Assembly: GCA_031278395.1 (NCBI GenBank)
Contig: JAITKM010000037.1
Location: 1-38,557 of the forward strand
Length of the DNA: 38,557 nucleotides
Source: Deltaproteobacteria bacterium
Lineage (GTDB): Bacteria > Bdellovibrionota_C > UBA2361 > SZUA-149 > JAITKM01
Reading direction: 5' to 3'
The position numbers and the translations under genes were made by a program. Positions 1-38,557 of the stretch are shown here, piece after piece (position 1 is the stretch's first letter; each line of letters begins with the position of its first letter). The notes under the pieces are model-generated. The model had not been told where the DNA came from. It searched no databases and saw only the letters and a list, made by a program, of their open reading frames with translations.

Positions 1-1557
1 AGCTCGGACATCTCTGAATCAAGTAGTTCCTCATCTACAAGCTCTTTGTCATGCGGAACTAATGAACAGAACGAGTGTCATAACACTTGTTCTACTTCTT
101 ATAACAAATGTAACACTGATTGTAATTCCGACTCGTATTGTGAACTTTGCTGTTCAAATAGTCTTACTGAGTGTTATGAGAGTTGTTTAGATTGCGTCCC
201 TCTAATTCCAGATTGCACCCCGTCGTCGTCTTCGTCGTCCGATTCTAGCGTTGATAGCAGCTCCGACAGTTCAGATAGCTCTAAATCAAGTAATTCGTCG
301 GACAGCTCGGATAGCTCGGATTCCAGCAGCTCGGATAGTTCAAAATCAAGTAGTTCGTCGGACATTTCGGACAGCTCTGAATCAAGCAATTCAAGCACAA
401 ACAGCAGCGGCGGCAACAGCAGCAACACAGTTACAGTCGAAGCGTGTGCCGATGGGTATCCGGGACTTTGTGGGTCTGTAAGTTATTCATACGTATGTAA
501 CAGCTCAGGCACAATAGAATTATCCAATCCAAGCCAGACTCTTACCTATGTTCCAACTGGCAATCTGGCAGATTGGAGTGTTTCAAACGGCGCTAGCTTT
601 AGTCCGAATACAGTAGGATCAACCAGTTTATCAGTCACTGTTTGCGGTCCTGCGGATTCCGGTTTCTCACCATGCAAGGAGGTTACTTTCCGTCCTAGAT
701 CTCCGGCTACTCAATATGGAAGTGAAAATGACGAAGGATATCTTGCGGCTCTTGCCGCCGGTTGCTCTGAATCAAGCAGTTCGTCGGACAGTTCGGATAG
801 CTCGGAATCTAGCAGTTCGTCGGACAGCTCCGATAGTTCTGAATCCAGCATTTCGTCGTCAAGCTCCAGCAGTAGCAGCGTGGGAGGAGTGTTGTTAGGC
901 GTAACGGGTGGAACCTGCCAGTCAACGGGCAACCCTAATACGAGAAAGATTCAACACACAGTGCAGGCAAGTAATGTCAGCATGCCAACAGGGTGGAGTT
1001 ATGGAAATGTGAATATTCCTGAAGTTGAGGTGTATTGTTTGTCGCATCATGATGTGAATGTTCAAAACATTACTTTCTATGACAGTTCAAGCACGCCAAT
1101 GAATTCTCTTACAGACGTGTCTATCAGACATGAGGCCAGATGCCTATGCAATGGTTGCCCGGCAGATTCAACGTGCAATAGCAATGCTGCATGTTTGGCA
1201 TGCTTAGCTAGGTGTCGAACCTGCTATAACAACAATACAGAATGCCATGGAATTAGCGAATGTGTGCCGGAAGAATGCCAGCCCGGAACCTCAAGGTTGC
1301 TAGACGGAACATGTTTGAATTGTTCAGTGCCGGCTAACCCGCCGTCTCCTGTTGGTGGTTTAGGCGGTGCTCAAGTTCCGATGTTTAAGTTATACACGCC
1401 GTGGGAGTGCACAAGTGTTTCGTCGCCTAGTAGTGGCTTAGGAGGCGCTCGAGTTCCAATGTTTAAGCTACATACGCCATGGGAATGCACAAGTGCTTCG
1501 TCGCCTAGCAATGGTTTAGGCGGTGCTCAAGTTCCAATGTTTGTAGGAGCGCCGTAG
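1..1557 (+). CDS. Ser/Asp-repeat, Cys-rich surface protein (5' end outside window)
   Basis: The reading frame is open from base 1 (it begins SSDISESSSS), so this is the C-terminal part of a longer protein; the TTG at 46 is not a credible start. Two Ser-rich tracts built from SSDSSDSSES-like units are encoded at about 200-400 and 763-880. They flank a less repetitive segment with Cys residues and beta-strand-like sequence. A Cys cluster follows at about 1140-1325 (pattern CxCxGCPxxxxC...CxxCxxxC), resembling small disulfide-rich extracellular modules. The end is made of 78-bp tandem repeats. I recognise no enzyme domain. The composition suggests a secreted or cell-surface stalk or adhesin-like protein, which is inference. 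The next gene also encodes an exported protein. The Ser/Asp codons are themselves DNA repeats (AGTTCGTCGGACAGC), so length variation by recombination is plausible. Confidence 0.75.
   Translation, partial: SSDISESSSSSSTSSLSCGTNEQNECHNTCSTSYNKCNTDCNSDSYCELCCSNSLTECYESCLDCVPLIPDCTPSSSSSSDSSVDSSSDSSDSSKSSNSSDSSDSSDSSSSDSSKSSSSSDISDSSESSNSSTNSSGGNSSNTVTVEACADGYPGLCGSVSYSYVCNSSGTIELSNPSQTLTYVPTGNLADWSVSNGASFSPNTVGSTSLSVTVCGPADSGFSPCKEVTFRPRSPATQYGSENDEGYLAALAAGCSESSSSSDSSDSSESSSSSDSSDSSESSISSSSSSSSSVGGVLLGVTGGTCQSTGNPNTRKIQHTVQASNVSMPTGWSYGNVNIPEVEVYCLSHHDVNVQNITFYDSSSTPMNSLTDVSIRHEARCLCNGCPADSTCNSNAACLACLARCRTCYNNNTECHGISECVPEECQPGTSRLLDGTCLNCSVPANPPSPVGGLGGAQVPMFKLYTPWECTSVSSPSSGLGGARVPMFKLHTPWECTSASSPSNGLGGAQVPMFVGAP
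1357..1554 (+). repeat. 78-bp in-frame tandem repeat, about 2.5 copies
   Basis: Copies start at 1357, 1435 and 1513; the third is cut after 42 bp by the stop codon. Each full unit encodes 26 residues of the form GLGGAxVPMFKLxTPWECTS followed by xSSPSx. The copies differ at several mostly synonymous positions, so the duplication is not brand new. Each full unit brings one Cys and one Trp. The function is unknown. Confidence 0.9.
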
Positions 1558-1604
1558 TGTTTTGTAAATAAAAATTATGAATTAGATTAAAAGGAGAGAT
1601 AATA

Positions 1605-2411
1605 ATGTCTATAAATCAAAAAAGTTTATTGATTGTATTTGCTTATCTAGCGTTTTACCCGACTGCTGTTTTTTCTCAAATATCAATGCAGCAGTCGGAG
1701 CATTTGTTAACATCCAGTGGATTAAATAGTCTGGCAACTAGTACACCAGGCTGTGACGGTGAGACAACAAGTGGGGTTAGCGTGCAGCGCGTGAAGCAAC
1801 CTTTTGCAGATTGCAATAGTATATCCTCTTGCAAAACTGCCAATACTATAGGGGCTGTTGATCATGCGACAGCTACTTTTACGTGTAAAGATAATACTTG
1901 TTATACATGGCGTTTAGTTTCTCGTGCGACAATAGGTGGTGTTGCTTATGAAGTATGGCATGACGATGTTGGACTGACTTGGTCAGCCAGAATCATAAAT
2001 GGGAGCACGCAGACTTTTAACTGGTGTCATGCAAGCGGAGCTAATAATGGTGTGGGAAATGCTTATGCCTCAAACGATCCTAACGATTACTGCGACAGCA
2101 GTAGTTATCAAAACCAGACAAATCCTATATCGTTATGTAAGGAAGAGAATTATAGTGAGGTTTTATATGCTAAAAATTCTAAAGGCGGTTTAGGCGGTTG
2201 GTACTTGCCTACGGTTAATGATTATCTTCTGGCGCGTAAGCACGGGATAAGACGGGTTTTGGGTGATATGAACAACGAATGGACATCTACGGTTTATGGG
2301 GATGATACGCGCTACGCGTGGTATTTTGGGAGTGGTGGCCAGTTCGACAGCATCTACAACCGCAACTACTACTACTACGTGCGTTGTGTTACGGCGGTGG
2401 TGGTGCCGTAG
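1605..2411 (+). CDS. Secreted DUF1566/Lcl-type C-lectin-fold protein
   Basis: The 268-residue product has a clear Sec signal peptide: hydrophobic residues 7-24, likely cleavage after VFS before QISMQ. The start is supported by AGGAGAG about 8 nt upstream of ATG 1605. The C-terminal half carries the DUF1566 (Lcl C-terminal) signature: a W-rich core, GGLGGWYLPTVNDY, NNEWTSTVYG, and the terminal YYYVRCV motif. These domains adopt a C-type-lectin-like fold and are common in surface-exposed proteins. Residues 245-258 (2337-2378) are encoded by codons ending almost only in C (TTC, GAC, AGC, ATC, TAC, AAC), unlike the rest of the gene, which favours T or A endings. That is the pattern of a retroelement-diversified variable region. 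It lies downstream of the Ser-rich gene, 47 nt apart, and may be co-expressed. The family call is from motifs seen by eye. Confidence 0.7.
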   Translation: MSINQKSLLIVFAYLAFYPTAVFSQISMQQSEHLLTSSGLNSLATSTPGCDGETTSGVSVQRVKQPFADCNSISSCKTANTIGAVDHATATFTCKDNTCYTWRLVSRATIGGVAYEVWHDDVGLTWSARIINGSTQTFNWCHASGANNGVGNAYASNDPNDYCDSSSYQNQTNPISLCKEENYSEVLYAKNSKGGLGGWYLPTVNDYLLARKHGIRRVLGDMNNEWTSTVYGDDTRYAWYFGSGGQFDSIYNRNYYYYVRCVTAVVVP

Positions 2412-2431
2412 AGGGGCGTGTTCGGCATCCT

Positions 2432-2474
2432 CCGCTACTGCGGTCTGAGCGCAGCTTACTTGCCGCGAAGCGGC
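2432..2474 (+). other. Two GC-rich hairpins just past the DUF1566 gene stop
   Basis: CCGC-tact-GCGG lies at 2432-2443 and GCCGC-gaa-GCGGC at 2462-2474, followed by TCCTAAAAAAAC. The frame of the upstream gene stays open after its TAG up to a TAA at 2478-2480 and remains GC-rich, so this segment seems to belong with the unusual 3' end of that gene. No U-run follows, so an intrinsic terminator is unlikely. Small hairpins downstream of the variable region are a known feature of diversity-generating retroelement targets. Confidence 0.4.
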
Positions 2475-2589
2475 TCCTAAAAAAACTTGTTTGTAAAGGG
2501 GATCTCCGGGTTTACTGGCGTATGTTATAGCAAGAGAGGCACAAAAAGCTACAAAGGCTACAAAAAAAACTGCACCAGAAAAATAAAGA

Positions 2590-2621
2590 GAGGCACACAG
2601 CCAGTCATGGCTGTGTGCCTC
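2590..2621. repeat. Perfect 14-bp inverted repeat, 4-nt loop
   Basis: GAGGCACACAGCCA (2590-2603), loop GTCA, TGGCTGTGTGCCTC (2608-2621). The plus-strand side is followed by ATCAAAATATAAT, with no U-run. Read on the minus strand it is followed by CTCTTTATTTTTCTGG, which could act as a terminator for leftward transcription, but no leftward gene is visible here. A partial copy of the left arm (AAGAGAGGCACA) lies at about 2532-2543. Confidence 0.6.
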
Positions 2622-2670
2622 ATCAAAATATAATAAAATACAAGGTTAAATCTTATATACTTATCTAATT

Positions 2671-2893
2671 TTCAATGGAAAGGCGCGGGCTGTAACCAAT
2701 GACTATGCCATAGACGCACCGGCCCTGCGCAAAGACACGGGCATCCGGGGAACTCGGCCTGACCCTCAAACTCTCAACAACCCTGCCCCTGTCCTTTCCC
2801 CTGTCATTTAAGCTGGGCGTTCAGGGCATGCGGGAAAAAGAGAAGGCGTGGCTGGAAGCTTACGGGCAAAATACGAGTTTTGAAAATGCGTAA
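2671..2893 (+). pseudogene. Frameshifted remnant of an autotransporter-type beta-barrel end
   Basis: One frame reads NGKARAVTNDYAIDAPALRKDTGIRG up to about 2750. A one-base shift then gives ELGLTLKLSTTLPLSFPLSF followed by KLGVQGM and a stop at 2891-2893. The pattern APxLxxDTG...ELGLTLKxS...LPLSxxLGVQG is that of the last strands of autotransporter beta-barrels. The expected final aromatic residue is missing and the tail after GVQG has decayed. There is no start codon or complete domain. The segment is GC-rich compared with the surrounding DNA. I read it as the 3' relic of an outer-membrane protein gene left by deletion or recombination. The family assignment is from memory of such barrels. 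Confidence 0.5.
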
Positions 2894-2914
2894 TTAATTA
2901 ATTAATTAATTAAT
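2891..2914. repeat. (TAAT)6 microsatellite
   Basis: Six exact TAAT units run from the stop codon of the autotransporter remnant towards the nuoJ leader, about 140 bp upstream of nuoJ. Such a tract can change length by slippage. Whether it affects nuo expression is unknown. Nothing else convincing is seen in 2915-3051, which is AT-rich leader sequence. Confidence 0.9.
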
Positions 2915-3051
2915 GTTCATTACTGGTTGAATTTGCCATCATATCCTATCAGAAGAAAACAAGGTAGCCGGTGAAATAGCTAACTAATTAAAATATATTA
3001 TTTTTTTAGATTGACCGCTTGTTGTTTTATCGCTAATACGAAACGGCGATT

Positions 3052-3717
3052 ATGGATTATGAATTAATAACAGCATTTATTTTTGGACTACTCATGCTAG
3101 GGGTTGCTCTTGGGGTTATAGTTGCGAGAAAACCATTTGCCAGCGCCTTATTTTTATTAGCAACACTCTTACTCATGGCTATCAATTTTGCTCTGCTGAG
3201 CGCGGACTTCTTAGCTGTTCTGCAAATAATGATTTATGTAGGAGCAATAGCTGTTCTCATTATATTTATGGTGATTTTACTAGGAGCCGGAAATAAACCA
3301 AATGAAATAGCTAGTTCTGGTTGCGCCTGCTTTCTAAATATTTCATCGTGGTTAGACGGCTTTTTTGATAGTTCTTCAAAACTTGAGTTTATCTCCGAAT
3401 GGTTTCAACGTCTTGTAGCTCAAGGCTTAATTAGCCAATTGCTAACCTTGGCTTTTAAGTTTTTTTTAGTTTTGCTGTTTTCCATAGGTCTTAGCGCGCT
3501 GCTTTATTTTTCAACAGATTGGGAAATAACACTACCCGCAGTTGAACGAACTGGAAGTATCCATGAATTAGGGAGGGTTTTATTTGTTAAATATACTTGG
3601 GTAGTTGAATTTATAGCGATACTTATTTTGGTCGCTATTGTGGGGGCAGTTATGTTAGCTCACGAAGAAAAACAACCCTTATTACCAGGACGCGGCTTAA
3701 AAGCCAAACAAAAATAA
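3052..3717 (+). CDS. nuoJ: NADH-quinone oxidoreductase subunit J
   Basis: The 221-residue membrane subunit of respiratory complex I is homologous to mitochondrial ND6. About five hydrophobic segments are visible; the conserved YVGAIAVLIIFMVILL stretch in helix 3 (about residues 62-77) is the family hallmark and includes the region of the pi-bulge. A hydrophilic loop with two Cys residues (about 80-115) follows and is longer than in many homologues. The C-terminal segment IVGAVMLAHEEK fits NuoJ. The start ATG has no strong Shine-Dalgarno. It is first in a tight nuoJKLMN run; nuoA-I, normally directly upstream, is absent and replaced by accessory DNA. Confidence 0.95.
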   Translation: MDYELITAFIFGLLMLGVALGVIVARKPFASALFLLATLLLMAINFALLSADFLAVLQIMIYVGAIAVLIIFMVILLGAGNKPNEIASSGCACFLNISSWLDGFFDSSSKLEFISEWFQRLVAQGLISQLLTLAFKFFLVLLFSIGLSALLYFSTDWEITLPAVERTGSIHELGRVLFVKYTWVVEFIAILILVAIVGAVMLAHEEKQPLLPGRGLKAKQK

Positions 3718-3726
3718 TAGATAGAT

Positions 3727-4023
3727 ATGATAACATTTTATTTAATAATTGCGGCATTATTATTTGGAATTGGTGTGTTAGGGATACTGGTGCGCAGGAA
3801 TGTTTTAGTTATGTTAATGTGCCTTGAGCTGATGTTGAATGCAGTAAATTTAACCCTTGTCGCCTTTTCAAGATTACACGCTAATCTCGAAGGTCAAATT
3901 TTTGTTTTATTTGTGATGTGTGTTGCAGCAGCGGAGGTGGTTGTTGGATTAGCAATAATCGTCAATTTATTTCGTAATTTTTATACAGTTGATGTTGATA
4001 TAGCAAACGGCTTAAAAAATTAA
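3727..4023 (+). CDS. nuoK: NADH-quinone oxidoreductase subunit K
   Basis: This 98-residue, three-helix subunit of complex I is homologous to ND4L, at the usual length for the family. The two membrane glutamates needed for proton transfer are present in [11 protein letters not shown] (helix 2) and [11 protein letters not shown] (helix 3). It begins 9 nt after the nuoJ stop. The upstream sequence AATAATAGATAGAT has no clear ribosome-binding site. It is in operon with nuoL, 36 nt downstream. Confidence 0.97.
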
Positions 4024-4041
4024 GAAATTATGTGAACCTAA

Positions 4042-4056
4042 CTTATTAGAAATACC
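4042..4056 (+). promoter_or_regulatory. TTATTAGAAATACC leader motif before nuoL
   Basis: CTTATTAGAAATACC ends 3 nt before the nuoL ATG. Near-identical copies lie just before nuoM, nuoN and the J-protein gene. It has no complementarity to a normal anti-Shine-Dalgarno. The role is unknown; the conserved position suggests a translation or mRNA-level signal. Confidence 0.45.
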
Positions 4057-4059
4057 TTT

Positions 4060-6063
4060 ATGTTGTTAAGTAACGAACATACATTGTTAGCCATACCTTT
4101 ATTGCCTTTAATTGGTTTTGCCTTGAGTTTTATTATAGGTCAAAAGTCTGGCAAACAGCTCAGCGGAATAATTGCCACGAGTTGCGTTTTGCTCTCGTTT
4201 CTTTTGAGTTGCAGCTTGTTTGCGGCTTTGCTCACCGAAAATTCCAAACTTCAAAATAGACTAGCAGAGATTCCAGAATTTACTAATAAATTAAACCTTG
4301 CCTTTTCTGTTTTGCTTGGTGATTGGTTTGTTGTCGGAGCCGTCCGAACTAGTTTTGAGCTATTGTTTGATAACTTATCAGCCGTCATGACTTTAGTAAT
4401 TACGGGCGTGGGCTGCTTAATTCACGTCTATTCTATCGGCTATATGAAAGCTGACGCCGGCCGCCCGAGATTTTTTGCTTATCTCAACTTGTTTGTCTTC
4501 TTTATGTTACTGCTAGTCTTAAGTAACAACTTACTACTGTTGTTTGTTGGCTGGGAAGGAGTCGGACTTTGCTCTTATTTATTAATTGGCTTTTGGTTTA
4601 AAGATCCAAACAATGCCAAGGCAGGACAAAAAGCTTTTATTGTCAATCGCATAGGTGACGCAGCTTTTTTATTAGGTATATTTTTAATTGTAACGCAAGT
4701 GGGTGTGCTAGACTTTGCTAGTATCGCTGAGTCAGTTCAGGTAATTAATCCGCGGCTTATTGAAATCATCGCGCTGTTTTTATTAATCGGGGCAATCGGC
4801 AAAAGCGCTCAAATGCCGCTACACATCTGGTTGCCAGACGCTATGGCTGGACCAACTCCAGTATCAGCTTTAATTCACGCCGCCACAATGGTTACCGCTG
4901 GCGTGTATCTGATAGCTCGCATGTCTTTTTTGTATGTCTTAGCTCCCCAGGTTGAATTACTGATTGCTGTGCTAGGAACCTTGACCGCGCTCTTTGCGGC
5001 AACAATTGCTTTGACGCAGAACGATATCAAGAAAGTGTTAGCTTATTCCACGATTAGCCAATTAGGATTTATGTTTATGGCGCTTGGAGTTGGGGCTTTT
5101 AGTGTAGCTATTTATCATGTTGTAACGCATGCCTTTGGTAAGGCGTGTTTATTTTTATCAGCTGGTTCAGTCATATGCGCTTGCCGGCATGAACAAGATA
5201 TGCGCAAGCTAGATTGCGGCTTATGGAAAAAAATGCCGGAAACTTTTGTCGCATATTTAATGGCGGCGCTGGCAATAGCTGGTTTCCCTTTGACTGCTGG
5301 TTTTTTCTCTAAGGACGCAATTTTATGGTCAGTTTTTTCAAGCAAAACTTTGGTGAGTGAGTTTCTAATTTTTGATGTTTTGCTGACAAAAATTTTATTT
5401 GGGGTGGCGCTGTTCACAGCATTTTTAACTGCGGTTTATCTGCTGCGCTCAGTCGTGTTGATTTTTGGAAAACCTGACGCTGGCGCAAAGGTTCAACTTG
5501 CTACCATTAGTCCGGCAACAGACAGCTCGGAATTCTCAGTTGTTCGCTGGTCACGAACAGCTAATCTAACTATGTTAGTCCCGATTTTAGTTCTAGGTTT
5601 CTTATCACTGGGGTTTGGGCTGGTGGCAGGTAGTTGGTTAATGGAATTTTTGCAGGCTGAAAATCTAGCCATTGAAAAATCTTTTGAAATACTTTCTAGC
5701 ACAGTAGCTGTGGTTGGAATTGCGCTAACAGCAGTAGTCTATTTTTATTATCGGAGTTGGGTTGAACAATTGCTTAACATCAAACTATTTTCTAGGGCAC
5801 ACAAAATACTATTAAACAAGTGGTATGTCGATGAATTATATGACTTGGTGATTGTTAGACCTTTAAGTTTATTGTCAAATATATGTAAATTTATAGACAA
5901 ATTTGTAATTGACGGTTTGATTCAGCTTGGCGCAGCATTAGTTAATTTAGCTGGTGAAACTTTACGAGAATTGCAGACAGGGAAAATTAGCTTTTATTTA
6001 GTTAGCTTGTTTGTGGCTAATCTTACTTTGTTAGTTTTGATATTTATTTTAAAGCTTCCTTGA
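4060..6063 (+). CDS. nuoL: NADH-quinone oxidoreductase subunit L
   Basis: The 667-residue antiporter-like subunit (ND5 homologue) is the largest proton-pumping part of the complex I membrane arm. The conserved core is visible: GWEGVGLCSYLLIGFW, the broken-helix segment LPDAMAGPTPVSALIHAATM, and HAFGKACLFLSAGS. A long amphipathic C-terminal extension after about residue 520, with SRAHKILLNKWYVDELYD, corresponds to the lateral helix that clamps NuoM and NuoN. The length is normal for the family. The stop codon overlaps the leader motif of nuoM. No truncation or missing key residue was noticed. Confidence 0.97.
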   Translation: MLLSNEHTLLAIPLLPLIGFALSFIIGQKSGKQLSGIIATSCVLLSFLLSCSLFAALLTENSKLQNRLAEIPEFTNKLNLAFSVLLGDWFVVGAVRTSFELLFDNLSAVMTLVITGVGCLIHVYSIGYMKADAGRPRFFAYLNLFVFFMLLLVLSNNLLLLFVGWEGVGLCSYLLIGFWFKDPNNAKAGQKAFIVNRIGDAAFLLGIFLIVTQVGVLDFASIAESVQVINPRLIEIIALFLLIGAIGKSAQMPLHIWLPDAMAGPTPVSALIHAATMVTAGVYLIARMSFLYVLAPQVELLIAVLGTLTALFAATIALTQNDIKKVLAYSTISQLGFMFMALGVGAFSVAIYHVVTHAFGKACLFLSAGSVICACRHEQDMRKLDCGLWKKMPETFVAYLMAALAIAGFPLTAGFFSKDAILWSVFSSKTLVSEFLIFDVLLTKILFGVALFTAFLTAVYLLRSVVLIFGKPDAGAKVQLATISPATDSSEFSVVRWSRTANLTMLVPILVLGFLSLGFGLVAGSWLMEFLQAENLAIEKSFEILSSTVAVVGIALTAVVYFYYRSWVEQLLNIKLFSRAHKILLNKWYVDELYDLVIVRPLSLLSNICKFIDKFVIDGLIQLGAALVNLAGETLRELQTGKISFYLVSLFVANLTLLVLIFILKLP

Positions 6064-6077
6064 ATTATTAGAAATAC
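6063..6077 (+). promoter_or_regulatory. AATTATTAGAAATAC leader motif before nuoM
   Basis: The nuoL stop TGA (6061-6063) is directly followed by ATTATTAGAAATAC, ending 8 nt before the nuoM ATG. This matches the motifs at 7647-7663 and 18567-18583 almost exactly. Because it runs directly on from the nuoL stop, the element may couple the two genes, which is inference. Confidence 0.45.
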
Positions 6078-6085
6078 ACTTTGTT

Positions 6086-7573
6086 ATGAATTACGGATTA
6101 AACATACTTTCTATTATTATTTGGACGCCATTGGTAGGCGCCGGGCTGCTCTTTTTTGTGCCGCCGGTTAAGGTGCGGTTAGCTAAATTAGTAGCCCTGC
6201 TCATAACTCTAGCAACTTTTATTTCGTCTGTTAATTTGCTTAGTTTTTTTAACGCTCGGGAGGCCAAGCTGCAGTTTGTAGAAGAAATATCGTGGCTGGC
6301 ACAGTTTGATATCAACTATGTTATAGGGGTCGATGGTATTTCTTTATTATTAGTTTTGCTGACAACACTGCTAACTTTTTTGTTAGTTTTAAGCGTCAAA
6401 ATTGATACCTCAAACATTCGAGCATATTTGGGCTCAATATTACTTCTTGAAACTAGTATTCTCGGGGCTTTTTTAGCTTTAGATGCGATAATTTTTTATA
6501 TGTTCTGGGAATTAATGTTAATACCAGTTTATTTTATGATTGGTATTTGGGGGACAGAGAATCAAGGGAAGAGCGCATTTAAATTTGTAATTTATACGGC
6601 AGTTGGAAGTCTTTTAATGCTGGTAGCAATTATTTATCTAGGTTATCAATTTCAACAGCAGTTTGGAACATATTCATTTTTATTTGCGGATTGGATGAAG
6701 TTACAACTTTCTTTTCAACAGGAAGTCATGTTGTTTCTGGCTTTTGCTTTGGCTTTTGCAATTAAGATTCCAATTTTTCCGTTTCACACGTGGTTACCAA
6801 ACGCCTATACTTCTGCTCCCACTGCGGGAACTATTATCCTGGCGGGCGTTATGTCCAAGTTGGGGCTTTATGGACTAATTAGATTTTGTCTGCCTATTTT
6901 TCCGCAAGCTACGATTTATTTTGCGTCGCTGTTTATGCTGCTGGGTTTGGTTAGTATAATTTACGGAGCCTTAATGGCATGGGTGCAAACAGATCTGAAA
7001 AGGCTAATAGCTTACAGTTCAATTAGCCATCTGGGTTTTTGTGTTCTAGGCTATGCAGCGCTGAATTTAGAGGGGATGAAGGGGTGTATTTTGCAGATGG
7101 TTAATCATGGTCTGATTATAGCAGGGTTATTTTTATTGGTGGAGATTTTAGCGGCTCAGACTAAAAGTCGTTTAATCCTGGATTCTGCTGGACTGGCGGT
7201 AAAATTGCCAGTCTTTGCAACAGTGCTTTTTATTTTTGTGTTAGGCGCAATAGGTTTTCCATTGACGAATGGTTTTGTGGGTGAGTTTTTAGTTATGTTT
7301 GGGACGTTTAAGAGAAACTATTTGTTTGGTGGGCTTGCGGTGTTGGGCGTGATTTTAGGGGCGCTATATATGTTGTCTTGGTATCGTCGAGTGATGTTTG
7401 GAAAATTTAGCACGGCTAATAATAGTGAGTTAGCAGATTTAAATGCTAATGAGCTATTAGTTTTACTTCCATTATTAATGTTAATCTTGATAATTGGGAT
7501 ACACCCACAGCCGCTGTTTAATTTAAGCGAGGCAACAGTTAGGATGTATGTCGAAAGTTTTATAAAAAAATAA
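6086..7573 (+). CDS. nuoM: NADH-quinone oxidoreductase subunit M
   Basis: The 495-residue antiporter-like subunit (ND4 homologue) pumps protons in the complex I membrane arm. Typical segments are present: GVDGISLLLVLLTTLL, FYMFWELMLIPVYFMIGIWG with the conserved helix-5 Glu in FWELML, FPFHTWLPNAYTSAPTAGTI, and LKRLIAYSSISHLGFCVLG. About 14 hydrophobic helices can be followed and the length is normal. It follows nuoL with a 22-nt gap and precedes nuoN by 106 nt, where an inverted repeat lies. Confidence 0.97.
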   Translation: MNYGLNILSIIIWTPLVGAGLLFFVPPVKVRLAKLVALLITLATFISSVNLLSFFNAREAKLQFVEEISWLAQFDINYVIGVDGISLLLVLLTTLLTFLLVLSVKIDTSNIRAYLGSILLLETSILGAFLALDAIIFYMFWELMLIPVYFMIGIWGTENQGKSAFKFVIYTAVGSLLMLVAIIYLGYQFQQQFGTYSFLFADWMKLQLSFQQEVMLFLAFALAFAIKIPIFPFHTWLPNAYTSAPTAGTIILAGVMSKLGLYGLIRFCLPIFPQATIYFASLFMLLGLVSIIYGALMAWVQTDLKRLIAYSSISHLGFCVLGYAALNLEGMKGCILQMVNHGLIIAGLFLLVEILAAQTKSRLILDSAGLAVKLPVFATVLFIFVLGAIGFPLTNGFVGEFLVMFGTFKRNYLFGGLAVLGVILGALYMLSWYRRVMFGKFSTANNSELADLNANELLVLLPLLMLILIIGIHPQPLFNLSEATVRMYVESFIKK

Positions 7574-7584
7574 GCTTGAGTGAT

Positions 7585-7663
7585 CTCTAAAAATTCCAGC
7601 CAAATACTCATTGGTTATATTTAGCGGGAATTTTTAGAGCTCTCTTGAATTATTAGAGATATC
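7585..7663 (+). repeat. Inverted repeat plus leader motif before nuoN (element A)
   Basis: CTCTAAAAATTCC (7585-7597) pairs perfectly with GGAATTTTTAGAG (7627-7639) around a 29-nt loop. It is followed by CTCTCTTGAATTATTAGAGA, then TATC (to 7663), 16 nt before the nuoN ATG. Element B at 18443-18583 has the same architecture before the J-protein gene. It occupies most of the nuoM-nuoN gap. It could be an mRNA-processing or stability hairpin, or a small dispersed palindromic repeat. Confidence 0.6.
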
Positions 7664-7679
7664 GTTTATTGATTAATTT

Positions 7680-9215
7680 ATGAATATTGAATTTTTTGAT
7701 TCTATACTTAGAGTGTTACCTGTGCTGGTAGTTATAACTTTGGCAATTATTCAGTTATTACTTGGCTTATCTAAAGAGAAGTCATTGAAGTTGCCTTTGC
7801 TGGTGCTATTTGTTTTATTTGCTGTTTTCTTTTCATTTCTGGGTGCCGGTATTCCAGTTAAAAACGGGGGAGCTGGATTATTATTTCAGGCTGATAGTTT
7901 AACTTGGAGTTTAAATTTTATTTTACTGAGCGCTTATTTCTTGTCAGCTTGTTTAAATAATAAGCAGGCAACAGATAAGAGTGTGGTGGATTCTGATGTT
8001 TTAATGGCGTTTGCCACGAGTGGCGCAATGTTAATGGTGGCAGCGGCAAACTTGATAGTTTTGTTTATTGGTTTTGAAATTTTGTCTATTGCGGTTTATG
8101 CCTTAAGCGGGGTTGCTAAAAAAGAGAAAGCCAGTGCTGAAGCCTCGCTTAAATATTTTATTTTGGGCTGTTTTGCGTCAGCCTTCATGCTTTATGGATT
8201 TGCGTTAATTTATGGCGCAACTGGAAACTTAGATCTTGCGGTGATTGCCAAAAGCGACAACACAATGCTTTATCTTGCCTTAGGGTTAATTATTTTTGGT
8301 TTTGCGTTTAAGATCGGGTTGATGCCTTTTCATTATTGGAAACCAGATGTGTATCAAGGTGCGCCAATTACAGTTGTGTCTTTTATAGCTGTAGTTGTTC
8401 AGATTGCTGCGCTGGCTGCATTTTTTAAGTTATTAGCTATTTCTTTTATTGAGTTCTCGGCAGTTTGGGTTCCAGTGATTGCAGGGCTGGCAGTTTTAAG
8501 TATGACGGTTGGTAACTTATTAGCTTTAAGGCAGGATAGTTTAAAAAGGATGTTAGCGTATTCGAGTATTGCTCATGCGGGATATATTTTGATGGCATTT
8601 GTGGCTTTGAAGAATAGCGCAGAGCTATTATATTCTTCCATAACTTATTATTTATTGGCTTACGCGTTGATGACGATAGGGGCTTTTGCGGTGTTGATGT
8701 TGGTTACTGGTGCGGGGGCAGAGCAATATAAAAAGGATAGGCTGATGACTTTTGACGGTTTGGGGTGGGAGAGGCCGGCTTTGGGGTTTGCGATGACCTT
8801 GTTTATGTTATCGCTGGCTGGTATTCCGCCGCTGGTTGGCTTTGTTGGTAAGTTTTATGTTTTTAGTGAAGTTATTAAGACGGATCTGATTTGGTTGGTT
8901 GTGGCTGCTGCGATTAATAGTGTTATTTCGTTTTGTTATTATTTGCGTGTAGTGCTGGTAATGTATTTTAAAACTGAATATGGAGTTAAAGGTAAAAAGC
9001 GGCAGACTAAAGATTCCTTAGATAATATTTTAGCGACGGGTTATTTAAAGTTTGTAGTTACGATTTCGGCAGTCTGCGTTATTTTTTTTGGTGTTTATGC
9101 GCAGGGGTGGACAAAACTTAGTGAGTTGCCGAATAATCTGTTTAGCCTGAAACAGTCTAGCAAAGTGAAAGTCGATGGCGCTAATATGTCTCATAGTGTT
9201 GAGTTATTGCATTAG
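7680..9215 (+). CDS. nuoN: NADH-quinone oxidoreductase subunit N
   Basis: The 511-residue antiporter-like subunit (ND2 homologue) is the last gene of the nuo run. Diagnostic stretches are FIGFEILSIAVYALSG (with the conserved Glu), KIGLMPFHYWKPDVYQGAP, DSLKRMLAYSSIAHAGYILM and SLAGIPPLVGFVGKFYVF. The length is normal for bacterial NuoN. The C-terminus carries a hydrophilic tail (KVKVDGANMSHSVELLH). The gene is preceded by element A, not by a classical Shine-Dalgarno. Confidence 0.97.
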   Translation: MNIEFFDSILRVLPVLVVITLAIIQLLLGLSKEKSLKLPLLVLFVLFAVFFSFLGAGIPVKNGGAGLLFQADSLTWSLNFILLSAYFLSACLNNKQATDKSVVDSDVLMAFATSGAMLMVAAANLIVLFIGFEILSIAVYALSGVAKKEKASAEASLKYFILGCFASAFMLYGFALIYGATGNLDLAVIAKSDNTMLYLALGLIIFGFAFKIGLMPFHYWKPDVYQGAPITVVSFIAVVVQIAALAAFFKLLAISFIEFSAVWVPVIAGLAVLSMTVGNLLALRQDSLKRMLAYSSIAHAGYILMAFVALKNSAELLYSSITYYLLAYALMTIGAFAVLMLVTGAGAEQYKKDRLMTFDGLGWERPALGFAMTLFMLSLAGIPPLVGFVGKFYVFSEVIKTDLIWLVVAAAINSVISFCYYLRVVLVMYFKTEYGVKGKKRQTKDSLDNILATGYLKFVVTISAVCVIFFGVYAQGWTKLSELPNNLFSLKQSSKVKVDGANMSHSVELLH

Positions 9216-9237
9216 TTTGCTAATATTCTAGGGTTTA

Positions 9238-9309
9238 CTAGTGTAGGGGGGGGGACTTGGTTATTTATTTTTTTAAATCAGTTTGTATATGAAAGTAACC
9301 CTACACTAG
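9238..9309. repeat. Inverted repeat enclosing a G9 tract, nuoN-AGCS gap
   Basis: CTAGTGTAGGG (9238-9248) and CCCTACACTAG (9299-9309) are perfect 11-bp arms; outer bases GGTTT and AAACC extend the stem imperfectly. A run of nine G (9246-9254) starts inside the left arm, exceptional in this AT-rich DNA. The loop contains TTATTTATTTTTTTAAAT. It lies 46 nt before the AGCS start, so it may be a terminator for nuo, an operator, or a slippage-prone regulatory tract. Confidence 0.6.
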
Positions 9310-9354
9310 AGAAACCAGAGAAAGAGTTTAGTTTGTTCAGTTACAAGTTAAGAG

Positions 9355-10692
9355 ATGGAGCAATTTTCAAATTTTATTAATTGGTTAAATGGCTATTTGT
9401 GGGGTTTGCCTTTGTTAATTTTGCTCTGCGGGACGCATTTATTTTTAACCTTTCGCACAGGAATTATCCAAAGAAAAACACTTCTCGGAATTAAATTATC
9501 ACTAAAACAAGATGATGTCGCGGAGGGCGATGTTTCACAGTTTGGCGCTTTGGCAATTGCCTTAGCTTCTACTGTAGGAACGGGAAATATTGTAGGCGTT
9601 GGCACTGCTATTACCCTCGGCGGACCCGGCGCCGTGCTGTGGATGTGGCTCACTGGAGTTTTTGGAATTGCTACTAAGTATGCCGAGTCGTTAATTGCTA
9701 TTTTATATCGGGTCAAAACTAAAGATAACACCATGCTGGGTGGCGCAATGTATGCTTTAGAACGTGGCTTAAACATGAAATGGCTGGCAGTGTTATTTGC
9801 CGCTTTTGCCGCGTTAGCCTCGTTCGGAATTGGCGCAACTGTTCAACCTAATGCTGTAGCCGTTATTTTAGATAAAGTTTTTGATATTCCGTCTTGGTTA
9901 TCAGGAATAGCTATGGCTGGCGTTTTGGCTTTTATTATTCTAGGCGGAGTGCAAAGTATTTCAAAAATTTGCATCAGACTCGTGCCTTTTATGACTATAC
10001 TATATTTATTGGGATGCTTAATTATTCTTTGCCTCAATTACGATTTTATTTTTCCAGCTTTAGAAAAAATTATAACTTCAGCTTTTTCGCCACAAGCTTT
10101 AGGTGGCGGTTTTGTAGGGTCTACAATTATGATTGCGGCACGCTATGGCATTGCACGCGGATTGTTTTCAAATGAATCTGGTATGGGGTCAGCTCCTATT
10201 ATTGCTGCTGCCGCTAAAACTAAAAATCCTGTGCGCCAAGCTTTAATTTCCAGCACAGGAACTTTTTGGGATACAGTGGTAATTTGTGCTGTTACAGGAG
10301 TTGTTTTAGTTAGTAGTATTTTAGCTAGCCCCAATCCAGAAACAGTCATCAGCGATGGCAGTATGTTGACTTATATGGCTTTTGAACAAATTACGTTTAT
10401 TGGACCGATTGTTTTGGCTTTTGGTCTGATTACTTTTGGATATTCAACAACTTTGGGGTGGGCATATTATGGTGAGAGGTGTGTTGAATATCTGTTTGGA
10501 TCTAAGGCTAAACTTATTTATCGTTTGCTTTATGTAGCTGCTGCTTATGTAGGAGCTGTGGTATCTTTAGAAATAGTTTGGAGTTTAGCTGATACCATTA
10601 AACGCTTTAATGGCAATCCCAAATTTAATCGCAGTCCTTTTGTTAAGTCCAATCATTGCCAAAAAAACAAAATACTACTTAACAGGCGATAA
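9355..10692 (+). CDS. AGCS sodium:amino-acid symporter, frameshifted near C-terminus
   Basis: The 445-residue product belongs to the alanine or glycine:cation symporter family (AGCS, TC 2.A.25), inner-membrane carriers importing alanine or glycine with Na+. Diagnostic residues are GTGNIVGVGTAITLGGPGAV followed by LWMW (76-98), NESGMGSAPI and GWAYYGERC. After SLADTI (to residue 415) the sequence turns into a charged, non-family tail. Removing one A from AAA at 10600-10602 restores DTINALMAIPNLIAVLLL and a continuation to TAA at 10715-10717, which matches the family end. The gene therefore has a +1 shift deleting the last helix, or the read contains an error. The restored end would overlap the rpoZ stop on the other strand. 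Translation probably starts at the ATG shown (AGTTAAGAG upstream). Confidence 0.85.
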   Translation: MEQFSNFINWLNGYLWGLPLLILLCGTHLFLTFRTGIIQRKTLLGIKLSLKQDDVAEGDVSQFGALAIALASTVGTGNIVGVGTAITLGGPGAVLWMWLTGVFGIATKYAESLIAILYRVKTKDNTMLGGAMYALERGLNMKWLAVLFAAFAALASFGIGATVQPNAVAVILDKVFDIPSWLSGIAMAGVLAFIILGGVQSISKICIRLVPFMTILYLLGCLIILCLNYDFIFPALEKIITSAFSPQALGGGFVGSTIMIAARYGIARGLFSNESGMGSAPIIAAAAKTKNPVRQALISSTGTFWDTVVICAVTGVVLVSSILASPNPETVISDGSMLTYMAFEQITFIGPIVLAFGLITFGYSTTLGWAYYGERCVEYLFGSKAKLIYRLLYVAAAYVGAVVSLEIVWSLADTIKRFNGNPKFNRSPFVKSNHCQKNKILLNRR

Positions 10693-10713
10693 CATTAACA
10701 AAATCGATTATAA

Positions 10714-10959
10714 CTAATTTTTCTTAATCAATGCACCATTTTCAACAACGTTTTCACTGTTAAAACCATAGTTTTCTTTAAAACTAACTTTGCCTTCAGA
10801 AACTTCTCGCAAAGCCACCACAATTTGACGATTGCCTCTGGAAACAACAGTTTGCAAACTGCCAGATAATAATTGTTTAGCTCTCTTGGCAGCCAGCAAA
10901 ACTAAACTAAATCTATTGCCTTCTTTTTCTAAACAGTCCTCAACTGTAATACGTGCCAT
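10714..10959 (-). CDS. rpoZ: DNA-directed RNA polymerase omega subunit
   Basis: The 81-residue omega subunit helps assemble and stabilise RNA polymerase around beta'. The N-terminal family signature is clear: MARITVEDCLEKEGNRFSLV then LLAAKRAKQL, with VVALREVSEGKVS in the middle. It is slightly shorter than many alphaproteobacterial RpoZ proteins, ending soon after the core. A good ribosome-binding site (AAAAAGG) precedes the start. It follows the lipoprotein gene on the same strand with a 37-nt gap, so they are probably one transcript, and it converges on the AGCS gene. Confidence 0.93.
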   Translation of the reverse strand: MARITVEDCLEKEGNRFSLVLLAAKRAKQLLSGSLQTVVSRGNRQIVVALREVSEGKVSFKENYGFNSENVVENGALIKKN

Positions 10960-10996
10960 AATATATACCTTTTTAAATTAGTTTCTAAAAAATAAA

Positions 10997-11401
10997 TTAT
11001 TTCTCTTCAGCTGTTTCGTTACTTTCTGGTTTTAACCAGTCACCAACATCTTTGCCTAACTTGTCGTCTAGAGCTTTATCCTCATCTGTATATGGAATTG
11101 CTGCATTAACAGAATCAAGTAATTCAGCCAACTCTTGGCGATCGGTATCATTAAGATTTTCAAGAGTTGGAGCTGTCGCAGAGTCGTCTATGATTTGCGT
11201 TTCTTCAAGCTGGAGATATTCTTCACAGTCTTCACATGATTCTTTATCACAATTAAAATCTTCATTGCTATCACTACTTACCGATTCCGGCAGATTTGTC
11301 TCTTGTTGTTCGCCATCATCAACTTTCTTGCAACTTGAATTTATAATTAACACAGCAAAGATTAAACTAAATATAAATGTTTTTAAAATTATTTTGCTCA
11401 T
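10997..11401 (-). CDS. Small acidic lipoprotein, unknown function
   Basis: The 134-residue product begins with a lipoprotein signal: MSKIILK, a hydrophobic stretch and INSSC with Cys24 as the probable lipidation site. The mature part is very acidic (many Asp and Glu) with a Cys cluster CDKESCEDCEEY at about 50-61, a spacing that could bind metal, though this is speculative. I recognise no family. Membrane anchoring is well supported; the inner or outer destination is not known. It sits upstream of rpoZ on the same strand. The intergenic 11402-11601 is AT-rich and shows no gene. Confidence 0.75.
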   Translation of the reverse strand: MSKIILKTFIFSLIFAVLIINSSCKKVDDGEQQETNLPESVSSDSNEDFNCDKESCEDCEEYLQLEETQIIDDSATAPTLENLNDTDRQELAELLDSVNAAIPYTDEDKALDDKLGKDVGDWLKPESNETAEEK

Positions 11402-11601
11402 TGTCTTGACTAAATAAGTATTTAACTTTTTAAATATGTCCTAAAAAACGTAGCCTTTTATTAATAAGTACATAAAAAGTCAAATATTATTTTTTTGCTA
11501 TTTACTTTGTTAATAAAAATGCAATATGGAAAAAGTCGCTCTCTTTGAGGGAGGCGGGCTTTATATTAATTTGTAGAACCTAATTATTGCCGTGTTGATA
11601 T

Positions 11602-12975
11602 ATGCCGAAATTTATTAAATTTTTACAATTCATATTTTTATTTTTGATCTTAACCCCAAGCTTTAGTCAAGCCGCCGCGCAGACTCAAGAAGTTCAGAGT
11701 GAGCAGACACTACAGGTGTTAGATAATCTAAAAAAAAATATTCAGCTTATCACCTTATCCAACGGCTTACGTGTTGTCTTTACTAAGCGCGATACTGCTC
11801 CAGTATTTACTGGGCAAATTCACGTTAAAGTTGGGGGAGTGAACGAGCCGTTAGGTAAATCTGGCGTTGCCCATATGTTAGAACATCAAGCTTTTAAAGG
11901 GACAAAAGTAATCGGTGTAACCAAGGATAACGAATTTGGAATAATTTATAATGAAAATGGTGGAGTCAACTTAAATGCGGGGACAGCAAAAGACCTCACT
12001 TATTATACAGTTTCACTACCAAGTAATGCCTTTGAGCTTTGGTGTTGGATGGAATCCGATCGTTTACTTAATCCAGTTTTTAGGCAGTTTGATAAAGAGC
12101 GCGATGTTGTCTTGGAAGAGCGCTATATGCGTGTGGATAATGACCCGTCGGGGCAACTTTATGAAGCTCTGCTGGCCGTGTCATTTTTAAGTCATCCATA
12201 TCGTGTGCCAACTATTGGTTGGGCGAGCGAAGTTAGTAAATTACAACTCCAGGATGTGCAAGATTTTTATGCCCAGTATTATCGTCCTGATAATATGGTA
12301 ATTAGCCTGGTTGGGAATTTAGAAGTAGAAACAATTAAACCCTTATTAGAAAGATATTTTGGACGAATTCCCGTGAAAACCAGTCCGTTGCCACAAATTA
12401 TAACTCAAGAAGAGCCGCAGAGGGGGGAACGCAGAATTGAAGTGCAATTTGAAGCGCAACCTCAATTTATGATTGCTTACCACAAACCGTCATATCCTGA
12501 TCCAGATGATATTAGTTTTTCTCTTTTACATTCAATTTTAAATCAAGGGCGCTCGTCGATTTTTAACCAAGAATTAGTTCGTGATCAAAAACTTGCCTTA
12601 GGCGTGTCAACTTTAGAAGTGCCAGGAAGTTTATATCCATCAGTGTTTATGGTGTCTGCAATGCCAAGAAATGGGGTGAGTAACGAGCAATTAATTTCTG
12701 CAATTCAGCAAATTTTTGAACGACTAAAAACAGAGTTAGTTTCAGCTGAAGTATTAGCAGCCGCTAAACGCCGTGAGCAAATGGATTTTTTGTCATTGTT
12801 AGAAACTAACGATAGTTTAGCTTTTGTGTTGGGGCAGTCCGAGTTGTTTTATGGCGATAAATACGAGTTTTTCAAAACATATGAATTAATTTTGGCGACT
12901 ACAGCCGAAGATTTAAGAAAAATAGCCCGAAAATATTTAAATCTTCACCAAAGAACAATTGCAGAAATTAAGTAG
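11602..12975 (+). CDS. Exported M16 family zinc peptidase
   Basis: The 457-residue protein has a signal peptide (hydrophobic 6-24, likely cleavage near SQA). The inverted zinc motif HMLEH at 91-95 and the downstream ERDVVLEERYMRVDND (third ligand near E172) define an active M16 (pitrilysin/processing-peptidase) protease. A second M16 half (about 250-440) forms the usual clamshell. In many proteobacteria an inactive M16 partner gene lies directly downstream; here the next gene is a pilin, so the partner is missing locally or encoded elsewhere. It probably acts in the periplasm on peptides or small proteins. No strong Shine-Dalgarno is present before ATG 11602. Confidence 0.92.
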   Translation: MPKFIKFLQFIFLFLILTPSFSQAAAQTQEVQSEQTLQVLDNLKKNIQLITLSNGLRVVFTKRDTAPVFTGQIHVKVGGVNEPLGKSGVAHMLEHQAFKGTKVIGVTKDNEFGIIYNENGGVNLNAGTAKDLTYYTVSLPSNAFELWCWMESDRLLNPVFRQFDKERDVVLEERYMRVDNDPSGQLYEALLAVSFLSHPYRVPTIGWASEVSKLQLQDVQDFYAQYYRPDNMVISLVGNLEVETIKPLLERYFGRIPVKTSPLPQIITQEEPQRGERRIEVQFEAQPQFMIAYHKPSYPDPDDISFSLLHSILNQGRSSIFNQELVRDQKLALGVSTLEVPGSLYPSVFMVSAMPRNGVSNEQLISAIQQIFERLKTELVSAEVLAAAKRREQMDFLSLLETNDSLAFVLGQSELFYGDKYEFFKTYELILATTAEDLRKIARKYLNLHQRTIAEIK

Positions 12976-13263
12976 GGTATAGGGTAGCACAAGCAATCCT
13001 GCCTGTGTATGAAAGTTTAGAATTAGAGTATTAACACTTATTTTATTTTTTTAGGCTTATAACTTTAATAAATATAGGTAATTAGCTTGTTATAAAAATC
13101 TAAAAAAATAATGAAGAGTATATAAATTTTTTAAAAAAAATACTTTTTTAAAAAAAAACGTAATAACAAATTTAACTGGCAAATTAAGGAGTTATTTCTT
13201 ATTTTGTCTATTTTATAAAAGAAAACGTGTATGGCGTTTTAACAAAAACAAATGAGGTTATTT
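12976..13263. other. AT-rich gap, no gene
   Basis: Between the peptidase and the pilin gene there are 288 bases of extreme AT composition with two similar T6A8-type blocks at about 13127-13158. No credible ORF or RNA is seen. The start of the pilin gene favours ATG 13264, preceded by GAGG at 13254-13257, over the ATG at 13252. Confidence 0.6.
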
Positions 13264-13698
13264 ATGAAAAACTTAATGAAAAATGCGAAAGCAAAAATCA
13301 GCAATATGTGTATTAACACATATTGTAATACAAAAAATTTTATAAACAAAAATGGCAACCTGTGCTTGTTTATTATGGGAGTAGTTTTATTAACAGTCGG
13401 GTTGACGAGTGTAAGTTATGCTCAAGGTGTTCCTGGTATTATTATTAGTAGTAGTGGTTGGAATTATCGAATGATGATGGTTATTTGCCGTGTTTTTGAG
13501 TGGCTCGAGGGTGGTTTCGGTGCGTTAATAATGATTGCTGCTGGTTTGTTGGCAATCGTAACTGCTGCAATGGGCGCTTACAAGGCTGCAATGTCATGTT
13601 TGATTATCGCTGTAGGTGTATTTATTTTAAGAGCATTTGCTACCTTGTTCTTCCCTACCGTTATGGACAATGCGAGTTGTGCAGATTTTTTGAATTAA
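13264..13698 (+). CDS. VirB2/TrbC-like type IV secretion pilin
   Basis: The 144-residue protein has the VirB2/TrbC layout: a long N-region, a hydrophobic signal (CLFIMGVVLLTVGLTSVSYA) with predicted cleavage before QG, then a short mature protein with two hydrophobic helices (GGFGALIMIAAGLLAIVTAA and SCLIIAVGVFILRAFATLFF) joined by a small loop containing Lys. VirB2 pilins polymerise into the conjugative or effector pilus. No other virB gene is present, so it is an orphan copy here, as occurs in several intracellular alphaproteobacteria. The codons for the signal region contain a perfect palindrome (13302-13325). A strong hairpin terminator follows. The family is assigned from architecture, so moderate confidence. 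Confidence 0.65.
   Translation: MKNLMKNAKAKISNMCINTYCNTKNFINKNGNLCLFIMGVVLLTVGLTSVSYAQGVPGIIISSSGWNYRMMMVICRVFEWLEGGFGALIMIAAGLLAIVTAAMGAYKAAMSCLIIAVGVFILRAFATLFFPTVMDNASCADFLN
13302..13325 (+). repeat. Palindrome inside pilin signal-peptide codons
   Basis: CAATATGTGT-ATTA-ACACATATTG gives 10 perfect base pairs with a 4-nt loop, 38 nt into the pilin coding region. In mRNA it would form a stable hairpin close to the start codon and could limit translation. It encodes MCINTYC, poorly conserved for a signal peptide, so selection on the nucleic acid or a small palindromic insertion are both possible. Confidence 0.75.
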
Positions 13699-13732
13699 TT
13701 TATTAATAAACCCTATAATAAAACATAGTCTC

Positions 13733-13778
13733 ATAATCTCCCTCTTTCCTACATTAATGGAGAAAGGAGGGAGATTAT
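13733..13778 (+). terminator. Terminator-like hairpin after pilin gene
   Basis: ATAATCTCCCTC (13733-13744) pairs with GAGGGAGATTAT (13767-13778), extended inward with one mismatch around ACATTAATGG. T-rich sequence (TTAGTAATCCTTTTGAATTATTTT) follows. It lies 35 nt after the pilin stop and before the 3' end of rsmG, so it could serve both directions. Confidence 0.7.
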
Positions 13779-13884
13779 TAGTAATCCTTTTGAATTATTT
13801 TCTCTGTAACTCACATTTTTCGTTTTTACTGGTTGAATCTGCACCAACATAAGAACAAACAATAAAAAAAGAACAAGAAAAAAA

Positions 13885-14613
13885 CTACCAAAAAAGTAGG
13901 CTACGCTGAGCAGAATCAGGTGGCAGTAAAAAATTATAAAGCTTGCTGTTAGTCAAAATATTTTGTTTGCTTTGGACCTTGCCTAACATTTCAACAACAA
14001 ATCCAGCCGGATCAATTAAGCCTTTGGCAATTTTAATATATTGTTCTCGCATACCAATTGCTCGCGCAATAATTAAGCCAATTTGGAAAGTGCTAGTCAT
14101 TTTTTTATAAACCAGTGATGAACTAGCTTTCTTTTTAACCTGAGGGCTGTTCGTAATCTTTTTAACCATTCGTGAAAAAGTTAAAAAATCAAGCTCATGA
14201 ATCAGAACATTTTCTAATTTTAATTCTTGCTTCACTTCATTTAAGAAAAAACAACGCTTCTGACGCGGCTCAACTAAATGAACAACACGCTTCTGATCCA
14301 AGATAGCCAACACTATCCCCGGCAAACCTGCGCCACTACCCACATCTACAAAATTAAGATTTGCCTCGATATTTTGACTTGCTACAATCCTTTCGCTACA
14401 AACACAATCCAGAATATGACGACTAACTAACATTTCATCACTTTGCGGCGAAACCAAGTCAATTTTAAGAGTCCAGTGTTTTATCAAGCCCAGAAACATC
14501 GCCAGTTTCGATATTTCCGTATCTGTCAAATCGCTAAAATAGACAGTTTCAAACCCTAGATGCTTCTGAACCCAGACATATTGTTCTTGAATTATTTGTT
14601 GTAAGTCTGCCAC
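13885..14613 (-). CDS. rsmG: 16S rRNA (guanine527-N7)-methyltransferase
   Basis: The 242-residue RsmG (GidB) methylates G527 of 16S rRNA with S-adenosylmethionine. The SAM-binding motif FVDVGSGAGLPGIVLAI is at about 88-104, followed by HLVEPRQKRCFFLNEV, typical of the family. Residues 150-175 contain a Lys/Ser-rich insertion (NSPQVKKKASSSLVYKKMTS). The start is GTG at 14613, so translation may be weak. In many alphaproteobacteria rsmG sits with mnmG and parAB; here it is instead the third gene after leuS and sodB. Confidence 0.92.
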   Translation of the reverse strand: MADLQQIIQEQYVWVQKHLGFETVYFSDLTDTEISKLAMFLGLIKHWTLKIDLVSPQSDEMLVSRHILDCVCSERIVASQNIEANLNFVDVGSGAGLPGIVLAILDQKRVVHLVEPRQKRCFFLNEVKQELKLENVLIHELDFLTFSRMVKKITNSPQVKKKASSSLVYKKMTSTFQIGLIIARAIGMREQYIKIAKGLIDPAGFVVEMLGKVQSKQNILTNSKLYNFLLPPDSAQRSLLFW

Positions 14614-14677
14614 GAAATTTTGTTTTTTAGAAATACTTGTCTTGATTAAAACTTAAAAAAATTTTTCTAATATCAGA

Positions 14678-15259
14678 TTACTTCTCAAACTGTTCAGCAA
14701 CAAAATCCCAATTAATAAAATCCCAAAAATTACTAACAAACTTTGCTCTGTCGTTTCTATAATCTATATAGTAGGCATGCTCCCAAACATCTAAGGTCAG
14801 CAGTGGAGTTTTTCCATCTCGAATTGGATTATTGCCATTACTCGCAGGAATTATTTCTAACTTATCACCAGTTCTAACCAGCCAAACCCAGCCAGAACCA
14901 AACAAACTAACCGCAGTATTACTAAATTTTTCCTTAAATCCTTCAAAATTGCCAAAATTTTTTTTAAGCCCCTCCAGAAGTTTACTCTCACTTTTTAATT
15001 TCTGCTTAACAGGAGATAAACAATCCCAGAAAAAAGAATGATTCCAAGCCTGCGCGGCATTATTAAAAATCGCCCCCGTCGATGTTTTAATCAAAACTTC
15101 TAACGATTGTTGGCTTTCTGGCTTATCTATAACTAACTCATTTAACTTTTTGAAATAAGTTGTGTGATGTTTGCCATAATGATACTGCAGCTGTTCTTCA
15201 GATAAAAATGGAACCAGCGCATTAAGCTGATACGGCAATGCTGATTGAATAAAACTCAT
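14678..15259 (-). CDS. sodB: Superoxide dismutase (Fe type)
   Basis: The 193-residue enzyme converts superoxide to oxygen and hydrogen peroxide. Metal ligands are visible: His27 (YHYGKHH), His74 (AWNHSFFW), Asp157 and His161 (DVWEHAYY). Gln70 in AAQAWNH is the position typical of Fe-SOD. I use ATG 15259 and not the upstream start at 15292: it is preceded by CAGGAGA, gives the normal family length and avoids overlap with leuS. No signal peptide, so cytoplasmic. It lies 25 nt after leuS. Confidence 0.96.
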   Translation of the reverse strand: MSFIQSALPYQLNALVPFLSEEQLQYHYGKHHTTYFKKLNELVIDKPESQQSLEVLIKTSTGAIFNNAAQAWNHSFFWDCLSPVKQKLKSESKLLEGLKKNFGNFEGFKEKFSNTAVSLFGSGWVWLVRTGDKLEIIPASNGNNPIRDGKTPLLTLDVWEHAYYIDYRNDRAKFVSNFWDFINWDFVAEQFEK

Positions 15260-15284
15260 ATTTTTCTCCTGATTAATGCTATAA

Positions 15285-17708
15285 CTAAGCAATTACAAAA
15301 TTAACTAATTTACCCGGCACCACAATTTCCTTTTTTATTTCTTTGCCGTCCAAATAAGACCACACCTTATTTTCAGATTTAGCTTTTGCTAAAACAACTG
15401 ATTTATCGTTTGCTTCACTCGCCGAAAGCTCTATGGTAGCACGTAACTTACCATTAACCTGCACAGCAATAGTTACGACATCAATCTGAACCAAAACCGG
15501 GTCAAATTTAGGCCACTCGGCATATCTTATAGATTTAGTATGTCCTAGAATTTGCCACAACTCTTCGGCAAGGTGCGGCGCAAAAGGCGATAATAACAAC
15601 ACTAAATTTTCAGCCAATTGTTTGGGAATTTGAGCGACATTATTTGCCTCATTAATAAAACTCATCAAGGCTGCCAGAGCTGTGTGAAACTTTAAAGCTT
15701 CAATATCTTCCGTAACTTTCTTAATTGTGCGGTGCAGGTATTTTTCTAAAACGCCAACATTAGGATTAAGCTCAACAATTTTTGGGCTTAATTTATCATC
15801 CTCACCAACAATTAGATTCCACACTTTATTGAGAAATCTATAAACACCATTAGCCGCCAGAGTATTCCAAGGTTTTACTTGTTCCAACGGTCCCATAAAC
15901 ATTTCATATACTCGCAAAGTATCTGCCCCAAACTCGGCAATAAAATCATCTGGATTAATAACATTTCCCCGCGATTTGGACATCTTTTGATTGTCTGGTC
16001 CAAGTATCATTCCTTGATTGACAAGCTTCTGAAATGGTTCTCTGGTAGAAACTAAACCCAAATCATATAAAACATGATGCCAAAAACGGGCATACAATAA
16101 ATGCAAAACAGCATGCTCTGCTCCACCAATATACAAATCAACTGGCATCCAGTATTTTTCCTTTTCCAAATCCCAAGCTTGTTGCTCATTCTGCGGATCA
16201 AGATAACGCAAATAATACCAACAACTACCAGCCCATTGTGGCATAATATTAGTTTCACGCTGAGCGGGTTTGCCAGTCTCTTGATCAATGACGTTGACCC
16301 ACTCAGTCGCTCGCGCTAACACTGGCTCACCATTTTCGGTTGGCAAATATTGATCGACTGTCGGCAAAACTAACGGCAGTTCAGATTCGCTAATTAACTT
16401 AGTTTCACCGTCCGCTGTATGAATAATTGGAAACGGTTCACCCCAATAGCGCTGGCGACTAAAAACCCAATCGCGCAACTTATACTGAATCTTTCGTTTG
16501 CCAATACCTTGTTCTTCAAGCCAAGCCGTCATTTTAGCTTTGGCGTCCTTAATATGTAACCCATTTAAAAAACCAGAATTAACTAGTAGCCCGTCCCCAG
16601 TCCAAGCCTCTTTTTGCACAGCGCCACCAGAGACAACTTCAATAATTGGTAGATCAAACTTTTGAGCGAAATCCCAGTCTCGTGTATCATGTGCAGGCAC
16701 GGCCATAATTGCTCCTGTTCCATATGTACTCAGCACATAATCAGCAATATAAATCGGAATTTCTCTAGCATTAACTGGATTAATGGCAAAGGCGCCGGTC
16801 CAGACGCCTGTCTTTTTAGTAATTTCTTCAAGACGTGAACGCTCGCTTTTATTTTTAGCGTTTTCGACATATTCTTCAACTGCCAATTTTTGCTCAGCGC
16901 TTGTTATTTCTTGAACAAGCGGATGTTCTGGGGCAAGCACACAGTAAGTTACGCCGAATAATGTATCAGGACGAGTTGTAAAAACAGCAAAAGTTTTAGC
17001 GCTATTTTTTATTTTAAATTTAAATTCAGCGCCTTCGCTTTTGCCAATCCAATTGCGTTGCATTTCTTTGAGACTTTCGCTCCAGTCTAGCCCCTCCAGT
17101 CCTTCCAGCAAACTTTCGGCATATGTCGTAATTTTTAAGATCCACTGTCGCATTGGTTTTCTAATAACCTCATAGCCACCGCGTTCACTCTTACCGTCGA
17201 TAACTTCTTCATTGGCCAAGACAGTGCCGAGCGCAGGACACCAGTTAACAGGAACTTCAGCCACATATGCTAAGCCTTTTTTATATAATTGCATGAAAAT
17301 CCACTGAGTCCATTTATAATAAGTAGCGTCGCTGGTTATAACTTCTCTGTCCCAGTCAATCGCAAAACCTAAAGCTTGAATTTGTTTTCTAAATTTTTTG
17401 ATATTATTTTCTGTTGTAAGCGCTGGATGAGTTCCGGTTTGAATCGCATATTGCTCAGCTGGCAGTCCGAAAGAATCAAACCCCATCGGATGCAAAACAT
17501 TAAAGCCGCGCATATGTTTGTAGCGAGAGATAATATCAGTTGCGGTGTAGCCTTCGGGATGTCCGACATGCAGACCATCGCCGGATGGGTAGGGAAACAT
17601 ATCCAGAGCGTAAAACTTAGGTTTAGTTTGATCAACTTCAACTTTAAAGGTCTTATTTTCTAACCAGTATTTTTGCCACTTGGGTTCGATTTTTTTGGGG
17701 TTATACAT
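15285..17708 (-). CDS. leuS: Leucyl-tRNA synthetase, Firmicutes/spirochaete-like type
   Basis: The 807-residue class I synthetase charges tRNA-Leu. The HIGH motif is HVGH at 47-50 within [17 protein letters not shown], the editing (CP1) domain covers about 220-410 with the threonine-rich [10 protein letters not shown] stretch, KMSKS is present as QKMSKSRGN, and an anticodon domain follows. The N-terminal signature and [17 protein letters not shown] resemble Firmicutes, spirochaete and CPR enzymes; alphaproteobacterial LeuS usually has HMGHxRNYTIGD. This suggests an acquired replacement, inferred from memory of family sequences. It is divergent from lptE and first of a minus-strand run with sodB and rsmG. 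The leader is AT-rich without a clear ribosome-binding site. Confidence 0.96.
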
Positions 17709-17823
17709 AATAGTTTAAATTTGTTTATTATTAATTACAAAAAGCGAGACAAAATATCACTAACAATACGGTATTTCAATAATTAATTGTAAATTTTGAT
17801 AAAAACGAGTATAGGGGGGCGCC

Positions 17824-18429
17824 ATGTTCATAGTTTTATTTAAAAAAATATTTTTCTTTGTTGGTCTGTCGCTGATTGGTTTGCAGTCCTGTGGTTATGC
17901 TTTTCAGGGGAATATGTCGAATCTGCCAGCGGATATTAAGACAGTCTATATTCCGATTGTCAAAAATAAAACCACCATGCCGACGCTTAGTTCACAGTTT
18001 ACAGATATGATCAAGCGAGAGTTTAATAACTATGGGACGTTAAAAGTTATCGATGATAAAGATACAGCTGATGTCGTCCTGAATGTGAGTATTGACGAAA
18101 TACATAGTCGTGTCTCAGCGGTTTCTGGACTAAACAACACAGAAGTTGAATCGCAAATTTATATTGACGTAAGCGCCGATTTAACAAGAAGAAATGGACA
18201 AATTATTTGGGCAGTTGATGGACTAAGTAATTCGGATACATATGCCACTACCAGAGGAACGATTGTGATGACTGCGCCTAAATTTATGCAAAGTGGAATA
18301 GACACTAAGGCGCTTTCAACTTTAACCCAAAGAGAAGTTGCCCGTGGACAGTCAAGAGAAACATTAGAACGTTTGATGAGTGAATTAGCGAGGACCATAT
18401 ATCTAAGCGCCGTTGCTAATGATTTTTAA
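17824..18429 (+). CDS. lptE: LPS-assembly lipoprotein LptE
   Basis: The 201-residue lipoprotein plugs the LptD barrel during lipopolysaccharide insertion. The signal peptide ends in LQSC (Cys23), followed directly by the conserved CGYAFQG start of the mature protein and by VYIPIVKNKT. Length and predicted alpha/beta layout fit the LptE/RlpB family. It lies beside leuS, a classic neighbourhood, but here divergently. A run of six G (17813-17818) upstream of ATG may serve as ribosome-binding site. It implies a lipopolysaccharide-bearing outer membrane. Confidence 0.88.
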   Translation: MFIVLFKKIFFFVGLSLIGLQSCGYAFQGNMSNLPADIKTVYIPIVKNKTTMPTLSSQFTDMIKREFNNYGTLKVIDDKDTADVVLNVSIDEIHSRVSAVSGLNNTEVESQIYIDVSADLTRRNGQIIWAVDGLSNSDTYATTRGTIVMTAPKFMQSGIDTKALSTLTQREVARGQSRETLERLMSELARTIYLSAVANDF

Positions 18430-18442
18430 ATTATAAATTAAT

Positions 18443-18583
18443 GGGACCTCTAAAATTCCCGTAATCTTTCGTTGGGCAAAAAAGAAAAATGTTTATGTAT
18501 GTTGAATACATTCCGTTTTTCCTGTTTCTGTCCGCCTCGATAGCAAGAGATTTTTAGAGGTTCCCTGAATTATTAGAGATACC
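18443..18583 (+). repeat. Inverted repeat plus leader motif before the J-protein gene (element B)
   Basis: GGGACCTCTAAAA (18443-18455) pairs with TTTTAGAGGTTCCC (18552-18565; one bulged T) around a loop of about 96 nt. It is followed at once by TGAATTATTAGAGATACC, 6 nt before ATG 18590. Stem sequence and the following motif match element A at 7585-7663, while the loops are unrelated and of different length. The loop holds no ORF. It fits a small mobile or dispersed palindromic repeat, or a shared regulatory leader. Confidence 0.6.
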
Positions 18584-18589
18584 CATAAT

Positions 18590-19648
18590 ATGTCAGTTCA
18601 ATATCAAGATTATTACAAGATTTTAGGAATAAGTAACACTGCGACTACAGAAGAGATTCGTTCTGCTTTTCGAAAGTTAGCTAAACAATACCATCCCGAT
18701 ATTAATAAAACTAAGAATGCTGAGGAAAGGTTTAAACTGATTAATGAAGCCTACGAAGTTTTGAGCAATCCAGACAGGAGAAGTCGTTATGATCAGTTTG
18801 GTTCAAATTTTGGCGCGGGGCAGAATATTAAGGATGTTGATTTGGATAAATTTGCTAAAATGTTTGAAACAGGTAGAGCTAATCCTTTTTCATCAAAGGA
18901 TAGACAGTCGAAGCGAACTAGTGGTGGTTTTAGTGATTTTTTTGATATTTTATTTGGTGGTGGTGCAGAAAGAAAAAATTTTAATTTTTTTGAAACGTCT
19001 GGCAATAAAAATAGTTCGATAAGGAACGAGGCGCAAAGAAGTAGGGCTGATTCGTTTAGAGCTTTTACTGAAAGAGAGGCTAAAGCGGGTGTTAAGGCTA
19101 GTTCAGTGCGACAGGCGCAAGATATTACAGTGAATATTACAATTAGTTTGCATGAGGCTTTTACTGGTGGCAAACGCACTGTTTCGCTTAAAACTAATCA
19201 GGGGCAAACTAAGTCATATGAAATAAATATCCCAGCTGGCATAACTACAGGACAGATTATCAGATTAAAAGGGCAGGCCCAGGCAATTACCGGTAATTCG
19301 GTTGGTGGTGATGTTTTGTTAAAGGTTACAATTGCTGAAGATCCAAGATTTGTGGTTACAGGGAATGATTTAAAAACATATGCGAATTTAGCGCCGTGGG
19401 AAGCCGCTTTGGGCGGTAAACTAGCGGTTGAGACTTTGTCGGGTGTGGTTAATTTAACTATTCCGCCTGGTTCGCAAAGTGGACAAAAAATGCGTCTTAA
19501 AGGTTATGGGTTGTCGTCAAAAGTAGGTAACTCTGGTGATTTATTTGTGGAGTTAAGGATTTTAGTTCCTAAAACGCTGACTGCTCAAGAGCGTGAGTTG
19601 TTCGAAAAATTGATGAATATCTCGCAGTTTGATGCTCGCAAAGTTTAG
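18590..19648 (+). CDS. DnaJ-class (CbpA-type) co-chaperone
   Basis: The 352-residue J-protein stimulates the DnaK ATPase and delivers substrates. The N-terminal J domain (4-70) has the HPD motif at 35-37 (KQYHPDINK). A G/F-containing linker spans about 75-130, and the two C-terminal beta-domains are visible as VNITISLHEAFTGGKRTVSL and DPRFVVTGNDLKTYANLAPW. The CxxCxGxG zinc repeats of true DnaJ are absent, so this is the type II CbpA/DjlA-like class. The ATG lacks a strong Shine-Dalgarno and lies 6 nt after element B. It is probably transcribed after lptE. Confidence 0.9.
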   Translation: MSVQYQDYYKILGISNTATTEEIRSAFRKLAKQYHPDINKTKNAEERFKLINEAYEVLSNPDRRSRYDQFGSNFGAGQNIKDVDLDKFAKMFETGRANPFSSKDRQSKRTSGGFSDFFDILFGGGAERKNFNFFETSGNKNSSIRNEAQRSRADSFRAFTEREAKAGVKASSVRQAQDITVNITISLHEAFTGGKRTVSLKTNQGQTKSYEINIPAGITTGQIIRLKGQAQAITGNSVGGDVLLKVTIAEDPRFVVTGNDLKTYANLAPWEAALGGKLAVETLSGVVNLTIPPGSQSGQKMRLKGYGLSSKVGNSGDLFVELRILVPKTLTAQERELFEKLMNISQFDARKV

Positions 19649-19774
19649 TTTGCGTTTAGAATTTCTTTTTTTCGTCATCCAGACTTTTTTTTGCTAAAAG
19701 TCATTTACTCAAAGTATCCCACTCAAGAAGTGCGAAGTAATTGTGAATTGCTAAAGAAGTAAGAGACAATACCA

Positions 19775-19819
19775 GTAGCCAATAAATTTGCTAAAATAAA
19801 CTTATTGGCTACATTTTTT
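19775..19819 (+). terminator. Rho-independent terminator
   Basis: GTAGCCAATAA (19775-19785) and TTATTGGCTAC (19802-19812) form a perfect 11-bp stem followed by A and T6 (19814-19819). It lies 127 nt after the J-protein stop and 85 nt before lysA. The remainder of 19649-19904 holds no gene. Confidence 0.8.
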
Positions 19820-19904
19820 AACAGGCTTTTTAAGCAATATTTATGTTTTTAGAAACTAAACAGTTACTATTTTATTATTAAACTTTACTTTTATACAAAC
19901 TATT

Positions 19905-21158
19905 ATGAACCTTAATTATGAGTTATTTAACCACATTGTAGAGATGTTCAGAGGACAATTGCCTGTATATGTTTATGACCTTGACTTTATCAGAGAGAAA
20001 TATCGCAAACTCAAAGCCTTATTTACTGGTTATACCAAAGACGGCGGGGAAACTCACATACTCTACGCTATGAAAGCCAATTGGAGCCCTAGTGTCATTA
20101 AAGCTTTATACGAAGAAGGAGCTGGTATTGATGTGGTTAGCCCGGCTGAAATTTTTTATGCCAACGCATTAGGCGTGCCACTAGAAAGAATGCTTTTCAC
20201 TGTCAACAATATTAGTGAAACAGATCTCCACGAAATATGTTTGGTTGGCACACCTCTTTTTAATTTAGGCTCACTTGACGAACTAGAACTCTATGGCAAA
20301 AACTATCCGGGGTCTAAGGTTTGCATTCGTTTTAATCCACTGCTTGGAATTAAGGCTGGGGCGCATAAGTTTGTTCAAACTACTGGTAAAGAGGCAAAAT
20401 TCGGGATTTTGCTAGAACATAAAGAACAAGTCTTAGAAATAGTTAAAAAACATAATTTAAAAGTCATTGGGCTACATCAGCACACCGGTTCTTGCATTAT
20501 CGAACATGAAAAGTTTGCTGCGGCAATCAAAGGTTTATTGTCAGTAGCTGAACCTCAAGACTTTCCGAATTTAGAATTTGTGGATTTTGGTGGCGGACTT
20601 TATGTGCGTTATGCTGATAACGATTCAGACTTTGATTATCAAAGTTTTGCTAACGAGGTCATAGGCTTACTTGAGCTAACAAACCAAAAATATAACAAAA
20701 AGTTAAGGCTGCACTTTGAGCCTGGCAAATTCTTGTCTGCCGAATGTGGATATTTGATTACAGAAGTCATGAGCGTAAAAGACAATCAAGGTTACAAAAT
20801 TGCTGGTACCAATTCGGGTATGAATCATCTAATGCGTCCAGTATTATACGATGCGTGGCATGAAGTTTTTAATCTTTCAAATCCTCAGGGGCAAAAATTT
20901 GAATATGATGTTGTCGGTAATATTTGCGAGTCTGGAGATTTTTTTGCCAAGCGGAGGCTAGTTCCGGAAATAAGAAAGGGTGATGTTTTAGTTTTAGGTA
21001 ATGCTGGAGCTTATTGCGAGACCATGAGTAGTTTTTATAATATGCGTTCACTTCCAGCTGAAGTTGTTGTACAAAATGCAAATCCTATCTTGACGAGAAA
21101 AAGGCTTAGTAATACAGAGTTTGCCAAATTCATGTTGGGACAGTATGGGAACTTCTAA
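19905..21158 (+). CDS. lysA: Diaminopimelate decarboxylase
   Basis: The 417-residue PLP-dependent, fold-III decarboxylase converts meso-diaminopimelate to lysine. Lys57 in YAMKAN would form the Schiff base; HQHTGS (192-197), the glycine loop DFGGGLY (227-233), EPGK (272-275) and Cys341 in CESGDFF are the conserved catalytic and cofactor positions. NAGAYCETMSSFYN near the end is typical of LysA. A related polyamine-pathway decarboxylase is less likely given CESGD and the adjacent MurE. The leader is AT-rich, without clear Shine-Dalgarno. Pairing with murE puts the two consumers of meso-DAP side by side. Confidence 0.93.
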   Translation: MNLNYELFNHIVEMFRGQLPVYVYDLDFIREKYRKLKALFTGYTKDGGETHILYAMKANWSPSVIKALYEEGAGIDVVSPAEIFYANALGVPLERMLFTVNNISETDLHEICLVGTPLFNLGSLDELELYGKNYPGSKVCIRFNPLLGIKAGAHKFVQTTGKEAKFGILLEHKEQVLEIVKKHNLKVIGLHQHTGSCIIEHEKFAAAIKGLLSVAEPQDFPNLEFVDFGGGLYVRYADNDSDFDYQSFANEVIGLLELTNQKYNKKLRLHFEPGKFLSAECGYLITEVMSVKDNQGYKIAGTNSGMNHLMRPVLYDAWHEVFNLSNPQGQKFEYDVVGNICESGDFFAKRRLVPEIRKGDVLVLGNAGAYCETMSSFYNMRSLPAEVVVQNANPILTRKRLSNTEFAKFMLGQYGNF

Positions 21159-21178
21159 AAATATGTAATCTTCAGTCG

Positions 21179-21254
21179 ATTTTTTATCCACAAATTTTCA
21201 CGAATTAACATTAATTTTTTCGTGTTAATTCGTGAAAATTCGTAGATAAAAAAT
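21179..21254. repeat. 32-bp inverted repeat between lysA and murE
   Basis: Positions 21179-21210 are the reverse complement of 21223-21254 with two mismatches, around a 12-nt loop. The core arm is TGTTAATTCGTGAAAATT. As RNA it would be a very stable hairpin with U-rich flanks, and could terminate transcription. The TTAATTCGTGAAAATTCGT wording resembles palindromic intergenic repeats found in unrelated bacterial genomes; this resemblance is from memory. Confidence 0.8.
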
Positions 21255-21304
21255 TATAACAGCTTAGCGGTTGCAATTTAACATTAATAACTTAAAGAAA
21301 ATTT

Positions 21305-22837
21305 ATGAAAATATCACTTAAAGAATTAAGCGCTGGACTTGAGGTTCAAGAAATTATTGGTAGCAATAATTTAGCTGTAGAAATTGACAACTTGTCAACA
21401 CATTCCAAAAAAATAACTCCCACAACCTTATTTTTTGCCCATCAAGGCGTGCTAAGCGACGGCAGAAAATATATTGCTGATGTGTTGAAAGCCGGTGTTT
21501 GCGCGATTATTTCCGATGCGGATAATTTTGATTGGACGCCATATAGGTCAGCCCAAGTTCCAATTTTGTTAGTAGCTAATGCTAAAGCTACCAAAGCTGA
21601 TATTTCAAAGAAATTTTTCTTGCCAGATAATCCTAATCTTTTACTAGTTGGAGTTACTGGCACAAACGGTAAAACTTCAACTTGTTGGATAATCTCTCAG
21701 GCTTTGACCGCAATTTCGCAACCTTGTGGCTATATCGGTACTGTGGGGCTGCGTTACTATTCCCCAAGTTTAAACAAGGAAGTTTTTGCAGAGAATAATA
21801 CTACTTCACCAGACGTTATAGACCTGTATCAATTTATCGGGGCTGCTCACCAAGAAGGGATTAATAGTTTTGCGATTGAAACTTCTTCGCATAGTTTAGA
21901 CCAAAAACGTTTGGGCAATATTGAATGGAGTGTAGCAGTTTTTACCAATTTAACCCAAGATCATTTAGATTATCACAAGACTTTAGAAAATTATGCTGCG
22001 GCAAAGAAAAAGCTCTTTGTTGAAGAGTTAAAGAATAGTTCGCAGAAAAATAAAGTCGCAGTGGTGAATGTTAGTGATTCGGTCGGGCAAGAAATTGTTG
22101 CTTGGTGTAAGCAAGATGCTCCAGAGATAAAATGTTTGGGCTATTCACAACACGATTCAAATGCTGCTTGCACAGTAGTGGATTTTAAATTTTTCCAAGA
22201 CAGGACTGAATTAGTTTTTAACTTAAATGGTACGCAGGTTAAATTTAATAGTCAGCTAGTTGGCGATTATAATGTTGAAAATATGTTGACGGCGGCCAGT
22301 GTATTGGCTGGGCTGGGGTTTAGTGGTGCACAAATTGAAAAAGGGCTAAGCGCAGTTAAGCCAGTTCCGGGAAGATTAGAAAGAATCGCTAACGACAAAA
22401 TCTCAGTTTTTGTGGATTATGCGCATACGCCAGACGCTTTATTTAGAGCGCAAGATTCGCTAAGAAAATTAACAACTGGCAAGTTAATTACCCTTTTTGG
22501 TTGTGGCGGCGATCGTGATCGAACTAAGCGTCCAAAGATGGCATATGAAGTTGAAAAATTGTCGGACTATGCGGTGGTTACTTCAGATAATCCTCGAACT
22601 GAAGACCCAGAGGCAATTATTCAAGAGATTTTAGGAGGCTTTACGGGAACTAGAGACAACTTTGAGTATGTGGCTATTACAGATAGACACGAAGCGTTGA
22701 AGCATGCCTTAACAATTGCAAAGCCGGGGGATGTGGTTTTAGTGGCTGGTAAAGGGCATGAGGATTATCAAGATGTCAAAGGAGTGAAGCATCATTTTTC
22801 AGATCAAGAAGAGTGTAGAAAGATTTTAGAAAATTAA
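21305..22837 (+). CDS. murE: UDP-MurNAc-tripeptide synthetase (meso-DAP adding)
   Basis: The 510-residue Mur ligase adds the third residue of the peptidoglycan stem peptide in the cytoplasm. Domains: N-terminal UDP-binding (1-105), ATPase with GVTGTNGKTST (116-126) and TTSPD, ETSSHSL and DHLDYH motifs, a Lys in YAAAKKKLF (the carbamylated Lys position), and a C-terminal domain with DNPR at 428-431. DNPR marks meso-DAP, not lysine, as the substrate, in line with the adjacent lysA. Ordinary length, nothing missing. Confidence 0.96.
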   Translation: MKISLKELSAGLEVQEIIGSNNLAVEIDNLSTHSKKITPTTLFFAHQGVLSDGRKYIADVLKAGVCAIISDADNFDWTPYRSAQVPILLVANAKATKADISKKFFLPDNPNLLLVGVTGTNGKTSTCWIISQALTAISQPCGYIGTVGLRYYSPSLNKEVFAENNTTSPDVIDLYQFIGAAHQEGINSFAIETSSHSLDQKRLGNIEWSVAVFTNLTQDHLDYHKTLENYAAAKKKLFVEELKNSSQKNKVAVVNVSDSVGQEIVAWCKQDAPEIKCLGYSQHDSNAACTVVDFKFFQDRTELVFNLNGTQVKFNSQLVGDYNVENMLTAASVLAGLGFSGAQIEKGLSAVKPVPGRLERIANDKISVFVDYAHTPDALFRAQDSLRKLTTGKLITLFGCGGDRDRTKRPKMAYEVEKLSDYAVVTSDNPRTEDPEAIIQEILGGFTGTRDNFEYVAITDRHEALKHALTIAKPGDVVLVAGKGHEDYQDVKGVKHHFSDQEECRKILEN

Positions 22838-22867
22838 ACACAGAGAACATAGAGAGTTTTTTATTAT

Positions 22868-22894
22868 ACTTCTTCTCTATAATTTAAAAGAAGT
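22868..22894. terminator. Hairpin between convergent murE and ffh
   Basis: ACTTCTT (22868-22874) pairs with AAGAAGT (22888-22894) in the 63-nt convergent gap, next to T-rich sequence at 22856-22866. A weak candidate bidirectional terminator. Confidence 0.35.
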
Positions 22895-22900
22895 TCTAAA

Positions 22901-24250
22901 TTAAACTTTGCTGCGCAGCATACTTGCCATGCCGCGCATTTTGGCAAGCTGGTTGCCACCTTTTAGAAATTGTTTCATCATCTTCCGCATCTCGCTAAAT
23001 TGTTTGAGTAGCTTATTAATATCTTCAACTGTCGTGCCACTACCGCGCGCAATACGTTTTCTGCGGCTACCGTCAATTATTTCATGATTTTCGCGTTCCT
23101 GTGGCGTCATTGATAAAATAATTGCCTCAATTTTTTTTAGTTCTCGCTCAGCCTGATCAGCATCAACCTTTTGTGCAAGCTGACCCATACCCGGAATCAT
23201 TTTCATCATTGAAGTCATTGATCCCATATTCTGAATAGTTCGCATTTGCGAAAGAAAATCTTCCAATGAAAAATCGCCCTTTTTCGCCTTTTTTCGCAAT
23301 TTTTCAGCCTCTTCTAAATCTACATGTTGAACGGCCTTTTCAATAAAGGTTAGCATATCGCCCATACCTAAAATTCTTGAAACCAGTCGGTCAGGATAAA
23401 AAATTTCTAACTTATCTATATGCTCGCCAACACCAATAAACTTAATTGGCTTACCCGTTACAGCGCGCATCGACAACGCCGCGCCACCACGCGCATCACC
23501 ATCGAGTTTGGTTAAAATTATACCATCCAGATCCAGACAATCATCAAAACCTTTGGCAATGTTGACTGCCTCTTGTCCAGTCATGGCGTCGGCTGTCAGT
23601 AAAATCTCATTTGGTTCAATCGCTTCAATAATATCAATAAGCTCGTTCATCAGTTTATCATCGATTTGCAAACGTCCTGCCGTGTCCAAAATGACCGTAT
23701 CGAATCCACTGTTTTTGGCGTATTTTACAGCTTCTTGGGCAATCGTGAGTGGGGATTTGTCCAGCGTTGAATTATAGCTCTTAAGCCCAATATTTTCAGC
23801 CAGAATTTTCAATTGTTCAATTGCAGCAGGGCGATAAACATCGACTGAAACTAATAAGGGATTACGTTTATTATTTTCTTTCAGATGCTTAGCAAGTTTG
23901 GCAGAGTGGGTAGTTTTACCAGCGCCTTGTAAGCCGACTAGCATAATAATGGCTGGCGGCGCGACATTTAAATTGAGCACTTCAGTCTTACCCATGATTT
24001 TTAAAAGTTCGTCGTGAACATATTTAATAACCATTTGACCTGGATTAAGACTCTTAATCACATTCATTCCCTCAGCATTCCGGCGTACACTTTCACAGAA
24101 ATCTTTAACAACTTTATAGTTCACATCAGCTTCCAGTAAGGCAGCTTTGACTTCTTGTAAAGTCTGATCAATATCTTCCGCACGTAATTTGCCTTTGTTG
24201 CGAATATTTTTAAATGTAGTTGCTAGTTTATTAGATAATGAATCGAACAT
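22901..24250 (-). CDS. ffh: Signal recognition particle protein
   Basis: The 449-residue GTPase binds signal sequences and 4.5S RNA and targets nascent membrane proteins to FtsY. The NG domain carries GLQGAGKTT (106-114), DTAGRLQ and TKLDGDARGGAALS. The Met-rich M domain follows with the RNA-binding sequence GSRRKRIARGSG and a Met-rich end. Length and order are normal for a proteobacterial Ffh. It is divergent from mdh across a 196-bp region with repeated sites. The 4.5S RNA gene was not found in the window. Confidence 0.97.
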   Translation of the reverse strand: MFDSLSNKLATTFKNIRNKGKLRAEDIDQTLQEVKAALLEADVNYKVVKDFCESVRRNAEGMNVIKSLNPGQMVIKYVHDELLKIMGKTEVLNLNVAPPAIIMLVGLQGAGKTTHSAKLAKHLKENNKRNPLLVSVDVYRPAAIEQLKILAENIGLKSYNSTLDKSPLTIAQEAVKYAKNSGFDTVILDTAGRLQIDDKLMNELIDIIEAIEPNEILLTADAMTGQEAVNIAKGFDDCLDLDGIILTKLDGDARGGAALSMRAVTGKPIKFIGVGEHIDKLEIFYPDRLVSRILGMGDMLTFIEKAVQHVDLEEAEKLRKKAKKGDFSLEDFLSQMRTIQNMGSMTSMMKMIPGMGQLAQKVDADQAERELKKIEAIILSMTPQERENHEIIDGSRRKRIARGSGTTVEDINKLLKQFSEMRKMMKQFLKGGNQLAKMRGMASMLRSKV

Positions 24251-24286
24251 AAAATAATTAGTTAGTTAAAGGGTTAGCGGGGGCTT

Positions 24287-24360
24287 TCAATATGCTAAAT
24301 TATTAAATTTATCAAGGAATTTACTTGATAAGTGAGGCTGATTACTCAATATGCTAAATT
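24287..24360. promoter_or_regulatory. Direct repeats and inverted repeat, ffh-mdh divergent region
   Basis: TCAATATGCTAAATT occurs exactly at 24287-24301 and 24346-24360. Between them TTATCAAG-gaattta-CTTGATAA (24309-24331) is an 8-bp inverted repeat. This arrangement in a divergent promoter region suggests protein-binding sites controlling mdh and/or ffh. No regulator is identified. Confidence 0.5.
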
Positions 24361-24446
24361 TCATTGGACAAAAAACAATAGATTAAATATGAAACCGCCG
24401 CAGACTAGGTTGTTATTATTTAACTTTTTTATTTTTTAAAGGTAAT

Positions 24447-25379
24447 ATGCAGAAAAGAAAAAAAATTGCTCTAATTGGAGCTGGTAATATTGGTGGAACG
24501 TTAGCTTTTTTAATAGCTATTCGAGAACTAGGGGACGTGGTTTTATTTGATGTTATGGAAGGTACTCCTCAAGGTAAGGCATTGGATTTAAATCATGCGT
24601 TGCCTGTTTTAAACTCTTCAATCAGTGTGGTCGGAACCAATGATTATAAAGATATTGCTGGCGCGGATGTTTGTATTATTACAGCTGGTTTAGCTAGAAA
24701 ACCGGGCATGAGTCGTGATGATTTAATTTCAACTAATGCTTCAATTATGAAAGCTGTTGCTGCTGGTATTAGGCAATATGCTCCAAATTCACTTGTCATT
24801 GTGGTTTCAAATCCACTAGATGTGATGGTTACCCTTTGTCAAAAAGAAACTGGTTTTCCAACTAATAAAGTTATTGGCATGGCTGGCGTGCTTGATTCAG
24901 CGCGTTATCGAGCGTTTTTAGCTCAGGAAATTGGCGTTTCGCCAACAGTGATTAATGCCTTTGTGCTAGGCGGGCATGGCGATGATATGGTGCCAATTCG
25001 TTCGCATACAACTGTAGGCGGTATTCCAATTACAAATTTTGTTACGCCAGAAAGATTGGATGCAATTGAAAAGCGAGTGCGTGGAGCAGGTGGTGAAGTA
25101 GTAGGTTTGTTAAAAACTGGTTCGGCATTTTATTCGCCAGCAGGTGCTGCCATTGAAATGGCAGCAAGTTATTTATTAGACCAAAAGAAGGTTTTAGCTT
25201 GTGCGGCGTTTTTAAATGGTGAATATGGCATGCATGATTTATATCTGGGCGTTCCGATTGTAATTGGTAAAGACGGCGTAGAAAAAATAATTCAGATTAA
25301 TTTAACAGACAGCGAGAAAGCAGCGTTACAGGTTAGCGCAGAGCATGTGCGAGAACTGGTTGCGGCGTTGCCTCAATAA
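24447..25379 (+). CDS. mdh: Malate dehydrogenase (LDH-like)
   Basis: The 310-residue NAD-dependent enzyme interconverts malate and oxaloacetate in the TCA cycle. The nucleotide-binding GAGNIGG is at 11-17, Asp35 in LFDVMEG selects NAD, Arg84 and Arg90 in ARKPGMSRDD bind the dicarboxylate, and His177 in GGHGDD is the catalytic base. KVIGMAGVLDSARYR is close to alphaproteobacterial Mdh. A good Shine-Dalgarno (AAAGG) precedes ATG 24447. ndk follows after 31 nt. Confidence 0.96.
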   Translation: MQKRKKIALIGAGNIGGTLAFLIAIRELGDVVLFDVMEGTPQGKALDLNHALPVLNSSISVVGTNDYKDIAGADVCIITAGLARKPGMSRDDLISTNASIMKAVAAGIRQYAPNSLVIVVSNPLDVMVTLCQKETGFPTNKVIGMAGVLDSARYRAFLAQEIGVSPTVINAFVLGGHGDDMVPIRSHTTVGGIPITNFVTPERLDAIEKRVRGAGGEVVGLLKTGSAFYSPAGAAIEMAASYLLDQKKVLACAAFLNGEYGMHDLYLGVPIVIGKDGVEKIIQINLTDSEKAALQVSAEHVRELVAALPQ

Positions 25380-25410
25380 TAGAAACTTCTAAAATATAAG
25401 GGAGAATATT

Positions 25411-25944
25411 ATGAGTGATTCAAAAAATTCGTTAATTCAGCGTTCATTGGTTTTGTTTAAGCCGGACGCAGTGCAAAGAGGAGTAGTAGGTGAAATTTTG
25501 AGCCGTTTTGAGCGGGTAGGGTTGAAAATTGTTGGGACTAAGATGTTTCATCCTGATCGAGGTCACTATTATAAGCATTATGAAGATATTGGTAAGATGA
25601 TTACGCGTCGGGGAGAAAAAATATTTAATGATACACTGGATTATATGAATCAGGGACCGGTGATTGCGATGGTTTTTGAAGGAGTAGAGGCCGTGTCAGT
25701 AATTAGAAAGATTGTTGGAACGACAGAACCCAAGGTCGCGGCAGCTGGAACAATTCGTGGAGATTATTCTCACCTTAGTATTGAATATGGTAACAGTGTG
25801 AATGCTGCAATTCCCAATTTGATTCACGCTTCTGGTGATCCAGAAGAAGCAAAATTAGAAATAGCTCACTGGTTTAAGGAAAATGAGCTGTTTGATTATA
25901 CAACATTAAGCGAAAAATTCACGTTTGCTAAATATGGAGATTAA
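25411..25944 (+). CDS. ndk: Nucleoside diphosphate kinase, long type
   Basis: The 177-residue enzyme balances NTP pools by phosphotransfer through His139 in NLIHASGD. KPDAVQRG (17-24) and GTIRGDYSH (113-121) confirm the family. It is about 35 residues longer than normal bacterial Ndk: an insert at about 56-82 (EDIGKMITRRGEKIFNDTLD) and a C-terminal extension EIAHWFKENELFDYTTLSEK. This form resembles archaeal and candidate-phyla Ndk, not the 140-residue alphaproteobacterial one, so transfer is likely; that judgement is from memory. Strong ribosome-binding site AAGGGAG. The DUF975 gene follows within 4 nt. Confidence 0.94.
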   Translation: MSDSKNSLIQRSLVLFKPDAVQRGVVGEILSRFERVGLKIVGTKMFHPDRGHYYKHYEDIGKMITRRGEKIFNDTLDYMNQGPVIAMVFEGVEAVSVIRKIVGTTEPKVAAAGTIRGDYSHLSIEYGNSVNAAIPNLIHASGDPEEAKLEIAHWFKENELFDYTTLSEKFTFAKYGD

Positions 25945-25948
25945 AAAT

Positions 25949-26614
25949 ATGGACGGCGCAGAAAACTACATACCAACACGTGGCGAATTAAAGGCGCAGG
26001 CTTTGGCAGGATTAAAAGGGAATTGGGGGTTTGCTTGTGGTGTGTGGCTGACGTATGTTGGGATGATTGTTTTGTTTATGGTCTTAGGGAATATGATGGG
26101 TGAATTTTTTGCTGGACTCATTAAGTTATCAGTGAATTTAGTTATGTTTCCGCTTTTTACTATTGGTGTGTCTTGGACATTTTTAGACTTTGTTAGAGGT
26201 AATGATGTTCGTGTTAGTAATTTATTTAAACCTTTTTCGCCATTTTATTTTAGAGGGTGGGGCGCTTGTTTTTTGATTAGTTTATATACACAACTTTGGG
26301 TGTTATTATTTATTATTCCAGGATTTGTAAAACACATAGCTTACTCGCAAACTTTTTATATTTTGAAAGACAATCCGCAATTATCTGCTAATCAGGCAAT
26401 TGGGTATAGTAGTATAATGATGTATGGTCATAAAAAGGAGTATTTGGTTTTATGTTTTAGCTTTTTAGGCTGGTTTATTCTAAGTATTTTGACGTTAGGA
26501 ATTGGTTTAATTTGGTTAGCTCCTTATTGTTCAACTACGATGGCTTTGTTTTACGATAATTTAAAAAAATCTCAGCCTGATTTAATTGCTGCTGGTAATA
26601 AAACAACTAACTAA
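25949..26614 (+). CDS. DUF975 family membrane protein
   Basis: The 221-residue protein begins with the amphipathic RGELKAQALAGLKGNWG typical of DUF975, followed by about five hydrophobic helices, SANQAIGYSSIMMYGHKKEY and the closing LTLGIGLIWLAPYCSTTMALFY. The function of the family is not established. I chose ATG 25949 over the upstream starts at 25925 and 25934: GGAG at 25936-25939 is well placed and it begins 4 nt after the ndk stop, so the two are probably translationally coupled. DUF975 is mainly known from Firmicutes, making it a candidate for transfer together with ndk. Confidence 0.75.
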   Translation: MDGAENYIPTRGELKAQALAGLKGNWGFACGVWLTYVGMIVLFMVLGNMMGEFFAGLIKLSVNLVMFPLFTIGVSWTFLDFVRGNDVRVSNLFKPFSPFYFRGWGACFLISLYTQLWVLLFIIPGFVKHIAYSQTFYILKDNPQLSANQAIGYSSIMMYGHKKEYLVLCFSFLGWFILSILTLGIGLIWLAPYCSTTMALFYDNLKKSQPDLIAAGNKTTN

Positions 26615-26710
26615 AAGAAGAGATAGTGTTTGGGTTATAATTTTTGTATTGGTTATTGCAGTTGTTTTTTCACAAAAAAGTCGCACAAAATTTTCATGAT
26701 AGCAAGGTTA

Positions 26711-26742
26711 GATCTTATGGTTACTAAATAGTAACCAAGATC
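26711..26742. repeat. Hairpin before the hydrolase gene
   Basis: GATCTT-at-GGTTACT pairs with AGTAACC-AAGATC, a 13-bp stem with a 2-nt bulge. It is followed by AGTAAAAAAATTACG, not a U-run. It sits 49 nt before the hydrolase start and may be regulatory or a weak terminator. The rest of 26615-26791 shows no gene. Confidence 0.5.
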
Positions 26743-26791
26743 AGTAAAAAAATTACGAAACCTCAAAATAATATTAAATGTATGGAGCTTC

Positions 26792-27745
26792 ATGTTTAAA
26801 TTTATCACAACATTCGCTAAAAGGATTTTCCAGCCGCAGCCTTTTAATGTTGGATATTTTCAAACGACTGATGGTCATGCCATCTATTTTGAAGAATACG
26901 GCGTTCCAGATGGTGTGCCGGTTTTGTCTTTTCATGGCGGTCCGGGCAGTAGACTTAATGTTCGTTCAGCAACAATTTTTCCTCTTAAAAAAGCGCGAGT
27001 AATTTTATTTGATCAGCGAGGTTGCGGAAAATCAACTCCAAGCGGTAGCCTAGTCAATAATACGACCAGTAAAATTTTAGAAGATGCTAATGCTTTGTTA
27101 GATTATTTAGGAATTAAAAATAAAGTCGTGGTAAATGGTAATTCATTTGGTTCAACCTTAGCTTTACTATTTGCGGAGCAAAGTCCCGAACGTATACAAA
27201 AAGTTATTGTTTCTAGTATCTTTTTAGCCAGACGAGAAGATTATATAGACTGGATATCTACTACTTCTAATTTTTACCCAGATTTTTATGAAGAAGTTAT
27301 GGCAGAAGTTCCAGCTGAGGAGTTGGCGCAAGGCAATTTTTATTCGCATTTTACTAAACTCTCACAAAGCCAAAACCGCGAAGACCAAATAAAAGCAGCA
27401 ATTTTGTGTTTGGGCTACGAAATGATTCTAGGTTTAAAAGAACCTAAATTTAAAAACAGTGAAGATATTACGGAAAGAATTCTAATCAGTTCTAAGATAT
27501 CTAATTATTTTCAAGCCAATAACTTCTTTATTGAGGAAAACCAAATTTTAAATAATATTGATAAAATAAAACATCTTGAAGTTTTTATCGCGCATAACCG
27601 CTTAGATATGACTTGCGCCGTTAAGCAAGCCTATCAACTTAGTCAAGCTTTGCCTAAATCGACTTTAATAATTGTGCCAGCCCTGGGACATGGCGGAAAA
27701 GAATTAGTAGCTGAAGTAAAAAAATGGGTGAGCCTTAATCTTTAA
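26792..27745 (+). CDS. Alpha/beta hydrolase, proline iminopeptidase-like (S33)
   Basis: The 317-residue cytoplasmic hydrolase has the proline-iminopeptidase layout: HGGPGS oxyanion loop (48-53), DQRGCGKS (74-81), nucleophile Ser118 in GNSFGS, Asp in HNRLDMT (about 271) and His in ALGHGGKE. True Pip enzymes have GGSWGS at the nucleophile; the GNSFGS variant means substrate specificity is uncertain. It would release N-terminal proline or hydrolyse a related small amide or ester. It stands alone between the DUF975 gene and fliH. Confidence 0.85.
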   Translation: MFKFITTFAKRIFQPQPFNVGYFQTTDGHAIYFEEYGVPDGVPVLSFHGGPGSRLNVRSATIFPLKKARVILFDQRGCGKSTPSGSLVNNTTSKILEDANALLDYLGIKNKVVVNGNSFGSTLALLFAEQSPERIQKVIVSSIFLARREDYIDWISTTSNFYPDFYEEVMAEVPAEELAQGNFYSHFTKLSQSQNREDQIKAAILCLGYEMILGLKEPKFKNSEDITERILISSKISNYFQANNFFIEENQILNNIDKIKHLEVFIAHNRLDMTCAVKQAYQLSQALPKSTLIIVPALGHGGKELVAEVKKWVSLNL

Positions 27746-27781
27746 ATTATTAATATTATCAACGAGTTATTTCCTGCTATC

Positions 27782-28378
27782 ATGTCTCGGGATAGTTTTG
27801 CCGTTTTACATTTTATGGAAAAAGAAGAAAAAACAAATGGTCCGCGTTTGAGTAATATTATTTCTCAGGCTGAAAATATTATTGAAGGCGCTAAAACTCG
27901 TGCTGATGAAATTATAAGTGAGGCCGAGGGGATAAAGGATAGCGCCTATAAAGAAGGTTATGATCAGGGCTATGCTGACGGTATGAAGTTTGTAGCTAAA
28001 AATGCTGTGCGGCTTTTAGCGGATAAGACAAGAATTAATGAACTCATTGCACAGGAAGCAACCAAGCTGGCGCTGGCAATCTGTCGCAAAATTATTGGTT
28101 CTGAAGTCCAAACTAGACCAGAGAGAATTAAAGAGCTTGCTTTAGAAGTTTTATCTAAAACGCTAACAGAAAATGAAGTCGTGATTTTAGTGCATGTTCA
28201 AGATGAAAAATTAATGACCGAAAGTATTACAGAATTTGAGCAGGTAGCTAAAAATGTCAGAATTAGGGTTGAAACTAATACAAGTATAGAAGTTGGTGGT
28301 TGTAGGATTGTAACTGAATTTGGCGAGATTGATGTTACAATTTCGGCTTTACTAGACGGTATCGCAGAGAGGTTATAG
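27782..28378 (+). CDS. fliH: FliH/SctL-type stator of a type III export ATPase
   Basis: The 198-residue protein has a coiled-coil-prone N-terminal half (SQAENIIEGAKTRADEIISE) with YKEGYDQGYADGMKF, the GxxxG-like repeat region of FliH/V-ATPase E-type stators. The C-terminal domain (NVRIRVETNTSIEVGGCRIV then TEFGEIDVTI) is typical of FliH/SctL. It would bind and regulate the ATPase encoded 5 nt downstream. The family cannot separate flagellar from injectisome use. No other flagellar or type III genes are in the window. Confidence 0.82.
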   Translation: MSRDSFAVLHFMEKEEKTNGPRLSNIISQAENIIEGAKTRADEIISEAEGIKDSAYKEGYDQGYADGMKFVAKNAVRLLADKTRINELIAQEATKLALAICRKIIGSEVQTRPERIKELALEVLSKTLTENEVVILVHVQDEKLMTESITEFEQVAKNVRIRVETNTSIEVGGCRIVTEFGEIDVTISALLDGIAERL

Positions 28379-28383
28379 ACAGG

Positions 28384-29748
28384 TTGAATCAAGAACAAAA
28401 ATATAGCAAACTTTTTGATTATGATTTTCAGGCTCCAGAGTTGCTGGACTTGTCTGTAGTTTATAAAAAACTTGATAAAATACCGCTGCTCAGAACTTCT
28501 ACTGTCGGGCGTATTAAACAAGTTACTGGTTCAATTATTCAGGCGCAGTTGGTCAATTCTAATATTGGTGAAATTTGTTATATTTGTCCTGAAGGGCATG
28601 ACGTGGTGAAGGCTCAAATTGTAGGGTTTAATGATGAAGATGTGTTTTTAACTCCCTTTGATAGGCTTGAGGCGATTGGACCTAAAACTAAAATTATTAA
28701 TCGTGGGGAGACGCTTAGTATTCAGGTGGGCAATAATCTTTTAGGTCGTGTAGTAGATTCCTTAGGTATGCCAATTGATGATAAAGGTAAGTTGGATTGT
28801 CCGATTAAATATCCAGTTAAAAAAAATTCGCCCAATGCAATGAAAAGGCGGCGTATTACAAATCAATTGCCTGTAGGAGTTAAGGCCATTGATTTCTTTT
28901 TACCGCTTGGCGAAGGGCAACGAGTAGGAGTTTTTTCAACGGCTGGTGTGGGTAAGTCGAGTTTGCTTGGGATTATTGCTCGTAACAGTACTGCGGAGAT
29001 TAATGTAATTGCTTTAGTTGGCGAACGTGGACGTGAGGTGTTGGAATTTTTGGAAGACAATCTTGGTGAGGCTGGCTTGAGGAAGTCTGTAGTGGTGGTG
29101 GCAACCAGTGATGACACGCCGCTACGTAGAATTATGGCGGCTTATACTGCAACGACTATTGCAGAATATTTTAGAGACCAAGGTAAGAAAGTAATGTTAT
29201 TGATGGATTCCGTAACACGTTTTGCTAGAGCTTTGCGGGAGATTGCGTTAAGTATTGGTGAGTCACCGGCGCGTCAAGGTTTTCCGCCGTCAGTATTTTC
29301 GACTTTACCTGAAATTTTTGAGCGAGCGGGTAATTCAGCTAAAGGGAGTATTACGGCGCTGTATACAGTATTACTTAGTTCAGAAATTATTGAAGATCCG
29401 CTGGGTGAAGAGGTGCGGGCGATTTTAGATGGACATTTTTTCTTAAGTTCGAAATTAGCTCAAATGCAACATTATCCAGCGCTTGATTTACTAAGAAGTG
29501 TCAGCCGTGTGATGGATAAGATAGTGACTAAAGAGCATTTGGAATTAGCGAAGAAATTAGTATCTCATTGGTCGGTTTATGAAGAGAATAGGGATTTAAT
29601 TTCTATTGGGGCATATAAAAAAGGTAGCGACCCAGAGATTGATGCTGCCTTGGAGTTGCGTAGTAAATTAGAGAATTTCTTAAGACAGGATTATCATATT
29701 GCTGAGAGTTTTGAAAAAACTCTGAAACTGGCGAAGAAATTAGTTTGA
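28384..29748 (+). CDS. fliI: Type III export ATPase FliI/SctN
   Basis: The 454-residue hexameric ATPase unfolds and feeds substrates to a flagellar or injectisome export gate. Walker A is STAGVGKSS (185-193), Walker B VMLLMDSV (270-277), and the family signatures ARQGFPPSVFSTLPEIFERA and GSDPEIDAALELRSKLENFL are clear. The start is TTG at 28384, just after fliH, with only a weak AGG upstream, so expression probably depends on coupling to fliH. The isolated pair may be part of a scattered flagellar set or a remnant retained for another purpose. Confidence 0.9.
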   Translation: MNQEQKYSKLFDYDFQAPELLDLSVVYKKLDKIPLLRTSTVGRIKQVTGSIIQAQLVNSNIGEICYICPEGHDVVKAQIVGFNDEDVFLTPFDRLEAIGPKTKIINRGETLSIQVGNNLLGRVVDSLGMPIDDKGKLDCPIKYPVKKNSPNAMKRRRITNQLPVGVKAIDFFLPLGEGQRVGVFSTAGVGKSSLLGIIARNSTAEINVIALVGERGREVLEFLEDNLGEAGLRKSVVVVATSDDTPLRRIMAAYTATTIAEYFRDQGKKVMLLMDSVTRFARALREIALSIGESPARQGFPPSVFSTLPEIFERAGNSAKGSITALYTVLLSSEIIEDPLGEEVRAILDGHFFLSSKLAQMQHYPALDLLRSVSRVMDKIVTKEHLELAKKLVSHWSVYEENRDLISIGAYKKGSDPEIDAALELRSKLENFLRQDYHIAESFEKTLKLAKKLV

Positions 29749-29828
29749 ACTTCAATTCTCACCTTATAAAATTATTCGCAGTTAAACGTAATAATTTGTC
29801 ACTTACTTATTTTTGAGAGACTTCCCGT

Positions 29829-29860
29829 TTGAAGTTTAGTTTTTACAATCAGTATATACT
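29829..29860 (+). promoter_or_regulatory. Candidate promoter for the ahcY leader
   Basis: TTGAAG near 29829 and TATATACT near 29853 have about 18-nt spacing and would start RNA near 29867, about 155 nt before ahcY. A small hairpin ACTTC-ccgttt-GAAGT with trailing TTTAGTTTTT overlaps it and may terminate fliI transcripts. Confidence 0.35.
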
Positions 29861-29864
29861 TAGA

Positions 29865-29985
29865 ACTTAACAGCCTTGCGGTTTACACCTACGCCACAGC
29901 AAGGTCCCAGAATAAATTGACAATCCACTTCTTTTAATGTTAGGGCGACAAGCATTTGGAGGTAGGAGATACTTCATAATACCCG
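29865..29985 (+). ncRNA. Structured leader or small RNA upstream of ahcY
   Basis: This segment is less AT-rich than its surroundings and has pairing potential: CCTTGC and GCAAGG flank GGTTTACACCTACGCCACA, followed by GTCCC. AACAGCCTTGCGG recalls the 3' conserved part of 6S RNA, but I could not complete a 6S fold. It does not match the SAH or SAM-II riboswitch cores that I know. It could be a new ahcY leader or a small RNA. The whole gap 29749-30023 has no ORF. Confidence 0.3.
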
Positions 29986-30023
29986 AATGTAAATAATAAT
30001 TTAAAAATTTAAAGGAGAAAATT

Positions 30024-31334
30024 TTGAAGCTCAATAAAACAGATTATAAAATTGCCAATCTTGATTTAGCAGATTTAGGAAGGAAAGCAATTAGCTTAGC
30101 AGAAAAAGAAATGCCAGGACTGATGGCTTTGCGTCAAGAATATCAAGGGTCAAAGCCGTTAGCTGGAGCAAGAATCGCTGGCTGTCTACATCTGACAATT
30201 GAAACTGCTGTTTTAATTGAGACCTTAATTGCTTTAGGTGCTCAGGTGCGGTGGTCAAGTTGCAACATTTTTTCAACTAACGACCAAGCTGCCGCAGCAA
30301 TTGCAAAAGCCGGAATTCCAGTTTTTGCTTGGAAAGGTGAGACCGAGGAAGAATATTTGTGGTGTATTGAACAAACTTTATTTTTTGGTGACGAACAACA
30401 GCCGTTAAATATGATTTTAGACGATGGCGGCGATTTGACTTTATTAGTTCATGAAAAATATCCTCACCTTTTAGCAGGTATCAATGGCATCTCCGAAGAA
30501 ACAACAACTGGTGTGCATCGTTTGTACCAAATGTTGGAACAAGGCAAACTCAAGACACCAGCTTTTAATGTTAATGATTCAGTAACAAAATCTAAATTTG
30601 ATAATCTATATGGTTGTCGAGAATCTTTAGCAGACGGCTTAAAACGAGCTTTAGATATTATGGTAGCCGGCAAAGTTGTAGTGGTCTGCGGTTATGGAGA
30701 TGTTGGTAAGGGTTGCGCTCAGTCCATGCGTGGAGTTGGCGCAAGAGTCGTCATTACAGAGATTGACCCGATTAATGCTTTGCAAGCCGCCATGGAAGGT
30801 TATGAAGTTACAACCTTAGAAGAGATAGTCACGATAGGTGATATTTTTGTTACAGCAACTGGCTGTTGTGATGTAATTCGAGCCGAGCATTTTATCAGGA
30901 TGAAAGATCATGCAGTAGTGTGTAATATTGGACATTTTGATTCAGAAATTGACGTGCATTGGTTGATGAATAACCAAAAGGCTCAGCGTTTGGAAATTAA
31001 GCCACAGGTCGATAAATGGACGTTAGAGAATGGAAACTCAATTATTGTTTTAGCTAGCGGTAGGTTGGTGAATTTGGGTTGTGCGACAGGGCATCCAAGT
31101 TTTGTGATGTCTTGCTCGTTTACTAATCAAATCCTGGCTCAAATTGAGTTATGGAATAATAAAAGCCAATATCCAGTAGGAGTTTATACGTTACCGAAAA
31201 AGTTAGACGAAAGAGTAGCACGTTTGCATCTGGATAAGTTAGGCGTCAAACTTACAACGTTAAGCCCAAAGCAAGCAGACTATTTAGGCGTGAAAGTTGA
31301 AGGACCATATAAAGCAGAAATGTATAGATATTAG
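30024..31334 (+). CDS. ahcY: S-adenosylhomocysteine hydrolase
   Basis: The 436-residue NAD-containing enzyme splits S-adenosylhomocysteine to adenosine and homocysteine, recycling the methyl cycle. [29 protein letters not shown] (with catalytic Lys and Asp), the NAD loop GYGDVGKG and the closing YKAEMYRY are all family marks. It lacks the roughly 40-residue insert seen in many bacterial homologues. The start is TTG 30024, supported by AAAGGAGA about 6 nt upstream; no in-frame ATG is nearby. Confidence 0.96.
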
Positions 31335-31362
31335 CTGAGCGTAGCTGTTCAGTTCTTAAGGT

Positions 31363-32031
31363 ATGAAATTTTTCGTTCAACACATATTTTTTTTACCGTT
31401 ATTTTTAGTTCTTGTTAAACCAGTCTTGGCTCAAAACTTATTTGAAGTTACGGAGGCTGATGGTTCGGTTATTTACACGACAATTAAACCCAAAGCCGGG
31501 GTTAAATATAAAACTATAAAAACTACTAGTTATTCGAGATTTAAAAGTATCAATAAAAACAGTAATAGTAACGAATTAACGCAAAAGTCAGGCAAGCATT
31601 ATGTTAATTCTGGGGTTTGGTTAATTAAGACAGTTCAGACAAATTTTGACAATTTTATCATTTCAGTTTCTAGGCGTTATGAGATAGACCCTGCTTTAGT
31701 TAAAGCCGTGATTCATATTGAATCAGCTTTTAATCCGCGAGCGAAATCGCCTGTTGGTGCAATGGGTTTAATGCAGTTAATGCCGTTTACTGCTAAGCGT
31801 TATGGCGTCGAAGATCCATATGATCCAGAGGATAATATTCGTGGCGGGGTAAAATATTTAAAAATGCTGTTGAATCGTTATGACGGTCAACAGCGTTTGG
31901 CTTTAGCAGCTTATAATGCGGGTGAAGATATTGTGGATCGACATCGAGTTATTCCTTCATATGCCGAAACTACTGCGTATGTAGATAAGGTAGAACAGGC
32001 TTATAAAGTATATCAAAAAAAATTTAGATAA
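31363..32031 (+). CDS. Periplasmic lytic transglycosylase (SLT domain)
   Basis: The 222-residue exported enzyme has a signal peptide (cleavage likely at VLA before Q). An N-terminal DUF4124-like segment (27-50) precedes the lysozyme-like SLT domain (about 100-210). The catalytic Glu120 lies in VIHIESAFNPRAKSPVGAMG, followed by LMQLMP and LALAAYNAGEDIV, both typical. It cleaves peptidoglycan glycan strands to 1,6-anhydro products, for recycling or to make room for envelope machines. AAGG lies before ATG 31363. It follows ahcY by 28 nt. Confidence 0.9.
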   Translation: MKFFVQHIFFLPLFLVLVKPVLAQNLFEVTEADGSVIYTTIKPKAGVKYKTIKTTSYSRFKSINKNSNSNELTQKSGKHYVNSGVWLIKTVQTNFDNFIISVSRRYEIDPALVKAVIHIESAFNPRAKSPVGAMGLMQLMPFTAKRYGVEDPYDPEDNIRGGVKYLKMLLNRYDGQQRLALAAYNAGEDIVDRHRVIPSYAETTAYVDKVEQAYKVYQKKFR

Positions 32032-32391
32032 AAAGCCCTCGCGCCTTCTGACGATGATTTAACAAAATTTTCGGAAGGTAAAGTCTAAATTTTTACAACT
32101 GAATCTATTTTTAGTCCAATTGAGCTTGAGATAGATTTTAACTCCGAATATGTTTCAGAAAAAAATTTTTGGAACGACTAATTAGAACAGGCAATATAAA
32201 TTCTATTGACAGAAAACAGAAAACAGTGCAAGGGGATAACCCGTCAATTTATTATTAAAATGTTAACAACGAAATTGTAGCAGGTATTTTAGCTATCTTT
32301 TCTTGGGGCTGTTCTTGCGGATTTTGTCTTAAATTAAGAATGTCGCCACAAGGCTTAGGCACGAGTTGTTTAAATAATAAAGTTTTTCAAA
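32032..32391. other. 360-bp gap before thrS, no gene recognised
   Basis: Only short frames are present. A hairpin CCTTCTGA/TCGGAAGG (about 32044-32079, one wobble) is a possible weak terminator after the transglycosylase gene. The segment around 32117-32180 reads DFNSEYVSEKNFWND in one frame and may be a gene relic. No T-box features (no T-box consensus, no specifier hairpin) were found before thrS. Confidence 0.5.
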
Positions 32392-34161
32392 ATGAGTTTT
32401 AATATAAAAGAAGATCAAGAATTATCGAAACTAAATCACAGTTGTGCGCATTTATTAGCGCAGGCAGTAAAAAATTTATTTCCTCAGGCGAAATTTTGGG
32501 TTGGACCTGTAATTGAAGATGGGTTTTATTATGATATTGATTTAGACGAGGACGCTGTTAGCGAAGAGAATCTAAAAACAATAGAAGACGAAATGAGAAA
32601 GTGCGCTAAGTCTGGCGCAAAGATAATTCGCGAAGAATTATCGCGGGCTGAAGCAATACAGAAATTTAAAGACGACCCATACAAAATAGATTTAATCGAA
32701 AACCTTCCAGAGAACGAAACAATTTCTTGTTATTCGCAAGGTGATTTTACTGACCTTTGTCGCGGACCGCATGTTGAAAATGTTGGACTGCTAAAGCATT
32801 TTAAACTTTTAAAAGTAAGTGGTGCCTATTGGAAAGGCGATGCGGGCAATAAAATGTTGCAAAGGATTTATGGCATTTGTTTTTTAAAAAAAGAAGATTT
32901 GGACGAGTATTTAAGGATTTTAGAAGAAGCAAAAAAACGCGACCATAGAAAAATAGGGCGTGAACTAGAGCTTTTTATGTTTGATGATACTGCGCCAGGA
33001 ATGCCGTATTGGCTTAATAAAGGGCTTAAAATCTATAATGCGCTAGTTGATTTCTGGCGAGCTGAACACGAAAAGCACGGTTATCAAGAATTTGCTGCGC
33101 CGTTGTTAAATTCAAGTGCGCTCTGGAAAACAAGTGGACACTGGGAGCATTACAAAGAAGATATGTTTGTGCTTGAAGACGTTGACGGTAACGCGCAGGC
33201 GCTAAAGCCGATGAGCTGTCCTAATGCGATTTTAATTTACAAAAATAAAATTAGAAGTTATCGCGACCTACCACTTCGGTTAAATGATGTCGATGGAATA
33301 CATCGTAACGAAAGAGCTGCGGCTTTACATGGGCTACTTCGCGTGCGATTTTTTCACCAAGATGACTCGCATAATTTTATTAGGCAAGACCAAATCTTTG
33401 ACGAGCTTTCTTCTATCTTAGATCTTGCAAATTATTTATACGAGATTTTTGGATTGACTTTTACACCGCATCTTTCAACGCGTCCTGCAGATTTTATGGG
33501 AGAAATTTCAAAATGGAACGAAGCTGAGGAAAAATTAAAACAAGTTTTGGATGAAAAATTTCCAGACAAATGGGTTTTAAATCCTGGTGACGGCGCGTTT
33601 TATGGACCGAAAATTGATTTAATAATGGAAGATTCGCTTAAGCGAAAGTGGCAGATGGGTACAATTCAGCTTGATTATCAGTTGCCTGAACGTTTTGATT
33701 TGGTTTTTACAAACAGTAGCGGTGAACGTGAACAACCGATTATTGTGCATAGAACAATTTATGGTTCGCTAGAGAGGTTTATTGGAATTTTGTTAGAACA
33801 CTTTGCCGGCGCGCTTCCGCTTTGGCTTTCGCCTGTGCAAGTTATTGTCGTGCCAGTTAATAATGAAAAGCATCTTGAATACGCAAAATTAGTTCTGGAA
33901 AAATTAAAAGCGCAAAACATTCGTGTTGAACTTGATGATCGAAATGAAAAGCTTGGCTACAAGATGCGCGCGAGCCAGACTAGTAAAATCCCTTACACCT
34001 TAATTCTTGGCGATAAAGAGATTAATGAGAACATTGTTAGCTACAGACAATACGGCAAACAGGAAACTGTGACAGTTGCGCAAGATGAATTTGGGTTAAT
34101 TCTTGAAACCTTAATTAGACTTAAAAGTACCCCCTCTATCTCTTTTTCAAAACCAGCTTGA
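32392..34161 (+). CDS. thrS: Threonyl-tRNA synthetase lacking TGS domain
   Basis: The 589-residue class II synthetase charges tRNA-Thr. It begins directly with the second-additional (editing) domain: LNHSCAHLLAQAVKNLFP carries the HxxxH zinc-like site. The N-terminal TGS domain found in most ThrS (about 60 residues) is absent. Catalytic zinc ligands are seen in MSCPNA, FFHQDDSH and VHRTIYGS. Motif 2 is unusual (DGIHRNERAAALHGLLRVRF). The anticodon domain (PVQVIVVPV) is complete. The 3' end overlaps that of der by 26 bp tail to tail. The form is known to me mainly from small-genome and candidate-phyla bacteria, so transfer or domain loss is possible. Confidence 0.94.
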   Translation: MSFNIKEDQELSKLNHSCAHLLAQAVKNLFPQAKFWVGPVIEDGFYYDIDLDEDAVSEENLKTIEDEMRKCAKSGAKIIREELSRAEAIQKFKDDPYKIDLIENLPENETISCYSQGDFTDLCRGPHVENVGLLKHFKLLKVSGAYWKGDAGNKMLQRIYGICFLKKEDLDEYLRILEEAKKRDHRKIGRELELFMFDDTAPGMPYWLNKGLKIYNALVDFWRAEHEKHGYQEFAAPLLNSSALWKTSGHWEHYKEDMFVLEDVDGNAQALKPMSCPNAILIYKNKIRSYRDLPLRLNDVDGIHRNERAAALHGLLRVRFFHQDDSHNFIRQDQIFDELSSILDLANYLYEIFGLTFTPHLSTRPADFMGEISKWNEAEEKLKQVLDEKFPDKWVLNPGDGAFYGPKIDLIMEDSLKRKWQMGTIQLDYQLPERFDLVFTNSSGEREQPIIVHRTIYGSLERFIGILLEHFAGALPLWLSPVQVIVVPVNNEKHLEYAKLVLEKLKAQNIRVELDDRNEKLGYKMRASQTSKIPYTLILGDKEINENIVSYRQYGKQETVTVAQDEFGLILETLIRLKSTPSISFSKPA

Positions 34162-35767
34162 TATCAGTTCCTGCAAAACCAAATTTGTCGCGAATGGTGT
34201 TTTTTAAACTGCGCAAATAGGAGAAATGAATGCCTTTAGTAAAATTAAAAAACAACGCAAAACGCGGCGGGCAGGTTGTAATCTGCGTCCCAAAATAAAA
34301 TTTTAACAAGCGCCCACGATAACTCGGAGCAGTAGCCTTAGAATGCGCAAATTTTAACACACGATTTAATTGACCCGTTGGAATTCGCCGATTTCTTTGA
34401 ACTGCAACTTCTCTTGCGGCTTCCAGCACCTTGGAACAACGCCGTCCCGAAATCGCGGACATAAACACCAGCGGCGCATAACGCGCAAACTTAAAGGTCT
34501 CATACACCTTGTCAGTATATTCTTTAACTATCTTATAATTCTTTTCAACTAAATCCCATTTATTAATACAAATTACAATTCCAACTCCATGCTCATGCGC
34601 TAAACCTAAAATTTTTGTGTCCTGCTCCTGCGGCCCGTCAATCGCATCAATCACCATTAAAACCACATCCGCCGCAGATAGCGAATTTAATGCACGAATT
34701 GTGCTATAACGCTCAACTTTATCCGAAACTTTTGTCTTCTTGCGCAACCCTGCCGTATCCACTAACAAATATTTTTGCCCATCTTTAACAAGCTCAATAT
34801 CCAAGCTATCCCGCGTTGTTCCCGCAATAGATGAGGTAATGGCGCGCTTAGTTCCAAGCAAGGTATTAAATAAAGTTGATTTTCCAACATTAGGCTTGCC
34901 AATTATCGCAATATTGATTTGTTCTAATACAGGAATTTCTTCTGCCTCAGTATCTTCGCTATCCGACACGCCGCCCAGTTGCTCAGACTTATCTTTAACT
35001 TTCTTACTAACCTGTAAGAATCTATTTTCTTTCAAATACTCAGCGGCGCTTTGTAGCTCGTCATCTTCAAAAAATACTGGCGCAAAATTAAAATCTTCAT
35101 CCTCAAACTGAACGTCGTGATTATTATCGTCAGAATCATTATCTAAATTTTCATCCTCAGGGTCTTTAGGATTTTGTTTTAAAAGTTGTTGAATTTCAAG
35201 TTCTGCCCTGAAATATTCGTTTTCCTGCTGTATTTTAGTTTCTTTTACAGTTTCCAAAAGAGCTGCATAATTCGGTAAAGCCTGCAGCGCATTTTTAACT
35301 AACTCTTTGACTTCTCTACCATATAAGGCGCTGACATCAAACAATTCCTCAACTCCCAGACTATAAAAATCCATAACTTTTAAATTCTGCTCTACCCCAT
35401 CACATTTATTTACAATGTAATAAACTTTTTTTCGATATTTTCTAAGTAAGCTAACAATTTCTTCATCAACAGGCTGCACTCCACTATCACCATCAAATAA
35501 ACAAAATACCACATCCGCCTCATCTATAGCTAACAACGTTTGCTCAACTACAAATTTTTGCAACGGCTCATTTGGATCAACTTCATACCCCCCTGTATCA
35601 ATCAAATAAAATGGAATTGAAAACTTCTCACTCAGAGCATAGTTTCTATCCCTAGTAACGCCTGGCACATCTTCAACTATTGCCTTTTTTTTGCCGATAA
35701 TTTGATTAAATAGTGTTGATTTTCCGACATTGGGACGCCCAACAATTGCAATTACTGGTGTTTTCAT
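34136..35767 (-). CDS. der: Ribosome-assembly GTPase Der with long acidic linker
   Basis: The 543-residue tandem GTPase is needed for 50S subunit maturation. The first G domain has GRPNVGKS (10-17), DTGG and NKCD; the second has GKPNVGKS (290-297), DTAGLRKK and NKWD. A KH-like domain closes the protein. The linker between the domains (about 180-282) is roughly 100 residues, rich in Asp and Glu (DSDDNNHDVQFEDEDF), longer than in usual Der (430-490 residues in total). The start overlaps the era stop as ATGA (35764-35767), so the two GTPases are translationally coupled. Confidence 0.95.
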   Translation of the reverse strand: MKTPVIAIVGRPNVGKSTLFNQIIGKKKAIVEDVPGVTRDRNYALSEKFSIPFYLIDTGGYEVDPNEPLQKFVVEQTLLAIDEADVVFCLFDGDSGVQPVDEEIVSLLRKYRKKVYYIVNKCDGVEQNLKVMDFYSLGVEELFDVSALYGREVKELVKNALQALPNYAALLETVKETKIQQENEYFRAELEIQQLLKQNPKDPEDENLDNDSDDNNHDVQFEDEDFNFAPVFFEDDELQSAAEYLKENRFLQVSKKVKDKSEQLGGVSDSEDTEAEEIPVLEQINIAIIGKPNVGKSTLFNTLLGTKRAITSSIAGTTRDSLDIELVKDGQKYLLVDTAGLRKKTKVSDKVERYSTIRALNSLSAADVVLMVIDAIDGPQEQDTKILGLAHEHGVGIVICINKWDLVEKNYKIVKEYTDKVYETFKFARYAPLVFMSAISGRRCSKVLEAAREVAVQRNRRIPTGQLNRVLKFAHSKATAPSYRGRLLKFYFGTQITTCPPRFALFFNFTKGIHFSYLRSLKNTIRDKFGFAGTDIKLVLKKR

Positions 35768-36681
35768 AAGACTTTTTTAATTCCTTTCTCTGTTACAGAC
35801 CAATCCGCTTCAACTTTAACCATAAGTTGAAGATTTACCTGTATGCCATAAATTTGTTCTAGCTCAAGCCGTGCCTCTGTACCAATCGCTTTTAGATTTT
35901 GTCCAGCATTACCGATAATAATTCTTTTCTGCCCTTCACGTTCCACAATAATTTCAACAAAAGTAGTTAAGAGCTTTTTAGTCTGAATTATTTTATCAAC
36001 TCGCACAGCTACACTATACGGAATCTCCTCCCGCATTTTTTTAAAAACTTTTTCGCGTACAAGTTCTGCAATAAAAAACTCGTCAGTTTGGTCAGTCAGT
36101 GTTTGGGCATCAAATACCATCTCTCCTTGAGGTAAATGCTCGAAAATAACCTCTAACAAATGTTGCAGGTTGCGCTTTTTAAGTCCAGAAATGGGAATAA
36201 TCTCTGGCGGTTGCTCTTGATTAATTGTTTCAAAGAATTTTGAGACAATTTGAATAATAGGCAAAACCTCATGATGTGGCTTTAAATCAATCTTATTTAA
36301 AAGCACAAGCTTTGGCACATTCAGCACAAATTTTTTACTTGCGCCAAGAATTATTTCAAGTGAGTGGCTATCCTTTATCTTGGAACTATCCAAAACTAAC
36401 GTTACTAACTCACATGCACGCATGGAATTTTTAAGAGATTGGCTGAGCACATCTTTTAACTTTCCTCGTTTAATGGCGTGGGTAAATCCTGGTGTATCAA
36501 CAAAGACGATTTGCCCTTGCTCAGTAGTTTTAATTCCTAAAATTTGTTTTCGCGTGGTATGTGGCTTGTCAGTTACAATACTAACTTTATCGCCTAGTAT
36601 GGCATTGAGCAGAGTTGATTTTCCAGCATTAGCTGGACCAATTAACGCCACTGAACCAAATTTTTTTAGCTTACAACTCAT
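35764..36681 (-). CDS. era: GTPase Era
   Basis: The 305-residue GTPase binds the 3' end of 16S rRNA and helps 30S maturation. The G1 motif is GPANAGKST (15-23), followed by PHTTRKQILG, DTPGF and NKID. The C-terminal KH domain contains VEREGQKRIIIGNAGQNLKA then IGTEARLELEQIYG. Length is normal. It starts upstream of der with a 4-base overlap; the CoA-transferase gene lies upstream on the same strand, 34 nt away, so the three may be one transcript. Confidence 0.96.
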   Translation of the reverse strand: MSCKLKKFGSVALIGPANAGKSTLLNAILGDKVSIVTDKPHTTRKQILGIKTTEQGQIVFVDTPGFTHAIKRGKLKDVLSQSLKNSMRACELVTLVLDSSKIKDSHSLEIILGASKKFVLNVPKLVLLNKIDLKPHHEVLPIIQIVSKFFETINQEQPPEIIPISGLKKRNLQHLLEVIFEHLPQGEMVFDAQTLTDQTDEFFIAELVREKVFKKMREEIPYSVAVRVDKIIQTKKLLTTFVEIIVEREGQKRIIIGNAGQNLKAIGTEARLELEQIYGIQVNLQLMVKVEADWSVTEKGIKKVL

Positions 36682-36715
36682 GATTCCTATTTCAATAAAT
36701 TACCGGCGCCTTCTT

Positions 36716-38230
36716 CTATATTGCTAACTTTTTTACTAATTGCTCCTGTTGCATACTTCCCCGATCCTCAAACCTTTGATACAGCTCGAAAGCTCGTACT
36801 AACATTTGTGGTGTATGGCAATCTTCTTTTAAACCAGCCGCCAGATATTCTGACAAAATCGGCTGATAGTCTGGATGAACACATTTTTCAATAATTAACT
36901 GCGCTCGCAATTTAGGACAAAGCCCACGCAGATCAGCTAACCCGCGTTCTGATACGACAATTTGCACGTCATGCTCTGTGTGGTCAACATGTGATACAAA
37001 AGGCACAAACGAAGAAATTAGCCCGTTCTTAGCTGTTGACGGTGTCATAAAAATTGATAAATATGCATTACGGCAATAATCGCCACTACCACCAATGCCA
37101 TTCATCATTTTGCGTCCTAAGACATGAGTTGAATTAACATGCCCAAAAATGTCCACCTCTAATGCAGTATTCATCGCAATTAATCCCAAACGGCGAATAA
37201 TTTCTGGATGATTAGATATTTCTTGCTGTCGAATAATAAACTTAGATTTCAATTTTTCTATTTCGTTAAAGAAACGACTTTGTGCTACTTGGGACAAAAA
37301 AAGTCCAGTAGCTGAGGCACAATGTAATTTATCAGCATCTATTATTTTAAAGATAGAATCTTGAATTACTTCGGTGAACATTGAAATCTGAGTAATTTGT
37401 GGATTTTCTGCCATTTGAGCTAGCACAGCATTTGCTACGTTGCCCACGCCAGATTGATACGGCAAGCCTTGAGGCAAACGTCCCATTTTTTCTTCGTGCA
37501 CTAGAAACTCAATAATATGTTCTGCAATCGCGTTACTTTCTGCATCTGATTGGCGAAAAGAGGGAATCTTGTTTTCCTCAGTAGTTTGCACAATACCAAC
37601 TATCTTATCTGGATTAACTTGCACATAATGCGTGCCAATTCGATCCTGCACATTAAAAATTGGTATTTCCCTACGTTGTGGCGGATTAGCTGGAGTGTAA
37701 ATATCATGTAGACCTATCAGAGTTTCAGGCAAAGCAGTATTAAGCTCAATAAAAATTTGATCAGCTAATTCTAAGACTGTCGCAGCAATACCACTTGACA
37801 TGGTTAAATAGATCTTACCATCAGCTGTAACTTTTATTGCCTCAACAATGGCGATATTATTTTTAGGTAAAATTCCATACCGCAAATATTGTGGAAAATG
37901 TGAAAGATGAAAATCGTGAAATTCTGTTTTGCCAGAATTAATATTATTGCGTAAATCTTTATTTAGCAAAAATGGTGCATGATATTTAAGAGCATCAGCG
38001 CGAGCAAGCTCACCGTCAATTTCGTCGCTAAGTCCAGCGCCAGTATAAATTGAAATTTGAAACTTCTGCTCTGCGTCATGCAGGCGTTTAGCTTTTTTAG
38101 CAATTTGCGGAGCTATAGCTTTGGGGCAACCAGTTGACGAGAACCCGCCAAAACCAATAATGTCACCATCTTGAATTAGCTTAGCTACTTCCTCTGCTGT
38201 CATTTTTTTTTGTTCTATTATTGAAGACAT
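36716..38230 (-). CDS. Acetyl-CoA hydrolase / succinyl-CoA:acetate CoA-transferase
   Basis: The 504-residue class I CoA-transferase has the family marks IGFGGFSSTGCPKA (25-38), GVGNVANAVL (261-270), catalytic Glu287 in MFTEVIQD and NGIGGSGDYCRNAY. Homologues (Cat1, AarC, mitochondrial ASCT) move CoA between succinate and acetate, giving acetate plus succinyl-CoA that can drive substrate-level ATP formation, or the reverse. The hydrolase and transferase forms cannot be separated by eye. With mdh and nuo it points to a respiratory, acetate-handling metabolism. Cytoplasmic. The start is followed upstream by AT-rich DNA and a MITE-like element. Confidence 0.9.
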   Translation of the reverse strand: MSSIIEQKKMTAEEVAKLIQDGDIIGFGGFSSTGCPKAIAPQIAKKAKRLHDAEQKFQISIYTGAGLSDEIDGELARADALKYHAPFLLNKDLRNNINSGKTEFHDFHLSHFPQYLRYGILPKNNIAIVEAIKVTADGKIYLTMSSGIAATVLELADQIFIELNTALPETLIGLHDIYTPANPPQRREIPIFNVQDRIGTHYVQVNPDKIVGIVQTTEENKIPSFRQSDAESNAIAEHIIEFLVHEEKMGRLPQGLPYQSGVGNVANAVLAQMAENPQITQISMFTEVIQDSIFKIIDADKLHCASATGLFLSQVAQSRFFNEIEKLKSKFIIRQQEISNHPEIIRRLGLIAMNTALEVDIFGHVNSTHVLGRKMMNGIGGSGDYCRNAYLSIFMTPSTAKNGLISSFVPFVSHVDHTEHDVQIVVSERGLADLRGLCPKLRAQLIIEKCVHPDYQPILSEYLAAGLKEDCHTPQMLVRAFELYQRFEDRGSMQQEQLVKKLAI

Positions 38231-38273
38231 AATATGTTACTTTTTTAAAAAATTAAAAAAATTAAATTGTTAA

Positions 38274-38404
38274 GGCGTTGCTGCATAAAAGGTAAAATAT
38301 TCTAACTAGCTACCACCCTGCATTTTTTCTTCAACACTTAGGTGGTGTTGAAACTTATTCTAGAAGAGAAACTTGAGGAGTTTTGCCTTTTATGCAGCAA
38401 CGCC
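38274..38404. mobile_element. 131-bp MITE-like element with 24-bp terminal inverted repeats
   Basis: GGCGTTGCTGCATAAAAGG and the following bases (38274-38297) are the reverse complement of 38381-38404 with one mismatch. There is no ORF inside; an internal hairpin TTCAACAC-ttaggtg-GTGTTGAA lies at 38330-38352. The termini resemble those of IS5-family (IS903-like) elements, which commonly begin GGC(T/A)TTGTTGCATAAA. No clear target-site duplication is visible. It probably depends on a transposase elsewhere. The remaining bases of 38405-38557 hold only an AT-rich hairpin. Confidence 0.7.
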
Positions 38405-38465
38405 AATTTCTATTGAAAAATGCGTCCCATAGTTAGACTAAAACGTTAGATTATAAAAGTTATAT

Positions 38466-38492
38466 TTGATTTTATTTATCAAGTAAAATCAA
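38466..38492. repeat. 12-bp inverted repeat near window end
   Basis: TTGATTTTATTT-atc-AAGTAAAATCAA, one wobble pair, in gene-free AT-rich DNA. A possible operator or terminator for a gene beyond the window. Confidence 0.5.
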
Positions 38493-38557
38493 TATATTAT
38501 AAAAAACGGATTGAAAGTTACTTTTATTTCTGGCTTTATTTTGCGCCTAGCGGTTAA

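Follow-up and report, generated by a model that had tools for sequence, protein, structure and literature searches.

In the diversity-generating retroelement (DGR) of the Bordetella phage BPP-1 (mtd-avd-TR-brt), the template repeat (TR), Avd, and a YMDD reverse transcriptase (RT) lie next to each other in one array, the variable repeat (VR) occupies the 3′ end of the target gene and differs from TR specifically at adenines, and inverted repeats follow VR and not TR. Phage DGR hairpins have stems of 7–10 bp and 4-nt GRNA loops and are located 4–34 bp from VR (PMC3240598). In Stenotrophomonas sp. SKA14, two TRs and six VRs, five of them in DUF1566 proteins, are found on one sequence record (PMC6642488). 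Remote targets have also been described: 76 remote variable proteins in cyanobacteria (PMC7517822), others in Treponema denticola (PMC4891356), and loci diversified in trans in Thiohalocapsa PB-PSB1 (PMC10907252). In the largest survey of DGRs in metagenomes, repeats were sought in the neighborhood of the RT, and by its own statement it could not detect remote targets (PMC8144416).

A window of 38,557 bp, which is the whole stretch of DNA analysed and all of contig C62, was examined in this study, and we estimate a probability of about 95% that its positions 2316–2429 represent the variable repeat (VR1) of a DGR, here DGR1, whose core is encoded on another contig (C1). The tract is assigned as a VR because it differs from its copy on C1 only at A and because that copy adjoins genes for Avd and a DGR-type RT. 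The original prediction, made from the window alone, had proposed a DGR target gene with its template repeat and reverse transcriptase elsewhere, a proposal that would fall if the genome held neither; both were looked for, and both are present on C1. The features of DGR1 and of a second DGR in the same genome are listed in Table 1.

Table 1. Coordinates of DGR1 and DGR2 features (positions without a contig name are those of the window)
Feature	Position	Strand	Remarks
Target (variable protein) gene	1605–2411	+	268 aa; from the list of open reading frames
VR1	2316–2429	+	114 bp; ungapped match to TR1, aligned base by base
Hypervariable codons 248–257	2346–2375	+	Nine template AAC codons; TR1 FNNNNNRNNNNY, VR1 FDSIYNRNYYYY
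Invariant 3′ part of VR1	2376–2429	+	Same as TR1 in the alignment; extends 18 bp beyond the stop codon
Weak hairpin CTGCG/CGCAG	2438–2454	+	Just past the end of TR–VR homology; −6.0 kcal/mol alone
Hairpin GCCGC-GAA-GCGGC	2462–2474	+	5-bp GC stem, 3-nt loop; 32 nt from the end of VR1; candidate target-site hairpin
TR1	C1:1046–1159		Template of VR1
avd	C1:1224–1616	Same as TR1	130 aa; bAvd PF22296 (6e-11, above cut-off); phrog_3206 "Avd protein of DGR" (5.6e-13)
RT1	C1:1589–2956	Same as TR1	455 aa, intact; IGNLTSQ at residue 225, YMDD at 257
RT2	C45:837–2021	Opposite to TR2	IGNLTSQ, YVDD
TR2	about C45:330–531	Opposite to RT2	About 300 bp from RT2; template unrelated to TR1
VR2 (full-length TR2 copies)	C21:3677–3908; C12:7630–7856; C30:30787–31012; C48:855–1069; C51:555–789		Five contigs
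Truncated TR2-like copy	C63:118–233		Without an open gene; abuts a dispersed repeat

Target Gene and Its NNC Codons

The product of the target gene begins with a hydrophobic stretch that, read by eye from MSINQKSLLIVFAYLAFYPTAVFSQ, resembles a signal peptide. Codons 245–258 (2337–2378; GGC CAG TTC GAC AGC ATC TAC AAC CGC AAC TAC TAC TAC TAC) are of the NNC form in 13 of 14 cases versus 32 of 244 (13%) elsewhere in the gene (hypergeometric P = 2e-10). Except for this tract and its immediate shifts, no run with at least 12 NNC per 14 codons occurs in the six frames of the whole window. Both the near-exclusive use of NNC codons in this part of the gene, unlike the rest, and the end of the tract at a C-terminal YYYVRCV had been noticed earlier, and both hold.

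The original prediction had further assigned a DUF1566 domain with a lectin fold. A weak match between Lcl_C/DUF1566 (PF07603) and residues 120–262 is indeed present (E = 4.8e-4), but its score of 20.8 bits is under the Pfam gathering cut-off of 34.9, and the C-terminal domain may be called DUF1566-like at most. In DGR targets generally, the variable domain has a C-type lectin or Ig fold. A single-sequence structure model of the target had a pLDDT of 35 and was unusable, no match to the protein was found among solved structures, and no homologues were found in 46 genomes of the class. The product is probably exported and probably binds something variable, which would make it a secreted or surface binding protein.

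Directly upstream lies a gene (window 1–1557, cut by the contig end) that encodes a Ser/Asp-rich and Cys-rich product and carries tandem repeats of 36, 60, and 78 bp. It may encode a surface stalk protein that is co-transcribed with the target gene.

Variable Repeat and Template

The genome assembly (1.71 Mb in 63 contigs, with an estimated contamination of 4.25%) was searched with window positions 2280–2500, which revealed a single other copy, at C1:1046–1159, with 94% identity. VR1 covers the last 31 codons (238–268), the stop codon, and 18 bp of 3′ sequence, and is wider than the tract originally delimited. Seven mismatches separate VR1 from TR1 (at 2346, 2350, 2353, 2355, 2367, 2370, and 2373), and all of them are at a template A (A>T in five cases and A>G in two). 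A accounts for 26 of the 114 TR1 bases, and the hypergeometric probability that all seven mismatches would fall at A by chance is 1.6e-5. Every change affects a first or second position within the nine AAC codons of TR1. The near-copy that had been expected elsewhere in the genome, with adenine-only differences and beside an RT gene, has thus been identified. Across the 114 bp there are no differences at bases other than A, which argues for recent copying of TR1 into VR1.

Homology between the two repeats starts within coding sequence and extends to 18 bp past the end of the target gene, and the sequences flanking TR1 are unrelated to those flanking VR1. TR1 itself is within no recognizable gene, although it lies in a short open frame of 77 aa. 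An IMH-like homing site would lie in the invariant 3′ part of VR1.

The mechanism proposed here for DGR1 follows that of BPP-1 (PMC3240598) and the general scheme of DGRs. RT1, together with Avd, would copy TR1 RNA into cDNA, with random bases placed opposite TR1 adenines, and this cDNA, guided to VR1 by the invariant segment 2376–2429, would in trans take the place of the last part of the target gene. A mutable AAC codon would always yield NNC and never a stop; NNC encodes 15 amino acids, and nine such codons would therefore allow about 15^9 (4e10) protein variants.

Core of DGR1

TR1, avd, and RT1 follow one another in this order on the same strand of C1, with avd and the RT gene within 0.5 kb of TR1. 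Similar to BPP-1, TR, Avd, and a YMDD RT are adjacent in one array, VR is at the 3′ end of the target gene, and the differences are adenine-specific. Different from BPP-1, the order is TR-avd-RT, and the target is not beside the core.

Most DGRs, though not all, have the accessory protein Avd encoded beside TR or RT. The Avd protein here is the sole bAvd in the genome and scores under the NCBIfam Avd equivalog cut-off. When it was considered as a 23S-intervening-sequence protein, its score was below the cut-off of that family. The best solved relative of RT1 by sequence is the reverse transcriptase of the 8ub7 series (2e-24), which we take to be the Brt–Avd–RNA complexes of Bordetella phage BPP-1, and the solved structures that follow, which include group II and retron-type RTs, match at 1e-8 or weaker. 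RT1 also matches phrog_1423 at 3e-69. In DGR enzymes the RT motif has the form [ILV]GxxxSQ instead of QGxxxSP, together with Y-x-DD, and, judged by its motifs and closest matches, RT1 is of the DGR type. As a group II intron or retron RT, it has NCBIfam scores far under the cut-off.

C1 also contains a complete rRNA operon (16S included) and chromosomal genes whose names, read from translations, are methionyl-tRNA formyltransferase and peptide deformylase. Genes of the window, named in the same manner, belong to the respiratory chain, tRNA synthetases, and other housekeeping functions. Neither contig looks like phage DNA and, different from phage BPP-1, the core of DGR1 is on a cellular contig with an rRNA operon. 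Because the assembly is fragmented and has the contamination given above, linkage of C1 with C62 rests on the template match and on their similar tetranucleotide composition (r = 0.97).

Hairpins and Activity of DGR1

Consistent with BPP-1, inverted repeats are present after VR1 and absent after TR1, the 3′ flank of which lacks such a hairpin and folds at only −1.6 kcal/mol. The two small hairpins of the original prediction both exist, but they are its weak point: they fall short of the BPP-1 type in length, and their folding is just slightly more stable than that of shuffled sequences (z about −1.5 to −2.4; −2.36 for a 28-nt segment containing the 2462–2474 hairpin). A hairpin of the phage type (7–10 bp GC stem with a GRNA loop), which is not stated as required for every DGR, was not found after VR1. 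Different from that form (PMC3240598), the 2462–2474 hairpin has a 5-bp stem and a 3-nt GAA loop, and its resemblance to the known target-site hairpin is only partial. Of the hairpins beyond the target gene, the strongest is formed by a perfect inverted repeat of 14 bp around a 4-nt loop (GAGGCACACAGCCA/TGGCTGTGTGCCTC) at window 2590–2621, about 160 bp past VR1, which is probably a terminator.

A short target-site hairpin near chance level, together with a target away from the core, would also suit a genuine DGR that no longer works, with VR1 as the frozen product of past homing. We regard this as unlikely, because the frames of RT1, avd, and the target are intact, YMDD is present, and drift at bases other than A, to be expected after long inactivity, is absent throughout the 114 bp shared by TR1 and VR1. 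DGR1 may be active at present.

Position of the Target Relative to the Core

A target is regarded here as remote (trans) when its distance from the RT exceeds about 5 kb. VR1 and the core of DGR1 are on separate contigs; the distance to the left contig end is 2.3 kb for VR1 (on C62) and 1.0 kb for TR1 (on C1). Target and core would come within 5 kb of each other only if these two left ends were joined head to head (divergently), with about 3.4 kb between VR1 and TR1; in any other join, target and RT would be over 15 kb apart. The closeness of both repeats to contig ends, and the presence in the first 600 bp of C1 of a dispersed repeat, a type of sequence at which assemblies tend to break, could indicate that target and core are chromosomal neighbors split by an assembly break between the two left ends. 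This arrangement is unlikely, since it needs that one orientation and since the two ends, searched for common sequence, showed no overlap. We infer that DGR1 acts over a trans distance.

Similar to the remote systems of cyanobacteria, T. denticola, and PB-PSB1, the VR genes in this genome are on other contigs than RT and TR and probably far from them, several targets are present, and repeats or mobile elements occur near DGR parts. Different from them, no VR or target at all is visible in this assembly beside either of the two RTs, RT1 on C1 and RT2 on C45.

A Second DGR in the Same Genome

TR2 is matched by five full-length copies, in which 21–25 of about 60 template A differ versus 8–19 of about 137 other bases (Fisher P from 1.5e-7 to 6e-4). 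Over the five copies, variable columns account for 46 of 63 A positions versus 29 of 139 others. These mismatch counts indicate that DGR2 has the same A signature as DGR1 with more background drift. No bAvd gene is located beside RT2, that of DGR1 being the only one in the genome. The truncated copy on C63 looks like a remnant. Since six contigs cannot all adjoin C45, most of the DGR2 copies must be remote.

Four TR2 targets match the Fibrobacter major-paralogue (Fib_succ_major) domain, two with scores above the cut-off and two just below it, and in one target of this type the domain is located behind Cys-rich repeats; the fifth target, on C21, is cut by the contig end. Different from those of the remote systems above, the targets in this genome look secreted, with Lcl_C-like or Fib_succ_major domains in place of kinase, NACHT, or other signalling domains. 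Similar to SKA14, a VR is present in a C-terminal domain resembling DUF1566/Lcl_C and there is more than one VR per genome. Different from SKA14, the targets are not on the contigs of the RTs, and each TR has its own set of targets.

A dispersed AT-rich repeat of about 130 bp (e.g., C1:about 239–369) has 82 matches in the genome, often at contig ends, and occurs within about 130 bp of three of seven TR2/VR2 copies (C21, C45, and C63). It is possibly a MITE-like element that helped to spread these copies. A more far-reaching proposal, which we consider doubtful, is that the two DGRs, each with its own template, operate exclusively in trans and serve at least six dispersed secreted or surface lectin-like genes, with target cassettes spread by this flanking repeat family.

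The notion that C1:1046–1159 is a duplicated or pseudogenized fragment of the target 3′ end, and that the NNC tract is simply an Asn/Tyr-rich coding stretch of low complexity, would fit the short open frame of TR1 and the compositional bias possible in Asn/Tyr-rich C-termini, but it is strongly disfavored and hardly credible, because drift would strike all bases and third positions whereas seven of seven changes are at A in codon positions 1 and 2, because the supposed fragment directly precedes avd and a DGR-type RT gene, and because TR2 differs from its five dispersed copies with the same preference for A.

Implications and Related Loci

Remote DGR targets are already known, and DGR1 and DGR2 add a case of a known mechanism with an off-locus target and a dispersed second set. 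Here the target was found from its own sequence, which led to RT1 and then to RT2 with its dispersed targets, none of which adjoins it. Should layouts of this type prove common, existing counts of DGR targets are too low, and a search from the target side for NNC/AAC tracts would find them. For the host bacterium, DGR1 would make one patch of a probable surface protein variable by retroelement rewriting, and the two systems together would provide a repertoire of probable surface-binding proteins that is programmed and can be expanded.

In searches for close relatives, no close copy was found in 58 related genomes, 46 genomes of the class, genome contigs, viral contigs, phages, or plasmids, and no Rfam family was found in the window. 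RT relatives in the genome-contig search, from Treponema, Planctomycetota, and Muribaculaceae MAGs, are only 27–31% identical, and the best phage match (36%) is to Burkholderia phage Magia. One genome of the same class (G029) contains a locus (L008; 108–485, 856–1047, and 1402–2433) with a DGR-like RT gene and, directly upstream of it, a candidate target gene and a template-like open reading frame; this locus appears to be an ordinary cis arrangement.
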